Origin: Bradyrhizobium betae
GTDB taxonomy: Bacteria; Pseudomonadota; Alphaproteobacteria; Rhizobiales; Xanthobacteraceae
Direction of reading: 5' to 3'
Length of the DNA: 64,000 bases
NCBI RefSeq assembly: GCF_004123905.1
Contig: NZ_MZXW01000024.1
Coordinates: forward strand, 1-64,000
The position numbers and the translations under genes were made by a program. This document shows, piece by piece, positions 1 through 64,000 of this stretch (position 1 is its first letter; every line of letters begins with the position of its first letter). The notes beneath the pieces are model-generated. The model did no database searches. It was not told where the DNA came from and saw only the letters and a program-made list of their open reading frames with translations.

Positions 1-127
1 CGTTCGAGTTCGTCTTCCCATCCCGGCATGGTCAGCCCTCCAAGAGCCGACCACCCATGAATCATTGAAAAATCGATTCGGGAATCCTATAAAACGCGAC
101 AAAATCAAATAATCTGCCAAAGTAGTG

Positions 128-811
128 TTAGGACGCGGACTCATTAAGGCGCAGCCACAACCGGATTGACGCGAGTTGAACAAATGCAAGGTAGTTGGCG
201 GCGAGCCTGTCGTAGCGTGTCGCCACCCGACGGCATTGCTTGATCCTGTTGAAGAACCGTTCGACTTGATTGCGAGCGCGGTAGAGGTACGGGCTAAAGC
301 AGATCGGATTGTTGCGATTGCTTTTCGGCGGGATGTTGGCCCACGCGCCCTTCTTCATGGCAAGCTCCCTGATCCAGTCGGCGTCATAGCCTCGGTCGGC
401 GAGCAGCATTGATCCGGATTTAAGACGAGACAGCAGTTTTCCGGCCAGTCGAACGTCGTGCGCCTCGCCGGGACTCAACGCCAGCCGTACAGGCAGACCA
501 TTGCCATCGACCACCGCGTGGATTTTGCTCGTCAAGCCGCCGCGTGACCTTCCCATCGATTGGCGCTGGTTCCTTGTGATGCAGGCCCCATGTTGATGTA
601 CGCGAACAATAGACGTGTCGATCATCTGCACGGCAGCATCATGAGCGCCAGCCAGTGCACTCATGAGCTTCGCCCACACGCCCGCCCGTCGCCAGCGAAC
701 GAACCGATTGTAGCAGGTCGTGTACGGACCGAAGCTTTCTGGCAGGTCGCGCCATGGTGCTCCAGAGCGCAAGACCCAGAAGATGCCATTGAGGACACGA
801 CGGTCATTCAC
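128..811 (-). pseudogene. IS5 family (IS427-like) transposase, 5'-truncated
   Basis: DDE transposase of the IS5/IS427 kind. The 227 residues carry family blocks such as GIFWVLRSGAPWRDLP, MIDTSIVRVHQHGA, GRSRGGLTSKIHAVVD, LLADRGYDADWIR and NQVERFFNRIKQCRRVATRYD, including the DDE-type Asp in IDTS and ADRGYD and the Glu in VERFF. Full-length relatives have roughly 30-40 more N-terminal residues before the VDDRRVLNG-like block. Here the reading frame opens with a GTG exactly where the neighbouring lyase fragment stops, so the 5' end of the element is missing and the gene is probably dead. Identity of the family is firm; the exact ends of the element were not resolved. Confidence 0.85.
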
Positions 812-814
812 TCG

Positions 815-1474
815 AAGGTGCGTCCGGCGGCTAGTCCACCTTTTAACTCCATGGCGATCATGCCCCCGAAGGAACGCATCTGGCGGCTCGCCAGCATCTT
901 CTGCGGATGGCTATCGAGACCAGGAAAATAGACTCGCTCCACGGACGGATGGCCTTCAAGGTCATGGGCGAGCTTAAGGGCAGTTTCGCAATGGGGGTCC
1001 ATGCGCAGGGTTAGAGTCTTCAATCCGCGCAGGATCAGGAACGCATCAAAGGCCGAGATACAAGCACCGTTCATCTCTTTGATTCCCACGAACCGGAACT
1101 GATCGATATGCTCCTTGCGCGCAACAATGGCGCCGGCGAGTAGATCCCCATGCCCGCCAAGATATTTCGTCGCCGAATGCACGACGATGTCCGCGCCGAG
1201 CGTGATCGGCTTCTGGAGGTAAGGTGTACAATACGTGTTGTCGACGACGAGCAAGACACCCACCCGACGGCAGATTTGTGCGATCGCGGCAATGTCGACC
1301 ACGCGCATGTTGGGATTGGACGGCGTCTCGGTAATTACCATCCGAGTTTTGGTCGTTAGGACGGCAGCGAGGTTCTCCGGATCGGTGAGGTGAGCAAACC
1401 GTGTGACGATACCAAAACGCTCGATCTGGTGATGCAGCAGCCCAAAGGTGCATCCGTAAAGGGTCTTCGGCGCG
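815..1474 (-). pseudogene. Methionine gamma-lyase / cystathionine gamma-synthase-like fragment, truncated at both ends
   Basis: Fragment of a Cys/Met-metabolism PLP enzyme (fold type I). It reads from KTLYGCTFGLLHHQIERFG through TETPSNPNM, VVDNTYCTPYLQKP and the PLP-lysine block HSATKYLGGHGD to FGGMIAMELKGGLAAGRTF. The N-terminal ~110 residues and the C-terminal ~80 residues expected of a ~400-residue enzyme are missing. The 5' end abuts the IS110 remnant near 1470 and the 3' end abuts the IS5 remnant near 812, so both losses coincide with IS junctions. Within the fragment the frame is intact, which suggests fairly recent disruption. Substrate specificity (methionine, cystathionine or O-succinylhomoserine) cannot be settled. 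Confidence 0.8.
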
Positions 1475-2338
1475 CATCACCTCAACCGCAAGCTACAAAT
1501 GCTTGGCCACGACGCTCGCCTGTTGCCGGCGAAATACGTGCGCCCCTACTCGAAGGGACAGAAGAATAACTTCCGAGATGCGGAAGCCATCGCTGAGGCT
1601 GTCCAACGCCCGACCATGAAATTCGTCGCAACCAAGACAGCCGATCAGCTCGACCTTCAGGCGCTGCACCGCGTCCGCGATCGATTGGTCGGTCAGCGTA
1701 CCGGCGTCATCAATCAGATCCGTGCGCTTCTGCTGGAGCGTGGCATCGCCGTACGCCAAGGCCTGCATTCCCTGCGGTCCGAGTTGCCGGGTATCCTCGC
1801 GACGCGCACCGATGTGCTCTCGCCTCGCATGTTACGCATCATCGAGGATCTGGCGGGAGACTGGCGCCGGCCGGATGCGCGTATCGAGGGGCTCTAGCGA
1901 GATCGAAACGCTGGCCCGTCAAGATAAGGCCTGCGAGCGACTGATGACGGTGCCCGGCATTGGCCCGCTTATCTCCAGTGCAATGGTGGCCGCGATCGGC
2001 ACTGGAGACGTGTTCTCGAAAGGGCGCGACTTCGGCGCCTGGCTTGGACTGGTGCCGAAGCAGGATCGACCGGCGACCGCACGATCCTCGGAAATATATC
2101 AAGGCGCGGCAATCGCTACCTACGCGCGCTGTTCGTCCAAGCCGCATGGGTCGTGTTGGTCAAGGTCAAGTGCTGGGAGCGCTACGGCCTCAAATCCTGG
2201 ATCGAAGCCGCCAAGAAGCGATTGCATCACAACGTGCTGGCGATTGCGCTCGCCAACAAGCTCGCCCGCATCGCTTGGGCGGTTCTCAACAAGGGACGCG
2301 CCTTCGAGTGTGTCAAGACTGAGGAGACGGCGTCCTGA
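1469..2338 (+). pseudogene. IS110 family transposase, N-truncated with two frameshifts
   Basis: RuvC-like DEDD transposase of the IS110 family. The reading starts in mid-protein (AHHLNRKLQMLGHDARLLPAKYV) and continues through SKGQKNNFRDAEAIAEAVQRP in one frame to about 1895. It switches frame for the C-terminal HhH-type block (TVPGIGPLISSAMVAAIG, GAWLGLVPKQ) and switches back near 2060 for STGDRTILGNISRRGNRYLR to the end (HHNVLAIALANKLARIAWAVL). The N-terminal ~80 residues with the first catalytic Asp are absent at the junction with the lyase fragment. The two shifts and the truncation make it inactive. Confidence 0.85.
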
Positions 2339-2911
2339 CCTGGCCGATCCTCGCGCCGTGCTCAGGGCCGTCAAGGCGCGGCCTGGCAGCGGCAGAGCAA
2401 GAACGTCAGGACAGCACGACGGCCGGCCTTGACGGCCCCTTGCGCGCGGCGCGTCTGCGCGCGCAGGCCGGGACGAAGGAACGAGCGCCAGGCACGAACA
2501 AAGGAACAGCGCGAAGTGAGGAGCTATCGAGATGACGTAACCAACATCCCTTACCCGCCGAGGTCTGCGAGAGGATGAGACAACAATGGAGGATCGGTCT
2601 TCCCGGCGCATGCGAACACTGGTGACCCGAATGGCCCGATGAGGCCTGTCCGCTAACCAGCTCGAATGCGCGCTGATATCCAGGATGGCCGGGAGCACAG
2701 CACGCTCCAATCAGAGGCCGGATACATTGATGCAAGACCGCATCTGACAGGTTGACGAAACCTCTTGCAACGCGCGGCCGGACCATACATTCGGGTCAAT
2801 CGCGTCGATTTGCCCGCGTCTTCTCGATGTCCGCTATGGCCCCAGCTGCCGGCGTGCCGGACACGATGGCAATGTTCGCCTTCGGGCCACTAGCGGTCCA
2901 GACTTTGCTTG
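2339..2911. other. Non-coding stretch after the IS110 remnant
   Basis: No convincing gene on either strand. The first ~450 bases probably include the non-coding right end of the IS110 element, which in this family lies downstream of the transposase. No terminal inverted repeat is seen, as expected for IS110. The rest leads to the convergent end of the Crp/Fnr gene. Confidence 0.4.
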
Positions 2912-3589
2912 TTAATCATTCCGCTCTATCTCGGGCTTGTCATGCAAAACAGCGTTCAACAGCGAATTATGAACTTCTATCTTTCCATTGTAGCTGATGA
3001 GTCCAAGTTTGCGGAACTTGTTCATGAAGAAGCTCACGCGGGATCGGGTCGTTCCGATCATCTCAGCCAATGTTTCCTGGCTGATATCCAATAGAATAGG
3101 CTGAGGTATACCTTCCTTTCCGAAATGTGCGAGCAGAAGGAGAAGGCGCGCGAGTCGCTTCTCGCTCGAATTAAAGAGCTGATCGATCAAATCTTCTTCA
3201 ACTCGGCTGTTCCGGGTCAAGAGATACGCCATGAACAACTCCGAGAATTTCGGCTCGGTATGAAGGGTGGCAATCATCGCTTCTTTGGTGATTGAGGTAA
3301 TCACACATTCTTCCATCGCCGTTGTGGTCGCGATGCGCAATGGATGACCATTGAGGCATCCCTCGCCGAAGAACTGACCCGGTTCTAGAATCCCGACTAC
3401 CGCTTCCTTGCCTTGCTCGGATAGGACAGTGAGCTTGACCTTACCCTTTTGAATGTAAAAAACCGTATCCGCCGCGTCACCTTGCTCAAAGACGTGCCGA
3501 TTTTTCTCCAATTTCAAGATCGTCTTGCCGGCCCCTACCTTGGCGAGAAAGGTTTGGGGATCGAACTCGTTATTGGCTGGCTTCCCCAC
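2912..3589 (-). CDS. Crp/Fnr family transcriptional regulator
   Basis: Cyclic-nucleotide-binding-fold regulator of about 225 residues. The N-terminal effector domain shows VFEQGDAADTVFYIQKGKVKL and GQFFGEGCLNG, and the C-terminal winged helix shows SQETLAEMIGTTRSRVSFFMNKFRKLGLI, the recognition helix. No N-terminal cysteine cluster for an Fe-S centre is seen, so it is not a classical FNR. I chose a GTG start at 3589 because AAAGGAGG lies five bases upstream; the open frame continues to 3901 but that extension is poor in family features. It sits alone at the edge of the island, divergent from two tiny genes. Ligand and targets are unknown. Confidence 0.85.
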   Translation of the reverse strand: MGKPANNEFDPQTFLAKVGAGKTILKLEKNRHVFEQGDAADTVFYIQKGKVKLTVLSEQGKEAVVGILEPGQFFGEGCLNGHPLRIATTTAMEECVITSITKEAMIATLHTEPKFSELFMAYLLTRNSRVEEDLIDQLFNSSEKRLARLLLLLAHFGKEGIPQPILLDISQETLAEMIGTTRSRVSFFMNKFRKLGLISYNGKIEVHNSLLNAVLHDKPEIERND

Positions 3590-3886
3590 AGGAGCCTCCT
3601 TTGCTCCGATGAACGGGCGCGGCCTCAAATTATAGCGGTTCCAACGCCGTAATGAAGCAGCTACTTTGGATAGTGAGGGGAATTTGACTGGCTGGAGGGA
3701 GTCCCGCAAGGGAAACCGGGACTCCTCGTGGGCCAGACGTCGGACTGGCGGCTTTGTTTCGGAAGCTGACCAATATTGACCAGCGGCTCCAGAGCCCGGA
3801 AGAGTATGCTGCTGCATCACCGCCCCGTATAGGCTTCTACCGGTGACTGAGAGTATCGCGCTCCCGCCTGATCCAAGGCGAGCATC

Positions 3887-4066
3887 ATGCCATCCGTCCA
3901 TCCCGATCCACTTTACAGCCGGGCCGAAATCGGAATCCTAGCGTGCCCTAAGTGCCACAAGCCAATGAGGCTGTCTTGCATCGAACCGGCCGCATCTGGC
4001 TATGATGTACGCACTTTCGAGTGTGCGAAGTGCGATTCCAGCGAGCGCTTTCTGGTCGCCATCTAA
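3887..4066 (+). CDS. Small CxxC...CxxC zinc-ribbon-like protein (59 aa)
   Basis: A 59-codon frame starting ATG at 3887 and ending TAA. It contains CPKCHKPM near residues 20-27 and FECAKCDSSE near 45-54, i.e. two CxxC knuckles about 25 residues apart, the layout of a small zinc ribbon. Small single-ribbon proteins of this shape are common in rhizobia. The gene diverges from the Crp/Fnr regulator with about 300 bases between them; no clear ribosome binding site is visible. Function unknown. Confidence 0.65.
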   Translation: MPSVHPDPLYSRAEIGILACPKCHKPMRLSCIEPAASGYDVRTFECAKCDSSERFLVAI

Positions 4067-4275
4067 TCGCGACCGCCGTGCTGGCGCGGAATAAACCGAC
4101 ACCTTGCTACTGGCGCGGTGGTCGTCCCGACGGAGGAAAGAGAACATCTGATCAGCTAGATGGGAGCCACGGAGTAATTCGGGCTTCACCAAGTCTTGAT
4201 GTGCAAGCGCCGGGAACAGGTTAGATGTAAGCGCGTACCGATGCGTTGATGTTGGGCCTCTGACAGGAGATTTCA

Positions 4276-4416
4276 ATGCATAAAGAGGGAAGACAAATAG
4301 TAGAGACGGCGGTCGAGGCGAGAGGCGGTCTTTTAGGCAGGCCGGTTCTCCTGGTGCTGCTCGTTAGCTGCGTTCTGGCAGTTGCCGCACTTATCGTTAC
4401 GTATTCGGGCGCGTGA
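4276..4416 (+). CDS. Single-span membrane microprotein (46 aa)
   Basis: ATG at 4276 preceded by AGGAGA five bases upstream, 46 codons, TGA stop. An N-terminal charged segment (MHKEGRQIVETAVEARGG) is followed by one hydrophobic span, VLLVLLVSCVLAVAALIV, and a short tail. The topology is that of a small inner-membrane protein. I do not recognise a family with a known role. It follows the zinc-ribbon gene on the same strand after about 210 empty bases. Confidence 0.6.
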   Translation: MHKEGRQIVETAVEARGGLLGRPVLLVLLVSCVLAVAALIVTYSGA

Positions 4417-4580
4417 AAAAAGCCTTTTGAAGAACGCAATTCTCAAACGCGTCCGATACAATAGCTCGACCATTGCCCGGGAGCTTTGCTGCAAAGCAGG
4501 CGTCTCGCCGGCTATCAAAATATCTCACAGGCCGAAACCAGTCCTCAAGACAAGGATACCCTCGTGATGGGGCGGCGCCA

Positions 4581-4880
4581 CTATTTCCCCTCGAGGAGGT
4601 GCCCGAGAGCCTTTAACGGGCGCAATCTATCAGAAATGATCTTCAGGATAGCCAACATGGGGACGGCCAAGATCGCGCCAGGCACGCCCCACATCCAGAA
4701 CCAGAACACCAGCGACAAGATGATCAACACCGGGTTCAGCGTGAAGCGCCGCGCAAGCAGCATGGGCGTCAGTGTTTCACCCTCGACGAGATGAATGCCA
4801 AAGTAGATGACCGGCGGCAGCAAGGCCCACCATAAGCTTTCGAAGCTCAGCATTCCGACCAGCACGAAAATTTCCATCAG
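4581..4880 (-). pseudogene. 3' remnant of an AI-2E family transporter gene
   Basis: About 99 codons matching the last two or three membrane segments of an AI-2E/PerM-type permease, ending at LGHLLEGK and a TAG stop. Full family members have about 350 residues, so roughly 250 N-terminal residues are missing. The remnant is joined in frame to the helicase gene near 4880, so it now reads as its C-terminus. The most economical explanation is a deletion or insertion boundary at this point. Confidence 0.65.
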
Positions 4881-7088
4881 GGTCTTCTCGGCCTGCGCGT
4901 CTACCGATCTGACACGCTCGTCGGCCCCCGAGAGCGACTCTTTGATATTCGACTCTTGCTGGAGCAATAGCAGCAATCGCTCGACCAGCATGCCTACTTC
5001 GATGTTAGACCGATCGATGCCTTTCGACTTCGCCAATTCGGCAATGAAGGCGCGTGCCCGCTCGCGCACGGTTTCTGACCAAACCTGGGCCTTGCGATCG
5101 AGGATGAGGTCCCGACAGGAGGCGCTGACCTTAAGGTCATCAAGCCTTCCGATCCTGACGATATCGATGGTGGGCTGTCGCCCCCGCACCCGATCGATGA
5201 CGTTGTCCAGCGCCACGTGCGTTTGCGATGATAGAAGGACGCGATGCTGCGGGTTCCGGAGCAGATATTGGACAATGATCTCTTCGATCAGCCTCGTCTT
5301 TCCCGTGCCCGGAGGGCCTTGGATCGCTAAGATGTCCTGCAGCCCTAAGGCCCTCGACAAGATCTCCTGCTTTTCCAGATCGAACGAACCCGAGGTAGCG
5401 GGTGGGACGGTCAGGGCGGCCGCTGGTCGTGCCGCCAAGGGCTCAACCAGCAAGGACTTAAGCCTTGAGCTCGCCGCCCGATCGTAGTTGATGGAATCGA
5501 GCGCTCGGCGCTGCCGCTCAATGGCCTTTTCCGCTGCAATCGTGTTGAGCTCCAGGCGTCCCTGTCGTGGGATCAAACTCGAGTCGCCGAAAGTCGCTAT
5601 GACCACGACTTCTTGAAGATTGACGTCAACGATGTCGCAGAAGACATGTGCGCCGGAAGCGATTTTGATCACGCGCGATTGGCCGATCAACTCGAGGCCT
5701 ACCGGCAGTTCGGTCGACAGCGTCACCGCGTTATCTGTGCGCTTCGCGTCAGTGTAGACGATTGCGTTTTCGCGACTCTCCTCGTAATCGGCCTTGTTGC
5801 GAAGGAATGAATACCATAGCCGAAACACCCGCTCGCGCCGCTGGGTAATCGCCCGCTCTCTCCTCTCCTGCTCGAAGGCCTCTATCTGAAAGACGAGCTC
5901 CCGGACCTCCTCGGTTGCTTGCTCGACGTCCGGTGGTTCTCCGAAGGAGAACATGATGGGAGCGCGAAAGCACAGTTCCCGCTCGCGCTCGACGTTAGCT
6001 GCTCCCCCTTGCCATGCTCTTCGGATAGACCATCGCTCGCTGTTCTTAGACAACCTGCGCGCCTCGAACGTCCACGTCACCGCAGTAATACGGAGCAGCT
6101 CGTCGGTGCCCTCCTTCGCGGGGATATACTGCAACCCGACTTCCACCTCGTGCAATTCGTGGAGGACGAACGTCTCGGCATCTCCAGGATCATTCCGATC
6201 GATCTGCCGGAGAATGCGCTGCATGCACTCCGCTTCGAACCGGATGTAGCAAGTGAATTCTGGCCGAGATTTCGCTGCCGATACGGCGGCGATCGCATCA
6301 AGGTCCGCCAACAGGCCGCTCGCGAGGGGAGGCCGCTCGGAAGGGATGTGCGAGAGTGCCAGCTGCAACAACGATGAAGGGACCGAACTCTGGTCCAGAC
6401 TGGCGAGCAGCTCAGACAGCTCGCCGTAATCGGCCGGCATCTTCCCGGAAAGAGAATATACCGCCACAGCAGCCCACGAGAAGCAATCCCGAGAACAGCT
6501 CCACTCTCCGCCGTCATCTTCGGGAGGGGTGAACGGAGCCGAACGGAACTGCGCGAAGGTTAATCCGAGGGACGGTCGCTCGAACTGCTTTGCTATACCG
6601 TAGTCGGAGAGTTTCGGTACGTCTTTATCATTGATGAGGATGTTCTGAGGCTTTATGTCACGATGGTTCCATCCTCGGTTCTGAGCATAGACCAACGCAT
6701 CGAGTATGGGGCGGCCTATGGACGGATAGAACTCCCGCCATTCGAATGGCCCCCGGCGCGTAATGAGATCAACAAGATTGGTCGGTACCCATTCAAGGAC
6801 CATGTAGAAGCCGGCCTCGTCGGCTCCGGCATCCAGCAGCTCCACGATATTTGGATGCTGGCAGAGTTCGTTCAGGGCGGCGTATTCTCGATTGAAGCTA
6901 TCCTTGAAGCGGAGATCGGTGTCGCCCCCTCCTGCCTTCATTCTCTTGATTGCGCAAAACCTACTAGTATGCAGGTCGACCGCCTTGCTGACGGTCGACA
7001 TGCCCCCGTGCCTGACAGGATCGTTGGTGAGAGCGTAGCGGCCATCAATGATGCGCGGCGCTGCGGCCTGATTGAAGCTCGAACTCAA
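4581..7088 (-). CDS. Ser/Thr kinase - SF1 helicase (COG1112-like), truncated and fused to AI-2E transporter tail
   Basis: 835 residues in one frame. Residues ~15-270 form a Hanks-type kinase: AIK lysine near 48, HRDIKPQN near 142, and SDYG in place of DFG near 161. After a linker domain (~270-560) comes the start of a DNA2/UPF1-like SF1 helicase with GPPGTGKT at about 591-598 and motif Ia LLSSQTHVALDNV. Motifs II to VI are absent. From about residue 737 (near base 4880) the protein becomes transporter-like: LLPPVIYFGIHLVEGETLTP and FWFWMWGVPGAILAVPMLAI, typical of the AI-2E/PerM C-terminus. Kinase plus COG1112-type helicase is the architecture of Mokosh MkoA; no PLD nuclease partner is present. 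Start is a TTG at 7088 without a good ribosome site, so the N-terminus is uncertain. The helicase is expected to be inactive. Confidence 0.7.
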   Translation of the reverse strand: MSSSFNQAAAPRIIDGRYALTNDPVRHGGMSTVSKAVDLHTSRFCAIKRMKAGGGDTDLRFKDSFNREYAALNELCQHPNIVELLDAGADEAGFYMVLEWVPTNLVDLITRRGPFEWREFYPSIGRPILDALVYAQNRGWNHRDIKPQNILINDKDVPKLSDYGIAKQFERPSLGLTFAQFRSAPFTPPEDDGGEWSCSRDCFSWAAVAVYSLSGKMPADYGELSELLASLDQSSVPSSLLQLALSHIPSERPPLASGLLADLDAIAAVSAAKSRPEFTCYIRFEAECMQRILRQIDRNDPGDAETFVLHELHEVEVGLQYIPAKEGTDELLRITAVTWTFEARRLSKNSERWSIRRAWQGGAANVERERELCFRAPIMFSFGEPPDVEQATEEVRELVFQIEAFEQERRERAITQRRERVFRLWYSFLRNKADYEESRENAIVYTDAKRTDNAVTLSTELPVGLELIGQSRVIKIASGAHVFCDIVDVNLQEVVVIATFGDSSLIPRQGRLELNTIAAEKAIERQRRALDSINYDRAASSRLKSLLVEPLAARPAAALTVPPATSGSFDLEKQEILSRALGLQDILAIQGPPGTGKTRLIEEIIVQYLLRNPQHRVLLSSQTHVALDNVIDRVRGRQPTIDIVRIGRLDDLKVSASCRDLILDRKAQVWSETVRERARAFIAELAKSKGIDRSNIEVGMLVERLLLLLQQESNIKESLSGADERVRSVDAQAEKTLMEIFVLVGMLSFESLWWALLPPVIYFGIHLVEGETLTPMLLARRFTLNPVLIILSLVFWFWMWGVPGAILAVPMLAILKIISDRLRPLKALGHLLEGK

Positions 7089-7261
7089 CTGCTGGAGGGC
7101 CCCCGAACCCGCCTGAAGGGAAAAAACTATCTCCGATTGTAACTCACTATTTCTCGCCTATTTTGAACCGCTCTACAAGTCACAGCAAAGCCTTTGTGAC
7201 CAAAGTCTACGTACTAAGTCCGACCTGCGCGGAGCCATTTTCCTCATGTGGTGTTGCCCGA

Positions 7262-8920
7262 TTATAGCTTTTCCACCAAATGAACCTCCACCGGAAACCC
7301 CATGAGTTGAATACGATCAGCAACGGATCGAAGACTGACCTTGCTGAAGAAGGGAATGCTGATGACGCCGGATTTCTTGTACCGGTCCCGCATGATCCCG
7401 AATACCACCGTAAACTCACTCGGCACAGGCTTCGAACGTCCATCAGGAAGAATAGCGTCAAAACCTGCCTTCTTGGATCTTGTCTGCCGCTTCTTGACCT
7501 CTTTCCGGAGATCGATCCGGAATTTTTCGTCACGCACGAAGGACTCGGCCGACACGACACCCTGATTCCACAGGTGGCTGATCGGCGCCGATGAGTGGCC
7601 GTCTTTGAGATGGATGAATTGCTTTGTCGTCGAGAGGAAATCACAGGGTTCGAGGTTGGCGCCCGGCGCGCTTGCAGGCGACAGCTTTACCTGATCCAGA
7701 TTGAGTAGATTCTTATGCGCGTCGAGCTCAGTGATGAATTCGCGCTCGCTCTCGGTTTTGGTAGACGCGACAAATGGCTTTTTCGCCACCAGCTTGGCGA
7801 AGTCATTTTCTACAGCCGCGTGAAACGCCTTATCGACCACGAACCAGTCCCCCGCAAACAGGACATATGTATCGCTCTTATAGGTGAGTTCGTAGACAAA
7901 GCAGTCATACAGCTTTCGCCTCTGCTTCTTGTCGCCCTCGCCATCGGTGATCACACGTATCTCGTGGCTGCCGCGAAGTTCAGCCATATCGGCGATTTCC
8001 GCGATCTGTCCAGCCCTAAGCTCCTCGACGTAATCCTCAATCGCAATCTGCGTATAGACTTGCTTGCGCCCCGACTTTAACCCGATACCGAAATACCCAA
8101 CCTCGGCACTCTCTTCGGGGCTTAGGATGTCCGGCAACGTGATGTGAAGGTCCGACGCATGCCCTTTTACCAATTCTTGCAGCTCCACAAAGGCTAGCGA
8201 GTCCAGTTGCTCGAGAAGATCCTGCTGCCGAACCGGAGATATGAAGTCGATAAAACCGAAATCCACCTTGTAGTCGGTGGCCTGATGGAGTTTGAGGGCC
8301 GTCTTGCATTTCTCGATGACGTCAGCAGGCGAGGTCTTCGTATGCAAGGTCAGAGCGTCTTTGCCAGCCAGCGACCTTGCGAAGGAATTGTCCTTCGGTG
8401 ATCCGGCGGCCAGCCTCAATAGGTCCCGATCGACGTCAATTCCGAATCCTTGCAAATCGGCATCGCGACTTGCCTGAATGCGTTTCTGAAAAGTTGTGGC
8501 ATCAAGCGTGGCGATATCCAGGCTGCGTAGATTTGAGCGAGCGACCGCATTCAGAACGACCTTCAAACCAAAACTTCGCTCAAGGGCGTCGGGATCGAGC
8601 GAATGATGGCCGGTCCCGAAAGTAAGAACCACAGTGCGCTTCGCAAATCGCTTGTCGTCGGGGATTACCTCCAAGAAGAGCACCGCAGCACAGCTTTGGT
8701 TTACAAGCCGACGGAGCCCTCCCGTTGCAAATCCGCTGACAAAATCGAACCAAGTCGGCGGTACCGCAGGCGCCTGGCCAACAAACAACCTTCCAGCTTC
8801 GGAAGGCCGTTCTTCAAGCTCATGGCCGTCCCGTAAGGAATCGTCGATGGTACGCCCACTTCGAAGAAGCCTTACGGAAAGGCTCATCGACTTGTTTGCT
8901 TTAACTCCCCCATCAGCCAT
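7262..8920 (-). CDS. TIGR04141/DUF6119-like sporadically distributed protein
   Basis: 552 residues, no signal peptide or membrane segment. The N-terminus MSLSVRLLRSGRTIDDSLRDG followed by HELEE, the central FATGGLRRLVNQSCAAVLF and KRTVVLTFGTGHHSL blocks, and the late WFVVDKAF block fit the TIGR04141 family of patchily distributed proteins. That family is found near restriction and other defence genes and has no settled function. Start ATG at 8920 has GAGG six bases upstream. It lies 173 bases upstream of the kinase-helicase on the same strand, so the two may be co-transcribed. Base composition is lower in GC than the flanking chromosome, consistent with transfer. Confidence 0.7.
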   Translation of the reverse strand: MADGGVKANKSMSLSVRLLRSGRTIDDSLRDGHELEERPSEAGRLFVGQAPAVPPTWFDFVSGFATGGLRRLVNQSCAAVLFLEVIPDDKRFAKRTVVLTFGTGHHSLDPDALERSFGLKVVLNAVARSNLRSLDIATLDATTFQKRIQASRDADLQGFGIDVDRDLLRLAAGSPKDNSFARSLAGKDALTLHTKTSPADVIEKCKTALKLHQATDYKVDFGFIDFISPVRQQDLLEQLDSLAFVELQELVKGHASDLHITLPDILSPEESAEVGYFGIGLKSGRKQVYTQIAIEDYVEELRAGQIAEIADMAELRGSHEIRVITDGEGDKKQRRKLYDCFVYELTYKSDTYVLFAGDWFVVDKAFHAAVENDFAKLVAKKPFVASTKTESEREFITELDAHKNLLNLDQVKLSPASAPGANLEPCDFLSTTKQFIHLKDGHSSAPISHLWNQGVVSAESFVRDEKFRIDLRKEVKKRQTRSKKAGFDAILPDGRSKPVPSEFTVVFGIMRDRYKKSGVISIPFFSKVSLRSVADRIQLMGFPVEVHLVEKL

Positions 8921-9538
8921 TTGCGACCTCAGCCAATAAGCCTTTAGAGCGAACGGGCTTCAAAATAGTGACCGCCCCCGCCGTAACTAAGTCATTAGCA
9001 ACCCACGGTTGGCAAGCCCCGAACTTGCTCAATCGATCATTGGACGGACTGTGGCCCTGCGTGCCGAGTCGCGGGCGCGGCAAGGCCCGAGAAGCCGCGG
9101 CGTACTGGGTGCCTCGCCTTCGTGGGGCGTGACGACAACATGGTGAAGCCTGCCTACTTCACCGACCGCACCAGTTTCGCACCACAAACGACACGAACAA
9201 ACCACGACGAACGCGATCAAGTTCAAACAAAAACGCAGCAAAATCAACGAAGCTGGTCGATAGTCTGCCGCTCATAACGGTCTGGTTGCATGTTCGAACC
9301 GGCTGACCGACCAGTGGAATCTGCGCCGCCATGATGCGAGGGTTGGCTCGCCGCATCAGTCTTGCCCCCCGAAGGCGGCGGACAAATGTCCGACGTGTTA
9401 GCGCCGGGGACATCCTTTCCGTACTCCAAAGAAGCCGAATTCCCTACGCGCGGTGAGGAATGCTTTTCGCCTGTAGCTTTATCTGTTCATTTTGCTTCGC
9501 CAAGACTTCGCTCAAAAAGCCAAGAGTGGCGAGGCATT
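8921..9538. other. Intergenic region inside the island
   Basis: About 620 bases between the leftward TIGR04141-like gene and the rightward excisionase-like gene. Short open frames here have no recognisable content. It should hold the divergent promoters of both units; I see no clear operator or repeat. Confidence 0.4.
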
Positions 9539-9847
9539 ATGCGTTTGCGTCCCCAGAGCATGCAGCCACCCTATTCTTCGACCGAGGTCGCGGCAGCGAT
9601 TGGCGTCTCTCTAGATACATTCTATCGCACGCGCCGCCTCAGGCACGAGCGCGATGGCTTGCCTTCGCCGATCAGCGAGCGAGGACCGCTGAAATGGGAA
9701 CGTACCGGCTTCGATGCTTGGCTTACCCGATACCATCCTATGCGCCCAAAGACGATTGCTAATGACGCATTCACGCCACCGCCGGCAGCAAGCGACGAGG
9801 AACACCGCGAGCGGCTGCGCAGAGCCTACGGCCAGCACGACGCTTGA
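9539..9847 (+). CDS. Excisionase/AlpA-like helix-turn-helix protein
   Basis: 102-residue protein with a MerR/AlpA-type winged-helix start: YSSTEVAAAIGVSLDTFYR, then RRLRHERDGLPSPI and WERTGFDAWLTRYH. That pattern matches small DNA-binding proteins that act as excisionases or transcription factors beside tyrosine integrases. The ATG at 9539 was chosen because the longer frame upstream has no domain content; the GAGG before it is weak. It precedes the integrase by about 60 bases on the same strand. Confidence 0.7.
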   Translation: MRLRPQSMQPPYSSTEVAAAIGVSLDTFYRTRRLRHERDGLPSPISERGPLKWERTGFDAWLTRYHPMRPKTIANDAFTPPPAASDEEHRERLRRAYGQHDA

Positions 9848-9906
9848 CAGACTAGATCGCGCTAGATTCCAATGGGTGCCATCTCTCATTGGCACTCAGG
9901 CTCTTT

Positions 9907-11433
9907 ATGGCCGATCCCAAGTTTCCCCATGTGAAGTGGCGTGATGGCCGTCCTCGCTCGTCGCACGGCGCTTATGCCAGGGCACTCGGCTTTGTCGATG
10001 CCGACCTGCGCCATCCGCCGTACGATGAAAAGGGACGTCCGGTCGGTGCGTGGTTCAATCTCCAAGAAGCCTCAGACTTTTCAGACAAACGAAAGTCGGA
10101 AATTGAGGCGGCTCGCCGTGCCGGTAAGCTGCCGAAGAAAATTACGATCCGGAAGCGTTCTACGATCGAAGATCTTCTGGACGATTGGAGCAAGTCGGTT
10201 GAGTTCAAGGCGTTGTCGTCCGCCTCACAATCTTCCTATCGAAAATGTATCTCCGCTATCTTGTACCGACCGCAATCACGCGAATCCGCGGCAAAGATGC
10301 GTGCCGAAATCCGTGCTGCCAAGCTGCTCGGCGTGGCCGAGCCCGCACGAGAGCTCGAGGCGATCGCGACTGCCACTCCGACATCGATCGGCAAACCGGA
10401 GTTCCGCGCCTTCTATAACTATGCGAAATCGGCTCGCGGCCATCATATGGCGCTCTCGATGATCGCCACGCTCTCAGCGGCATTCACTTGGGGGCAGGAA
10501 AGCGTCTTGTGGCGTCTCGGACCCAACCCGCGAGAAGGCATGGAGTTCGATCATCCAGACGGACGCATCGTACAGGTTGCGATGTCCGAATTTTCCGCGT
10601 GGGTCGCAGCAGCCGATGCGATCGAACGGCCTTCGGTCGGGGACAGCTTCCATCTGGCGTTGTTCACTGGGCAACGCCAGACTGACCGTTTAATTATGCG
10701 CAATGAGGGCGACGTCGAGGGCCGGCACGCGTTCCGGCAGAGCAAGACTGGCGAGCTTGTCGACATCAAGGAGGCGCCACAACTCAGCGCACGGCTAAAT
10801 GCCTCGCGTGCACGGATAAAGGAACTCAAGCTTCGGCTTCAACTGGATAAGGTGCCACCCGAGCTCGTGGTCAACGAGGACAATGGTGAGCCTTATGACG
10901 AGAGTACCTATCGCCATTGGGTGTCGACCGCACGGGCCGTCGCTATCTTCGGCTTTCTCGCGCGCGACAACGCGCGCCAGGCAATTGTCCGCGCAGAGCG
11001 ACTGAACGCCGAACTGATTAAAAACGTCGACAAGCTGTTCGCCCCCTTTCCTCTCGATGAGGAGAAAAAGGCGCAGCGCGCCCGAGCGGTCGATCAGCGC
11101 AAGCGCGCATTAGCGGAATGGCTGGATGCGCAGACCGCACGCGACAGCAATGGCCATGAGACAGCATGGCGTCTAAGGCCTTGCCCCGCGCTCATGTTCG
11201 TCAACGGCGCCGGCGAACTCGACCAAAAGCACGACCAAGACCTACGTGATACCTGCGTCATGCTTCTGGATCGGGCTGGCTGTGACTTGCTGACGATCTG
11301 CGACATCACTGGGCATTCATACCGAAGCGCGCAGACCATCGTGAAGCACTACCGCGCCCGCAATGCGGCTCGCGCCGATTTCGGTATCGACAGGCTTGAA
11401 TTGCAGGTGCGGAAGGAAGGCATGAAGAGCTGA
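9907..11433 (+). CDS. Site-specific tyrosine recombinase (island integrase)
   Basis: 508-residue integrase. The catalytic core shows the box-I arginine in LFTGQRQTDRL (R at about 257), a degenerate box II (QDLRDTCVMLLDRAG), TGHS and the C-terminal HY with tyrosine near 480. An insertion of about 100 residues separates box I from box II, which is long but known in rhizobial island integrases. The N-terminal part has a SAM-like core-binding region (DLLDDWSKSVEFKALSSASQ). I used the ATG at 9907; a TTG six codons upstream is also possible. The gene ends 165 bases from the 3' end of tRNA-Lys, the usual arrangement for tRNA-targeting integrases. It would recombine the tRNA 3' end with the element's att site. 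Confidence 0.9.
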   Translation: MADPKFPHVKWRDGRPRSSHGAYARALGFVDADLRHPPYDEKGRPVGAWFNLQEASDFSDKRKSEIEAARRAGKLPKKITIRKRSTIEDLLDDWSKSVEFKALSSASQSSYRKCISAILYRPQSRESAAKMRAEIRAAKLLGVAEPARELEAIATATPTSIGKPEFRAFYNYAKSARGHHMALSMIATLSAAFTWGQESVLWRLGPNPREGMEFDHPDGRIVQVAMSEFSAWVAAADAIERPSVGDSFHLALFTGQRQTDRLIMRNEGDVEGRHAFRQSKTGELVDIKEAPQLSARLNASRARIKELKLRLQLDKVPPELVVNEDNGEPYDESTYRHWVSTARAVAIFGFLARDNARQAIVRAERLNAELIKNVDKLFAPFPLDEEKKAQRARAVDQRKRALAEWLDAQTARDSNGHETAWRLRPCPALMFVNGAGELDQKHDQDLRDTCVMLLDRAGCDLLTICDITGHSYRSAQTIVKHYRARNAARADFGIDRLELQVRKEGMKS

Positions 11434-11494
11434 ACGCGGACCGGTGGGTCTCGTGTTAGAGTGGTGGATGGGCTTCGGTCCTGTTTATCCGACT

Positions 11495-11513
11495 CGTCGC
11501 ACGGCGTGCGACG
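11495..11513. repeat. Perfect 8-bp-arm palindrome after the integrase
   Basis: CGTCGCAC-GGC-GTGCGACG lies between the integrase stop and tRNA-Lys. It may be an integrase terminator without a T-run, or an integrase arm-type or core site. Only the symmetry is certain. Confidence 0.5.
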
Positions 11514-11565
11514 TACGACCATTAAAAGCGTCGCATGAGACCCGGTTTGTTCTGTCGAGGAATTT

Positions 11566-11584
11566 AAAAAAGCCCTTGCGGGCC
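11566..11584 (-). terminator. Intrinsic terminator of tRNA-Lys
   Basis: On the minus strand GCCC-GCAA-GGGC is followed by six T residues, 15 bases past the CCA end of tRNA-Lys. It is a short but classical rho-independent signal. Confidence 0.75.
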
Positions 11585-11597
11585 AATCGCTTGAGGG

Positions 11598-11673
<76 letters not shown>

Positions 11674-11772
11674 GAAAGGCGGTCAAATGCCTTGCGAGGC
11701 CGGTCGTTTAGCAAAGCGATCCGGGGATGGCAAGCGATGCGGTGAAGGTTTTTCCACCATCCCCAAAAAGCG

Positions 11773-11796
11773 AAAAGCCGCTGGATTCCAGCGGCT
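11773..11796 (-). terminator. Intrinsic terminator of the Spy/CpxP-like gene
   Basis: Minus-strand hairpin with nine-base arms AGCCGCTGG and CCAGCGGCT around a three-base loop, followed by TTTT, about 50 bases past the stop of the leftward periplasmic-protein gene. Confidence 0.8.
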
Positions 11797-11843
11797 TCGC
11801 CAAGGTTAACCTCCGGGTTGATCCCCGCAAAACCCCTGATCGC

Positions 11844-12440
11844 TCAGAGCCGACCCTCGCGATCCCGGTCCGGGCCGCCATCGCGGTCGAAACGATCGCC
11901 ATGGAAGTGGTCCATGCCGCGCTCCATCATGCGATCCATGCCGCGTTCCATGAAGTGCCGGGGCGGGCCGTCCTCGCCGCCGCCGAACGGGCCGCGGTGG
12001 CGGGTCAGCACGGCGAGGCGCCGCTTCTGGCCCTCGTCCAGGGTCTTGTAGAGCGGATCGGCGGCATCGGCGATCTTCTTCAGGGCCGCGGAGGTCGCGC
12101 CCATGTCCTCGGCGCGCTCGCGCAGGCGGGCGACCGGATCCTCCGGCTTGTCCGCGCTACCGGGGCCGGCATTCATGCGCGCATTGGCGCGGTCGATGCG
12201 CAGCTTGGCGAAGTCGCGCACGGCGGCCTCGACCGGCGGCCACAGCTTCTCCTGGTCGGCATTGAGCTTGAGCCCGGCATGGACCGCGGCGATCCGCGCG
12301 TCGACGAAGGCGGCGCGGTCTTCCGGGTTCATGCGGATGTGGCGGAAGTGCTCCATCCACGGGTGATGATATTGGGCATAGACCGCGCCCGAGCCGGCGA
12401 TGCTGAGCACGGCGATGGCGGCGATGGTGAACTTCCTCAT
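11844..12440 (-). CDS. Spy/CpxP-like periplasmic protein (LTxxQ type)
   Basis: 198 residues with a cleavable signal peptide (MRKFTIAAIAVLSIAGSGAVYA) and a helical body. Family-like stretches are HAGLKLNADQEKLWPPVEAAV, with the LTxxQ-like heptad as LNADQEKLW, and DPLYKTLDEGQKRRL. The C-terminus is rich in Asp, Arg, His, Met and Gly (residues ~150-198), which could bind metal or anionic surfaces. Spy and CpxP relatives are periplasmic chaperones or envelope-stress modulators; that role is inferred. The gene is monocistronic, with its own terminator downstream and the dctP terminator upstream. Confidence 0.75.
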   Translation of the reverse strand: MRKFTIAAIAVLSIAGSGAVYAQYHHPWMEHFRHIRMNPEDRAAFVDARIAAVHAGLKLNADQEKLWPPVEAAVRDFAKLRIDRANARMNAGPGSADKPEDPVARLRERAEDMGATSAALKKIADAADPLYKTLDEGQKRRLAVLTRHRGPFGGGEDGPPRHFMERGMDRMMERGMDHFHGDRFDRDGGPDRDREGRL

Positions 12441-12582
12441 AAGGACCTCCTCTGGAAGGATGCCGTGAAGATGAGCGCCAAGCGCCTTACGCGCAACTTA
12501 CAACTTGGACAGGGAAGCCGTTCTGACAGAGATGTAACTGCCGTGAATGTCTGTTCAGATGCATACTGAAATGATTTGCAAC

Positions 12583-12613
12583 AAAAAGGGCTTCCGTGCC
12601 GGCACGGAAGCCC
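12583..12613 (-). terminator. Strong intrinsic terminator of dctP
   Basis: A perfect palindrome with 13-base arms (GGGCTTCCGTGCC and its complement, 12588-12613) is followed on the minus strand by TTTTT, about 70 bases past the dctP stop. The plus-strand side ends in TTT, so it may also act weakly in the other direction. Confidence 0.85.
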
Positions 12614-12681
12614 TTTGTTCATGCATGATTTATCCATGCACGACGTGAGCTGGTTCGTCGTGCGGTTAATTCGTAGTGCGC

Positions 12682-13686
12682 TCAGTTCGTGGTGCTCTTG
12701 GCTTCCTTCTGGAACTCGTCGATCAGCGGCTGGCCGACGCGGCTTGCGGCGTCCTTGTAGACCGGCTCCATCGCCTTGCGCATCGCCTCGTCCTGCTCGG
12801 CCGTGAGCTTGATGATCTCGCTCTTGCCGCTCTTCTTGATCTCGGCAAGCGCGTCGTCGTTTTCCTTCTGCGACTGCGCGTTGTTGAAGTCGGTGGCTTC
12901 CTTCATCGCCTTCGAAAGCTGGTCGCGGATGTCGACCGGCAGATCGTCCCAGAACTTCTTGTTCACGATCACGACGTAGCCGATGTAACCGTGATTGGTC
13001 TCGGTGATGTACTTCTGCACCTCATGCATCTTCTGCGTATAGATGTTCGACCAGGTGTTCTCCTGCCCGTCGACGACGCCGGTCTGCAGCGCCTGATAGA
13101 CTTCCGAGAACGCCATCACTTGCGGCAGCGAACCGAGCGCCTTGAACTGGGCCTGCAGCACGCGCGAGGACTGGATGCGGAACTTGACGCCCTGATAGTC
13201 AGCCGGCGTGATGAGCTTCTTGTTGGCGCTCATCTGCTTGAAGCCGTTGTCCCAATAGGCAAGGCCGGTGATGCCCTTGGAGTCCAAAAGCTTGAGCAGG
13301 CGGACGCCGAGCGGTCCCTCCGTCACCTTCCGCAGCGTCTTCAGGTCGGGAAGGATGTAGGGCAGATCGAACACCTCGAACTCGCGGATGCCGAGCGGGC
13401 CGAATTTGGAGTTGGACGGCGCCAGCATCTGCACGCTGCCGAGCTGAAGCGCCTCGAGCTCTTCCTTGTCCTTGTAGAGCGTCGAGTTCGGATAGACCTC
13501 GATCTTGACCTTGCCGCCGGTGTACTTCTCGGCGAGCTCCTTGAACTTCTCGGACGCCTTGCCCTTCGGCGTGTCGGTGGCGACGACATGGCTGAACTTG
13601 ATGATGATGGGCGATTGGGCCGATGCCAGCCCAGTCAAGCCAAATGCCAGTACCGCGACGGACGCCGCGATCGCGAAGGTGCGCAT
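12682..13686 (-). CDS. dctP: TRAP transporter solute-binding subunit DctP
   Basis: 334-residue periplasmic binding protein. A signal peptide (MRTFAIAASVAVLAFGLTGLASA) precedes the DctP fold: IIIKFSHVVATDTPKGKASEKF, PNSTLYKDKEELEALQLGSVQM, and the substrate-arginine region GVKFRIQSS followed by FSEVYQALQTGVVDGQENTW. Such proteins deliver C4-dicarboxylates or other organic acids to a DctQM membrane pair. No DctQ or DctM gene lies beside it here, so the partner must be elsewhere or downstream genes were lost. The exact ligand is not predictable. Confidence 0.88.
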   Translation of the reverse strand: MRTFAIAASVAVLAFGLTGLASAQSPIIIKFSHVVATDTPKGKASEKFKELAEKYTGGKVKIEVYPNSTLYKDKEELEALQLGSVQMLAPSNSKFGPLGIREFEVFDLPYILPDLKTLRKVTEGPLGVRLLKLLDSKGITGLAYWDNGFKQMSANKKLITPADYQGVKFRIQSSRVLQAQFKALGSLPQVMAFSEVYQALQTGVVDGQENTWSNIYTQKMHEVQKYITETNHGYIGYVVIVNKKFWDDLPVDIRDQLSKAMKEATDFNNAQSQKENDDALAEIKKSGKSEIIKLTAEQDEAMRKAMEPVYKDAASRVGQPLIDEFQKEAKSTTN

Positions 13687-13823
13687 AGTCTCTCCCTGTT
13701 GTTATTCTCTTGGGCTGCCCAATGCGGGCGCCTATCCAATAGCCGGGAGCATCAATAGCGGCTGGGACGCTGAGCCGCTATTGGCCGTTAGCAGGGCAGC
13801 TATTCATCATGAACGCCGCTGCG

Positions 13824-13950
13824 CCCCCTCTCCCGCATGCGGGAGAGGGTTGGGGAGAGGGTGTCTCCGCAATGGGACAATCCCAGTGAGGAAAGAACCC
13901 TCCCCCGCCACGCTCCGCGTGTCGGCCTCTCCCGCAAGCGGGAGAGGCGA
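13824..13950. repeat. Composite palindromic intergenic repeat (family A)
   Basis: Two hairpin modules between dctP and leuA: CCCTCTCCCGCATGCGGGAG at the left and CCTCTCCCGCAAGCGGGAGA at the right, separated by about 60 bases with CCACGCTCCGCGTG. A closely similar two-module element occurs at 27285-27420. It looks like a REP/BIME-type repeat found between genes in Bradyrhizobium-like genomes and may end the leuA transcript. Confidence 0.8.
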
Positions 13951-13961
13951 AGTCAGCAGCG

Positions 13962-15524
<1,563 letters not shown>

Positions 15525-15563
15525 TATCAGATTTCCTTTTGAGCTTTTGCGCCGTTCAGTGGT

Positions 15564-15640
15564 CTGGGCGCTTGAGGTGTCCGGTGATCTCGACCAACCC
15601 CTGAGCGCCCAGGCGCATGCGCCCAGCCGGCCCTCAGGGG
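15564..15640 (-). promoter_or_regulatory. leuA leader: mutually exclusive RNA hairpins (putative attenuator)
   Basis: Two helices compete. Helix A pairs 15633-15640 with 15598-15605 (eight perfect pairs, CCCCTGAG/CTCAGGGG on the transcript), enclosing a small GCGCATGCGC stem. Helix B pairs 15604-15612 with 15564-15572 (nine perfect pairs, CTGGGCGCT/AGCGCCCAG). They share bases 15604-15605 and cannot coexist. Helix A begins at the stop codon of the leader peptide, so a ribosome stalled on its Leu/Ile codons would change which helix forms. No clear T-run follows either helix, so control may be rho-dependent or act on leuA translation. Confidence 0.65.
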
Positions 15641-15753
15641 CAGCTAAGAAGGAGCTCGCCAATAATAAGGGTGAGCAAGGACGCGGCCGGGATCGTGGCG
15701 GCGGCCAGAGCCACCTCCCCCGAAATCCCATCGATTTGGCCGCGAATCAGCAT
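15634..15753 (-). CDS. leuA leader peptide (39 aa)
   Basis: ATG at 15753 with AAAAGGG seven bases upstream, 39 codons, TGA. The last 15 codons read SLLTLIIGELLLSCP, packed with Leu and Ile codons (six Leu, two Ile). The stop codon sits inside the 5' arm of the first regulatory hairpin, about 110 bases before leuA. This is the layout of ribosome-mediated attenuation for branched-chain amino-acid genes in proteobacteria. The peptide itself need have no other function. Confidence 0.7.
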   Translation of the reverse strand: MLIRGQIDGISGEVALAAATIPAASLLTLIIGELLLSCP

Positions 15754-15824
15754 TGCCAGACCCTTTTGAGCCCTCAAATCCTCGGTCAAAACCGTTGACG
15801 GTTGGTTGCCGGGAGGCTCGATAG

Positions 15825-15849
15825 GCCCGTTTCTAGACGAGAAACGGGC
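15825..15849. terminator. Ten-base-arm hairpin between the secreted-protein gene and leuA leader
   Basis: GCCCGTTTCT and AGAAACGGGC surround a five-base loop. It lies downstream of the leftward 1262-codon gene and just upstream of the leuA leader promoter region, so it may insulate the two. No T-run is present on the minus strand. Confidence 0.45.
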
Positions 15850-15939
15850 ACAACTGCAACGCCAAAAGATGGTCAGCAGAGGTGACCTGGTTGCAAGTCA
15901 GCACTTCCCGGTCCAGCGGGAAGCCTCTGATTTGATGCC

Positions 15940-15960
15940 CCCCGCGGGATCACCGCGGGG
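15940..15960 (-). terminator. GC hairpin after the mosaic secreted protein gene
   Basis: CCCCGCGG and CCGCGGGG pair around a five-base loop 14 bases past the stop of the 1262-codon gene. The position suits a terminator, but a T-run is missing. Confidence 0.45.
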
Positions 15961-15973
15961 CGCTGCAAGCGCG

Positions 15974-18900
15974 TCAGGCGTGGGCCGCAAGTTGGTTCTG
16001 AACCTGCACGCCGGGGTCGGTGATCACGGTGCCGCCATGGCCGTCGCTCGACAGCGCGAAGTCGGCCGCCGTGTACTGGCCGAGCAGCGAGAGCGATACG
16101 GTGTGCGAACCGTCCGACACCTTCAGCTTGCCGCCACTGTTGCCGGCATTGGCGGTGTAGGCCACCGTCGTGCCCTGACCGAACTGGATGTCGGAAAGAT
16201 CCAGGTGATTGCCGTCCTGCCAGCCGGAGATGAAGCCGCTGAAATCGGACGCGTGGTCCAGCACCAGCGTGGCGTCGCTCCCTGCGAAGGTCGCGTTGTG
16301 AACCGAGGCACCGCCGAAGGCATGGGCGGTGCCGCCGTTGCCGATCACCGTGCCGTAGGTGACACCGCCGGCTGCGACATACTGCGCACCGGACAGGATC
16401 ACTGTGTCGGCGGCGGTGCCGTAGACGTATTGGTTGCCGCCGTCGATCGTGGTGGCGACTGCTGTGCCCCAGTCGATCTGGATGCCGCCGCTGTTCACAA
16501 TGGTGCCGGTGGCGGTCGCAGCCTGGTAGACATTCTGCTCGCCGCCGCTGTTGACGACGGTGTCGGTCGCCCGGCCGTGGACGTTCTGGAGGCCGGCCGC
16601 GTCGATGACGGTGTCGTCGGCGGAGCCGAAGACGTCCTGGGTGCCACCCTCGATGGTGGTGCCATTGGCCGCGGCGCCCTCGACGACGTTCTGCTCGCCG
16701 CCGGCCCCGATCGTCGTGGCGGTTGCGATGCCACCGGCGTGGATGGCCTGCTCACCTAGCACAATAGTGTGGTCGGCGTGGCCGTAAACGAACAGTCCGG
16801 CCCCCTGCTCCACCGTCACGGTCGTGACAGCGCTGCGCACAGCGAGGCTCGCGCCGCTCTCGACCGTGACATTGCTATAGCTGGCATCGCTCTCGAAGGC
16901 CCAGGCACCGCTTTTCACGTCGACCTTCTCGATGCCGGTGCCCTTACCCAACGTTCCGTTTCCGGTGCCGGACAGGTTGATGGTGTCGTTGCCATCGCCA
17001 CCGTCGATGATGCCGGTGATAGTCGAGCCGGTGACGAGGTTGATGCTGTCGTCGCCGGCGCCCAGCAGCACGTCGCCGGAGACGATGCCGCTGTTGGTGA
17101 AGCTGTCGTTGCCGTCGCCGAGATCGATCGCCGAGCCGCCGGTCGCCACCATCAGCCCACTGTTGGTCAGCGTGTCGTCGCCGCCGTCGGTCCTGACGCC
17201 GCCGAGGATGCCGCCGCTGTTCGTGATGGTGTCAGCATAGCTGCCGACGATGTTGATCGCCTCGCCACCGAGGATCCTGGCGTTCATCACCGCCGCGTCC
17301 TCGTCCGACACGCCGGTCGGGCCATGGCCGTCGCCGCGGATCTGGCCTTGGTTGTGGACGGTGGTCGCGCCGAGCGCCGGGCCGTTGGAGGAATTGTCGA
17401 CCTGGATGGCGCGGCCGTAACCGTAGATCATGCCGCCCGCGTAGTTGTTGATCTCGCCGCCGCCCGCCGCGATACCCTCGGACACGTTGGCCTCGCCATC
17501 GTGGTAACCGTTGGCGCCGATGCCCTCGACCAGGCCGAAATTGTTCAGCTTGAGCAGGCCGTCGGCATCGATGGCGTCGCCGTCGCTGTCCTCGTATCCG
17601 GCCGAAGCACCGATGATGGTGCCACGGTTGGTGACGTAGACCGTGTTGGCTTCCGTCGCATCGTTGTCGATGTTGATGCCGGAGCCGTTGCGGCCGATCA
17701 GGGTCCCGGCGACTTCGTTGGTGATCGCCATGCCCTTCTTGTTGGTGATGGCGTGGCGGGACCCTTCGATCAGGCCGCCGTTGGTCACGATCCCGCCGGC
17801 GCTGCCGGCATAGTCGACCGCATCACCGCCATAGTAGCCGTTGGCAACGTCATCGGCAGCCGACTGGATTCTGCCGCCATTGTTGATCACCATATTGGGG
17901 CCGCCGCGGATCACGTCGGAATTGGCCCGGCTGTTGGTGATGATACCACCGGCGTTGCTGTTACCGTTGTTGGTGACCGTGACCGAGCTGACCTTGCCGA
18001 TGTCGACGAAGTTCAGCGCATAGTTGAGACCGCCGTCGATCCGCCCGACATTGGTCACGGTGACCACCGACCCGGAGCCGAGGGATCTGAATCCGACGCT
18101 GCCGTAAATGATGCCGGTCGGGCCATTGTAGAGCCTGAACGAACCCGTCACGCCGGTACCGCTCACCGCCTGGTAGTTCGGGCTGTCGAGTCCGATGATC
18201 CCGGCATTGTCGACGATCGTCGTGCCGCCGGTCGACTGACCGCCCGACCACAGCAGCGCGCCGGTGAACGTGCCATCCTGCGGGTCGAAAACGGCAAGCT
18301 TCCCGCCCAGGTCGATGGTGAGATGGTCGCTCCCCCCGATGGTGAGCGTCGACGTGACCGTCTGGCTGACGCCGATGTGCAGCGGATCATCGTTGACGAT
18401 GATGCCGGTCGCATCGGGGTAGGTGCTGACGATGGTCGTGCCATTGCTCGAAGTCGCATCGGTCAGATGCAGGCTGAAGCTGTCGTTGCCCTCGAGCACG
18501 TTGTCGCCTGACGTGGTGATGGTGACGGTGGCGGTGCTTTCACCGGCCTTGATCACGCCCGAGAATGTCAACGGCGCCGTGCCGCCGAAATCGGCCGCAT
18601 CAGTGGAGCCGAGCGAGATCACGCCGCTGAACGAAAGATCCCCCGCGGTGCCCTTGGTGCGCTCCACCACGAAGGTGAAGGTCCTGACATCGCTAGCGTT
18701 GCCTTCCGATTGCGAAACCGTCACGGAGTTCTCGGCAAAGCCGAAGAACTGAACCGGCTCATCGTTGACGATGGTGGCGTCGACCGTCGCCTTGTCGCCG
18801 ATATAGATGAGGCCGCTCTCGCTCGTGACAGTATCGAGGATGGCGTAGAAGTGCTCATCCGGCTCGTAGGTGGTGTCTCCGCTGATGTGGAACGTCACGG

Positions 18901-19762
18901 TCGTGGTCGAGGCGCCGTCGGCGAAACTGCCGCTGAACGTCGGCAACTTGCCGCCGAAATCGCCGGCGTCGGCGTAGCCGTACATGCCCGGCAGGTCGGC
19001 CACCGTGCCGGAGAAGGTGGTGACCCCCGAGGTCGAGCCGATGCGGTTCAGCGTCAGCGTCAGCACCGTGTCGCCGCTGTCGCCTTCGGCGACACTCACT
19101 GTTGCGGAGGCAAACTCGATCTTTTGCGCGGTTGGGTCGGTGGTGAAGGCCTGGTTCGAGAACGGGAGGTCGGGGGCCGTGCCGTCATGGCTCTGGTCGC
19201 CGTTACCGCCCTGGAGATTCCAGTTGGCCGCATCGTAGATATGGGCCTTGTAGTCCTCGATGCCGGCAAGGCTCGACCGGTCGCCGGTATAGACGGCGAT
19301 GTCGGGGCTGCCGTTCAGCTGCTTGGCGTCGACGCCCTGGGTGAGGCCGGTGCCATTGAGCGTCCCGCGTCCGAGGCTGGCGTTGAAGATGGCATTGGTG
19401 ATCGCGGTCAGGAACACCGGCGCGGTGGCATCGCCGGTATAAGCATAGACGACCTCGTTCGCGTCGGCGATGTCGCGCGCGTTGGCGGTGTCGAACGTCA
19501 CGGATCCGACATTGGACGACGCCGAACCGCCGGCACCGAGGCCAGCCATGCTGATGATCGTGCCGGCCGCGACGTCGCTGGTCGCGGTCCAGCTCCAGGT
19601 GTTCTCGTCGGTCGCGAAGCTCGTGCCGCTCCATGCATTGTCGGTGAAATGGATGACGGTGCCGGCCTTGATGTCGGAGAACGAGACGAAGGCGATGCTG
19701 TCGTCCCCGTCCGCGTTGAAGCCGGTGAATGCGATCGAGCCGGCGGTGAGCGTGTCGGTCAT
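15974..19762 (-). CDS. Large mosaic extracellular protein: Calx-beta, RTX-like and AIDA-type repeats
   Basis: 1262 residues, very acidic, rich in Gly, Thr, Asn and Asp, with almost no Cys. The N-terminus (LTAGSIAFTGFNADGDDSIA, FVSFSDIKAGTVIHFTDNAW) matches an opening module of bacterial repeat proteins. Residues ~215-460 contain two or three Calx-beta-like units ending VNDEP or VNDDP. The middle (~470-900) is a beta-helix-like NxGxI repeat region. GGDGNDTINLSGTG and DLGDGNDSF are RTX nonapeptide-like. Residues ~950-1150 hold about ten AIDA-type units (GGEQNV, GGTQDVFGSADDTV). The end, LLGQYTAADFALSSDGHGGT, resembles C-terminal signals of rhizobial type I-secreted proteins; there is no Sec signal. 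Start ATG has AAGGAG upstream. No secretion genes are adjacent. Likely a surface or matrix adhesin; role inferred. Confidence 0.8.
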   Translation of the reverse strand: MTDTLTAGSIAFTGFNADGDDSIAFVSFSDIKAGTVIHFTDNAWSGTSFATDENTWSWTATSDVAAGTIISMAGLGAGGSASSNVGSVTFDTANARDIADANEVVYAYTGDATAPVFLTAITNAIFNASLGRGTLNGTGLTQGVDAKQLNGSPDIAVYTGDRSSLAGIEDYKAHIYDAANWNLQGGNGDQSHDGTAPDLPFSNQAFTTDPTAQKIEFASATVSVAEGDSGDTVLTLTLNRIGSTSGVTTFSGTVADLPGMYGYADAGDFGGKLPTFSGSFADGASTTTVTFHISGDTTYEPDEHFYAILDTVTSESGLIYIGDKATVDATIVNDEPVQFFGFAENSVTVSQSEGNASDVRTFTFVVERTKGTAGDLSFSGVISLGSTDAADFGGTAPLTFSGVIKAGESTATVTITTSGDNVLEGNDSFSLHLTDATSSNGTTIVSTYPDATGIIVNDDPLHIGVSQTVTSTLTIGGSDHLTIDLGGKLAVFDPQDGTFTGALLWSGGQSTGGTTIVDNAGIIGLDSPNYQAVSGTGVTGSFRLYNGPTGIIYGSVGFRSLGSGSVVTVTNVGRIDGGLNYALNFVDIGKVSSVTVTNNGNSNAGGIITNSRANSDVIRGGPNMVINNGGRIQSAADDVANGYYGGDAVDYAGSAGGIVTNGGLIEGSRHAITNKKGMAITNEVAGTLIGRNGSGINIDNDATEANTVYVTNRGTIIGASAGYEDSDGDAIDADGLLKLNNFGLVEGIGANGYHDGEANVSEGIAAGGGEINNYAGGMIYGYGRAIQVDNSSNGPALGATTVHNQGQIRGDGHGPTGVSDEDAAVMNARILGGEAINIVGSYADTITNSGGILGGVRTDGGDDTLTNSGLMVATGGSAIDLGDGNDSFTNSGIVSGDVLLGAGDDSINLVTGSTITGIIDGGDGNDTINLSGTGNGTLGKGTGIEKVDVKSGAWAFESDASYSNVTVESGASLAVRSAVTTVTVEQGAGLFVYGHADHTIVLGEQAIHAGGIATATTIGAGGEQNVVEGAAANGTTIEGGTQDVFGSADDTVIDAAGLQNVHGRATDTVVNSGGEQNVYQAATATGTIVNSGGIQIDWGTAVATTIDGGNQYVYGTAADTVILSGAQYVAAGGVTYGTVIGNGGTAHAFGGASVHNATFAGSDATLVLDHASDFSGFISGWQDGNHLDLSDIQFGQGTTVAYTANAGNSGGKLKVSDGSHTVSLSLLGQYTAADFALSSDGHGGTVITDPGVQVQNQLAAHA

Positions 19763-20130
19763 GGTTGTTCTCCTTATTGCCGTCCTGCTCGTGGACGGGG
19801 GTTCAGTCGTCGCGAGGCTGGATTTTCAGGAGATCAGGCGGCCGCAACCGGGCACACGAATTCCGATTTTAGGAAAATTCACCTCGTATCATAACTTATG
19901 TTGCATAATGATATGTCTGTTACATGAAGGCGGGGGCGTTTTGCACCAGTTGCAAACGGAAAGCCCGCGACAAATGCGCGGCCCGGTGCCGGAATTCTCA
20001 TCCCACGCAAGGCTGCATCGCGCTGCCTCGAAGAGAGGCGCTCCGAGGGATCGCGGCTAGGGGAAAAGACGGATTTGCGCGCTCCGCCGTTGCGGGCAGC
20101 GCCATGCGTCGAGCGACAACGGCGCGGCGA
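19763..20130. other. Upstream region of the mosaic secreted protein, with palindrome
   Basis: AT-rich relative to its surroundings near 19860-19920. A 27-base imperfect palindrome at 19887-19913 has perfect outer arms TATCAT and ATGATA about 130 bases upstream of the secreted protein's start. It is a candidate operator. No gene is seen in this 368-base gap. Confidence 0.45.
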
Positions 20131-20439
20131 CTACCCCGCGCGGCGGGCGCGGGCCCGGCTCTCCCAGCGGTCGAGCATCTGGCCAAGTTCGCCGGTGGCT
20201 GGAGGTGCCACCTCATTGGTGTTGGCGGGCGCATTGGCGCTGAGCCAATCCGGCTGCGCGTAGCCGCGCATGCGACGTGCTTCAGCACGGCGTTGGCGGG
20301 AGATGTAGTCGCGTGTGAAATAGCCGGCCGCGAACGCGATCCCGAGCAACACGATCAATATGACGCCACCCACGCTCAACTCCGAATTTGTCCGGGGAGA
20401 GTTGTGCGCAGCAATGAGGGCGGGGTCAAGGCATGACAT
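20131..20439 (-). CDS. Small single-span membrane protein, function unknown
   Basis: 102 residues from the ATG at 20439. One membrane segment, SVGGVILIVLLGIAFAAGYF, is followed by a basic cytoplasmic stretch (SRQRRAEARRMRGY) and a tail ending LGQMLDRWESRARARRAG. The end resembles short membrane-anchored proteins of Bradyrhizobium without known function. The frame extends upstream to 20586, but those residues have no protein-like composition. A nearer start just before the membrane segment is also possible. Confidence 0.55.
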   Translation of the reverse strand: MSCLDPALIAAHNSPRTNSELSVGGVILIVLLGIAFAAGYFTRDYISRQRRAEARRMRGYAQPDWLSANAPANTNEVAPPATGELGQMLDRWESRARARRAG

Positions 20440-20664
20440 GCGCCACCATTCTGACGCGAACGAACGGTGGTTCGCGGCCGTGGAACTGCCATGCGCGGGT
20501 TCGGGAGCGTCGTTTGGGACGGAGCTGCGACGAATTCGCGACATCTTTTCGGCATCGCGCAAAGGATGCGAATCCAACGCTCGCAACTCGTCGCGGACCG
20601 GACTAACCTCCGCGGTTGCTGAGCCGGATCAACCGGCTGGCCGAACATGACCGGGAGGACGCGA

Positions 20665-21897
20665 ATGACACGCCAAGAGGCTCGTGACCACGAGCCGCGT
20701 GACCAGGATGCTGCGCTTTCACGACGAACACTTGTCCGGGGCCTCGCGCTCGGCGCCGCCGCCACGATGGCCGGCCCGGCACTGGCCCAGACCGGCCCTG
20801 CCGCACCGCCGACGACGATCACCACGCCACCGCGCGATTTCGGCCCCAATGGCGCGCCGACGACCTATTTCTGGGACCCCGACATCATCGCGGTCGATCC
20901 GTCCTTCAACGATCTCGCCCAGCCCAACACCGCGATCAAGCGCCTGCACACCGGTCTGTTGTGGGCCGAGGGCCCGGCGTGGAGCGCGCAAGGCCGCTAT
21001 CTGCTCTGGAGCGACATCCCGAACAACCGGCAGCTGCGCTGGAGCGAGGATGACGGTCGCGTCAGCGTGTTCCGCTCGCCCTCCAATAATTCCAACGGCA
21101 ACTCGTTCGACTTCCAGGGCCGCCAGCTTTCCTGCGAGCACCTCACTCGCCGGGTGACGCGCTATGAGCACGACGGCACCGCTACGGTGCTCGCAGACTC
21201 CTACCAAGGCAAGCGGCTGAACTCGCCGAACGACATCGCAGCCCATCCCGACGGCAGCTACTGGTTCACCGATCCGCCCTATGGCGGCCAGCTCTATGAA
21301 GGCGAGCCCGACGGTCCGGGCGGCCCGAGCAATGCGCCCGGCAAGCTCAATCCGCGGATCGGACAGCCGGCCGGCTTCGCACCTGGCAAGCGTGAGCTGC
21401 CGACCAACTGCTATCGCATCGATCCCAGCGGCCGCATCGACCTCGTCGTCACCGAAGAGCAGGTGCCGGATCCGAACGGCCTGTGCTTCTCGCCCGATTT
21501 CAAGAAGCTCTATGTCGTCTCGACCGGCAAGGGACCGGGCGACACCGGCCCCGGCGGCAACGGCGAGATCTTCGTGTTCGACGTCGGCACGGACAACAAG
21601 CTGTCCAACGGAAAGCGCTTCTCCGACTGCACGATCGACGGCGTGAAGTGCGGACCGGACGGCGTGCGCTGCGACGTCAACGGCAATGTCTGGGCCTCCA
21701 GCAATGCCGGCCGCGCCGTCGGCTACAGCGGCGTCACCGTGTGGTCGCCGGAGGGCAAGCTGCTCGGTCGCATCCGCCTGCCGGAGGTCTGCGGCAACAT
21801 CTGCTTCGGCGGCCCCAAGCGCAACCGCCTGTTCATGGCCGCGAGCCAGTCGCTCTACGCCGTCTACACGGCGACACAGGGCGCGGGGCCGGGCTGA
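20665..21897 (+). CDS. SMP-30/gluconolactonase family protein, Tat-exported
   Basis: 410 residues. The N-terminus carries a twin-arginine signal, SRRTLVRGLALGAAATMAGP. The beta-propeller shows GLLWAEGPAWSAQGRYLLWS, RLNSPNDIAAHPDGSYWFTD, DPNGLCFSPDFKKLYV and DGVRCDVNGNVWAS, the metal-binding Glu, Asn and Asp blocks of SMP-30 lactonases. Such enzymes hydrolyse sugar lactones with a divalent cation, here probably in the periplasm. ATG at 20665 was preferred over 20647 because GGGAGG lies six bases before it. It stands alone with a terminator downstream. Confidence 0.88.
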   Translation: MTRQEARDHEPRDQDAALSRRTLVRGLALGAAATMAGPALAQTGPAAPPTTITTPPRDFGPNGAPTTYFWDPDIIAVDPSFNDLAQPNTAIKRLHTGLLWAEGPAWSAQGRYLLWSDIPNNRQLRWSEDDGRVSVFRSPSNNSNGNSFDFQGRQLSCEHLTRRVTRYEHDGTATVLADSYQGKRLNSPNDIAAHPDGSYWFTDPPYGGQLYEGEPDGPGGPSNAPGKLNPRIGQPAGFAPGKRELPTNCYRIDPSGRIDLVVTEEQVPDPNGLCFSPDFKKLYVVSTGKGPGDTGPGGNGEIFVFDVGTDNKLSNGKRFSDCTIDGVKCGPDGVRCDVNGNVWASSNAGRAVGYSGVTVWSPEGKLLGRIRLPEVCGNICFGGPKRNRLFMAASQSLYAVYTATQGAGPG

Positions 21898-21921
21898 GCG
21901 GCACGAGCTCAAATGCGAAGA

Positions 21922-21956
21922 CGGCGCCGGCGTGCCTCGCCGGCGCCGACTTGTTT
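21922..21956 (+). terminator. Intrinsic terminator after the SMP-30 gene
   Basis: GGCGCCGGCG and CGCCGGCGCC pair around a five-base loop, followed by GACTTGTTTT, 25 bases past the stop. Confidence 0.75.
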
Positions 21957-22021
21957 TGGTCGCTTTACCCGAGCCGGAGCAACAGAGGTGACTTCCGGAC
22001 AAAGCGCGTGATAATTGAACC

Positions 22022-23137
22022 ATGGTAGACAAAATTCGCGTTGTTGTTCTCTATGGCGGCAGGTCCGGTGAGCATGAGGTCTCGCTGAAATCGGCGGCCT
22101 CCGTGCTCCATCATCTCGACCGCACCCGCTTCGAGGTGATCCCGGTCTCGATCGACAAGGAGGGCCGGTGGCAATGGAACGATCTTCACACGCTCGATCA
22201 GGCGAACGCGGCATCCTTGACGATCCTGGCGGGCGCGCCCGAGATGCGGCTCGCCAGAGGAGCTGACGGGCGCGGCGTGCTCATGCCGATCGCGCCGGGA
22301 GACCCGATCGAGATCGACGTCGTCTTTCCGGTCATGCATGGGCCGCTCTGCGAGGACGGCGCCGTACAGGGCCTGCTGGAATTGGCCGATGTCGCCTATG
22401 TCGGCTCCGGCGTTCTCGCCTCCGCCGTCAGCATGGACAAGGATGTGGCCAAGCGGCTCGCTGAATTCGCCGGCATTCCGGTCGCGCCCTACCGCGTGCT
22501 GACCCGCAAGGCCTTCGTTCAGGACCGGTCCGCATCGCTTGCGAAGGCGGTCGAGGGCCTGAGCCTGCCGGTGTTCGTCAAGCCGTGCAACATGGGCTCC
22601 AGCGTCGGCATCCACAAGGTGAAGACATGGGATGCGCTCGGCGCGGCACTCGACGATGCGTTTCGCTATGACGTCAAGGTGCTGGTCGAGCAAGGCATCG
22701 ACGCGCGCGAAATCGAGGTCGCGGTGCTCGAGGGCGAGACGCTGTTCGCGAGCGTCGCCAGCGAGCTGAACCCCAACGCCCATCACGAGTTCTATTCCTA
22801 CGAGGCAAAATATCTCGATCCCGACGGCGCCCGGGTCGACCTGCCGGCCCGGCTCGATGCGCCACAGATGGAGCGCGTGCGATCGCTGGCGACGCAGGTA
22901 TTCGCGGCGCTCGAATGCAGCGGCTTCGCGCGCGTCGACTTTTTCCTCGACCGGCAAACCGGAAAATTCTGCTTCAACGAGATCAACACCCTGCCCGGCT
23001 TCACCTCGATCAGCATGTATCCGAAGATGATGGAAGCCTCGGGCGTGCCCTATGCAGAGTTGCTGACGCGCCTCGTCGATCTGGCGCTGGACCGGCACCG
23101 ACAGCGGCAATTGCTGGAACGGGGTTACGCGAGCTAG
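22022..23137 (+). CDS. ddlA: D-alanine--D-alanine ligase (DdlA type)
   Basis: ATP-grasp ligase that makes the D-Ala-D-Ala dipeptide for peptidoglycan. 371 residues with GGRSGEHEVSLKSA at the N-terminus, FPVMHGPLCEDGAVQG, VKPCNMGSSVGIHKV, and the C-terminal metal block FNEINTLPGFTSISMYPKMM. The omega-loop YSYEAKY keeps the tyrosine typical of D-Ala-D-Ala rather than D-Ala-D-lactate ligases. It is not in a cell-division cluster; instead it precedes a UvrA paralogue by 130 bases. This suggests a second, accessory ligase in the genome, but that cannot be checked here. Confidence 0.92.
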   Translation: MVDKIRVVVLYGGRSGEHEVSLKSAASVLHHLDRTRFEVIPVSIDKEGRWQWNDLHTLDQANAASLTILAGAPEMRLARGADGRGVLMPIAPGDPIEIDVVFPVMHGPLCEDGAVQGLLELADVAYVGSGVLASAVSMDKDVAKRLAEFAGIPVAPYRVLTRKAFVQDRSASLAKAVEGLSLPVFVKPCNMGSSVGIHKVKTWDALGAALDDAFRYDVKVLVEQGIDAREIEVAVLEGETLFASVASELNPNAHHEFYSYEAKYLDPDGARVDLPARLDAPQMERVRSLATQVFAALECSGFARVDFFLDRQTGKFCFNEINTLPGFTSISMYPKMMEASGVPYAELLTRLVDLALDRHRQRQLLERGYAS

Positions 23138-23266
23138 AGCACCATGACATTTGGTCATACGGGCATCGGAGGACCCATCCAGCGATTTGCTGGTTAGTCT
23201 CTCGCCGAAACTGCCCGTGCGGCAAAGACGTGCTACGCCGCTCCCCCGCGGGGCCGGAGGAGCCAG

Positions 23267-25786
23267 ATGGACGATCGACCAAGACAAATCGATAGCCTGA
23301 TGCAGGACGACGGCTTCGTCCGGGTCCGGGGCGCGCGCGAGCACAACCTCAAAAACGTCGACGTCAGAATTCCGCGCAATGCCCTGGTCGTGTTCACGGG
23401 TGTGTCGGGCTCCGGGAAATCCTCGCTCGCCTTTGGAACGATCTACGCCGAGGCGCAGCGGCGCTATCTGGAATCGGTGTCGCCCTACGCGCGGCGCCTT
23501 TTCCACCAGATGCAGATTCCCGAAGTCGACGACATCGAGGGCTTGCCGCCGGCGGTTGCGCTCCAGCAGCAGCGCGGCGCGCCGACAACGCGGTCGTCCG
23601 TTGGTAGTGTAACAACCATCTCCAACCTGCTCAGAATGCTCTACTCCCGGGCCGGCGACTATCCGCGGGGACAGCCGATGCTCTATGCGGAATCGTTTTC
23701 TCCTAACACGCCGGAAGGCGCCTGCCCGACCTGCCACGGCATCGGCAGGATGCTCGATGTCACCGAGAAATCCATGGTGCCCGACGACACCAAGACGATT
23801 CGCGAGCGTGCCGTCGCGGCCTGGCCGAGCGCCTGGCAGGGACAGAACCTCCGGGACATCCTGACGACGCTGGGCTACGATGTCGACAAGCCCTGGCGCG
23901 AGCTCCCGAAGAAGGACCGCGACTGGATCCTGTTCACGGAGGAGCAGCCCACCGTTCCGGTCTATGCCGGTTACGACGCAGCCGAAGTCAAACGGGCCCT
24001 GCGCCGCAAGGAGGAGCCGAGTTACCAAGGTACGTTCACCGGCGCGAAGCGCTACGTGATGCAGACCTACGCGAAGTCCGAGAGCGCGATGATGAAGCGC
24101 CGGGTCGCTCAATTCCTGATCACCCGGGACTGCCCGACCTGCCACGGCACGCGGCTGAAGCCCGAGGCGCTCAAGGTCAAATTCGCCGGTCTCAATATCG
24201 CCGAGATGTCGCACCTCCCGCTCAAGCAGCTGCAAGAGTTGATGAAGCCGTTCGCAACGGCGCATGGAGCATCAGAGAAGGTCGTCGTCGCCCGGCGCAT
24301 CTGCGAGGATTTATCGGCGCGACTGAACGTCCTGCTCGATCTCGGCCTCGGCTATCTCGCCTGCGAACGCAGCACGCCAACGCTGTCGCCCGGCGAATTG
24401 CAGCGGTTGCGTCTGGCGACGCAGGTCCGCTCGAACCTGTTCGGCGTCGTCTACGTGCTCGACGAGCCGTCTGCCGGCCTGCATCCTGCCGACACCGAAG
24501 CGTTGCTGCGAGCGCTGGACCGGCTCAAGCACGCGGGAAATTCGATCTTCGTCGTCGAACACGAGATCGAGGTGATCAGGCATGCCGATTGGTTGGTGGA
24601 CGTCGGGCCTGACGCCGGCGAAGGCGGCGGAAACATCCTCTATAGCGGACCGCCCGCAGGGCTCGGCGAGATCGAGCAATCGCGGACCGCCCATTATCTT
24701 GCCCATCCGCGAAACAAGCTGCGGACGGTCCGTCGCGAGGCGAAGGGGCATCTCAAGGTCAGAGGCGTGAGCCGCAACAACCTTCACGGCCTCGACGTCG
24801 ATATCCCGCTGGGTGTCATCGCCAGCGTCACCGGCGTGTCGGGCTCCGGCAAATCGAGCCTGATCAGCCAGTTCCTCGTCGATGCCGTGGCCGGCCATCT
24901 CGGCCACACGCTTCCCATTGACGCGGACGACGACAGCCTGGCGCCCACGGTCGAGACATTGGGCGGCAAGATCGTCGCCGGCCTCGACGAGGTCGATCGC
25001 CTCGTGGTGGTGGATCAGAAGTCGATCGGCCGCACGCCGCGATCGAACCTTGCGACCTATACCGGCCTGTTCGATCATGTGCGGCGCCTGTTCGCGGCAA
25101 CGCCGCAGGCGAAGTCCCGTCGCTACGATGCAGGGCGCTTCTCGTTCAATGTCGCGAAGGGCCGCTGCGCGACCTGCGAGGGCGAAGGTTTCGTCTGCGT
25201 CGAGCTTCTATTCCTGCCCAGCGTCTATGCGCCCTGCCCGACCTGCAAGGGTGCACGCTACAACGACAAGACGCTCGAGGTGAAGATTCGCGGAAAATCG
25301 ATCGCGGATGTTCTGGCCATGCGCGTCGATGAGGCCTTCGACTTCTTCCGCGACGAGTCCACATTGAACCGGTCGCTGTCCGTGGTCCGCGAGGTCGGCC
25401 TCGGCTATATCCGCCTCGGTCAATCCGCCACCGAATTGTCCGGTGGCGAAGCCCAGCGCATCAAGCTGGCGACCGAACTGATGCGCCCGCAACGCGGACA
25501 CACGCTCTATGTCCTGGACGAGCCGACCACAGGCCTTCACCCGCGCGATGTCGAGCGGCTGATCGCCCAGCTCGAGCGGATCGTGGACGCGGGCAACAGC
25601 GTCGTCGTGGTCGAGCATGACATGGATGTCGTCTCTCATAGCGACTGGATCATTGATCTCGGCCCCGGCGCTGGCGACGAGGGCGGCCATATCGTCGCCT
25701 CGGGGACGCCGCATGAGGTCGCCAAAAGTGGCGGCAAGGCCGGTGGGAAGACGGCGCGCTATCTTGCCCGCCGCTTGACCCAGTGA
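23267..25786 (+). CDS. UvrA-like ATPase, short class II paralogue
   Basis: 839 residues against ~950-1000 for canonical UvrA. Two ABC halves: Walker [13 protein letters not shown] near residue 47 and [13 protein letters not shown] near 522; Walker [14 protein letters not shown] and [13 protein letters not shown]; signatures [14 protein letters not shown] (Pro replaces the usual Gly) and [15 protein letters not shown]. Zinc-finger cysteine pairs are CPTCHG twice, CATCEG and CPTCKG. The UvrB-binding region is shortened, as in class II UvrA proteins linked to drug tolerance or alkylation damage rather than core excision repair. Start ATG has GGAGG upstream. Its position after ddl hints at a shared stress role; that is inference. 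Confidence 0.88.
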
Positions 25787-25947
25787 CGAACCTGATCCCA
25801 GGTCATACAGCCACCCATTTCGCAATTGCGTTCCGGGCCGCGGAGGACGGACCCAGACTTTCGCGTTGTTGACTTTCGGGTTCCCGCTCCCAATACTTCG
25901 CGAAAAATAACTGGACCGATCAACAGACGGTTTTGAGGGAGGATAGG

Positions 25948-27258
25948 ATGCCGACTTCACGCAGGCAGCTGCTGAAGAGCTCGGCGGCTGCCGCCGCTGC
26001 GCTCAGCCTCGATTGGACACGGGCGCAGGCGCAGGCCGAGAATTTGCGCATCGGCCTGATCTACGACCTCACCGGGCCGTTTGCCGCCGGCGGCTCGGTC
26101 GCCTCCTCGATCGGTGCACAGATCGCCATCGATCTCGCCAACGAGAAGGGCGGGATCGGAGGCAAGACCAAAATCGTGCCGGTCGCCGCCGACTCCCAGA
26201 GCAAGCCGGATGTCGCGATCAACGAGGCCGAGCGCCTGATCAGCCAGGAAAAGATCGACATCATCAATGGCGTCTATGCGAGCTCGCACGCCGTGCCGCT
26301 CGCCGCCAAGGTCGAGCAGCAGAAGAAGATCCTCTGGATCACGACCGCGGTCTCGACCGCCGTGTTCAAGGACAAGAACCTGCAATATGTGTTTCGCGCG
26401 CAGATCCATTCCGACCAGTACGGCCAGGCTTTTGCGGGCTTCCTCGCCGAGCACGCCAAGGGCAAGCTCGGCATGGAGCCGGGCGAGGTCAAGGTCGCAT
26501 TGATCCACGAGGATGGGCCTTATGGCGTCGGCGTTGCCGCGGCGGACGAGGCCTATGCCAAGCAGGCCGGCATCCAGGTGGTGATGCGCGAGGGCTACTC
26601 GGCGTCCGCACCCGACCTCTCGGTGCTCGTGACCAAGCTCAAGCGCGCCAAGGTCGATGTGATCTCGCATGCCGGCTACAACCCCGACATCACCCTGTTC
26701 CTGCGCCAGGCCCGCGAGAGCGGCCTGCGCTTCAAGATGCTGTTCGGGGCAGGCGCCGGCTACAGCCAGCTCGACAAGCTGCGCGCGACCTTCGGTCCTG
26801 ACATCGACAATTTCTGCAACATCGATCCGGTGCCGGCGCAGCTGCTCGATCCCGCGAAGCTCGCGCCGGGCATCGGCGACCTCACCAACGCCATGGTCAC
26901 GCGCTACAAGGCCAAGACCGGCGCGACCGACGTCCCCCCACATTGCTCGATGGGTTTTAACCAGACCTGGGTGCTGCTCAGCAACGTGCTCCCCGTCGCC
27001 AAGGAAAAGTATGGCAGCTTCGAGCCCGAGGCCATCCGCAAGGCTGCACTCGACGTCGACATTCCCGCCGGCGGCACCATCCAGGGCTATGGCGTCAAAT
27101 TCTTCCCGCCGGGCACGCCGATGTCAGGCCAGAACGAGCGCTCGACCCCGGTCGTGATGCAGAACGCCGGCGAGCACATCTCCGTGGTGTGGCCGACCAA
27201 CATCCGCACGCAGGACCCGGTATTCCCGCTGCCGAAGGGATCGACCTACGGGGCGTAG
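25948..27258 (+). CDS. ABC transporter substrate-binding protein (Peripla_BP_6, branched-chain amino-acid type)
   Basis: 436 residues. The N-terminus TSRRQLLKSSAAAAAALSLD followed by AQAQA is a Tat-like signal. The mature protein starts LRIGLIYDLTGPFAAGGS and continues IAIDLANEKGGIGGKTKIVP, INEAERLISQEKIDIINGVY and HEDGPYGVGVAAADEAYAKQ, the two-lobe LivJ/amide-binding fold. It would feed a Liv-type ABC importer; no permease or ATPase genes adjoin it. Start ATG at 25948 is preceded by GGGAGGATAGG. Ligand unknown. Confidence 0.88.
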   Translation: MPTSRRQLLKSSAAAAAALSLDWTRAQAQAENLRIGLIYDLTGPFAAGGSVASSIGAQIAIDLANEKGGIGGKTKIVPVAADSQSKPDVAINEAERLISQEKIDIINGVYASSHAVPLAAKVEQQKKILWITTAVSTAVFKDKNLQYVFRAQIHSDQYGQAFAGFLAEHAKGKLGMEPGEVKVALIHEDGPYGVGVAAADEAYAKQAGIQVVMREGYSASAPDLSVLVTKLKRAKVDVISHAGYNPDITLFLRQARESGLRFKMLFGAGAGYSQLDKLRATFGPDIDNFCNIDPVPAQLLDPAKLAPGIGDLTNAMVTRYKAKTGATDVPPHCSMGFNQTWVLLSNVLPVAKEKYGSFEPEAIRKAALDVDIPAGGTIQGYGVKFFPPGTPMSGQNERSTPVVMQNAGEHISVVWPTNIRTQDPVFPLPKGSTYGA

Positions 27259-27284
27259 TGCGAGCTACGAGCAACGCTGCGCTC

Positions 27285-27420
27285 CCTCGCCCCGTTCTTA
27301 CGGGGAGAGGGTTGGGGTGAGGGGCTGTCTCGGCGTTGACGGTGAGAGACGGACTCGCGGAGAGCCCCCTCACCCGAAAGCTTCGCTTTCGACCTCTCCC
27401 CGCAAGCGGGGCGAGGTGAA
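27285..27420. repeat. Composite palindromic intergenic repeat (family A)
   Basis: Second copy of the two-module element seen at 13824-13950: CCCCGTTCTTACGGGGAGAG with GGTTGGGGTGAGGGG at the left, AAAGCTTCGCTTT and CTCCCCGCAAGCGGGGCGAG at the right. It separates two convergent genes and probably serves as a terminator. Confidence 0.8.
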
Positions 27421-27440
27421 CTACGGCGGAGACCACGCCC

Positions 27441-28610
27441 TCACAACACCACCCGCCGCCCCTCCTCCGCCGCCCAATAGCCGGCGTAGTTCACCTTGAT
27501 CGTCTCATACGCCAGCGCGAGGTCCGACAGCGGCTGCCGTCCCGTCGCCGCGCATTCCATGAAATCCTGGATCTCCTGCAAATAGCCGCGCGTCCATTCC
27601 TCTTCGAGGCAGACATATTGCCAGCCGGTTTTGCGGTCGACCTTTTCGGTGATGTAGACGCTGGCGAGCTTTTCTTCGCTGGTCTGGTAGCTCATCAGAT
27701 GGTTGTTCGGCGTGATGTTGGCGAACAGCGAACCGCCGCTCGTATAGGTCTCGACCAGATTGCGCACGCCGCCCATGATCATGTCGCCGGAGAGCACGGT
27801 CGCCTTGGTGCCGTCGGAGAAGGTCGCCGTCAGCGTGCCCCAATCCTCGACATCGACCGGATTGGCCTTGATGTAGGTGCGCTCTTCCGGCTTCAGGCTA
27901 GCCGTGACGTTGCCGACATCGCCGGTGACGCTGGCAACGCGGATGGTCTCGCCGCGGGCCTTCGCCTCGACCTGCTTGAGATAGAGGATCGCCGAAAGCG
28001 GATGGCAGCCCATGCGGATCAGCGAGCCGCCGCCGGTCATCGCCCATTGCGCGGCATGGGCTGCGTGCGAGCCGGAATGGCTCTCCTCGCCCTTCATGAA
28101 CAGGATTTTGTCCTTCGTCGCCCTGATGATCTCGGCGGTCTTGGTCACCGCCGGCGCGTAGATCCAGTCCTCGGCATACATGAAGAGTTTTCCGGTATGC
28201 TCGATCGCGCCGCGGGTCGCGTCCATCTCCTCCAGCACGCGTTCATACATCAGCGCCTTCGGCACGTACTTGCCGATCGGCTGTGCGTCGCCCTCGCGGC
28301 CGAAATAGCCGGCGAAGGGTTTTTCGCAGATGACGTGCTTGCCGGCCTGCATAGCGGCGACGATCATCTCGGCATGAAGATTGGGCGGCGTGCAGATGTC
28401 GATGACATCGAGCTCGCGGTCCGCGATCAGTTCGGCAAAGCTGCGATAGACCTTCGGTATCCCGTGATGCCTTGCGAAATCGACGACGCGATCGCCGCGC
28501 GCGGCCACCGCCGCGACCTCGACGTCCACCCCATAGACGCGCCGGAACGCATACATGTGCAGCTCCGACACGAAGCCGCAGCCGACGAGTCCCACACGAA
28601 TCCTGGCCAT
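27441..28610 (-). CDS. Gfo/Idh/MocA family oxidoreductase
   Basis: 389 residues. The NAD(P)-binding fold starts IRVGLVGCGFVSELHMYAF (GxGxxS variant) and shows DVIDICTPPNLHAEMIVAAM followed by CEKPFAGYFG, the EKP signature with the conserved lysine. The C-terminal half (WAMTGGGSLIRMGCHPLSA) is the substrate domain, with His in GCHP. Members oxidise or reduce sugars, inositols or related compounds; the substrate is not evident. An insertion of about 30 residues after EKPFAG is unusual for the family. The gene is monocistronic, convergent with the solute-binding gene. Confidence 0.88.
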   Translation of the reverse strand: MARIRVGLVGCGFVSELHMYAFRRVYGVDVEVAAVAARGDRVVDFARHHGIPKVYRSFAELIADRELDVIDICTPPNLHAEMIVAAMQAGKHVICEKPFAGYFGREGDAQPIGKYVPKALMYERVLEEMDATRGAIEHTGKLFMYAEDWIYAPAVTKTAEIIRATKDKILFMKGEESHSGSHAAHAAQWAMTGGGSLIRMGCHPLSAILYLKQVEAKARGETIRVASVTGDVGNVTASLKPEERTYIKANPVDVEDWGTLTATFSDGTKATVLSGDMIMGGVRNLVETYTSGGSLFANITPNNHLMSYQTSEEKLASVYITEKVDRKTGWQYVCLEEEWTRGYLQEIQDFMECAATGRQPLSDLALAYETIKVNYAGYWAAEEGRRVVL

Positions 28611-28654
28611 AGCGCCCCCCTTGCCTTGGGCGGCACTATAGCGCGCTCGCGGGC

Positions 28655-28966
28655 CTAATCCACCGAGACCCGCACCACGCCGGCGCTCATCATGCCGAGC
28701 GCGCGGGCAGCAGGCACCGAGAGATCGACGATCCGACCACGGATGAACGGGCCGCGATCATTGACGCGGCACTGAATCGTGCGCCCGCTATAGGAGACCC
28801 TGAGCACGCTGCCGAAGGGCCGTGTCCGGTGAGCGCAGGTCAGCTCCCCTTTGCCGGCTTTTCCGTATCCGTAATATGAGGCAAGGCCGCTTTCGGCATT
28901 TGCAACGGAGATGAAGGCGAGAGATGAAGTCGTCAAACAAAGCAATAAAGTCGTCTGCGCTCGCAC
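28655..28966 (-). CDS. Short RlpA-like double-psi beta-barrel protein
   Basis: 103 residues from a GTG at 28966 that has GGGAG seven bases upstream. A signal peptide (RAQTTLLLCLTTSSLAFISV) precedes the RlpA DPBB domain: GLASYYGYGKAGKGELTCAH, RPFGSVLRVSYSGRTIQCRV, NDRGPFIRGRIVDLS. The acidic Asp in NDRGP is kept. There is no SPOR domain, so it lacks the septal-targeting half of E. coli RlpA. Relatives are lytic transglycosylases or cell-wall-binding proteins. A second paralogue lies at 51510-52028. Confidence 0.82.
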   Translation of the reverse strand: MRAQTTLLLCLTTSSLAFISVANAESGLASYYGYGKAGKGELTCAHRTRPFGSVLRVSYSGRTIQCRVNDRGPFIRGRIVDLSVPAARALGMMSAGVVRVSVD

Positions 28967-29068
28967 GGCACCGCTCCCGGTTGGCCCGGCCCCGCGCCGC
29001 AAACGTCGCGTTGTTCCCTTAAGTTCCAGGAACTGCCGGGCGGCGCCCGGCAGTGCCATCACACTTTG

Positions 29069-29914
29069 TTACTGTTTGTGGAACACCAGCGCGCGGATCT
29101 CGATGCTCTCGCGCGGCGCTGCATCAGCCGGGGTGGTCGGGTCGACGAAGGCCGTGTGCGGTCCGAAGCGGGTGCGGCCGTCGGTTGCGGAATCATAGCA
29201 CTTGAGCAGCAGAGCCTCATCCGGCGTCATCTCGGGGAAATAGAACCAGCGATGGTTCGGATTGTATTTCACCGAATAGGTCTCGCCGCGGCGGTTGGGA
29301 TAGATCAGGTCGGACGCGACCAGATCGTCAGGCTTAACCGTGCTGCCGTCAGCCATCGCCAACGGTGAATCACGCAGGGGCCCACGGATCGGCCGCCAGA
29401 GATTGATCACCTGTACGCGTCCCCTAAGCAACGCGTCAGCTTCATCAGGCAGATGCTCGCGCACGCGGTTGGCGCCGGAGACGGCGGTCTGGTCGACGTG
29501 GACGCGCGTCGCGGGCTGGCGCGGGCCACCGTCGCGAATATCCGGAGCGCCCGCGACGCGCCTGCGTACGGTGTGGTCGAAGATGAAGACCCGGTCGGCC
29601 TTCAATGTCGCCCGCAAGAAGGCTTCGACGGCGGGATAATAGACCGCCTTGATTTCCGCCTCGTTGTAAAAGTCCTTCACCTGGTTCGGATGGCGCACCA
29701 GCGCAAAGCCTTCGCGATCGAGCGAGAAATTTTGCGCGATCAGTCGCGCGTCGAAGATCGGCACCTGATGCGGCTCCGGCAGCAATGTGCTCTTCGGTTC
29801 GCCCGGCGGCGGATCGAAGGCGTAGGTGCGCGGCTTGCCTGATGTCGGCGCGAGGTAGTTGAGTTCGGCGGTGACGAAGGGAAGCGATTCGATTTTTGTT
29901 TCTTGCAGGCCCAT
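29069..29914 (-). CDS. CmcJ/NvfI family (2OG-Fe(II) type) oxidoreductase
   Basis: 281 residues from ATG 29914 (GGGAG upstream). Visible family blocks are NYLAPTSGKPRTYAFDPPPG, RVFIFDHTVRRR, ATRVHVDQT (candidate HxD iron ligands), VINLWRPIRGPLRDSPLAMAD, YSVKYNPNHRWFYFPEMT and RFGPHTAFVDPTTP with ESIEIRALVF. The family includes the cephamycin 7-hydroxylase partner CmcJ and fungal NvfI, i.e. non-haem iron/2-oxoglutarate dioxygenases. Substrate unknown. It lies downstream of the sulfonate operon, separated by a palindromic repeat; a role in releasing sulfur from an organosulfur compound is only a guess. Confidence 0.75.
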   Translation of the reverse strand: MGLQETKIESLPFVTAELNYLAPTSGKPRTYAFDPPPGEPKSTLLPEPHQVPIFDARLIAQNFSLDREGFALVRHPNQVKDFYNEAEIKAVYYPAVEAFLRATLKADRVFIFDHTVRRRVAGAPDIRDGGPRQPATRVHVDQTAVSGANRVREHLPDEADALLRGRVQVINLWRPIRGPLRDSPLAMADGSTVKPDDLVASDLIYPNRRGETYSVKYNPNHRWFYFPEMTPDEALLLKCYDSATDGRTRFGPHTAFVDPTTPADAAPRESIEIRALVFHKQ

Positions 29915-30096
29915 GGCCGGTCTCCCGATGTGGTCGTCTGAATGATTTTTGCGGCGGCGAGACGCAGTGCAAGAGGCGCGATGCAAATAGCAATGGTGGT
30001 GTTGTCGAAGGCTGAGAAAGCAGAAGGAACGTTTCGCGGAAGGCGATTGCGCTGGAACGCGTCTTCCTGCTTCACAGATGCTTGAGCGCTTGTGAG

Positions 30097-30236
30097 GTCT
30101 CGTGCCCCGGACGCAGCGCATCACGAAGTGGTGCGCTGCAGAGCCGGGGCCCATCTAACGGAGAGCATTCCGTGCGGCATGGGTCCCGGCTCTGCGCAGC
30201 AGCGTTGCACGCTGCAGCGCGTCCGGGACACGAGAG
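30097..30236. repeat. Long inverted repeat, family B
   Basis: The outer arms are TCTCGTGCCCCGGACGCAGC at the left and GCGCGTCCGGGACACGAGA at the right, with inner imperfect stems GCGCATCACGAAGTGGTGCG and CTGCAGCGTGCAACGCTGC-like sequence. It fills the gap between ssuA and the CmcJ-like gene and could fold into one long hairpin. This family is widespread between genes in Bradyrhizobium. Confidence 0.75.
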
Positions 30237-30241
30237 TGCCG

Positions 30242-31180
30242 CTACAATCCCGCCTTCGCGATCGCATCCGCAAACGAGCGATCGACGATCTCGGCCGCAT
30301 CGAGCTTCTGCTTGATCAAACCCCAGCGGAAATAGAGATCGATCGTGCTCTGCTCGTCCGCGACCACGCCGTCGTCGATCGGCGCGATCCGGATTTTTGC
30401 ACGCGACAGCCAGTTCAGCGGCACGGCGGTCGGGATGTTCATCAGCCTGCCCCACGTCGCGGCATAGCTGTCGATATTGTTCAGCGACCACGCCCGCGCT
30501 GCTGTGAGCCGGCGGATGAAGTCCGTCAGCTCCGCGCGTTTGTCGCGGATGGCGTCGGGCCGTGCCACCTGAAAGCTCAGACCCGGCGTCAGGCCCTCCG
30601 AATTGATGATGCGGCGCGACTTGAACAGCACCTCTTCCTGGCTCACATACGGCTCCCAGGTCGACCAGGCGTCGACCGAGCCTTGCGTGTAGGCGATCTT
30701 GGCATCGGATGGCGCGAGAAACGCGATCTGCACGTCGCTCGCAGCCCAGCCGTTCTTCTCGAGCGCGGCGAGGATGAGCTGATGGCCGATCGAACCGCGG
30801 CCAGTGGCGATCTTCTTGCCGCGCAGATCGGCAAAACTCTTGATCGGCGAAGTCTCCGGCACGAGGATCGCGAGCCCCTCGCGCGTCTGGCGGATCGCGG
30901 CGATCGCCTTCACCGGCGCGCCGGAGGCGGCGGCGAAGGTGAAGGGCGCGTCGCCCACGAGTCCGGTCTCGATCGCGCCGGCACTGAGCGCCTCCAGCAG
31001 AGGCGCCGCCGCCGGAAACTCCTTCCACTCGATCTTGTAAGGGATGTCTTTCAGCACACCCGCCGCTTCCATCACGGCCTGCGCATTGCCCTTCTGGTCG
31101 CCGACGCGCAGCGTGGTTTGCGCTGCCGCCAGTTCCAGCGAACCGAACAGCAGCGCGCCGGCCAGCATGAGACGGATCAT
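30242..31180 (-). CDS. ssuA: Aliphatic sulfonate ABC transporter substrate-binding protein
   Basis: 312 residues, signal peptide MIRLMLAGALLFGSLELAAA. SsuA landmarks: TLRVGDQKGNAQAVMEAAG, YKIEWKEFPAAAPLLEALSA, GLVGDAPFTFAAASGAPVKA, FLAPSDAKIAYTQGSVDAWS and TWEPYVSQEEV. It binds alkanesulfonates in the periplasm for the SsuBC importer. Its ATG overlaps the TGA of ssuD by four bases, so the two are translationally coupled. It is the last gene of the tight six-gene operon. Confidence 0.9.
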   Translation of the reverse strand: MIRLMLAGALLFGSLELAAAQTTLRVGDQKGNAQAVMEAAGVLKDIPYKIEWKEFPAAAPLLEALSAGAIETGLVGDAPFTFAAASGAPVKAIAAIRQTREGLAILVPETSPIKSFADLRGKKIATGRGSIGHQLILAALEKNGWAASDVQIAFLAPSDAKIAYTQGSVDAWSTWEPYVSQEEVLFKSRRIINSEGLTPGLSFQVARPDAIRDKRAELTDFIRRLTAARAWSLNNIDSYAATWGRLMNIPTAVPLNWLSRAKIRIAPIDDGVVADEQSTIDLYFRWGLIKQKLDAAEIVDRSFADAIAKAGL

Positions 31181-32271
31181 TCCGCCGCCTCGCCGCGAAC
31201 GCCTTGACGCTCCGCGATCAGCTTGCGCGTCAGCGGGATCAGCTCGCGGCCATAGTCGATGGCATCGGGCAGCGGATCGAAGCCGCGGATCAGGAAATGG
31301 CTGACGCCGAGGTCGTAATAGTCGGCAAAAACCTCGGCGACCTGCTCGGGCGTGCCGACCAAAGCGGTGGTGTTGCTGTTGGCGCCGGTGAGCTTTGCGA
31401 TCTCGGTCCACAGCCGCTTGTCGATGCGCGCGCCCTGGTCGGCCGCCGCCAGCAGCCGCTTGGCGCCCTCGGTCGCGTGATTGGGCCGGCGATAGCCGGT
31501 CTGGTCCTGCAGCGCGGTGGCGCGTTCGAGGATCCCTTCGGCCTTCTGCCAGGCCTTCTCCTCGGTATCGGCGAGGATCGGCCGCACCGACAGGCTGAAG
31601 CGCGGGCTGGGACGCCCATGCTTCGCGGCTGCGGCGCGCACACGCCCGGTGACATCGCGCACCTGGGCGTAGGATTCGCCCCACAGCGCAAAGGTGTCGG
31701 CATGCTTGCCCGAGACCTCGATCGCAGCATCGGAGCCGCCGCCGACGAAGGTGTAGATGCCGCCCTTCTGGAGCGGCTTCACCTGCGAAAAACCATTCTC
31801 GACGTTGTAGTACTTGCCGCTGTAGTTGAACGGCTTCTCGCTGGTCCATTCCAGCCGCACGATGTCGAGGAACTCGCTGGTGCGGGCGTAGCGCTCGTCC
31901 TTGTCGTCGAGCGTGTTGCCGTCCTGCCTGAGCTCGATCGCGTTGCCGCCGGTGATGACGTGCAGCGAGACGCGGCCCTCATAAAGCTGGTCGAGCGTGG
32001 CGAGCTGGCGCGCGAGCAGCGTCGGCGCGGTGAAGCCAGGGCGCTGCGCGATCATCACCTTGAGCTTTTTGGTGATCGTCAGCACGTGCTGGGCAATCTG
32101 GAGCGCATCCGGCGTGGTCGAATGGAACGCCAGCAGTGCGCGGTCGAAGCCGGCAAGTTCGTGCGCCTTCGCCACCGTCTCGATATACGCGGGATCGAGC
32201 ACCGGACCCTGGCGCACGATGGTCTCGGAAGCATTGCTGTTTGCGATAAAGCCGATGAACTCGACCGACAT
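31177..32271 (-). CDS. ssuD: FMNH2-dependent alkanesulfonate monooxygenase
   Basis: 364 residues, close to E. coli SsuD (381). LLM-class flavin fold with FIGFIANSNASETI at the start, KLKVMIAQRPGFTAPTLLAR, VSLHVITGGNAIELRQDGN (His and Arg of the active site) and FVGGGSDAAIEVSGKHADTF. It cleaves C1-C14 alkanesulfonates to aldehyde and sulfite with FMNH2 from a reductase. No ssuE reductase is adjacent; the flavin must come from elsewhere. It lies between the acyl-CoA-dehydrogenase-like gene (24-base gap) and ssuA (overlap). Confidence 0.92.
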   Translation of the reverse strand: MSVEFIGFIANSNASETIVRQGPVLDPAYIETVAKAHELAGFDRALLAFHSTTPDALQIAQHVLTITKKLKVMIAQRPGFTAPTLLARQLATLDQLYEGRVSLHVITGGNAIELRQDGNTLDDKDERYARTSEFLDIVRLEWTSEKPFNYSGKYYNVENGFSQVKPLQKGGIYTFVGGGSDAAIEVSGKHADTFALWGESYAQVRDVTGRVRAAAAKHGRPSPRFSLSVRPILADTEEKAWQKAEGILERATALQDQTGYRRPNHATEGAKRLLAAADQGARIDKRLWTEIAKLTGANSNTTALVGTPEQVAEVFADYYDLGVSHFLIRGFDPLPDAIDYGRELIPLTRKLIAERQGVRGEAAE

Positions 32272-32295
32272 CGGGAACTCCTTGTAAGTGATGAG

Positions 32296-33468
32296 TCAGA
32301 CGCCCAGCGCTGCGCGCCCGGCTGTGATTTTGGTGGTGTCGTCCTGCGGGGTGTGGACGCGGCCGCAGAGCACGTCGCGGTAATGCCGCTCCAGCGGATT
32401 TTTGCGCGACAGACCGTGATTGCTGGTCAGCGACAAGGCCTCCTCCACTGCGGCTACGGCGTTATTGGTCACCGTCAGCTTGATGATGTTGGACTCGATC
32501 GCGCTCAGCTGCAAGCCGTCGTCGAAATCGGAGGCGAAGCTGTCGATCAAACGTGCGTTGATCGCGAGCCGCGCCTCGATGCCGCCGAGGATCTCCTGGG
32601 CGCGCGGCAAGGTCGCCAGCGGCGCGCCGAGACTGCCCGGCACCCGCGTCTTCAGGAAGGTAACCAGCCAGTCCCGCGCCGCACGCGCGATGCCGTCATA
32701 GATCGCGGCGACGAAGAGAGTGTGGACGGTCGCCTGCGCGACGTCCGGCGCGCGCCAGTCAGCAGGCTTGCGGACATCGATCTCGGCGTCGAGCGCGATC
32801 ACGACGTCGTCGAAAATGACGTCGTGGCTGCCGCTGGCACGCAGGCCGTGGTGGTCCCAGGTCTCGACGATGCGCGTGCCCGGCAGGCCCGCCGGCACCA
32901 GGAACTGGCCGACGCGCGGCTCGGCTTCGTCGGTGCGGGCCCAGACCAGATACCATTTCAGGATCGGCGAACCCGTCGAATAGACCTTGTGTCCGGAGAG
33001 GCGCCAGCCGGTCTCGGTGCGGCGCGCGATCGTCGCCGGCAGACCGCCGCGCGCGGGCGAGCCGAGTTCCGGCTCGACACGGAGCGCATTGATCAGCGCA
33101 AGGCCCTCCACGGTTTCCTGTGCGAGCTTGCGCGACAGCCGCACCGGCCAGCTCGGGCTGCGTGCCATCACGAAATGATTGATGTAGTGCATCGACAGCA
33201 CCAGCGCCGTCGATGAGCAGGCCTTGCCGACGATGCCGAGAACACGTGCGGCGTACCTCGCACCGGCACCGGCGCCGCCAAAGGCGGCCGGTACCGTCAG
33301 CGACAACAAGCCCGCTTCGGAGAGCTCGCGAAAATTCTCGAAGGGAAAGCTGCCGGTGCGATCGTGCTCGGCCGCCCGCGCCGCAAAGCCTTCGGCCAGC
33401 GCCTCGGCGCGCGCGATGTAATCAGGTTCGCTATGGGGCGTGCGCCCCTTGGCTATGGAAGTCACCAT
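32296..33468 (-). CDS. Acyl-CoA dehydrogenase-fold monooxygenase (SfnB/DszC-like)
   Basis: 390 residues with the acyl-CoA dehydrogenase fold: FRELSEAGLLSLTVPAAFGG, SSTALVLSMHYINHFVMARS, GWRLSGHKVYSTGSPILKWY, TWDHHGLRASGSHDVIFDDV, and a C-terminal SLTSNHGLSRKNPLERHYRD block. The absent catalytic glutamate and the SGHK and LRASGSHD patterns place it with flavin-dependent sulfur-acquisition oxygenases (SfnB, DszC, DmoA partners) rather than beta-oxidation enzymes. It sits inside the ssu operon, starting seven bases inside the end of ssuB. Likely acts on an organosulfur substrate; substrate unknown. Confidence 0.8.
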   Translation of the reverse strand: MVTSIAKGRTPHSEPDYIARAEALAEGFAARAAEHDRTGSFPFENFRELSEAGLLSLTVPAAFGGAGAGARYAARVLGIVGKACSSTALVLSMHYINHFVMARSPSWPVRLSRKLAQETVEGLALINALRVEPELGSPARGGLPATIARRTETGWRLSGHKVYSTGSPILKWYLVWARTDEAEPRVGQFLVPAGLPGTRIVETWDHHGLRASGSHDVIFDDVVIALDAEIDVRKPADWRAPDVAQATVHTLFVAAIYDGIARAARDWLVTFLKTRVPGSLGAPLATLPRAQEILGGIEARLAINARLIDSFASDFDDGLQLSAIESNIIKLTVTNNAVAAVEEALSLTSNHGLSRKNPLERHYRDVLCGRVHTPQDDTTKITAGRAALGV

Positions 33469-34262
33469 GTGGCGTCTAACCCCAACAGACCAAGGATCTG
33501 CCGGCGCAGATCCGCAAGATATGGATCGCCGCGATGGCGCGGATAGGGCCGGTCGACCCGAATGTCTGCCTTCACGCGCGCCGGACGATCGCTGAACACG
33601 ATGACACGGTTGGCCAGCACAAGCGCTTCCTCGGCGTCATGCGTGACGAGGAGCGTGGTAAAGCCCTTGCGTTGCCAGAGCGACACGAGCTCGGCCTGCA
33701 TGGTGATGCGGGTGAGCGAATCGAGCTTGCCCAGCGGCTCGTCGAGGATCAGGATTTTTGGATCGTTGACGAGCGCACGCGCCAGCGCGACGCGCTGCGC
33801 CATGCCGCCGGAGAGCTGGTGCGGATAGGCGGTGCGGAAGTCCGACAGCCCGACGAGATCGAGCGCGGCATCGACGCGATGGCGCTGGCTCTTCAAAATG
33901 CCCTGCGCTTCCAGCCCCAGCGCGACGTTGTCCCAGACCGAGCGCCAGGGAAACAGGGTCGGATCCTGGAACACGACCACGCGCGAGGGATGCGGCGCCC
34001 TGATGCGGCTCTCGTCCTCGCGTAGCGTTCCCGACTTGGGCTTGTCGAGGCCTGCGACGAGGCGCAGCAGCGTGGACTTCCCGCAGCCGGAGGGGCCGAG
34101 CAACGCGACGAACTCGCCAGGCTCGACGGAAATGCTGACATCGTCGAGCACCGGCAATTCGGCGCCGTCGATGTCGAAGGCGTGGCTGACCTGCTCGATG
34201 TCGAGCGCGGCGCCGGCCGCCGCAGGAGCGGCGACTTCGGCCAGTGCGGCTGCGGCTACCAT
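33462..34262 (-). CDS. ssuB: Sulfonate/nitrate-type ABC transporter ATP-binding protein
   Basis: 266 residues. Walker A LLGPSGCGKSTLLRLVAGL, Q-loop VFQDPTLFPWRSVWDNV, signature LSGGMAQRVALARAL, Walker B ILILDEPLGKLDSLTR and switch His THDAEEAL are all intact. Belongs to the NrtD/SsuB/TauB group. An Ala-rich N-terminal extension of about 20 residues precedes the fold. ATG overlaps the end of ssuC by seven bases; its TGA overlaps the start of the dehydrogenase-like gene by seven bases. Confidence 0.92.
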   Translation of the reverse strand: MVAAAALAEVAAPAAAGAALDIEQVSHAFDIDGAELPVLDDVSISVEPGEFVALLGPSGCGKSTLLRLVAGLDKPKSGTLREDESRIRAPHPSRVVVFQDPTLFPWRSVWDNVALGLEAQGILKSQRHRVDAALDLVGLSDFRTAYPHQLSGGMAQRVALARALVNDPKILILDEPLGKLDSLTRITMQAELVSLWQRKGFTTLLVTHDAEEALVLANRVIVFSDRPARVKADIRVDRPYPRHRGDPYLADLRRQILGLLGLDATW

Positions 34263-35278
34263 TTGACGGTCCCCTTCTGCCAGACCAGCAGGCGGTCGCG
34301 GATCGCAAACAGCAGCGTGATCGCGCCGGAGCAGAGCAGCGACATCACGATCAGCGCCGCATACATGTTGGCGTAAGCCGCCCAGCCCTGCGCCCATTGC
34401 AGATACCAGCCGAGGCCGGCCTTGACGCCGATCATCTCGGCGACGACGAGCACGGCAAAGGACGCGCCGAGCCCCATGAACAGGCCGACGAAGACGTGTG
34501 GCAGCGCGGCGGGAATCGCGACCTTCAGCACCAGGAAGGACGGCTTTGCGCCCAGCGTGCGCGCGACGTCGTAATAGGCATTGCTGACGCTCGCGACACC
34601 GGACCATGTCAGCACGGTGACGGGGAAGCCGGTCGCGAGCGCGATCAGGAAGGTCGAGGCGCTCCAGCTCGACGGGAAGGTGAAGAAGGCGATCGGCAGC
34701 CAGGCGGTCGCCGGCAGCGGGCCGATGAAGCGCAGCACCGGATGCGCCCAATAGCCAACGGCACGCGACCAGCCGATCGAGACGCCGGAGACGAAGCCGA
34801 CCGTTGCGCCGATCAGACAGCCGCCGAGCTGAAGCTTGACCGAAGCGAACACGCTGTCGAGCAGCTTTGGCAGGTCATCGGTGTAGACCTCGATGATCGA
34901 CTGCGGCGGCGGAAAGAACGGCAGCGGCAGCCAGGCGAACTTTGCGGTGGCGACCTCCCAGAGCGTCAGGAACGCGCCGAGCGCCACGAGCCATGGCGCA
35001 CGCTGGCGCAAGCCGCGGCCCGCCGATCCCAGATAGTCGGCCCCGACCGTCCCGAGCAGGGCGATCGCCGCGATGATGAAGGCTGCAATGCCGAGCGAAT
35101 GCGTGCGCGACCAGTCGCCGAGATCCTGCCACCACAGGCAGGAGAAACCGAAGGCGATCCAGGCGATGCTGGCGAGAACGCCGACGCCGGACTCCCGGAT
35201 CCAGGTCGCGAGCCACGGCGCGCGCGAGGTCCGCGGCGCGCCAGAGGCGAGGCCGTCAGACAGCGAATACGTCGACAT
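34256..35278 (-). CDS. ssuC: Sulfonate ABC transporter permease
   Basis: 340 residues, longer than E. coli SsuC (263) because of two extra N-terminal hydrophobic stretches (IAWIAFGFSCLWWQDLGDW and IAAFIIAAIALLGTVGADYL). The BPD_transp_1 core follows: EVYTDDLPKLLDSVFASVKL, GWSRAVGYWAHPVLRF, ARTLGAKPSFLVLKVAIPAA (EAA loop) and LGWYLQWAQGWAAYANMYAA. It forms the channel with SsuB. Its start overlaps the end of the upstream solute-binding gene by 23 bases. Confidence 0.9.
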   Translation of the reverse strand: MSTYSLSDGLASGAPRTSRAPWLATWIRESGVGVLASIAWIAFGFSCLWWQDLGDWSRTHSLGIAAFIIAAIALLGTVGADYLGSAGRGLRQRAPWLVALGAFLTLWEVATAKFAWLPLPFFPPPQSIIEVYTDDLPKLLDSVFASVKLQLGGCLIGATVGFVSGVSIGWSRAVGYWAHPVLRFIGPLPATAWLPIAFFTFPSSWSASTFLIALATGFPVTVLTWSGVASVSNAYYDVARTLGAKPSFLVLKVAIPAALPHVFVGLFMGLGASFAVLVVAEMIGVKAGLGWYLQWAQGWAAYANMYAALIVMSLLCSGAITLLFAIRDRLLVWQKGTVKW

Positions 35279-36359
35279 AGATGCGCTCCGCGAATTTGGC
35301 GGTATCGGTGCTCTGCTTGAAGACCTGCACACTCTTGAGGTCGTCGGCATAGGCCTTGAGTTCGCGCTTCAGCACCTCGCCGACGGGATGATGATGGTGA
35401 GTGTGGTAACGCACCATGCCCTCGATATCGGCGAGCGACGCCGTCTTCGGCGCGTAAGGCTGGAACGATTTTGCCGTCACGGCCGGATTCTGCGCGGTCA
35501 ACATCGCGGCATCGAGCAGCGCCTGCGTCAGCGCGCGCGCGACCTGCGGCTCCTCGCGCACGAGCGAGCCGCGCAGGCCGAGGATGCAGCAGCTCTTGTC
35601 GCGATACTCGCCATCGAGATTGGAGGCGACCTCCTTGTACTGGCTGTCCTTGAGCCAGAGATAACCGAGAGGGTCGGACGACAGGAACGCCTGCACCTCG
35701 CCCTTCTCCACGGCGACGTTGAGGAGGTTGCCGGGATAGGCGCGCCAGTCGACGTCCTTGTTGGGATCGATGCCGAGCTTGGCGAGCTGAACGGAGAAGA
35801 AGTTCTTGTCGGGACCGCCGAGATCGCCGACCGCGACGATCTTGCCCTTGAGGTCGGCGAGCTTCGTCACGCTGGAATCGGCGCGGGTCAGCACGCGCAT
35901 GCAGCCGCCATGGGTGCCGGCGGCGATCTTGACGTCAAAGCCCTGCTCCAGCGGCTTCAGCCAGCGCAGCGCCATGCCGAGCCCGGCATCGCTCTTTCCG
36001 GTCGCGATCGCCTCGAGCAGCTGGTCGGTCGAGCCGGAATAATTGATGAGCTCGACGTCGAGATTGTGCTTCTGGAAGAAGCCGTGCTCGATGGCGACCG
36101 GCACCGGCGCAAGGCACACCGCGCCGGCATTCCACGACAGCTTCAGCTTGCGCGGGGCGCCGGTCAGCGCGGGTGCGTCCGAGGCCGTCCGGCATAGCGG
36201 AAACTCCGAGAGGTCGACGCCCGGCGCGATCGCCTGCGGCGCGAAGGCCTGTGCTGCGCCAAAGGCACCGAGCGGCGCGGCGAACGCCGCCGCCAACCCC
36301 GCCTGGAGCAAATGACGCCGGTCGAGGCTCGATCCACCGCTCTTGTTGTCGTTGCCCAT
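35256..36359 (-). CDS. NrtA/SsuA-like ABC substrate-binding protein, first gene of the ssu operon
   Basis: 367 residues. SLDRRHLLQAGLAAAFAAPL is a Tat-like signal. The binding protein has RKLKLSWNAGAVCLAPVPVA, EHGFFQKHNLDVELINYSG and DQLLEAIATGKSDAGLGMAL, and a GDLGGPDKNFFSVQLAKLGI block typical of NMT1/NrtA-type proteins. A HHHH run near residue 315 could bind metal. It differs clearly from the two SsuA proteins here, so it may recognise another sulfur compound. ATG 36359 has GGGGA upstream. The promoter lies in the divergent region to the right. Confidence 0.82.
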   Translation of the reverse strand: MGNDNKSGGSSLDRRHLLQAGLAAAFAAPLGAFGAAQAFAPQAIAPGVDLSEFPLCRTASDAPALTGAPRKLKLSWNAGAVCLAPVPVAIEHGFFQKHNLDVELINYSGSTDQLLEAIATGKSDAGLGMALRWLKPLEQGFDVKIAAGTHGGCMRVLTRADSSVTKLADLKGKIVAVGDLGGPDKNFFSVQLAKLGIDPNKDVDWRAYPGNLLNVAVEKGEVQAFLSSDPLGYLWLKDSQYKEVASNLDGEYRDKSCCILGLRGSLVREEPQVARALTQALLDAAMLTAQNPAVTAKSFQPYAPKTASLADIEGMVRYHTHHHHPVGEVLKRELKAYADDLKSVQVFKQSTDTAKFAERIYVDVFAV

Positions 36360-36514
36360 CAGTCCCCACTCCTGCGCTGGCACAACGCCACCGTTCGCGC
36401 ATCGCTTCGCGTTGCGCATATTCCATGTGGAGCTGCGTTGAGAGAATAATCTCCGCCGGCGCTTACACGCCGCTTTGATGCGATGCGCAAATCATGCGGC
36501 GCGCCCGCCGCATC

Positions 36515-36751
36515 GTCAATGAAATGGAATTTCGAATGTGACGCGAAGCGAAGTCATTCTCTCCTTCGGCGTGTGCCGGGACGATGAAACGATTTTCGCC
36601 GATGCATCCGTTGGCAGAGCCCGCCGCGACTCCCACCCCTGCTTCATTCTTGCGCAGCATCGGCCGCGCACGCCGCACGTTCTCGAAAGCACCGCCTCGC
36701 TGAAACGTCCTTGCCCGCCGCAGCCGCAATACGAATTGCCATTTCATTGAC
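36515..36751. promoter_or_regulatory. Divergent promoters of the sulfonate locus with a shared ~19-bp element
   Basis: Bases 36515-36533 read on the minus strand GAAATTCCATTTCATTGAC; bases 36733-36751 read on the plus strand GAATTGCCATTTCATTGAC. The two copies differ at two positions and have the same orientation relative to their own gene. In each, the final TTGAC can serve as a -35 hexamer, with a weak -10 about 17 bases on. The copies lie ~155 and ~95 bases upstream of the two start codons. This points to one activator controlling both units, plausibly a sulfur-starvation regulator. The 485-base gap holds no gene. Confidence 0.65.
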
Positions 36752-36844
36752 TGCGTACCGCGCGATCATAGACTTCATCGTCTCGCTGCATCGTTTGCTC
36801 ACGCGTTGTGAGCCAAAGTAACAAGCAGGCAACAAGACAGGCCA

Positions 36845-37825
36845 ATGAGCATCAACTCCGACGATCATTCCATCACCCGCCGGCTTGCGGCATCGCTGCT
36901 CGCCGCAGCCATTACGCTATCGACCGCGGCCGCCGCGTTCGCGGCCGACACCGTCGTGCTGCGCGTCGGCGACCAGAAGGGCGGCAACCGCTCGCTGCTG
37001 GAGATTTCAGGCTACGCGAAGGACCTGCCCTACAAGATCGAATGGTCGGAATTCCCCGCCGCTGCGCCGATCCTGGAAGCACTCAACGCCGGCGCGCTCG
37101 ACGTCGGCTACACCGGCGACCTCTCCTTCCTCTCGGTCTACGCTGCCGGCGCGCCGATCAAGGCGATCGGCGGAACGCGCTCGGATGCAAGGACGCAAGC
37201 GATCCTGGTGCGCCAGGATTCGCCGATCAAGTCGGCCGCCGACCTCAAGGGCAAGCGGCTCGCCGGCACGCGCGGCGGCTGGGGCCAGTTTTTGATCGAC
37301 GCGACGCTGGAGAAGGCGCAGATCAAGCTGGAGGATGCCACCTTCGCCCCGCTTGGCCCGGTCGATGCCAAGATCGCGCTGGTGGCGGGTTCGATCGACG
37401 CCTGGGCGGTGTGGGAGCCCTACGTCTCGTTCGCGACGCTGAAGGACAAGGCCCGCGTGATCGCCGACGGCGAAGGCCTGACACCGACCATCACTTTCAT
37501 CGTCGCCTCCGACAACGCCATCGCCACCAAGCGCGCGGCGGTGCAGGACCTCGTGCAGCGGCTCAACAAGGCGCGGCTGTGGTCGCTCGACCACCTCGGC
37601 GAATACGCCAAAAGCACGGCCGAATTAACAAAACTGCCCGAGGACGTGCTGCTGTCGGCCTACACCGCGCAACGCACCAGCCCGATCGTAATCGACGAGA
37701 ACGTCGTGAAGGAGGTGCAGGCGGCATCAGACCGTTCGACGCGCTACGGCATCCTGCCGAAGACGCTCGACGTCGGCAAAGCCGTCGACCGCAGCTTCAC
37801 CGCCGCGGCCGCGGGATCGAATTAG
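36845..37825 (+). CDS. Second SsuA-like sulfonate-binding protein, divergent
   Basis: 326 residues with a signal peptide ending AAAAFAAD. Body: VVLRVGDQKGGNRSLLEISG, YKIEWSEFPAAAPILEALNA, GYTGDLSFLSVYAAGAPIKA, LKGKRLAGTRGGWGQFLIDA, DAKIALVAGSIDAWAVWEPY. It is a paralogue of the SsuA at 30242-31180 (same RVGDQKG, YKIEW and FPAAAP blocks). No permease or ATPase lies next to it, so it probably shares SsuBC. Expression is likely coordinated with the operon through the duplicated promoter element. Confidence 0.88.
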   Translation: MSINSDDHSITRRLAASLLAAAITLSTAAAAFAADTVVLRVGDQKGGNRSLLEISGYAKDLPYKIEWSEFPAAAPILEALNAGALDVGYTGDLSFLSVYAAGAPIKAIGGTRSDARTQAILVRQDSPIKSAADLKGKRLAGTRGGWGQFLIDATLEKAQIKLEDATFAPLGPVDAKIALVAGSIDAWAVWEPYVSFATLKDKARVIADGEGLTPTITFIVASDNAIATKRAAVQDLVQRLNKARLWSLDHLGEYAKSTAELTKLPEDVLLSAYTAQRTSPIVIDENVVKEVQAASDRSTRYGILPKTLDVGKAVDRSFTAAAAGSN

Positions 37826-37839
37826 CCGGACGCGGCGAC

Positions 37840-37938
37840 ATGCGCACATCTCGGCTCAAGGCCGGCCCGCTGCATCTCGCCGCGATCGTGCTCGCGCATT
37901 TCGCCTGCATGAGCCTGATCGTGTGGCTCTCGCTCTAG
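37840..37938 (+). CDS. Possible 32-residue membrane peptide after the second ssuA
   Basis: ATG at 37840, TAG at 37936. A basic start (MRTSRLKAGP) is followed by one hydrophobic span, LHLAAIVLAHFACMSLIVWLSL. It begins 14 bases after the ssuA-like stop. There is no good ribosome site, so it may be translated by coupling or not at all. Confidence 0.35.
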   Translation: MRTSRLKAGPLHLAAIVLAHFACMSLIVWLSL

Positions 37939-37948
37939 CCGCGCAGGA

Positions 37949-38380
37949 TCACCAATATCCGCGATAGTAGTGCCGGTAATACGGCCGGTAGTAGCCGTAG
38001 CGATAGCCGTAATACGGACGGTAAGGCCGATAGTATCGCGGATAGGCATAGGCTGGCCCGCCATAACCATAATAGGCTGGCGCATAGCCGTACCCGTAGC
38101 CATAACCCGGATATCCGTAGCCACCGTAATACGGGCCGCCGCCATAGTAGCCATAAGAGCTGCTGGCGATGGCACCGCCGATGATGGCGCCGGCCGCGAG
38201 ACCTCCAAGGCCCCATCCCCAACCACCGCCGCGCCAATGCACCTGCGTGACATCGTCGCCGGCCGCGGCCTTCATGGTCGCGACATTGGTCGGCATCGGA
38301 CCCGCTGAGGCCTGCCCGATTTGGCCGGCGATGACCGCGCCAGCGAGCGAACAGGCAATTGCCGTTTTCCAGATCCTCAT
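37949..38380 (-). CDS. Exported Gly/Tyr-rich protein
   Basis: 143 residues from ATG 38380. A signal peptide (MRIWKTAIACSLAGAVIAGQ) leads to a short linker, a glycine zipper-like WGWGLGGLAAGAIIGGAIAS, then a tail of repeated Gly-Tyr and Arg-Tyr motifs (YYGGGPYYGGYGYPGYGYGY, RYYRPYRPYYGYRYGYYRPY). Such low-complexity exported proteins are frequent in rhizobia with no known role; envelope or surface location is likely. The Tyr/Pro/Arg repeats dominate about half of the protein. Confidence 0.75.
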   Translation of the reverse strand: MRIWKTAIACSLAGAVIAGQIGQASAGPMPTNVATMKAAAGDDVTQVHWRGGGWGWGLGGLAAGAIIGGAIASSSYGYYGGGPYYGGYGYPGYGYGYGYAPAYYGYGGPAYAYPRYYRPYRPYYGYRYGYYRPYYRHYYRGYW

Positions 38381-38729
38381 CGTCTTACTCCCTGTCTGAC
38401 GTCTCGTTTGGAAATGGATCGCAGCGCCATGATCGGTCATCCTTGCGCCAAGTCAAAGTCTCGAATTCGGCCTCGACTTTGCGTGCACCGCACAAGACGC
38501 ATGCCTCCATTCTGACCAGCCGGTTTGCGACGGGGCTCGACGGCCCCTCCGCATGTGACACCGGCACGACGGTGGCTGAGGCCCGGTCCCCCCGGCAAAG
38601 CATTAAGCTTCCCGTGCATTCGCAACCAACAACCACCTTCCTGATTTACTATTCGTGCCATTACTATCGGTTCCAATGTGCGCGGGCCGGGAGGCTTCTC
38701 GCGAAGCGCCACGTTTGTGGGAGGAAGAC
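38381..38729. other. Divergent intergenic region before glgC
   Basis: About 350 bases between the leftward Gly/Tyr-rich gene and glgC. I see no gene. It should contain both promoters; only the glgC ribosome site GGGAGGAAGAC just before 38730 is clear. Confidence 0.45.
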
Positions 38730-39992
38730 ATGAGTGCCGCGAGACCCGAGCCGCTTGCCCGTCAGGCGCTGGCGTTCGTCCTGGCCGGCGGACGCGGCAG
38801 CCGGCTCCTGGAGCTGACCGACCGGCGCGCCAAGCCCGCCGTGTATTTCGGCGGAAAGTCCCGCATCATCGATTTCGCGCTCTCGAACGCGGTGAATTCG
38901 GGCATTCGCCGCATCGCGGTCGCCACCCAGTACAAGGCGCACAGCCTGATCCGGCATCTCCAGATGGGCTGGAACTTCTTCCGCCCCGAGCGCAACGAGA
39001 GCTTTGACATCCTGCCCGCCAGCCAGCGCGTGTCGGAGAACATGTGGTATGTCGGCACGGCGGATGCGATCTACCAGAACATCGACATCATCGAGTCCCA
39101 TGCCTGCCGCTTCATCGTCGTGCTCGCCGGCGACCATATCTATAAAATGGACTACGAGGTGATGCTGCGCCAGCACGTCGACAGCGGCGCCGACGTCACC
39201 GTCGGCTGCCTCGAAATGCCGCGCCAGGAATCGTCCGGCTTCGGCATCATGCATATCGACGAGAACGGTTGGATCCAGGAGTTCCTGGAGAAGCCGAAGG
39301 ATCCGCCGCCGATGCCCGGCAAGCCCGACGTCTCGCTCGCCAGCATGGGCATCTACGTGTTCAACGCGAACTTCCTGTTCGACCAGCTCAAACGCGACGC
39401 GGAGGACCCGAACTCCAACCACGATTTCGGCAAAGACATTATCCCCTACCTCGTCAAGAACGGCCGGGCGATGGCACACCAGTATTCGACCTCGTGCGTG
39501 CGCTCCGGCAGCGATCCGCGCGCCTATTGGCGCGATGTCGGCACGGTCGACGCCTATTGGGCTGCCAATATCGACCTCACCGACGTGGTGCCGGAGCTCG
39601 ATCTGTTCGACCGCGCCTGGCCGATCTGGTCTTACGCCGAAATCACGCCGCCTGCGAAATTCGTCCATGACGAGGAGAGCCGGCGCGGCCAGGCGGTGAG
39701 TTCGCTGGTCTCGGGCGGCTGCATCATCTCCGGCGCCTCGCTGCGCCGCTCGTTGCTGTTCACCGGCGTGCGCATCAACTCCTACGCCAATGTCGAGAAC
39801 GCGGTGATCATGCCCTACGTGACTGTCGGCCGCGGCGCACGGCTGAAGAACGTCGTGATCGACCGCGGCATCGAGATCCCCGAGGGCCTCGTCGTGGGCG
39901 AAGATCCCGAGCTCGATGCCAAACGCTTCCGCACCACCGAGCAGGGCATCTCCCTCATCACCCAACCGATGATCGACAGGCTCAATACATGA
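38730..39992 (+). CDS. glgC: Glucose-1-phosphate adenylyltransferase
   Basis: ADP-glucose pyrophosphorylase, first committed step of bacterial glycogen synthesis. 420 residues: [20 protein letters not shown] (nucleotide-binding GGxGxRL), [40 protein letters not shown] (metal Asp), [20 protein letters not shown] (sugar-phosphate block) and a C-terminal left-handed beta-helix with [24 protein letters not shown] precedes ATG 38730. glgA starts inside its last codons, so the pair is co-translated. Confidence 0.96.
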
Positions 39993-41440
39993 TGCCTGTT
40001 CGCGTCCTCGCGGTCGCCTCTGAAGTCTATCCCATCGTCAAGACCGGCGGCCTCGCGGATGTCGCCGGCGCGCTGCCGAGCGCGCTGAAGGCGCACGGCG
40101 TCGAGATGCGCACGCTGATGCCGGGTTATCCCGACGTGATGCGGCGGGTTTCCGGAGCAGAAGAAATCCGGCACTGGCCGGATTATTTCGGCGGCCCCGG
40201 GCGGCTGCTCGCAGGCTCCCATGAGGGCCTCGATCTGTTCGTGCTCGACGTGCCGCATCTCTATGCACGACCGGGCAACCCCTATGTCACGCCTGAGGGC
40301 CTCGACTGGCCGGACAATGGCGTGCGCTTCGCTGCGCTATCGCGCGTCGCCGCCGACATCGGCCACGGCCTCGTTCCGGCCTTCGTGCCTGACGTCGTGC
40401 ACGCCCATGACTGGCAGGCAGGGCTCGCGCCAGCCTATCTGCACTATGACGGCGGGGCGCGGCCGGGCACCGTGATGACCATTCACAACATGGCCTATCA
40501 GGGCAAGTTCGCATCCGAGCTGGTCGGATCGATCGGGCTGCCCTGGCACTCGTTCAACGTCAACGATCTCGAATATTTTGGCGGGATCAGTTTCCTGAAG
40601 GCAGGCCTGCAATTCGCTGATCGCATCACGACGGTGTCACCGACCTACGCGCAGGAGATCCAGACCGATGAAGGCGGCATGGGGTTCGGCGGCTTGCTGC
40701 GCGCGCGCGCCGACGCATTGAGCGGCATCCTCAACGGCATCGACATCGAGGTCTGGAATCCGCAAACGGACCCGCACATCGCCTATCGCTTCGGCGCGGA
40801 CGAACTGACGTTTCGGGCCGCGAACAAGGCGGTGCTTCAGCAGCAGTTTAATCTCGACTCCTCCGACGAAGCCCCGCTGCTCGGCGTCATCAGCCGCCTG
40901 TCCTGGCAGAAGGGTCTCGATCTCCTGCTGGAGACGATCCCGATGATCCTCGAGCAAGGCATGCAGCTCGCACTGCTCGGCAGCGGCGATCGCGATCTCC
41001 AGGATCGCTATCAGGCCGCGGCCCGCGCGAATCCCGGCCGCATCGGGGTCCTGATCGGCTACGACGAGATCCTGGCACATCTGATCCAGGCCGGCTCGGA
41101 CGCGCTGATCGTGCCGTCGCGGTTCGAGCCGTGCGGCCTCACCCAACTCTGCGCACTGCGCTATGGCGCTGTCCCGATCGTCTCCCGCGTCGGCGGGCTG
41201 GAAGATACCATTGTCGATATCGGCGAGGCCGACCGCGACGCCACCGGTTTCAAGTTCGGTCCGGTCTCCGCGGATGCGCTCGCCTGGACGCTGCGCAAGG
41301 CCAACACCACCTTCCATAACAAATCGGCTTGGCGGCGGCTGCAACTGAATGGCCTTGCCACGGACGTCTCCTGGCGCAACCGCGCCGGCGACTATGCTAC
41401 GCTCTACCGCAATCTCATGGCGGCGCGCCGCCCGGCGTGA
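39989..41440 (+). CDS. glgA: Glycogen synthase (ADP-glucose type)
   Basis: GT5 glucosyltransferase that extends alpha-1,4-glucan from ADP-glucose. 483 residues, normal for the family. The KTGGLADV motif is at the start ([20 protein letters not shown]); [50 protein letters not shown] and the C-terminal [20 protein letters not shown] with the catalytic Glu (E in RFEPCG) are intact. It overlaps glgC by four bases (ATGA). No glgB, glgP or glgX is adjacent. Confidence 0.96.
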
Positions 41441-41470
41441 CCATCGTCGAATCCATGCTATAGAGCCGGC

Positions 41471-41731
41471 ATGGACCCCCTCGCAATCAAGCTGATCGGC
41501 TTTGCCGCCGCCACCTGCACCACCGTCGCCTACGCGCCGCAGGTCATCAAGGTCTGGAAGACCCGCTCGGCGCGCGACATCTCGCTCGGCATGTTCCTGA
41601 TCATGGTGCTGGGCCTGGCGCTCTGGCTCGTCTACGGCCTGCTCTCGGGCGACGCGCCACTGATCGCCTCGAACGCCGTCACCATGCTGCTCGCCGGCGG
41701 CATTCTGGTGATGAAGCTGAAATACGGGTGA
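41471..41731 (+). CDS. SemiSWEET sugar transporter
   Basis: 86 residues with three membrane helices, the half-SWEET architecture that works as a dimer. The PQ-loop motif is in TTVAYAPQVIKVWKTRSARD, and the third helix is NAVTMLLAGGILVMKL with the conserved Asn. The sequence closely fits the Bradyrhizobium SemiSWEET used for structural work. It starts 30 bases after glgA, so it may be co-transcribed with the glycogen genes, linking sugar flux to storage. Confidence 0.9.
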   Translation: MDPLAIKLIGFAAATCTTVAYAPQVIKVWKTRSARDISLGMFLIMVLGLALWLVYGLLSGDAPLIASNAVTMLLAGGILVMKLKYG

Positions 41732-41742
41732 GGTTGTCGCTG

Positions 41743-41825
41743 CGTAGGGTGGATTAGCCGAAGGCGTAATCCACCATCGAGCCGCAATGAAAGGGGTGGA
41801 TTACGCTTCGCTAATCCACCCTACG
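41743..41825. repeat. Palindromic repeat, family C, overlapping a stop codon
   Basis: Left arm CGTAGGGTGGATTAGCCGAA with GGCGTAATCCACC; right arm GGTGGATTACGCTTCGCTAA with TCCACCCTACG. The outermost five bases (41821-41825) contain the TAG of the leftward dioxygenase gene. It lies between two convergent genes and can fold into a long hairpin. Confidence 0.8.
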
Positions 41826-42621
41826 ATTCACCAAACACATACGACGCCATCGCGACGTTCGCGACCTCGTCGACGAAAACGCGCTTGCCCACATCACGAC
41901 CAGCGGCACCAGCCGCGACCATCAGCGGCAGCAGATGGTCCTCACGCGGATGCGCAAGGCGGGCGCTCGGCGCGCTCTCCCAGTCGACCAGCATCGCGTT
42001 GCGGCGCGCAGGATCCGGATTGCCGATCGCCTCGTTCAGATAGGCCTCGAAATCATAGGAAACCGGCTTGGACTCCGCACGCCCGAAGCCGCGCATGTTG
42101 TGATAGGTCAGCCCGCTGCCGACGATCAAAATGCCTTCGTCCCGCAACGAGGCGATCGCCTGCCCGACCTTGATGTGCTCGGCCGCATCGTAAGTCGACT
42201 TCAGCGACAGCAGCACGATCGGCATGTCCGCGTTCGGATACATCAGGCCGAGCGGCACGAAGGTGCCGTGATCAAAACCCTGATTGGGATCCTCCCGGCA
42301 ATCGAGGCCCGCGTGCTTGAGCAGCGCCCTCACCTCCGCGGCGAGCTCAGGCTGGCCCGGCGCCGGATATTTCAGGTGATAGGTATGCTCGGGGAAACCG
42401 TAATAATCGTACACCATCGGCGGATGCGCCGATGTGGACACGGTGAAGGCGTCGGCCTCCCAATGTCCTGATATGACGAGCACGGCCTTCGGTCTTTCGG
42501 GCAGAAGCTGCGGCAGCCGGCCGAACTCCGCGGCGGTTTTGGCATATTGCACCCGCCGGTCCTCCATGAACGGCCAGGGGCCGCCGCCATGCGACAGGAA
42601 CAGGGTCGGAAATCGCGTCAT
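41821..42621 (-). CDS. DODA/YgiD-type extradiol ring-cleavage dioxygenase
   Basis: 266 residues. LigB-like fold with iron or zinc ligands in FLSHGGGPW (His), AVLVISGHWEADAFTVSTS (His), and GFDHGTFVPLGLMYPNADMP (His), plus a late HPREDHLLPLMVAAGAA block. Family members open DOPA or related catechols; several bacterial members are uncharacterised. Its stop codon falls within a palindromic repeat. No pathway partners adjoin it. Confidence 0.85.
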   Translation of the reverse strand: MTRFPTLFLSHGGGPWPFMEDRRVQYAKTAAEFGRLPQLLPERPKAVLVISGHWEADAFTVSTSAHPPMVYDYYGFPEHTYHLKYPAPGQPELAAEVRALLKHAGLDCREDPNQGFDHGTFVPLGLMYPNADMPIVLLSLKSTYDAAEHIKVGQAIASLRDEGILIVGSGLTYHNMRGFGRAESKPVSYDFEAYLNEAIGNPDPARRNAMLVDWESAPSARLAHPREDHLLPLMVAAGAAGRDVGKRVFVDEVANVAMASYVFGES

Positions 42622-42781
42622 GGGCGAAGGCTCATCTCAAAGGCAACATGCGCGTGTAGCTGTCCGCGCGATCGGCGGCGAGCATAGGCAAAGTCGTATG
42701 GTTAGCAAGTCGTTAACGATTTGCCGCCCACAATCGCAGCCGTGGCCGAAGGAGTCGGCCTGAAGACATGCGAGACGTGAG

Positions 42782-42961
42782 ATGAAGAAGTTTGCGCTGG
42801 GGGACGTCGTCAACAGTGACAAGGGCCGCCGCGGCGTCGTTCGCGCCGCCTACCGGTCGAAGGAAGGCCAGCAGTTCTACGCCGTCGAGAAGGATGGCGC
42901 GATGGACCACCTCGAGGAACACCGGCTGACGCCGGCCCCACGCGTCGAGCTCGCGGCCTAG
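42782..42961 (+). CDS. Small basic protein (59 aa), function unknown
   Basis: ATG 42782, 59 codons, TAG. The sequence MKKFALGDVVNSDKGRRGVV, then RAAYRSKEGQQFYAVEKDGA and MDHLEEHRL reads as a small beta-barrel of the kind seen in short Tudor/SH3-like or KOW-like proteins (GDVVNS...RGVVRA...FYAVE). Codon use matches its neighbours. Function unknown; possibly a nucleic-acid-binding small protein. Confidence 0.65.
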   Translation: MKKFALGDVVNSDKGRRGVVRAAYRSKEGQQFYAVEKDGAMDHLEEHRLTPAPRVELAA

Positions 42962-42982
42962 ATCCAACTCCTTATCGTCGCG

Positions 42983-44443
42983 CTAGCGCGCGAGCCGGTC
43001 GAGATGCTCCGCAAAGGGATCGTCGCCGCTCGCGATGCGCTCGTTCGCGATCAGCAGCAGGCGATCGCCGCCTGCGGTCGCATCCCAATGCGGCAGATCC
43101 GGGCCGTTGGGATCACCGCTCTTTGCAAAATTGATCCAGTAGGCGCGCATGCGGTTCGCGACCTCGCGGTCGTGCCGTGAAAAGATGCCCGCGCCGGGTA
43201 CGCCTTCCACGCCGAAGATGAATTGCAATTCCCGCCCGTGACCGCCTTCCGGATTTGCGCGCCGCGCCTCGGGCACATAGGCGAAGCGATAGCGGAAGAC
43301 CGGCGCGCCGCTCGCAGTATGCAGCCGCGCGAGCAGCCTCACCGGTTCGGAGAAGACCTTGTCGGTATAGAACCTTGCCATCAGGTCCGAAGCTTTCGTG
43401 ACATCAGGATAGAGCTTGCGCAATTCATCGATCGCGATGCCGGACGACGCGAGCTCCTTCGCGATGTCGGGTTCGCTGTCGAAATCCGTTTCGTCATCGT
43501 TGCAGCCGATGATCAGCGCAATCCGGCTTTCATGTCCGGCCGCAAAGCCTGTCGCGATATCTTCCGTCACATGAACCCGATCGATCGCCGGCGCAAAACC
43601 GTGCGGTGATGTCGCGAGCAGCTTCTGTTCGGCAGCCAACAGACGTCTCGGCACGGCTGCGCGCAAATCTGCGGGACGTCCGAGTTCAGTCACAAATTGC
43701 AGGCCCGCAGCCTCGGCCTCTTGCCGCGAGCGCAAGTGGACGCGGCCGGGCACCGATTGCAAAATGGCTTTCTGGAACAGACCGCGCGCCTCGTCGCACA
43801 GCATCAACAGCGCGATCGACGTCGCACCCGCGCCGCTGCCGAACAGGGTGACGTTATTGGGATCGCCGCCGAACGCCGCGATATTGTCGTGGACCCAATG
43901 CAGCGCCGCGATCTGGTCCATCAGCCCGTAATTTCCGGAGCCGCCTTCCGACAGCGCGGGATGGCTGAGCCAGCCGAGGGCGCCGAGGCGATAATTCACG
44001 GTCACGACGATGAGGCCGGCCTGCGCCAGCCTGGCGCCGTCGAACAGCGGGTCGTTCGCGGTACCGCTGACGAAAGCGCCGTCGTGGATGAACACCATCA
44101 CCGGCAGCGGGCCGTCGACCCCGAAGGGGCGGAACACGTTCAGTGTCAGGCAATCCTCGCTCGCGTCCGCCAGCGACGGCTGGAGACAAGGCGCGCCGTA
44201 ATCATAGGCCGTTCGCATCTCGGAACTCTCGGCCGTTGCCTGCGGCGGGCGCCAGCGCAGCTCGCCGACCGGCGGGGCTGCGTAAGCAAGCCCCTTGAAG
44301 AACGCCACCTCGCCTTCGACGGCGCCAAGCATCTGGCCTTCACGCGTCAGCGCAAACGGGAACTGCCCGACCGGCTGGGCGATGGCCGGGCCGGCGAGGC
44401 AAAGGACAACGGAAGCCGCAATGAGCGCAAGCAGGGACCGCAT
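42983..44443 (-). CDS. Type-B carboxylesterase-like protein lacking the Ser nucleophile
   Basis: 486 residues with signal peptide MRSLLALIAASVVLCLAGPA. The fold is plain: FFKGLAYAAPPVGELRWRPP, SEDCLTLNVFRP, VNYRLGALGWLSHPALS, NYGLMDQIAALHWVHDNIAA, FGGDPNNVTLFGSGAGATSI. In true enzymes the last block is FGESAGA; here it is FGSGAGA, so residue 204 is Gly instead of the Ser nucleophile. The oxyanion loop HGGG is also altered to HDGAF (about 120-124). The acid (GCNDDETDF) and a histidine (GGHGRELQF) are kept. It may be catalytically dead, a binding protein, or use Ser203. Confidence 0.82.
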   Translation of the reverse strand: MRSLLALIAASVVLCLAGPAIAQPVGQFPFALTREGQMLGAVEGEVAFFKGLAYAAPPVGELRWRPPQATAESSEMRTAYDYGAPCLQPSLADASEDCLTLNVFRPFGVDGPLPVMVFIHDGAFVSGTANDPLFDGARLAQAGLIVVTVNYRLGALGWLSHPALSEGGSGNYGLMDQIAALHWVHDNIAAFGGDPNNVTLFGSGAGATSIALLMLCDEARGLFQKAILQSVPGRVHLRSRQEAEAAGLQFVTELGRPADLRAAVPRRLLAAEQKLLATSPHGFAPAIDRVHVTEDIATGFAAGHESRIALIIGCNDDETDFDSEPDIAKELASSGIAIDELRKLYPDVTKASDLMARFYTDKVFSEPVRLLARLHTASGAPVFRYRFAYVPEARRANPEGGHGRELQFIFGVEGVPGAGIFSRHDREVANRMRAYWINFAKSGDPNGPDLPHWDATAGGDRLLLIANERIASGDDPFAEHLDRLAR

Positions 44444-44509
44444 CTCTGGGGAGCTCGATGCGCGGAGAGGTTCCCGGCAGGTTACGTCCGCGGCCCGCAA
44501 CGAGGCAAG

Positions 44510-44719
44510 CTAGTTGCCCTTGGCGATGATCTCCGCCAGCGCCCGCCTTGCGATGATGCCGAGCTCACCGAGCGTGGAGTGTCCGGCCCGCGCCGCTTCG
44601 ATCAGGCGCTCGGCGATGAACCTGCGGCTGTCGTGATCGCCGCCGTGCGGCAGTTGGCGGCACGTCTCCTCAAGGACGACGTCCATGTTGGCTTTGGTTC
44701 GCTCACTCAACTCTGTCAT
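44510..44719 (-). CDS. Conserved-looking small protein (69 aa), function unknown
   Basis: ATG 44719, 69 codons. MTELSERTKANMDVVLEETC followed by RQLPHGGDHDSRRFIAERLI and EAARAGHSTLGELGIIARRA is helical and amphipathic, with no membrane span. The longer open frame to 44983 lacks protein-like composition. It lies between the esterase-like gene and the divergent monooxygenase fusion. No family with known role recognised. Confidence 0.7.
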   Translation of the reverse strand: MTELSERTKANMDVVLEETCRQLPHGGDHDSRRFIAERLIEAARAGHSTLGELGIIARRALAEIIAKGN

Positions 44720-44948
44720 GACGCCCTGGGCACGCGTGGCTTGTAGCCGCAAGCATACACAGACGGATGTGGTCTGATTAGCCCGGACTATCCCGGCGAT
44801 TGTGCATCGCGGTGCGTGTGCCGCCACAACCTTCGCGCGATCGCGACGACCCCGCAAACGACTACCGAAGATTGCACTTGTTCTGGTGACAAGCCGAGCC
44901 TGCAGCGTTAGCCTGCCGGCAAACAAACAAATACACGGGAGGAATGCC

Positions 44949-47636
44949 ATGCCGGACGCAATGGTTGCCGCACGTGAGTCCAACGCGGCGGGTGGAACCC
45001 AACAGGTCGACGTCGCCGTGGTCGGCGCCGGATTTGCCGGCCTTTATCTTCTCCATCGCCTGCGCAAGGCAGGCCTCTCGGCCGTCGGCCTCGAAGAGGC
45101 TCGCGATGTCGGCGGCACCTGGTACTGGAACCGCTATGCCGGCGCGCGCTGCGATATCCAGACCATCGATTACAGCTACACCTTCGATCCGGAACTCGAG
45201 ACGGCCTGGACCTGGTCGGAGAAATACGCGACCCAACCCGAGATCCTGCGCTATCTCGGCTTCGTCGCCGACCGCTACGATCTGCGCCGCGACATCCGCT
45301 TCAAGACCAGGGTCACCGAAGCCAGATGGGACGAGAAAGCCGAACGCTGGCAGCTCACCACCGACAACGGTGCGCGGGTCTCCTGCCGCCATTACATCAT
45401 GGCGACCGGATGCCTCTCCGCGCCAAAGCCGCCGGAGATCGACGGCGTCAAGGAATTTGAGGGCAAGGTCTATTTCACCGGCCGCTGGCCGCATGACGGC
45501 GTCAACCTCGCGGGAAAGCGCGTCGCCGTGATCGGCACGGGATCGTCGGCGATCCAGTCGATCCCGCTGATCGCCGAGCAGGCCGCGCATCTGACCGTGT
45601 TCCAGCGCACGCCGAACTTCGCGCTGCCCGCGGGTAACGGTCCGGCGCCGGAGGATCGCAGGACCTTCTTCGAAAGCGACCGCGCTGCCTATCGCGAGCA
45701 GGCGCGCCAATCGATGACGGGCGTGCCGTATCCGCAGCAGACGGTGGTGAGCTGGCAGTTGAGCGATGCCGAGCGTCGCGAGCGCTTCGAACGCGCCTGG
45801 GCCGCCGGCGACCTCGTCCACATCCTGACCCAGCTCTGGGCCGACCAGGGCGTGGATGTCGATGGCAATGCGCTGATCTGCGAGCTGATCCGCGAGAAGA
45901 TCGCCGCGGCCGTCAAGGATCCGGAAACAGCGGCGGCGCTGATGCCGCACGACCATCCTTTCGGCGCCAAGCGTCCCTGTCTCGATACCAATTACTACGC
46001 GACCTACAACCGGCCGAACGTTGCGCTGGTCAATCTGCGCCAGGAGCCGATCAAGGCGATTACCGCAAGCGGTATCACCACAACCAAACGCAGCGTAGAC
46101 GTCGACGTCATCGTGTTCGCGACCGGCTTCGACGCCATGACCGGCGCGATCCGCGCGGTGCACCCGATCACCGGGCGCGGCGGAAAATCCCTCACCGATG
46201 TCTGGGCGCAGGGGCCGCAAACCTATCTCGGGCTTACAGTCGAAGGCTTCCCGAACTTCTTCATGATCACCGGACCCGGCAGCCCGTCGGTGCTGTCGAA
46301 CATGGCGGTGTCGATCGAGCAGCATGTCGACTGGGTCGTTGACCGCCTCGCCGCGCTACGCGACGCCGGCTTCACCACGATCGAGCCGACCGAGACGGCG
46401 CAGGCCGGCTGGAACAGGCACATGGCGGACTGCTCGATGGTGACGCTGCACCGGCTCGCCAACACCTGGTACACGGGCGCCAACGTGCCCGGCAAGGTGC
46501 AGGGCCTGATGCCCTATACCGGTGGCGTCGGCCCCTATCGCAGCATCTGCGACGAGGTGACCAGCCGCGGCATGCTCGGCTTCAAACTCACCGGCCCCGA
46601 CGTCGCCGCGCAATGCAATGACGGTGAGGTGGTGCGGCTCCAGCCGGATGTGCGGCTGGTGCTGAACTTTCTCGCATCGCTGAACCTGCCGCCGATCGAG
46701 TCGATGGGCGCGCAGGGCGCGTGCGCCTTCGTCGACGAGTTCAACAAGGGCCGACCTGCCGGACGGCCGATCGGCGACATTGTCGACGGCACGCTGCCGG
46801 GCACCGACGGTCCGCTGCCCTATCGCGTCTACAAGCCGGCAACGCCGGGGCCGCATCCGGTCGTGGTCTATTTCCACGGCGGCGGTTGGGTGCTCGGCGA
46901 CGAGCAGTCGGATGAGCCGTTCTGCCGCGACATGGTGCGGCGGACCGGCATGATGTTCGTCAGCGTCGGCTATCGCCATGCGCCGGAGCATCGCTTCCCG
47001 ACCGCGGCCGAAGACGGCTATGCGGCGACGCGCTGGATCGCCGAGCATGCAACCGAGCTCGGCGGCAGACCGGGCCCGGTGCTGGTTGCCGGCTGGAGCG
47101 CCGGCGGCAACATCGCCGCGGTCACCTGCCAGCTGGCGCGCGACCGCGGCGGGCCGGAGATCGCCGGCCAGTTGCTGGTGTGCCCGGTGACGGACTGCAC
47201 ATTCGATCGTCCCTCCTACAACGACAACGCGACCGGCTACTTCCTGACGCGCTCGCTGATGTACTGGTTCTGGGACCTCTACTGCTCGCCGGCCGACCGC
47301 ACCGATCCGCGCGTCTCGCCGCTGCGCGGCAAGGTCTCAGGCCTGCCGCCGGCCTTCGTCGTCACCTGCGAGTTCGATCCGCTGCGCGACGAGGGCATTG
47401 CCTATGCCGAGGCGATGGCGGCCGCGGGCGTGACGGTCGAGCAGCTCAAGGCGCGCGGCCATTTCCACTCGTCCTTTGCGATGGTGGACGTGATCATCAC
47501 CGGCGCGCCGGGCCGGGTGCAGATGGCGCAAGCCTTGCGGCGCTTCGCCGGGCTTCCGCCGGAGGTCAGCCGCGACGACGCGCACAGCCACGGTCATGTC
47601 AGCCCGGGGCACCGGATCGCAGCGGCCGCGAGCTGA
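44949..47636 (+). CDS. Baeyer-Villiger monooxygenase fused to an HSL-type alpha/beta hydrolase
   Basis: 895 residues. Residues ~20-545 are a flavin monooxygenase: FAD site [42 protein letters not shown] site [15 protein letters not shown], and late [11 protein letters not shown]. The BVMO fingerprint FxGxxxHxxxWP reads [12 protein letters not shown], so the histidine is Phe. Residues ~600-885 are an esterase: oxyanion [15 protein letters not shown], nucleophile [12 protein letters not shown], acid [10 protein letters not shown], His GHFHSSFAM. The architecture suggests ketone to ester or lactone, then hydrolysis, in one protein; substrate unknown. ATG 44949 has GGGAGGA upstream. Confidence 0.85.
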
Positions 47637-47735
47637 GCGGCGGCGGACCGGCCGGGCCGATCCGGTGATTGGTGTGGTCCCGATATCCACGCTCATTGGG
47701 CGTCGGGCGCGACGGCGCTGAGCCGGCCGGCGTTG

Positions 47736-49133
47736 TCAGCTGAGCAGCTGTGGCTGGTCCGGCAACAACGTCGAGGCCGCGATGAGGCCGCTTGCGGATG
47801 CAACAGCCGCAAGAAGCCAGGGCCATGCGTAGCCGGCAGCGGTGGCCTCATACGGCAGCGACGCACCGAGCGTCGCGATGCCCAGTGCGAAGCCGGCCTG
47901 GCGCATGACCACAGTCACTGCCGAAGCCATGCCGGTCTGGTCCGGAGGCACCAAGGCGACGACAGCACCCGACAGTTGCGGGTGCGCAAGCACCGCGCCA
48001 AGCCCTATCAACAGCATCGCGGTCGCCGCCGCGGCGAGAAGTACGCCCGTGTTCGGGAGCCAGCCACTCGCGACCAGCATCAAAGTGAGATTGCCCGCCA
48101 GCAGCACCAGCATCGCGGTCGCGAACAGCCGACGCCAGCCCCAGTGTTTTGCCAAACGGGCACCATAGGGCGGCAGCAGAAGCATCGGCAACGTCGCGCA
48201 GAGCAACGCGAAGCCGACCGATGAGCCTGTCCAGCCAAACGCTGCGCCCAGGAACGGCGGCAGGTAGACGAGGACGGCCCAGTATCCGATCGAGAGGGCA
48301 ATCAGCAACGACGAAATTCCGATCATGACCGGCCGGCCGAATACAGCCGGGTCGAACATCGGCGCAGGCCGGCGCCGCTGCTGCATCGCGAACATGGCGA
48401 GCAAACACACACTTGCCCCGAGACCGACCGCAACCCGGACCGGTGCCGCACGCCCCATCAACAGGCTCTCGATCGCAAGACCAAGAGCAAACGTGAGAAG
48501 AATGACGCCGCTCCAATCCAGCGGACGATCGGCAGGACCGCGCGATTCCGCGACCAGCCGCGGGACGGCCAGAATAGCGAGCAGGCAAAGTGGGATATTG
48601 GCCAGGAAAATCCAGCGCCACCCGATCCAGGTCGAGACGAGCCCACCGAGCGTCGGCCCGAGAGCCATGGCTGTCCCCGAGATCACCCCCATCAGCGCGA
48701 ATGCGCGGGCACGCTCGTCAGGCCGGGTATAGGTGCTCGCGAGCAGCGCGATGCCTCCGGTGATGACGAACGCTGCACCAAGCCCTTGAACTGCACGAGC
48801 TGCCCACAGCCCCGGGCCTCCCGTCGCAAAGCCGCAAGCGACCGAGCCCACCAGGAACACGATGTTGCCGCCGAGCAGGGCACGTCGTCGCCCATACCTG
48901 TCGGCAAGCGCACCGGCGGCCAGCAGTCCCCCGGTAAAGGCCAGACTGTAGGCATCCATGACCCAGGCATAGGCGGCGACGCCGAAACCGAGCTCGGTCG
49001 CCATGGCCGGCATGGCGACGACGACCGCCGTCACGTCGAATTGCGTCAAGAAGGCCGCCATGCCGAGCACCGCCGCCGGCAGCAGGTCGCGCCAACAGCA
49101 CAGCGGCTGCGCATGGAGTTCGATCCCGGCCAT
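47736..49133 (-). CDS. MFS transporter, DHA2 (14-TM) drug-efflux type
   Basis: 465 residues with about 14 hydrophobic segments. Motif A is ADRYGRRRALLGGNIVFLVG (DRxGRR), motif B/C region is GVISGTAMALGPTLGG (antiporter motif GxxxGPxxGG), and motif D1-like FLTQFDVTAVVVAMPAMATE starts the protein. Such proton antiporters export drugs or metabolites. The divergent LysR gene 105 bases away probably regulates it. Start ATG 49133 is chosen because the extension to 49229 is not family-like. Confidence 0.88.
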   Translation of the reverse strand: MAGIELHAQPLCCWRDLLPAAVLGMAAFLTQFDVTAVVVAMPAMATELGFGVAAYAWVMDAYSLAFTGGLLAAGALADRYGRRRALLGGNIVFLVGSVACGFATGGPGLWAARAVQGLGAAFVITGGIALLASTYTRPDERARAFALMGVISGTAMALGPTLGGLVSTWIGWRWIFLANIPLCLLAILAVPRLVAESRGPADRPLDWSGVILLTFALGLAIESLLMGRAAPVRVAVGLGASVCLLAMFAMQQRRRPAPMFDPAVFGRPVMIGISSLLIALSIGYWAVLVYLPPFLGAAFGWTGSSVGFALLCATLPMLLLPPYGARLAKHWGWRRLFATAMLVLLAGNLTLMLVASGWLPNTGVLLAAAATAMLLIGLGAVLAHPQLSGAVVALVPPDQTGMASAVTVVMRQAGFALGIATLGASLPYEATAAGYAWPWLLAAVASASGLIAASTLLPDQPQLLS

Positions 49134-49238
49134 CGTTTTCCAATCGTGAAAGCGTCTTCTGCCGATATGCACGCCAGCGCGGGCTGCACGCCAATGCGAG
49201 CTGTTCACATCGCCATGAAATTCATTCATGATGATGCA

Positions 49239-50159
49239 ATGCGCTCATTTCCTCCTTTCGATGGCCTGATCGCGTTCGAGGCCGCCCTGCGACATGCGAG
49301 TGTCACACGCGCCTCGGCAGAGCTCGGGCTGACACAGAGCGCCGTCAGTCATCGCCTTCGCAAGCTCGAAGACTTCGTCGGCATGCCTCTGCTCATCCGA
49401 CAACCAAGCGGCTTGAGCGCCACACCCGCCGGGATAGCCCTGTCGAACGAGTTGGCCGGCTTGCTCGAGCGGATGGCCGACTTGCGCGCGCTGTGCCGCG
49501 CTGCCGCGCCGCCTCCCGCCTTGAAAGTGGGCGTCGGCGCAGCGCTGGCCGACTACTGGCTCGTGCGCCGTTTGCCCCATTTCGCGGAAGCGCATCCCGG
49601 CATACCGGTCGAGCTTGCCATTCTCCAGGGTGACGCAGCCGCGAGGTCGGCAGATCTCGACGTCACGGTGCTGTGGCAACCGGCGGCAGGCTTGAGAGCA
49701 ACGTCGACCCAGCGCTTGTTATTCCGTGAGCACGTGTACCCCGTCTGCCACCCCCGCCTGCTGCCAGGTCGGCGACCACTGGCCGACGTCACGCGGCTGA
49801 AATCCTTGCCGCTCTTGCACAAGGGCCGGGCGGGCGAAGACAGTGGGGCCGAGTGGTCCTGGACGACCTGGTTCGAGCGATTGGGGCTCGGCCGCCCTCC
49901 ACCTGCGGAGATCCGTTTTGCAACAATAGCTACCGCCATAGCCGCCGCCCTCGCGGGCAACGGAATCGTGCTCGCACGCTCGCTGCTGGTTCAGGATGCG
50001 CTCAAGGACGGGAGGCTCGTGCGCGTGCTGCCGCAGTCGTGGGATTTGCCTTCGAACAAGACCCAGCTCGTGCGCTGGCCCGCGGCAATGGCCCAGGATC
50101 GCCGCGTGAAGGCGTTCGTCGACTGGGTCTTGCGGATTCCGAAAATTCCCGGCGGTTGA
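49239..50159 (+). CDS. LysR family transcriptional regulator
   Basis: 306 residues. N-terminal wHTH: LIAFEAALRHASVTRASAEL, GLTQSAVSHRLRKLEDFVGM with LLIRQPSG; C-terminal periplasmic-binding-like effector domain. The SHRLRKLE recognition helix with an FPPFDGLIAFEAA start places it in the GcvA-like subgroup. It is divergent from the MFS exporter, the classical LysR arrangement, so it likely controls that promoter and its own. The ATG at 49239 lacks a strong ribosome site; an in-frame ATG upstream is possible. Confidence 0.88.
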   Translation: MRSFPPFDGLIAFEAALRHASVTRASAELGLTQSAVSHRLRKLEDFVGMPLLIRQPSGLSATPAGIALSNELAGLLERMADLRALCRAAAPPPALKVGVGAALADYWLVRRLPHFAEAHPGIPVELAILQGDAAARSADLDVTVLWQPAAGLRATSTQRLLFREHVYPVCHPRLLPGRRPLADVTRLKSLPLLHKGRAGEDSGAEWSWTTWFERLGLGRPPPAEIRFATIATAIAAALAGNGIVLARSLLVQDALKDGRLVRVLPQSWDLPSNKTQLVRWPAAMAQDRRVKAFVDWVLRIPKIPGG

Positions 50160-50247
50160 GCCTGACGCCGTGGCGGATTGGCGGGGAACAAATTCCCGGC
50201 CGGCGCGTTAGGGGGCTCGTGGCATTGAGATGCAGCGATAGGTGCGG

Positions 50248-50284
50248 GCCCCGGCACGCAGATCCACGTGCCGGGGCATTTTTG
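50248..50284 (+). terminator. Intrinsic terminator after the LysR gene
   Basis: GCCCCGGCACG and CGTGCCGGGGC (11 perfect pairs) with an eight-base loop, followed by ATTTTTG. It stands about 90 bases after the LysR stop. Confidence 0.85.
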
Positions 50285-50302
50285 TATGAGTGAGGCAGGG
50301 CG

Positions 50303-50575
50303 ATGGGGGATTTGGTTGCAGATTCAAAAGTCGATTTCGGTGCGCTTGCGGCCCTACATAAATGGCCGTCGCTTGCGAACCAGCGCCAGCCTGACCGGGA
50401 GGCCTACCAGATCAGCGAAGGGACGCTCGACGAGTGCATCTCGGCTTTCATGGCCAAGCCGGCGGCAACCCGGCACCTCTATGAGATCCACACAGTGGCC
50501 CAGCCGCCGCTGGTGACGGATATCCTCTCACCCGAGCACGTCATCGAACTGGCGCGGCTGAGAGAATTTCTCTGA
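50303..50575 (+). CDS. Small hypothetical protein (90 aa)
   Basis: 90 residues: MGDLVADSKVDFGALAALHK then WPSLANQRQPDREAYQISEG and a C-terminal VTDILSPEHVIELARLREFL. No signal peptide, membrane span or known motif. Composition and codon use match the genome. It follows a strong terminator, so it has its own promoter, apparently within the short gap. Function unknown. Confidence 0.7.
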   Translation: MGDLVADSKVDFGALAALHKWPSLANQRQPDREAYQISEGTLDECISAFMAKPAATRHLYEIHTVAQPPLVTDILSPEHVIELARLREFL

Positions 50576-50680
50576 TTGCGTGCAGACTCCGTCTTCTGCA
50601 AACGCACGACAAGCTTCTCACCAATACAGGAACCTTCTTCCGGATTTTCCCGTTAACGGGGATCGGAAGCCAAGGCGTGA

Positions 50681-50995
50681 GTGTCTGAGATGCTTGAAGC
50701 TGGCGTACCATCCCCGGTCGTGCCCTATGGGGCAGACCAGACCCTGTTCGTGGTGATCGACCGCCGCGACCAGGCGACTGAAATCCGCATCGAGCGGAGC
50801 GATCTCGAAACCACGATCGGCGAGCTCGTTGCCGGCTGCTTCAACGATCCGATCAAGGTCATCTCGTTCAACACGCTCGAGCATTGGACGAAGGATATCT
50901 CGACCGATGTCGCCGGCGAGATCCGGGCGCGTTGCGACATCGATGGCGTGACGTTACCGGACTATCTCAGCGACTTCGTCGAGAGCCACACCTGA
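50681..50995 (+). CDS. Small hypothetical protein (104 aa)
   Basis: GTG start at 50681 with AAGG about five bases upstream; the ATG at 50690 is an alternative. The protein reads PYGADQTLFVVIDRRDQATE, IRIERSDLETTIGELVAGCF and PIKVISFNTLEHWTKDISTD, a small alpha/beta protein without signal or membrane segments. Not recognised. A bidirectional terminator follows. Confidence 0.7.
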   Translation: MSEMLEAGVPSPVVPYGADQTLFVVIDRRDQATEIRIERSDLETTIGELVAGCFNDPIKVISFNTLEHWTKDISTDVAGEIRARCDIDGVTLPDYLSDFVESHT

Positions 50996-51032
50996 TCGCA
51001 CGTCGTTTGCTCTCAATCGCAGGCAACAAAAA

Positions 51033-51055
51033 AGCGCCGCTTCCGCGGCGCTTTT
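51033..51055. terminator. Bidirectional intrinsic terminator
   Basis: AGCGCCGC-TTCC-GCGGCGCT flanked by six A on the left and TTTT on the right. It sits between convergent genes ending at 50995 and 51068, so both can use it. Confidence 0.88.
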
Positions 51056-51067
51056 CGTGTGGCAACC

Positions 51068-51154
51068 TCAATGATGCCAGAACAATGCCAGCAGCAAAAC
51101 GATCGGCAGCGGCACGCCAAGCAACCAAAGCAAAGCACCTCGTCCAAAGCCCAT
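51068..51154 (-). CDS. 28-residue hydrophobic membrane microprotein
   Basis: ATG 51154 preceded by GAGGAGGA six bases upstream, 28 codons, TGA. MGFGRGALLWLLGVPLPIVL and LLALFWHH form one membrane span with a di-His end. The strong ribosome site, clean terminator and proper codon use support expression. I recall similar very short proteins in rhizobia, without a known function. Confidence 0.75.
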   Translation of the reverse strand: MGFGRGALLWLLGVPLPIVLLLALFWHH

Positions 51155-51253
51155 GATGTCCTCCTCATGCACTGCGAAGATGACGCAGGAGACGAGAGGA
51201 AGTTCCGCGCTTTGCAGCGAGGGCGAATGCGTTCAGTGCATGGTTTACGGGAG

Positions 51254-51448
51254 TTATGCCCGCCGCCTGCCGGCGATAACCTCGATCTCGCGGCGGCGTT
51301 CGCCGGCAAAAGTCAGGAGCTTTTCGATCGTCAGCGTATCCGTGATCCGTTTGGCGAGCCGCTCTGCACGCGCAGCCTGATCTTCGAGATACTGGATCGT
51401 GTTCAAGCGCCCGTCTCCCCAAAAGCCCCGAATTGTTTGGGTAGCCAT
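51254..51448 (-). CDS. Small coiled-coil-like protein (64 aa)
   Basis: 64 residues: MATQTIRGFWGDGRLNTIQY, LEDQAARAERLAKRITDTLT, then IEKLLTFAGERRREIEVIAG. Helical, charged, likely a short coiled coil. It lies 100 bases upstream of the 28-residue microprotein on the same strand and could share its transcript. Function unknown. Confidence 0.7.
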   Translation of the reverse strand: MATQTIRGFWGDGRLNTIQYLEDQAARAERLAKRITDTLTIEKLLTFAGERRREIEVIAGRRRA

Positions 51449-51509
51449 GGTGCGCGAGAAGCGCCTAACAGCCGGTTAAGCGGCAACGTCTCAGGCCGAC
51501 GAATTCAGC

Positions 51510-52028
51510 CTATCGCACGACATCGAGCCTGACATTGGTGACGCCCTTGTCGACCATGCCGAGCGCCTCGGCCGCGGAGGGCGAGATGTCGACCACGCGC
51601 CCGCGAACATAGGGCCCGCGATCGTTGACCCTGACGGTCACGAAGCGGCCGGAGGAGACATCAGTAACGCGCAGCTTTGTGCCGAACGGCAGCGAAGGAT
51701 GGGCCGCGGTCAATTCGTTCTTGTCGAACCTCTCACCGCTCGCGGTCTCCGTATCCGAGTAGAAGCTGGCGACACCATGCGCGGCGGTCTGCTTTGCCTC
51801 ATCGGCGGGGATGCGCGCCCGGCTGATCGGCCGCGGATGCAGCGCCGCGACCCGATGATGAGGTCGCTCGACCACCGCCTGCCTGTTGGTGCCGAGATCG
51901 GCCTTCTGGCGACCCACCGGCGATTGCGCGCACGCGGCGAGCGAGGCGGCAGCGATGACAGCGAGCAGCAATCGGCTCGAGCTTGCCAGCGCGATCCCTG
52001 CAGTTTCGGCACTTGCAAAGCGAGACAT
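51510..52028 (-). CDS. RlpA-like lipoprotein (septal-ring lytic transglycosylase family)
   Basis: 172 residues from ATG 52028 (GGAGGGCGC upstream). The N-terminus has a long signal with lipobox-like SLAAC near residue 32. The DPBB domain shows GVASFYSDTETASGERFDKN, ELTAAHPSLPFGTKLRVTDV and NDRGPYVRGRVVDISPSAAE. No SPOR domain is present. It probably acts on or binds peptidoglycan at the outer membrane. A shorter paralogue without lipobox occurs at 28655-28966. Confidence 0.85.
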   Translation of the reverse strand: MSRFASAETAGIALASSSRLLLAVIAAASLAACAQSPVGRQKADLGTNRQAVVERPHHRVAALHPRPISRARIPADEAKQTAAHGVASFYSDTETASGERFDKNELTAAHPSLPFGTKLRVTDVSSGRFVTVRVNDRGPYVRGRVVDISPSAAEALGMVDKGVTNVRLDVVR

Positions 52029-52181
52029 GATGCGCCCTCCGAACAACCCCAAGTTTCGGTGGGCAATCAGGGCAGAACCTTGGCTGAAGGAAAGCGGGGT
52101 TAGGGCCGCAGCCGTTTCGGGGCCGGCTGTGGCGATTCCACCACAGTCGATGTCCTGAATCGGGACAGACTCGCGAACAGA

Positions 52182-52349
52182 TCAGCCCGATACGCCGCGC
52201 CAGGCGATCGGGCGCGGGCCCGGCTGATCCTCGCCAGGCTCGGCCTCACCCCTCAGAAGCCGTATCAGCTCACGCCGATAGAGCCGTCGCCAGCCGGTTT
52301 TCAGGCTGGCGAGAAAGTCGAGCTCTCGTTGTGTCAGTGTGCACATCAT
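52182..52349 (-). CDS. Small hypothetical protein (55 aa)
   Basis: Tandem ATG codons at 52349 and 52346, 55 codons, TGA. The sequence MMCTLTQRELDFLASLKTGW then RRLYRRELIRLLRGEAE is helical and basic, followed by a Pro-rich end. It lies just past the DUF1501 stop on the same strand, so may be the third gene of that unit. No known family recognised. Confidence 0.5.
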   Translation of the reverse strand: MMCTLTQRELDFLASLKTGWRRLYRRELIRLLRGEAEPGEDQPGPRPIAWRGVSG

Positions 52350-52379
52350 GAACCCGATCCGGTTGCGAGCGCCACGCCG

Positions 52380-53630
52380 TCAGCCGACGAGGCCCCCCAT
52401 CGGTTTGACGTCGGCGCTGCCAGGGAAGACCGTCTCGGCCAGAATCTTCTCGTCGACGCGCAAATGATCCCTGAGCAGCCCCTTCAGCACGGCGCGCAGA
52501 TCTGTGGTTGGCTTGAGATCGCGATCCTCGAACAGCTGCGCCGGCTTGAGGCCCGGCCAGTCCGCGATCACGCGGCCGCCGGTGAGCCCGCCGCCGATCA
52601 GGAACGCGACCGTGCCGGTGCCGTGGTCGGTGCCCTGCGTGCCGTTGATGCGCGCGGTGCGGCCAAACTCGGTGACGACGGCGACCACCGTCTCGTGCCA
52701 CACCTCGCTCATGTTGCTTTCGATCGCGGCAAACGCACCGTCGAGCGCGCCGAGCAGATTGTAGAGCTGGCCTGAGGCCGCGCCTTCGGCGATGTGCGTG
52801 TCCCAGCCGACAAAACCCATCGCGCCGACGCGCGGCCCGTCGGGCTTGGCGAGGTAGCGCGCGGCGGTGCCCGCCGCCTCGGCAAAGTAAGCGCGCACGC
52901 GCGCGATGCCCGGAGGCATCAGCGTCGGATCGTCCAACATCGGATCGCCGGTGCCCATCGCGCCGTCGAGCGAGGCGAGCTTCATGCGGGCCTGGAGCAC
53001 GGTCGCAAGCTTCGGATCGGTGTGCTGGTAGAGATCGAGCAGGCGGTTCTGCGTGTCCTGGCTCGCCGGCAAGAGCTTTTGCGGCACCCATGTCATGACC
53101 GGCGCAGAGCCGCGCACCACCAGCGGCGTCACCGAGCCGATGCCGAGCGCGCGGCTGCCGCGCGGGTCGACACGGCCGCCCGATTCCATCGCGAGCAGCG
53201 CGCGGTTGAGCCATCCCGAGCTGGTCATGCCGGGCTTGACGAGCCCGCTCTCCAGCACGTCCTGGCCGTCGAAATGCGAGCGCTCGCGATAGGGCGTCGC
53301 GGCGGCGTGGACGATCGCGGCCTTGCCGTTCCTGTAGAGCCGGTGCAGGTTCGGCATCGCCGGGTTGAGCGCGAAGAAAGAATCGAGCGGCAGTGCCGGC
53401 GGCTTGCCGTCCAACAGCAGCGCGCGATCCCCGCGCAACGAAACCCAGTCGGGGTCGCCGACCGGCGCGACTGCACCGAGGCCGTCGAGCGCGCCGCGCA
53501 GGATGACGACGAGCAGCCGCGGATCGCGTCCCTCGGCGCGCGCGATCCGCGGCATCTGGCTCCATGCGAGCAGCGCACCGGAGCCGACCAGAAGTTCGCG
53601 CCGCGTGGGCAGATGATTGTCAAAGCCCAT
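52380..53630 (-). CDS. DUF1501 family exported protein
   Basis: 416 residues. TRRELLVGSGALLAWSQMPR is a Tat-like signal. The body is related to the sulfatase/phosphatase superfamily: LLVVILRGALDGLGAVAPVG, GFVGWDTHIAEGAASGQLYN, VVAVVTEFGRTARINGTQGT with DHGTGTVAFLIGGGLTGGRV. These Asp/Thr/His blocks could form a metal site, but no activity is established. It follows the DUF1800 gene by two bases, a pairing seen in many bacteria. I use ATG 53630 because AGGAGG lies five bases before it; GTG 53636 would leave no spacing. Confidence 0.88.
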   Translation of the reverse strand: MGFDNHLPTRRELLVGSGALLAWSQMPRIARAEGRDPRLLVVILRGALDGLGAVAPVGDPDWVSLRGDRALLLDGKPPALPLDSFFALNPAMPNLHRLYRNGKAAIVHAAATPYRERSHFDGQDVLESGLVKPGMTSSGWLNRALLAMESGGRVDPRGSRALGIGSVTPLVVRGSAPVMTWVPQKLLPASQDTQNRLLDLYQHTDPKLATVLQARMKLASLDGAMGTGDPMLDDPTLMPPGIARVRAYFAEAAGTAARYLAKPDGPRVGAMGFVGWDTHIAEGAASGQLYNLLGALDGAFAAIESNMSEVWHETVVAVVTEFGRTARINGTQGTDHGTGTVAFLIGGGLTGGRVIADWPGLKPAQLFEDRDLKPTTDLRAVLKGLLRDHLRVDEKILAETVFPGSADVKPMGGLVG

Positions 53631-53632
53631 GC

Positions 53633-55096
53633 TCACCTCCTCTGAAAATCCGCCGACATGAACAGCAGCGCGAGCGCCTGCTGCCGGCTCTCCGCGCGGC
53701 CGACCGCCTGCTTCACCTCGGGTGCGATCTCGGACGCGAAGACGTCCTCGATGATCGCTTGAGGATCAGCAGTGGCCGCCACGCGCTCGGCAAAATTGTT
53801 GGCGATGTCGAGCCGCCGGCCGACGCCGTCGATCCAGCTCGCCTCGTCATCCGGATAGCCCTTGGGCGCCGACGGCCGCCAAAGCCCCTCGCCGAGCAGC
53901 TGCTGGCCCGCTGTGAAACGCGCGGGGTCGACGACCGTGATCCCGGTCGCGCGCACCATGCCAACGCCCCATTCGCTCGGACGCTTCAGTTTCGACGGCG
54001 GCCCGCGCCACGCATCGTCCGAGGACACCATGGTGATCGCGACCTGCTTGAGATCGCCCTCGGCATCGTGGAAGGTCTTCGCCATCTGCTCGACCAGCCC
54101 CGGTGGTGGCTCGTCGGCCACGAAATGCCGTGCGAGCTTGGTCGCGACATGGGTCGCGGTGGCCGGATGCGCGGCGAGATCGCGCAGCACGGCGCGGCCC
54201 TGCTCGGCGTCCTCCTGTTCGTAGCGCTTGCCGAGCACGGTCTGCCCACCGGGTTCGTGTAGCCGTGGATTGAAGACGAATTCGCCGCCGTGCTCGGGAT
54301 TGTCGCCGGGCGGAACAAGCGTCCATCCCGTCAACACATTGGCGAAGCTGATCACGTCGTCCTGGGTGTAGCCGGTGCGCACACCGAGGGTGTGCAGCTC
54401 CATGATCTCGCGCGCGATGTTCTCGTTGAGGCCGCGGCTGCGATTGATTCCCGCGGTCGAATTCGCGCCCATCGATTCCAGATTGTCGAGATAGAACAGC
54501 ATCGCCGGATGGCCTTCGACGGCCAAGAGAAGATCGACGAAGCGGCCGAGCGTATTGGCGCGAACGGCTTCGCGCTCATAGGCGCCGGACATGCTCTGGA
54601 TCTTGTTGGCCGAGATGCAGAAATGGTTGGACCAGAACCACACCAGCCGCTCGGCAAAGCCGATGTCGGCGGCAAGGGCTGCTTCCGTGCGTAGCTTGGC
54701 TTCCTGCAAATAGATCGGACGCCCGGGATCGGGAACGGCTTCGGCCGCCTGCTTGGCCGCCATCTCGGCGGCGTCCTTGTCCTGACCTTGAGCCTGGCCT
54801 TGCCCTTGCGTTTGATCTTCGGGCATGACGGGCGCCGCAGCCATCTGCTGCTTCTTGGCCTGCTGCTGCGCCTGCTTCGCACGCGCCGCACGCCGCGCAT
54901 TGGCGTCGGCAACAGTACGATACGCCTTGGCACTCGCGGGAAGGACGGCGGCGGCGGTCAGCGTGAGCGGCCGGTCGAGTTCGGCGATCAGCGCACCGCG
55001 CGGGTCGGTGCCGACAGCGGCAATCGATCCCGGCCGTGGCCCCATGCCGAAGCGATGAAGCGCCAGCACAGCTTCGGCCTTTGCAGAATTGCTCAT
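53633..55096 (-). CDS. DUF1800 family protein
   Basis: 487 residues: ALHRFGMGPRPGSIAAVGTD at the start, a 60-residue Gln/Ala/Lys-rich linker (about 68-125, AKQAQQQAKKQQMAAAP), then ERLVWFWSNHFCISANKIQS, NENIAREIMELHTLGVRTGY, TQDDVISFANVLTGWTLVPP and FAERVAATADP. These are the standard DUF1800 blocks. Function of the family is unknown; it is always close to a DUF1501 partner. The low-complexity linker is longer than usual. A BlaI-like operator precedes the gene. Confidence 0.88.
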   Translation of the reverse strand: MSNSAKAEAVLALHRFGMGPRPGSIAAVGTDPRGALIAELDRPLTLTAAAVLPASAKAYRTVADANARRAARAKQAQQQAKKQQMAAAPVMPEDQTQGQGQAQGQDKDAAEMAAKQAAEAVPDPGRPIYLQEAKLRTEAALAADIGFAERLVWFWSNHFCISANKIQSMSGAYEREAVRANTLGRFVDLLLAVEGHPAMLFYLDNLESMGANSTAGINRSRGLNENIAREIMELHTLGVRTGYTQDDVISFANVLTGWTLVPPGDNPEHGGEFVFNPRLHEPGGQTVLGKRYEQEDAEQGRAVLRDLAAHPATATHVATKLARHFVADEPPPGLVEQMAKTFHDAEGDLKQVAITMVSSDDAWRGPPSKLKRPSEWGVGMVRATGITVVDPARFTAGQQLLGEGLWRPSAPKGYPDDEASWIDGVGRRLDIANNFAERVAATADPQAIIEDVFASEIAPEVKQAVGRAESRQQALALLFMSADFQRR

Positions 55097-55153
55097 GGCG
55101 AACGCCCAACTCTCTCGAGCCTGCCGGCGCCAAGCCGGATTAGGCTACGAACC

Positions 55154-55174
55154 GTAATGCTACATAACGTAGCA
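55154..55174. promoter_or_regulatory. Operator-like palindrome upstream of DUF1800
   Basis: TGCTAC-ATAAC-GTAGCA (55158-55174) is a perfect six-base inverted repeat with a five-base spacer. It overlaps GTAATGCTAC (55154-55163), whose near copy GTAACGCTAC occurs at 58207-58216 before blaI. The symmetry resembles known BlaI operators with TACA/TGTA-type half-sites. It lies about 60-80 bases upstream of the DUF1800 start codon. Confidence 0.6.
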
Positions 55175-55268
55175 CTCAGAGCCCGCCCCTGCAAGCGGAG
55201 ATTGAGGCATCTCCGTGCGGTATCGCGAGCCGCCCGTCCGGTGCGACGGACGGGCGGCCGCAACGATC

Positions 55269-57788
55269 CTAGAAGTTGGGCCCGAGCGCGATCTTGGTGA
55301 TCGTGCCGTTCCTGACACCGATCCGCCATTCCGCCGAGCCGTTGGCAAACTGGGCGATGTAAATGTCGCTGTCGAGCGCGGTGACGCCGCGGAATGACAT
55401 CGCGCGCAGCGCGCCAAGCTTCGCCAAGATCGCCTGGTCGAACGGAAGCTGCTGGCGCGTGATGTCGGCGACTTCCGACGTCATGTGCTCGTAATCGGGT
55501 TGTCCCTTGCCGACGCCCTCGATATAGCGGCGCAGCATCTCCTCGCCATTGGCGATCGGAACGGCGCGGCGTGCCGCGCGTCCCGGCTTTGCACCGAGGC
55601 TCATAGCCTCGACATTGTGGAAGCGGGTCTGCCGGCCCGGCACCAACACTTCAAGGCACCGCCCTGACTTGTCGGCAATCACCCAGGCATTGTTCACGGA
55701 GGTCGTGACAGCCCAGCTCATGTTGGGCCTGACGACGCTCTCGGCCTTGCGATTGCCGTCGGCGTCGAGATTGAAGACGCGGATGTCGTCGCCCATCTCG
55801 TTGTAGACCATGATCCGGATCGGCGAGGTGCCGGCGCGGCCGCGCATAGTCGCCTCATCGGCGCAAGGCACGATGCCGCCGAGCTCGTCATTGCCATCGG
55901 CCCGGAACAGGACGTCGCCGGCCTTGCCGTCGGGCTCGAGCAGCAGGCGGAATTCGGCCGTGCCGTTCTCGAACTTGGCACCATAGATGTCGTAGCCACC
56001 GGGGCCGACGCCGCGGAAGAAGATTGACTCGACCGCGCCGAGCGCCACGAATGTCGCCTGCGCATCATCGAGCTGGCGGTGGATCTTGGCAGCCAGCGGC
56101 GCGCTCATGCGATCGTAGTTCGGCGTGCCCCGGCGCATATCCTCGATCCCGCGCAGAATCAGTTCCTTGCCGCCGATCATCGGGACCTGCTCCCGGAAGC
56201 GATCCGGAACTTCCGCGACACGGCGCGCGAAATCGGCCTCGATCGCCTGCGCCTGCGCCGCGTCGATCCGCGGCGCGAGACGGGCGCCGAACATCGCGTT
56301 CTGGACCAGCACGCGCGAGACCCTGGCTTGCTCGTCGCGCAGGAAGATCAGGAGATTGTCACCATGGATCGAGAAGACGTCGGCGCCCTCGGCGAGCAGC
56401 GCCGCCCGGCCCTGCACGGTCTCCTGCACCTGAAGCCGATCCCCGTCGCGGCGCACGGTGAGCACGCGGTTCGGCGCGACCCGGTACCAGCCGACATACT
56501 GGTCGAGCGATCCGGAATCGGCGGCCGACGTCGGCATCTCGGCCACGCGCACCGCGCGGATGTCGCGGCCGTTCATGTGCAGCATCAGCCCGGCGGAGCG
56601 GCGCTCCGCATCGGCTGAGAACGTGATCTCGCCGGACGAGGCCGTGTAGGACGCGATACCGTCACTGCCCACCGTCAGGCGCAATTTGCGCTGCCCGGTG
56701 AGCTGGCCATAGACCTCGTCACCCTCGCGGAAGATCGCGAACACCGAGGCCGGGCCCATGGCGTAGAAATTGACGAACGGGCGGTAATGCTGAGCCGGCA
56801 CCTCGCCAAGGTCCGCGACGCCAGGCGCGGGGTCCGGCGTGCGATAGGCGATCATGCCGGCGGACACGATCACGACCGGAACGATCGCGGCCGCGATCCA
56901 CATCCGCTTGCGCCAGCCGACCGCGACGGGCATCGCGGCAGCCGCGATGATGCGCTCGACGCGTGCGCGCACGGTCGAGGCCCGCGCCATCGCGAGCTCG
57001 ACGGGGCGCGGCTTCACGCTGCTGGCAAAATCGAGCAGGATTTCCGCGTAGGACAGCCGGTCGTCGATGACCTCGATCGCCTGCGCATCGCTGATGATCT
57101 CGGCGAGCTCGGCAAGACGCGCGAGCTGCCACCACGAGAACGGGCTGAACCAGAACACAGCGCGGTTCAGCGCTGCGAGCAGGAGGATGTAGAAATCGCG
57201 GTTGGCGACATGAGCGCCTTCATGCGCGAGCACCGCGAGACGCTTCTTGGCGTCCCAGCCGAAAAATTGCGGCGGCACCAGAATGGTCGAGCCGAAAGTG
57301 ACGGGGCCGCCGACATCGCGGCTGACCCGCACGTCGGCGTCGATCATCTGCGGGCCCCTCATCGGCTTCGCCGCGCGCGCCAGGCGCCAGGTCAGGCCGA
57401 GGCCGATCGCAAGCCGCAGCAGCAACAGGCCGGCAACACCGGCATAGACCACCGTGGCTAACAGCCACCAGTTGACCGAGACGACGCTTTTCACCGGCGG
57501 CGCAACGGCCGCGCCGGGCGGAATCGGCAGCGCTGGCTGCGATGTCTCCAGCATCGAGATGTCAGCCGGCAGAAAATCATCCGGCATGGAGACGGGCAAC
57601 GGCAGCCGGGTGATCGTGAGCGTCGGCCAATGCATCACGAAGGGCATCGCCAGCGACGCGAACAGCACAACGACCCACGCCGTCATGAGAACGTGCGGAT
57701 TGCGCACGCGAAACACGGTGAGACCGAACCAGACGACGCCTCCCAGCACAAGGGAGCGCAGCGCCGCCTCCGCCAGAGTTGCGATCAT
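55269..57788 (-). CDS. M56 (BlaR1-like) membrane metallopeptidase with duplicated C-terminal module and VHL-beta-like domain
   Basis: 839 residues. The N-terminal ~300 have four hydrophobic segments and the zinc protease motif LAVLAHEGAHVANRDF (HExxH) with a downstream AELAEIISDAQAIEV block. After a fifth span (IAAAIVPVVIVSAGMIAYR) comes the periplasmic half. Residues ~345-480 are beta-rich. Residues ~539-622 and ~747-830 are two copies of one module (GxPxYxxM...LGAxxSxxFRGV...DIYxAxFxNGxAE). Between them, ~654-728, IMVYNEMGDDIRVFNLDADG and WVIADKSGRCLEVLVPG resemble a VHL beta domain. No penicillin-binding sensor domain is present, unlike BlaR1. ATGA overlap with blaI. Confidence 0.85.
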   Translation of the reverse strand: MIATLAEAALRSLVLGGVVWFGLTVFRVRNPHVLMTAWVVVLFASLAMPFVMHWPTLTITRLPLPVSMPDDFLPADISMLETSQPALPIPPGAAVAPPVKSVVSVNWWLLATVVYAGVAGLLLLRLAIGLGLTWRLARAAKPMRGPQMIDADVRVSRDVGGPVTFGSTILVPPQFFGWDAKKRLAVLAHEGAHVANRDFYILLLAALNRAVFWFSPFSWWQLARLAELAEIISDAQAIEVIDDRLSYAEILLDFASSVKPRPVELAMARASTVRARVERIIAAAAMPVAVGWRKRMWIAAAIVPVVIVSAGMIAYRTPDPAPGVADLGEVPAQHYRPFVNFYAMGPASVFAIFREGDEVYGQLTGQRKLRLTVGSDGIASYTASSGEITFSADAERRSAGLMLHMNGRDIRAVRVAEMPTSAADSGSLDQYVGWYRVAPNRVLTVRRDGDRLQVQETVQGRAALLAEGADVFSIHGDNLLIFLRDEQARVSRVLVQNAMFGARLAPRIDAAQAQAIEADFARRVAEVPDRFREQVPMIGGKELILRGIEDMRRGTPNYDRMSAPLAAKIHRQLDDAQATFVALGAVESIFFRGVGPGGYDIYGAKFENGTAEFRLLLEPDGKAGDVLFRADGNDELGGIVPCADEATMRGRAGTSPIRIMVYNEMGDDIRVFNLDADGNRKAESVVRPNMSWAVTTSVNNAWVIADKSGRCLEVLVPGRQTRFHNVEAMSLGAKPGRAARRAVPIANGEEMLRRYIEGVGKGQPDYEHMTSEVADITRQQLPFDQAILAKLGALRAMSFRGVTALDSDIYIAQFANGSAEWRIGVRNGTITKIALGPNF

Positions 57789-58177
57789 TCTTTCTTCACT
57801 CCCCTCGCCTTCTTCGCTTTGGCCACCTGGTCGGCCAGCGTGCGCAATTGCTGCTGGTCGAGCATCGCATTGTCCACCATGCCGACAAGGACTTCTTCCA
57901 TCGAGCCGTTGCAGAACCAGTCGACGATGCGCTGCACCGCCTTGGCCGCAACCCGTGAGCGCTCTTCGGCCGCATGGTAGACATAGGTGCGTCCGTCCAC
58001 CGTGTGGTGAGCATAACCCTTTTCCTCGAGCCGGCGCAGCACCGTGCGGACGGTCGATTCCTTCAGACGACGCGACAGCCGCTCGCGCACGATTTCGGCC
58101 GTGACAGGACCATGAGCCCAAACCAATTGCATGACCTCGTGCTCGAGGTCGCCCAGTTCGGGCAAACGATCGTCCAT
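57785..58177 (-). CDS. BlaI/MecI/CopY family repressor
   Basis: 130 residues. Winged helix ELGDLEHEVMQLVWAHGPVT, IVRERLSRRLKESTVRTVLR with RLEEKGYAHHTVDGRTYVYH, then the dimerisation and cleavage region AVQRIVDWFCNGSMEEVLVG. In this family the M56 partner cleaves the repressor upon signal. The M56 gene starts within its last codons, so they are co-produced. Likely operators are at 58207-58216 and 55154-55174. Confidence 0.92.
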   Translation of the reverse strand: MDDRLPELGDLEHEVMQLVWAHGPVTAEIVRERLSRRLKESTVRTVLRRLEEKGYAHHTVDGRTYVYHAAEERSRVAAKAVQRIVDWFCNGSMEEVLVGMVDNAMLDQQQLRTLADQVAKAKKARGVKKE

Positions 58178-58206
58178 GGCGGCTTACCTTGCAGATTGAG
58201 TTTCTT

Positions 58207-58216
58207 GTAACGCTAC
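58207..58216. promoter_or_regulatory. Candidate BlaI operator before blaI
   Basis: GTAACGCTAC, 30 bases upstream of the blaI start. It differs by one base from GTAATGCTAC upstream of DUF1800. Autoregulation by BlaI is the rule in this family. Confidence 0.5.
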
Positions 58217-58310
58217 GGATCGTCGCATATAGGACCGCGCCGCGCAACGGCGATTCCAGCGGAAATGGCGGGTTGAGACTGACCTAATCGGGCTCGGGTT
58301 ATCGCAAAAG

Positions 58311-58399
58311 GTCGTCATTCCCGGGCTTGTCCCGGGCATCCACGTTCTTCGTGCTGCTAGGCAAAACGTGGATGGCCGGGACAAGCCCGGCCATGACGG
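58311..58399. repeat. Inverted repeat, family D
   Basis: GTCATTCCCGGGCTTGTCCC with GGGCATCCACG at the left and CGTGGATGGCCGGGACAAGC with CCGGCCATGAC at the right, about 20 bases apart. It lies between blaI and the malic enzyme gene and can form a long hairpin. This is a common intergenic repeat in Bradyrhizobium-type genomes. Confidence 0.8.
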
Positions 58400-58410
58400 T
58401 GTGGGAGCAG

Positions 58411-60063
58411 TCAGTACTTCGGCTCGTACATCTGCGACTGGATCAGGCTCTTCACGTCGTTGGGCGCCGGGCCGTCGGCAAGCCCGCGCTGATAGGCGAC
58501 GTCGGCCACCGCAACCGCGATGCGGGCCGAGACCTCGCGAATGCGAGGGAGCGCCGGATAGAGGCTGCCCTGCGCGAGGTCGTCCTTGCCGACGCAATCG
58601 GCCAGGGTGTGAGCTGCCGCCATGAACATCTCGTCCGTCACCAGCCGCGAACGGCTGGCGATGACGCCGAGGCCGACGCCGGGGAAGATGTAGGAGTTGT
58701 TGCCCTGGCGCGGCACGAAAGTGCGGCCGTTGAGTTTTACGGGATCATAGGGACTGCCGCAGGCGAACAGTGCGCGGCCCTCGGTGTAACGGTAGGCATC
58801 CTCGGCCGAACATTCGGCCTTCGAGGTCGGGTTCGACAGTGCGAACACGATCGGCTGCTCGTTGAGCTCGGCCATCGCCTTCAGCACCTCGGGCGTGAAG
58901 GCGCCGCCGACCGCGGCGACGCCGATGATCGCCGTCGGCTTCAGCGTCCTGATCGCGGTGAGGAAGTCCGAGATTGGCGCCTGATCCCTGTGCGCATAGC
59001 GCAGCTTGTGGCCGTGAAGGCCGTCGCGGCTGCCGACGACGAGGCCGCGGGAATCCACCAGCCAATTGCGGCGGAGTGCTTCGGCTTCCGACGCGCCCTC
59101 AGCCATCATGGCGGAGACCACGAGATCGGCGATGCCGGTCGCCGCCTCGCCTGCGCCGAGGAACAGGATTCTCTGATCTTTCAATTTGCCGCCGTTGACG
59201 CGGAGCGCCGAGAACAGGCCGGCGAGCGCCACCGCCGCGGTACCCTGGATATCGTCGTTGAAGACACAGGCCTCGTCGCGGTATTTATGCAGCAGCTTGA
59301 ATGCCGAGTGATTGGCAAAGTCCTCGAACTGGATCAGTACGCCGGGAAAAGTCTTTCGCGCGGCAACCATGAACTCGTCGACGAAGCTGTCATAGGCCTC
59401 GCCCGTGAGACGCCGCTCGCGCAGGCCGAGATAATAGGGATCGTTCAAAAGCTCCTCGTTGTTGGTGCCGACGTCGAGCACAACAGGCAGGCAATGCTCG
59501 GGATGCACGCCGGCGCATGCCGAATAGAGCGAGAGCTTTCCGACCGGAATGCCCATGCCATTGGCGCCGAGATCGCCCAGGCCAAGAATGCGCTCGCCGT
59601 CGGTGACGACGATGAGCTTTGCGGGATTGGGCCAGTTCTTCAGGATGTCCGCGATCTGGCCGCGATCGCGCGAGGAGATGAACATGCCGCGCGGCCGCTG
59701 GTAGATCAGGCCGTATTTCTGGCAGGCGAGCCCGACGGTCGGCGTGTAGATGATCGGCTGGATCTCGTCGATATTGTCGACGACGACGCGGAAGAACAGC
59801 GCCTCGTTACGGTCATGCAGCGCGTTCAACGCGACGAATTTTTCCAGGTCGGTCGGTAGCGTGCGCAGATTGACGAGCACGCGCTCGACCTGCGTCTCCA
59901 TCGTCAGCACGCAAGGCGGCAACAGGCCGCGCAGGCCGAGCGCGGTGCGCTCCGCTTCGGTGAAGGCGGTGCCCTTGTTGAGCAAGGGATCGCGCAGCAG
60001 CGTCATGCCATGCGAATGATCGGACGATGTCGGCTGGGCCACGACCCGGGCAGGTCTATTCAC
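58411..60063 (-). CDS. maeA: NAD-dependent malic enzyme
   Basis: Oxidative decarboxylation of malate to pyruvate. 550 residues from GTG 60063 (GGGGA four bases upstream). Large SfcA-type enzyme: IYTPTVGLACQKYGLIYQRP, VVTDGERILGLGDLGANGMG, FEDFANHSAFKLLHKYRDEA, CVFNDDIQGTAAVALAGL with metal-binding E-D-D residues, NAD fold ILFLGAGEAATGIADLV, and FALSNPTSKAECSAEDAY. It lacks the phosphotransacetylase tail of DME-type rhizobial malic enzymes, so it is the short bacterial-eukaryotic type. ATG 60006 is a possible shorter start. Confidence 0.92.
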   Translation of the reverse strand: MNRPARVVAQPTSSDHSHGMTLLRDPLLNKGTAFTEAERTALGLRGLLPPCVLTMETQVERVLVNLRTLPTDLEKFVALNALHDRNEALFFRVVVDNIDEIQPIIYTPTVGLACQKYGLIYQRPRGMFISSRDRGQIADILKNWPNPAKLIVVTDGERILGLGDLGANGMGIPVGKLSLYSACAGVHPEHCLPVVLDVGTNNEELLNDPYYLGLRERRLTGEAYDSFVDEFMVAARKTFPGVLIQFEDFANHSAFKLLHKYRDEACVFNDDIQGTAAVALAGLFSALRVNGGKLKDQRILFLGAGEAATGIADLVVSAMMAEGASEAEALRRNWLVDSRGLVVGSRDGLHGHKLRYAHRDQAPISDFLTAIRTLKPTAIIGVAAVGGAFTPEVLKAMAELNEQPIVFALSNPTSKAECSAEDAYRYTEGRALFACGSPYDPVKLNGRTFVPRQGNNSYIFPGVGLGVIASRSRLVTDEMFMAAAHTLADCVGKDDLAQGSLYPALPRIREVSARIAVAVADVAYQRGLADGPAPNDVKSLIQSQMYEPKY

Positions 60064-60212
60064 GAATTCCCCCAAGGAGTTTCTTATTGAACCACAGGCA
60101 TTGTCGGCCACCACTCCCCCGAGATCAAGGACGTAGCACCCCGCGCATCGATTGTGATCTCGCACCGCAGCGAGGTTTTCGGTGCGCACGACAAAAGGTT
60201 AACGCTGCGAGG

Positions 60213-61211
60213 CTACTCGGGCTTGATATCGGCGGCCTTCACGATCGGCCACCACTTTTCAGTCTCCACCTTCTGGAAGGCGCCGAGCGCCGCGGGCGTC
60301 TGCTGATCGGGTGGTGGAATCTCCTGCCCCAATTCGGCAAAGCGCTGCTTCACCGACGGATCGGCAAGCGCGGCTGTGATCGCGGCATTCAGCTTTGTGA
60401 CGATGTCCTTCGGCGTGTTCTTCGGTGCCCAGATGCCGTGCCAGTAGGAGATGTAGAGGCCGGGCAAGCCCGCTTCGTCGACGGTCGGAATGTCAGGCGC
60501 GGATGCAAGCCTTGTCGGCGAGGTCACGGCGAACGCCTTGATCGCACCGTTCTTGTAATGCGGCAGCGAGTTCGAGGCCTGGTCGAACATGATGTCGATC
60601 TGGCCGGCCACGAGATCGATCATGGCGGGCCCTGCGCCGCGATAGGGCACGAACTGGAAGTCGGTGCCGGTCTTCTCCTTGAAGAAGACGCCGGCGACAT
60701 GGGCGCCGGTGCCGGCGCCAGCCGTCCCGGCTGTGGCCTTGCCCGGATTGGACTTCAGCCAGGCGATCATCTCTTTCAGATTGTTGGCCTCGAGCGACTT
60801 CCGGCCGACGATCAGTTGCGTCCCCATTGCGATGGTCGCGACCGGCTCGAAATCGGCGATCACGTCATAGGGCAGCTTGAAGATCGCGCCGTTGAGCACA
60901 TGGGTGCCCCAATGGCCGATCGTGATCGTCGTGCCGTCAGGCGTCGCGCGTGCGACGCGGGCACCGGCAATGCTGCCGGAGGCGCCCGCCACGTTCTCGA
61001 CCACGATTGTCGTGTGCAATTCGGCTGCGATCCGCTCGGACAGGATTCGCGCAAGCGTGTCAGTCGGGCCGCCCGCCGCGAACGGCACCACGAGAGTAAT
61101 GGGGCGGGACGGAAACGGCTGGGCGCTTCCCGGCGCAGTCCAAGCCGCACATCCAATCAACGCGCATGCGACAATCAGATGACCGCGCAATCCGGCCCAC
61201 AGCCCCCGCAT
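60213..61211 (-). CDS. TTT-family (Bug) tricarboxylate-type solute-binding protein
   Basis: 332 residues. Signal GHLIVACALIGCAAWTAPGS, then the Bug fold: RPITLVVPFAAGGPTDTLAR, VENVAGASGSIAGARVARAT, PDGTTITIGHWGTHVLN, YRGAGPAMIDLVAGQIDIMF and ASAPDIPTVDEAGLPGLYIS. Such proteins capture carboxylates for TctAB-type transporters; none is adjacent, which is common for this over-expanded family. GGGAGAG precedes ATG 61211. It follows the MscS gene on the same strand with a ~100-base gap. Confidence 0.9.
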   Translation of the reverse strand: MRGLWAGLRGHLIVACALIGCAAWTAPGSAQPFPSRPITLVVPFAAGGPTDTLARILSERIAAELHTTIVVENVAGASGSIAGARVARATPDGTTITIGHWGTHVLNGAIFKLPYDVIADFEPVATIAMGTQLIVGRKSLEANNLKEMIAWLKSNPGKATAGTAGAGTGAHVAGVFFKEKTGTDFQFVPYRGAGPAMIDLVAGQIDIMFDQASNSLPHYKNGAIKAFAVTSPTRLASAPDIPTVDEAGLPGLYISYWHGIWAPKNTPKDIVTKLNAAITAALADPSVKQRFAELGQEIPPPDQQTPAALGAFQKVETEKWWPIVKAADIKPE

Positions 61212-61313
61212 CAGTCTCTCCCACCCTTTTTGCCGCCGCGTGTTGTCAGCGGGCTGGAACCGGAGTGAACGCTGCCGGGTGAGCAGAGGCAAGTCGGAAT
61301 TTTTGCGGAGCGC

Positions 61314-63644
61314 CTATCCGGCCGCCCGCCTTGGCGTCAAATGGGCCGCGTTGTCCGCTGGCGGCGCAACGTGCATCAGAATGGTCTGGGTGGCGGATGC
61401 GACCTCGATGCCGTTCTGCTGGAAGCGCTGCTTCATGCGGCGGTTGAATTCGCGCTGGACGGGCCAGCGCCCTGCCTCGGTGCAGCGGATCTGGCCGACG
61501 ATCGACACCATGGCGCCATCGACCTTGTCGATGCCCCACAGCTCGAGGTCGCCGCGGATTGCCGCGCGAAACTCCGGCTCGCGGCGCATCTCGTCGACGA
61601 TGTCCTTGAGGATCTGGCCGGCGCGATCGGTATCCTCCTTGTAGGCGACATTGACGCTGACGGACGCATTGCCGGCGCCGCGGCTGGCATTGGTGATGGT
61701 CGTGACCGCGCTGAACGGCACGATATGCACGGCGCCGTCGCCGGCGCGCAGGCGGATGGTGCGGATCGAGACGTTCTCGACCACGCCCGACAGCCCGGAC
61801 ACGCTGACGGTGTCGCCGACCTGCACCGTGTTCTCCAGCAGCAAAAACAGGCCGGTGATGAGATCCTGCACCAGCTTCTGCGAACCGAAGCCGATCGCGA
61901 TGCCGACGATGCCGGCGCCCGCGAGCAGCGGCGCGACATTGACGCCGATCTCGCTGAGCGTTGTGAGGCCGACGACGGTCGCGATCAGGCAGAGCAGCGC
62001 AGTGCGCAGCATCGGCTGGAAGGTGCGCAGCCGTGCAGCGCGGGCGTAGTGCCCATCGCGCGATAGCGTGTTGATCTGGCGGTCCAGCAACGCGTTGCTG
62101 GCTTCCCAGATCGCAGCAGCAATGCCTGCGGCGAGAGCGATCGTGACCACGGCCGAGATCAGCCGGCTGCCGATCTGGCCGCCATAGAACCAGACGATGG
62201 CGTCCACGCCCCAGACTTCGAGCATGGCCACGAAGCCGATGAAGGCGATCACGCCGGACACGACCTTGCGCAGCAGCGGCAGATAGCGGTTGGCCCGGAC
62301 TTCGAGACCCGGAAAGCGCTGGAGGATCTCCGGCTTGATGCGGAAGCCGCGGTCGATCAGGCCCAGCGTCAGCATGATGGCGACGCGCGTGATCAGCGCC
62401 ACCACGACGGTGCCGACGAAATATTGCAGCAGCAGCGAATAGCCGTTGCGGATGTTGAGCGCCCACACCGCCCACAGCGCAAGGTCCAGCGCGATGGCAA
62501 GATAATGCCAGCCACCGGCGATGCGGTTGCGCAGGCGCGCTGCGATGCCCTGGCGTTCGGCCGGCGCACGAATGGCCTCGGCGACCTGGCGACGGCATTG
62601 CAGGATGATGACGACGATGAAGAGATGCACGACCAGCATCACCATGCGGAGCAGCGCGGCGTAGCCGGCACGATGCAGGCCGAGCAGCAGCGCCACATTG
62701 GCAAAGGCGATGCCGGAGACGCCGACGCCGACGATGCGGCGCGCCCAGATCTCGATATAGGCCGCCGTCTCGGCGCGAACCGGAAACAGGCCGAACGGTC
62801 CCGCCAGCGCACGGACCACGCAGATGAGCCCACGTGAGAACGCATAGGCGTTGGCGACCGCGAGGATCACGAGGCGGACGGTGGTGGGCTCACCGATCTC
62901 CGTTCCGAGCAGCGCGGTGGCGACGCCCACGAAGACGAACACCGGAAGCAGCTCGAGCACGAAGCGCCCGAGCACGAAAGGCAGCCGCAGCATGACCTGC
63001 CAGATCCGCAGCAGATTGTGGTGGCGCCTGTGCAGTTCGGGCGCGGGGGTGACATCGGCCACCGAGGACGGCGGATCGGCGATCGGCAGCGCCTGGGCCG
63101 GCAGACGCGCGGTTTGCGGCACGCGCCCTTCCAGAAACGCGACCGGACGCCTGATCATGCGGAAGAGCACCCATTCCGCCGCGAGCGCGCAGCCGAGCAC
63201 CAGCGCGAGCTTCCAGGCGATCTCGATCAGCAGATTGTAGGCCGCGGGATCGTTCGCGGTGCGCACGATCCAGTAATAGAAGGCCGGGAAATGCGTGAGC
63301 GTCCGCGCCATGTCGGCGACATCGCGCGAGATCTCGCCGATCTCCTCGGACACCGTGAGCAGAAGCTGCGCGCCGAGGCCGTCAGCCGACAGCGGGATTG
63401 GCGACTTCTGCTCGGGCGCGGGCTGTTGCGGGCCTGAAGCATTCGCGATTGCGCGCAACGTGTCGATCATCTGCGCGCGCTTCTTGTCGTCCTGAAGCGT
63501 TTCCAGTGCGCGTTTCGCCTCGTCCGGCGACAGCGCAGCAGCGTTGCTGGCAGCCGGCGCCTGCGGCTCGGCGCGGACACTGGAGAGAGAGGAGATGACG
63601 AGGAAGATGATGGCGAGGAGCGCCGGGGCAAGCTTATGCGACAC
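61314..63644 (-). CDS. Large MscS-family mechanosensitive channel
   Basis: 776 residues. Signal MSHKLAPALLAIIFLVISSL, a periplasmic helical domain (about 30-130), then about ten hydrophobic segments. The pore and lid are in VAPLLAGAGIVGIAIGFGSQ, KLVQDLITGLFLLLENTVQV and GDTVSVSGLSGVVENVSIRT with TIRLRAGDGAVHIVPFSAVT; the cytoplasmic alpha/beta domain follows. Size and N-terminal extension match YbiO/MscK-like subfamily members that relieve hypo-osmotic stress. It is the last gene in the window. Confidence 0.9.
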   Translation of the reverse strand: MSHKLAPALLAIIFLVISSLSSVRAEPQAPAASNAAALSPDEAKRALETLQDDKKRAQMIDTLRAIANASGPQQPAPEQKSPIPLSADGLGAQLLLTVSEEIGEISRDVADMARTLTHFPAFYYWIVRTANDPAAYNLLIEIAWKLALVLGCALAAEWVLFRMIRRPVAFLEGRVPQTARLPAQALPIADPPSSVADVTPAPELHRRHHNLLRIWQVMLRLPFVLGRFVLELLPVFVFVGVATALLGTEIGEPTTVRLVILAVANAYAFSRGLICVVRALAGPFGLFPVRAETAAYIEIWARRIVGVGVSGIAFANVALLLGLHRAGYAALLRMVMLVVHLFIVVIILQCRRQVAEAIRAPAERQGIAARLRNRIAGGWHYLAIALDLALWAVWALNIRNGYSLLLQYFVGTVVVALITRVAIMLTLGLIDRGFRIKPEILQRFPGLEVRANRYLPLLRKVVSGVIAFIGFVAMLEVWGVDAIVWFYGGQIGSRLISAVVTIALAAGIAAAIWEASNALLDRQINTLSRDGHYARAARLRTFQPMLRTALLCLIATVVGLTTLSEIGVNVAPLLAGAGIVGIAIGFGSQKLVQDLITGLFLLLENTVQVGDTVSVSGLSGVVENVSIRTIRLRAGDGAVHIVPFSAVTTITNASRGAGNASVSVNVAYKEDTDRAGQILKDIVDEMRREPEFRAAIRGDLELWGIDKVDGAMVSIVGQIRCTEAGRWPVQREFNRRMKQRFQQNGIEVASATQTILMHVAPPADNAAHLTPRRAAG

Positions 63645-64000
63645 GCGGATTCCTTGAAAAAATGAAAATGCGCCGGCGGCGGTCGAATCGTCACCGCACC
63701 AAGCGCATGCGTCATGTCGGATGCCGCTATTCGCCCCGATCGTGTGTCGGAAGTTTGCCTAAACCGCGATGAGATTGGGATGAATCGTCATCTCGCTTTA
63801 GGTTGTTGTTTTCGCATGATCTTTTCGGAAAACCGCTTCACACTTTTCCGGATCATGCTTGATGAGGCGACAATCTCTTGGCATTTCCTACGATGCAGTG
63901 AATGCGCCCAAAACGCACAGCGCCGGGCAGGTAGGGGCTTTGCCTCACTGATGCAGCCCTCTAAACCTGTACCCGGCGTGCCGTTCGCGGTTTCCGCCGC
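63645..64000. other. Intergenic right end of the window
   Basis: About 356 bases without a recognisable gene. It holds the MscS promoter, just upstream of 63644, and one palindromic repeat. Confidence 0.45.
63814..63858. repeat. Palindromic repeat, family E
   Basis: GCATGATCTTTTCGGAAAA and TTTTCCGGATCATGC are inverted around about 11 bases. This short intergenic palindrome is frequent in Bradyrhizobium and relatives. Confidence 0.75.

What the first reader, a model, noticed from the sequence alone, without database searches (positions are those of the whole stretch)
4581..7088. Kinase-helicase gene runs in frame into the tail of an AI-2E transporter
Residues 1-736 are an apparently active Hanks kinase plus the start of an SF1 helicase; the last 99 residues are the C-terminal membrane part of an AI-2E permease. 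Helicase motifs II-VI are missing. The kinase plus COG1112-type helicase is the architecture of the Mokosh MkoA protein. Either a defence gene has been cut and sealed in frame, or a new membrane-anchored kinase-ATPase arose. The in-frame join and absence of stops make it worth checking whether it is expressed.
Basis: partly seen in the sequence, partly recalled or inferred. Interest (0 to 1): 0.75.

Follow-up and report, generated by a model that had tools for sequence, protein, structure and literature searches.

The report
Truncated Mokosh defence gene fused to transporter
A bacterial anti-virus gene (kinase plus helicase, Mokosh type) has lost its second half, apparently in a DNA deletion, and now reads by chance into the last quarter of a membrane-transporter gene; it looks like a broken remnant seen in one genome, not a new kind of protein.

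Summary
Window 4581-7088 (-) is one open frame of 835 codons: residues 1-739 are the front of a MkoA (Mokosh kinase-helicase), 740-835 the end of an AI-2E-family transporter. The break is sharp, at 4871/4872, with one shared base. An intact orthologue (1147 aa, 95% identical over 739 residues) lies in Bradyrhizobium sp. WSM1743 before mkoB and a PP2C phosphatase gene, between Hachiman and BREX genes. The nearest transporter relatives whose frames I measured, where long (403-449 aa), carry no kinase. The own genome gave no MkoB match and no close match to the missing helicase half, but keeps another AI-2E gene. In 265 genus genomes searched the fusion appears only here. Best reading: an illegitimate deletion in a region of broken genes removed helicase motifs II-VI, mkoB and the transporter's front; keeping the frame is a one-in-three event and needs no selection. 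The kinase keeps its catalytic residues, so residual kinase activity is possible, but Mokosh defence should be lost. Ordinary decay; low interest. By-product: a PP2C gene follows mkoB in 9 of 11 Hyphomicrobiales Mokosh loci examined and in 0 of 6 from other phyla.

The parts
4581..7088 (-). the fused open reading frame, 835 aa, TTG start
4872..7088 (-). front part of a mkoA gene (residues 1-739): kinase domain, middle region, helicase motifs I and Ia
   Evidence: Pfam and PADLOC; 95.1% aa identity to residues 1-739 of the 1147-aa WSM1743 protein; DNA 92% over window 4871-7236
4581..4871 (-). 3' end of an AI-2E-family transporter gene (residues 740-835) with its stop codon
   Evidence: Pfam PF01594; 90% DNA identity over 4577-4871 to a 438-aa AI-2E gene in G002 that matches the profile from 4 to 326 of 327
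4871..4872 (-). the join; base 4871 (A on the minus strand) fits both parents
   Evidence: 22 of 23 AI-2E rows listed end at window 4871 and the WSM1743 (G154) row begins there; sequence comparison
7089..7236 (-). upstream DNA of mkoA shared with WSM1743
   Evidence: the DNA match to WSM1743 runs on to 7236
7262..8920 (-). TIGR04141/DUF6119 gene (552 aa), next upstream; at the corresponding place WSM1743 has only 106 bp between its two matching stretches
9889..11433 (+). gene that I read as an integrase, from its protein and its place beside the tRNA; no Pfam match at E 0.001
11598..11673 (-). tRNA-Lys (CTT), probable island attachment site; its last 50 bp recur, 94-100% identical over 47-50 bp, on contigs C25, C34 and C3 of the own genome

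Best explanation
A Mokosh type I locus (mkoA, mkoB and probably a PP2C phosphatase gene) sat in a tRNA-Lys-linked accessory region of a Bradyrhizobium chromosome, with an AI-2E transporter gene in the same orientation further downstream. A deletion with practically no homology (one shared base) removed everything from codon 740 of mkoA to about codon 342 of the transporter gene. Both cut points happened to be in the same frame, so the remnant reads as kinase + half a helicase domain + the last hydrophobic segments of the transporter. Shown: the two parents, the sharp join, and that the missing pieces were not found in the own genome. Inferred: a deletion rather than another rearrangement, end joining as the mechanism, loss of defence function. 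If the remnant is translated, the kinase part could still fold, but without helicase motifs II-VI and without MkoB it should not be able to run the Mokosh reaction; it is most likely a young pseudogene.
For: Intact 1147-aa orthologue, 95.1% identical over residues 1-739, with AAA_11 nearly complete and AAA_12 present. AI-2E parent type with its own front in G002 (438 aa); 22 of 23 listed AI-2E rows end at exactly the join base. Own genome: no match to WSM1743 DNA from the join to the end of the PP2C gene (no positive control), no MkoB match, and for the missing helicase half only a distant 32%-identical helicase on C54; in the two protein searches all 5 other genomes gave the genes. The 5' part of the closest AI-2E type was found in the own genome only as the 75%-identical paralogue on C1. 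The left neighbourhood holds a partial Cys/Met PLP enzyme (profile 140-309 of 381), IS110 pieces in two frames and an IS4/5-family transposase that lacks the start of its first domain. Fusion in 1 of 265 genus genomes.
Against: No strain of the same species without the deletion could be examined, so the event and its size are not seen directly. The head shows no stops or frameshifts and strong past constraint against WSM1743 (dN 0.022, dS 0.295), which an old pseudogene would not; most of that divergence may predate the cut. Polarised replacements lean only weakly towards relaxed constraint on the window side (6 window-derived, 2 WSM1743-derived, 27 unresolved), a difference that small numbers can give by chance.
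Confidence: 0.78

Rival explanations
1. The join is the edge of an insertion: a fragment of foreign DNA ending inside mkoA entered the AI-2E gene by illegitimate recombination, so no Mokosh operon was ever complete in this lineage.
For: The island side (integrase-like gene, TIGR04141, mkoA) and the left side (AI-2E, Crp-type regulator) have different relatives: the left parts occur a few kb from one another in G002 and on the own contig C1.
Against: It needs a separate loss of the transporter's front; deletion explains both losses in one step. The two cannot be told apart without a sister strain.
Confidence: 0.15
2. A functional membrane-anchored kinase: the deletion made a protein in which the MkoA kinase is tethered to the membrane by the transporter's last segments and serves a new regulatory role.
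For: The frame is open over 835 codons; the HRD, DYG and Walker A residues are intact in the alignment; all 19-residue windows with mean hydropathy above 1.6 lie in the tail, in 740-758 and 776-820; the head is conserved.
Against: Seen in 1 of 265 genus genomes and in no other of 397 sampled from the order. Keeping the frame is a one-in-three event. No sigma-70-like promoter match in 6900-9400 (a weak test, since shuffles give only 1.3 on average).
Confidence: 0.04
3. Assembly artefact: two unlinked loci were joined wrongly at 4871.
For: The genome is a 57-contig draft and no reads could be examined.
Against: The two sides share one base only, so no repeat there could mislead an assembler; there is no N in 4000-7300; the missing partner pieces (helicase half, mkoB, the front of this transporter type) were not found on another contig, where a misjoin of two whole loci would leave them.
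Confidence: 0.03

Closest known systems
Mokosh type I (MkoA + MkoB)
   Same: Residues 1-739 are MkoA by PADLOC profile and by 95% identity to an intact MkoA that is followed by MkoB.
   Different: Lacks helicase motifs II-VI, AAA_12 and MkoB; carries an unrelated transporter tail.
AI-2E family transporter (PF01594)
   Same: Residues 740-822 match the last quarter of the family profile.
   Different: Profile positions 1-243 are missing; this piece alone should not form a transporter.
Chance in-frame gene fusions by deletion in bacterial chromosomes (a general phenomenon; recalled, not looked up for this genus)
   Same: Two genes in the same orientation joined through a deletion, with the reading frame kept.
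   Different: Nothing in principle; the parents happen to be a defence gene and a permease.

Membership tests
Mokosh type I | MkoA protein: Ser/Thr kinase + complete SF1 (COG1112-type) helicase (definition recalled) | tested here: not met
   Kinase present; helicase stops after motif Ia: AAA_11 to profile 147/257, no AAA_12, MkoA profile to 742/1112
Mokosh type I | MkoB partner gene next to mkoA | tested here: not met
   No MkoB match in the own genome at E 0.001; 5 of 5 other MkoA-bearing genomes in the same search have one
Mokosh type I | anti-phage activity | not testable with these tools
   needs a bench test
Mokosh mkoA (descent of the head) | sequence descent from mkoA | tested here: met
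   95.1% identity over residues 1-739 to the WSM1743 protein, which matches MkoA at E 1.8e-224
AI-2E family transporter | full-length multi-spanning PF01594 domain | tested here: not met
   only profile 244-326 of 327

The most novel reading that the evidence does not exclude
The fusion is expressed and has become a membrane-tethered protein kinase, cut free from its helicase sensor, that now phosphorylates targets in this strain.
Probability: 0.04. Interest if true: 0.55.

Novelty: new member of a known kind. Interest (0 to 1): 0.14.

Why it matters
Mostly as a caution: a profile scan scores this locus as MkoA at E 7.9e-102, although by anatomy the system should be dead; defence-gene counts need partner and full-length checks. 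As a by-product, the intact relatives show a PP2C phosphatase gene as a frequent third gene of Mokosh loci in Hyphomicrobiales, which suggests that the MkoA kinase is kept in check by dephosphorylation there; that is testable and more interesting than the fusion.

Tried and rejected
A second copy or the missing halves elsewhere in the own genome: not found. One search had no positive control; two searches were run with five genomes that hold the genes. TIGR04141 as a Mokosh partner: no match to it in the 16 MkoA loci tested with tblastn (4 Bradyrhizobium, 12 plasmid), and no PADLOC match. The same call found no AI-2E match in those 16 loci. Phage origin of the fused gene: of 25 phage records with a match none has a place covering 80% of the query; the ten listed match the kinase part only. 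A plasmid record with the join: 14 plasmid records match a stretch around the join and none covers 80% of it. Relaxed selection after the cut: 6 against 2 polarised replacements, inconclusive. Structure prediction was not run: the profile matches already show which part of the helicase is missing.

Limits of the fusion searches: one search used the MkoA head only and scored at most 4 candidates per genome; searches scored 2 per genome, and one search did not list all its rows. One genome per species is held, so sister strains were not searched.

Papers: Mokosh was seen only as passages in PMC10952713, PMC11291487 and PMC12278908, and as search listings. I did not fetch the original Mokosh paper; what I say of the system's definition is recalled. 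No paper in the held library has both 'Mokosh' and 'PP2C'; the one with 'Mokosh' and 'Bradyrhizobium' has a title about Tenacibaculum (listing only). Searches gave nothing of use.

Full report
What is there. The minus strand of window 4581-7088 is one open frame of 835 codons with a TTG start and no internal stop. Pfam finds a protein kinase at 27-220, the front of an SF1 helicase (AAA_11, 573-706, to profile position 147 of 257) and the end of an AI-2E transporter (740-822, profile 244-326 of 327). PADLOC names residues 12-703 MkoA with E 7.9e-102, covering profile 5-742 of 1112. The window is contig C5 bases 1-64000 of a 57-contig, 8.6-Mb draft.

The two parents. In Bradyrhizobium sp. WSM1743 (L032, NZ_AXAZ01000002.1) the orthologue is whole: 1147 aa, 95.1% identical over residues 1-739, with AAA_11 (profile 6-253 of 257) and AAA_12, and MkoA E 1.8e-224. 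It is followed by mkoB (492 aa; PADLOC MkoB E 4.2e-48, though no Pfam match at E 0.001) and a PP2C phosphatase gene, with hamA-hamB (Hachiman) upstream and brxL and pglZ (BREX) downstream. The tail's nearest relative is a 438-aa AI-2E gene in G002 (90% DNA identity over window 4577-4871). Of the nine AI-2E rows with 86% or more protein identity to the tail, seven have frames of 416-449 codons and two are short (G027, 171; G002, 211); a further one has 403. In G027 the homologous stretch is split over two overlapping frames, so this transporter decays elsewhere too.

The join. WSM1743 DNA matches the window up to base 4871 on the one side, and AI-2E genes match it up to the same base from the other; 22 of the 23 AI-2E rows listed stop exactly there (one runs 7 bases further; more rows were not listed). 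The parents share one base at the join. Residue 739 is the last from MkoA and 740 the first from the transporter. Helicase motif II (VDEAS) is absent from the window protein and present in the 14 other MkoA proteins aligned (one of them reads IDEAS); motifs III-VI lie further on in the WSM1743 protein, by my reading.

What is missing from the genome. WSM1743 DNA from the join to the end of the PP2C gene has no match in the own genome (without a positive control). With proteins and positive controls: MkoB is found in 5 of 6 genomes and not in the own one; the helicase half is found as part of the mkoA frame in 5 of 6, while the own genome has only a distant helicase (32% identity, contig C54). 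The front of the closest AI-2E type was not found; the own genome keeps a separate AI-2E gene with a 416-codon frame on C1, 87% identical to the tail in protein and 75% in DNA to the G002 gene. So the pieces do not seem to have been moved; they seem to be gone.

Surroundings. tRNA-Lys (CTT) at 11598-11673 and the gene at 9889-11433, which I read as an integrase, suggest a tRNA-Lys island; the stretch 9165-11597 recurs almost whole in three genomes (G280, G172, G069) and in part in many more, and the last 50 bp of the tRNA recur on contigs C25, C34 and C3. To the left lie a partial Cys/Met PLP enzyme (profile 140-309 of 381), IS110 pieces in two frames, an IS4/5-family transposase that lacks the start of its first domain, and a Crp-type regulator whose relatives also sit a few kb from AI-2E genes in G002 and on the own contig C1. 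G+C is 0.535-0.606 per kb in the first 12 kb against 0.619-0.640 in 12-16 kb. This looks like a zone of gene turnover where deletions are expected.

Is it functional? The head carries 124 synonymous and 35 replacement codon differences to WSM1743 over 739 codons (dN 0.022, dS 0.295 over 735), so it was under strong constraint for most of the time since the split. Among replacements that outgroups can polarise (at least 4 of 13 agree with one side and none with the other), 6 fall on the window side and 2 on the WSM1743 side, 27 being unresolved: a weak lean towards relaxed constraint. Of 72 columns invariant in the 13 other MkoA proteins the window keeps 65 and WSM1743 67. Kinase HRD and DYG and the Walker A motif are intact. 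I conclude a recent cut: too young to have gathered stops. Keeping the frame has one chance in three, and 607 of 1230 simulated join points would leave 60 or more open codons, so the open frame alone is no sign of selection. The fusion was seen in 1 of 265 genus genomes and in none of the other 396 genomes sampled from the order at E 1e-40 (the one other MkoA-like hit there has an 1140-codon frame).

Verdict. A truncated Mokosh mkoA with an accidental AI-2E tail, made by illegitimate deletion (0.78) or at the edge of an insertion (0.15), which cannot be separated here. A working membrane kinase is not excluded but has no positive evidence (0.04); a misassembly is unlikely (0.03).

By-product: PP2C with Mokosh. 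All 12 plasmid loci opened (of 335 records with a match; 12 of the first 22 listed) and the four further Bradyrhizobium loci have MkoA and, right after it, a MkoB relative by tblastn (the weakest, L087, at E 2e-4). A PP2C gene follows in 6 of 6 Hyphomicrobiales plasmid loci (H1, H2, H3, H5, H6, H7), with overlapping annotated gene ends in all six, and in 3 of 5 Bradyrhizobium loci (WSM1743, G203, G084), so in 9 of 11. In 6 of 6 cyanobacterial or actinobacterial plasmid loci (H8, H9, H12, H14, H15, H20) neither the annotation nor tblastn with the WSM1743 PP2C shows one. No held paper has both words 'Mokosh' and 'PP2C'. A kinase-phosphatase module in phage defence is known from KKP (PMC11341870; start of the abstract seen in the listing).

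Noticed in passing
L032:10001-15652; L073-L076, L082, L083; L036, L037: A PP2C phosphatase gene directly follows mkoB in Mokosh loci of Hyphomicrobiales (6 of 6 plasmid loci opened, 3 of 5 Bradyrhizobium loci) but in 0 of 6 cyanobacterial or actinobacterial plasmid loci opened; three of the plasmid loci add a DUF3800 gene. Suggests a phosphatase-regulated Mokosh variant.
   Followed up: partly
window 9159-9297; L101-L120: A stretch of about 135 bp recurs on its own in 42 listed rows of the genus search. In 14 of 20 fetched copies it runs on into an exact 18-base string that reads like a tRNA acceptor end with CCA, in 3 more nearly so, in 3 not; in the window it does not. Rfam (8 of the 20 loci scanned) gives no match and ARAGORN printed none for the 20. 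Possibly a conserved tRNA-remnant attachment site of genomic islands.
   Followed up: partly
L032:3078-20157: WSM1743 carries Hachiman (hamA, hamB), Mokosh with PP2C, and BREX genes (brxL, pglZ) side by side, with a Ku-like gene (my reading, not searched) at 3078-4001.
   Followed up: no
window 7262-8920 (-): TIGR04141/DUF6119 gene of unknown function sits upstream of the truncated mkoA; at the corresponding place WSM1743 has only 106 bp between the two matching stretches, so the gene was gained here or lost there.
   Followed up: no
window 128-2432: Row of partial or frame-split genes: IS4/5-family transposase, middle part of a Cys/Met-metabolism PLP enzyme, IS110 pieces.
   Followed up: no
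L008:1498-2360: In G027 the AI-2E homologue is split over two overlapping frames, so this transporter decays elsewhere too.
   Followed up: no
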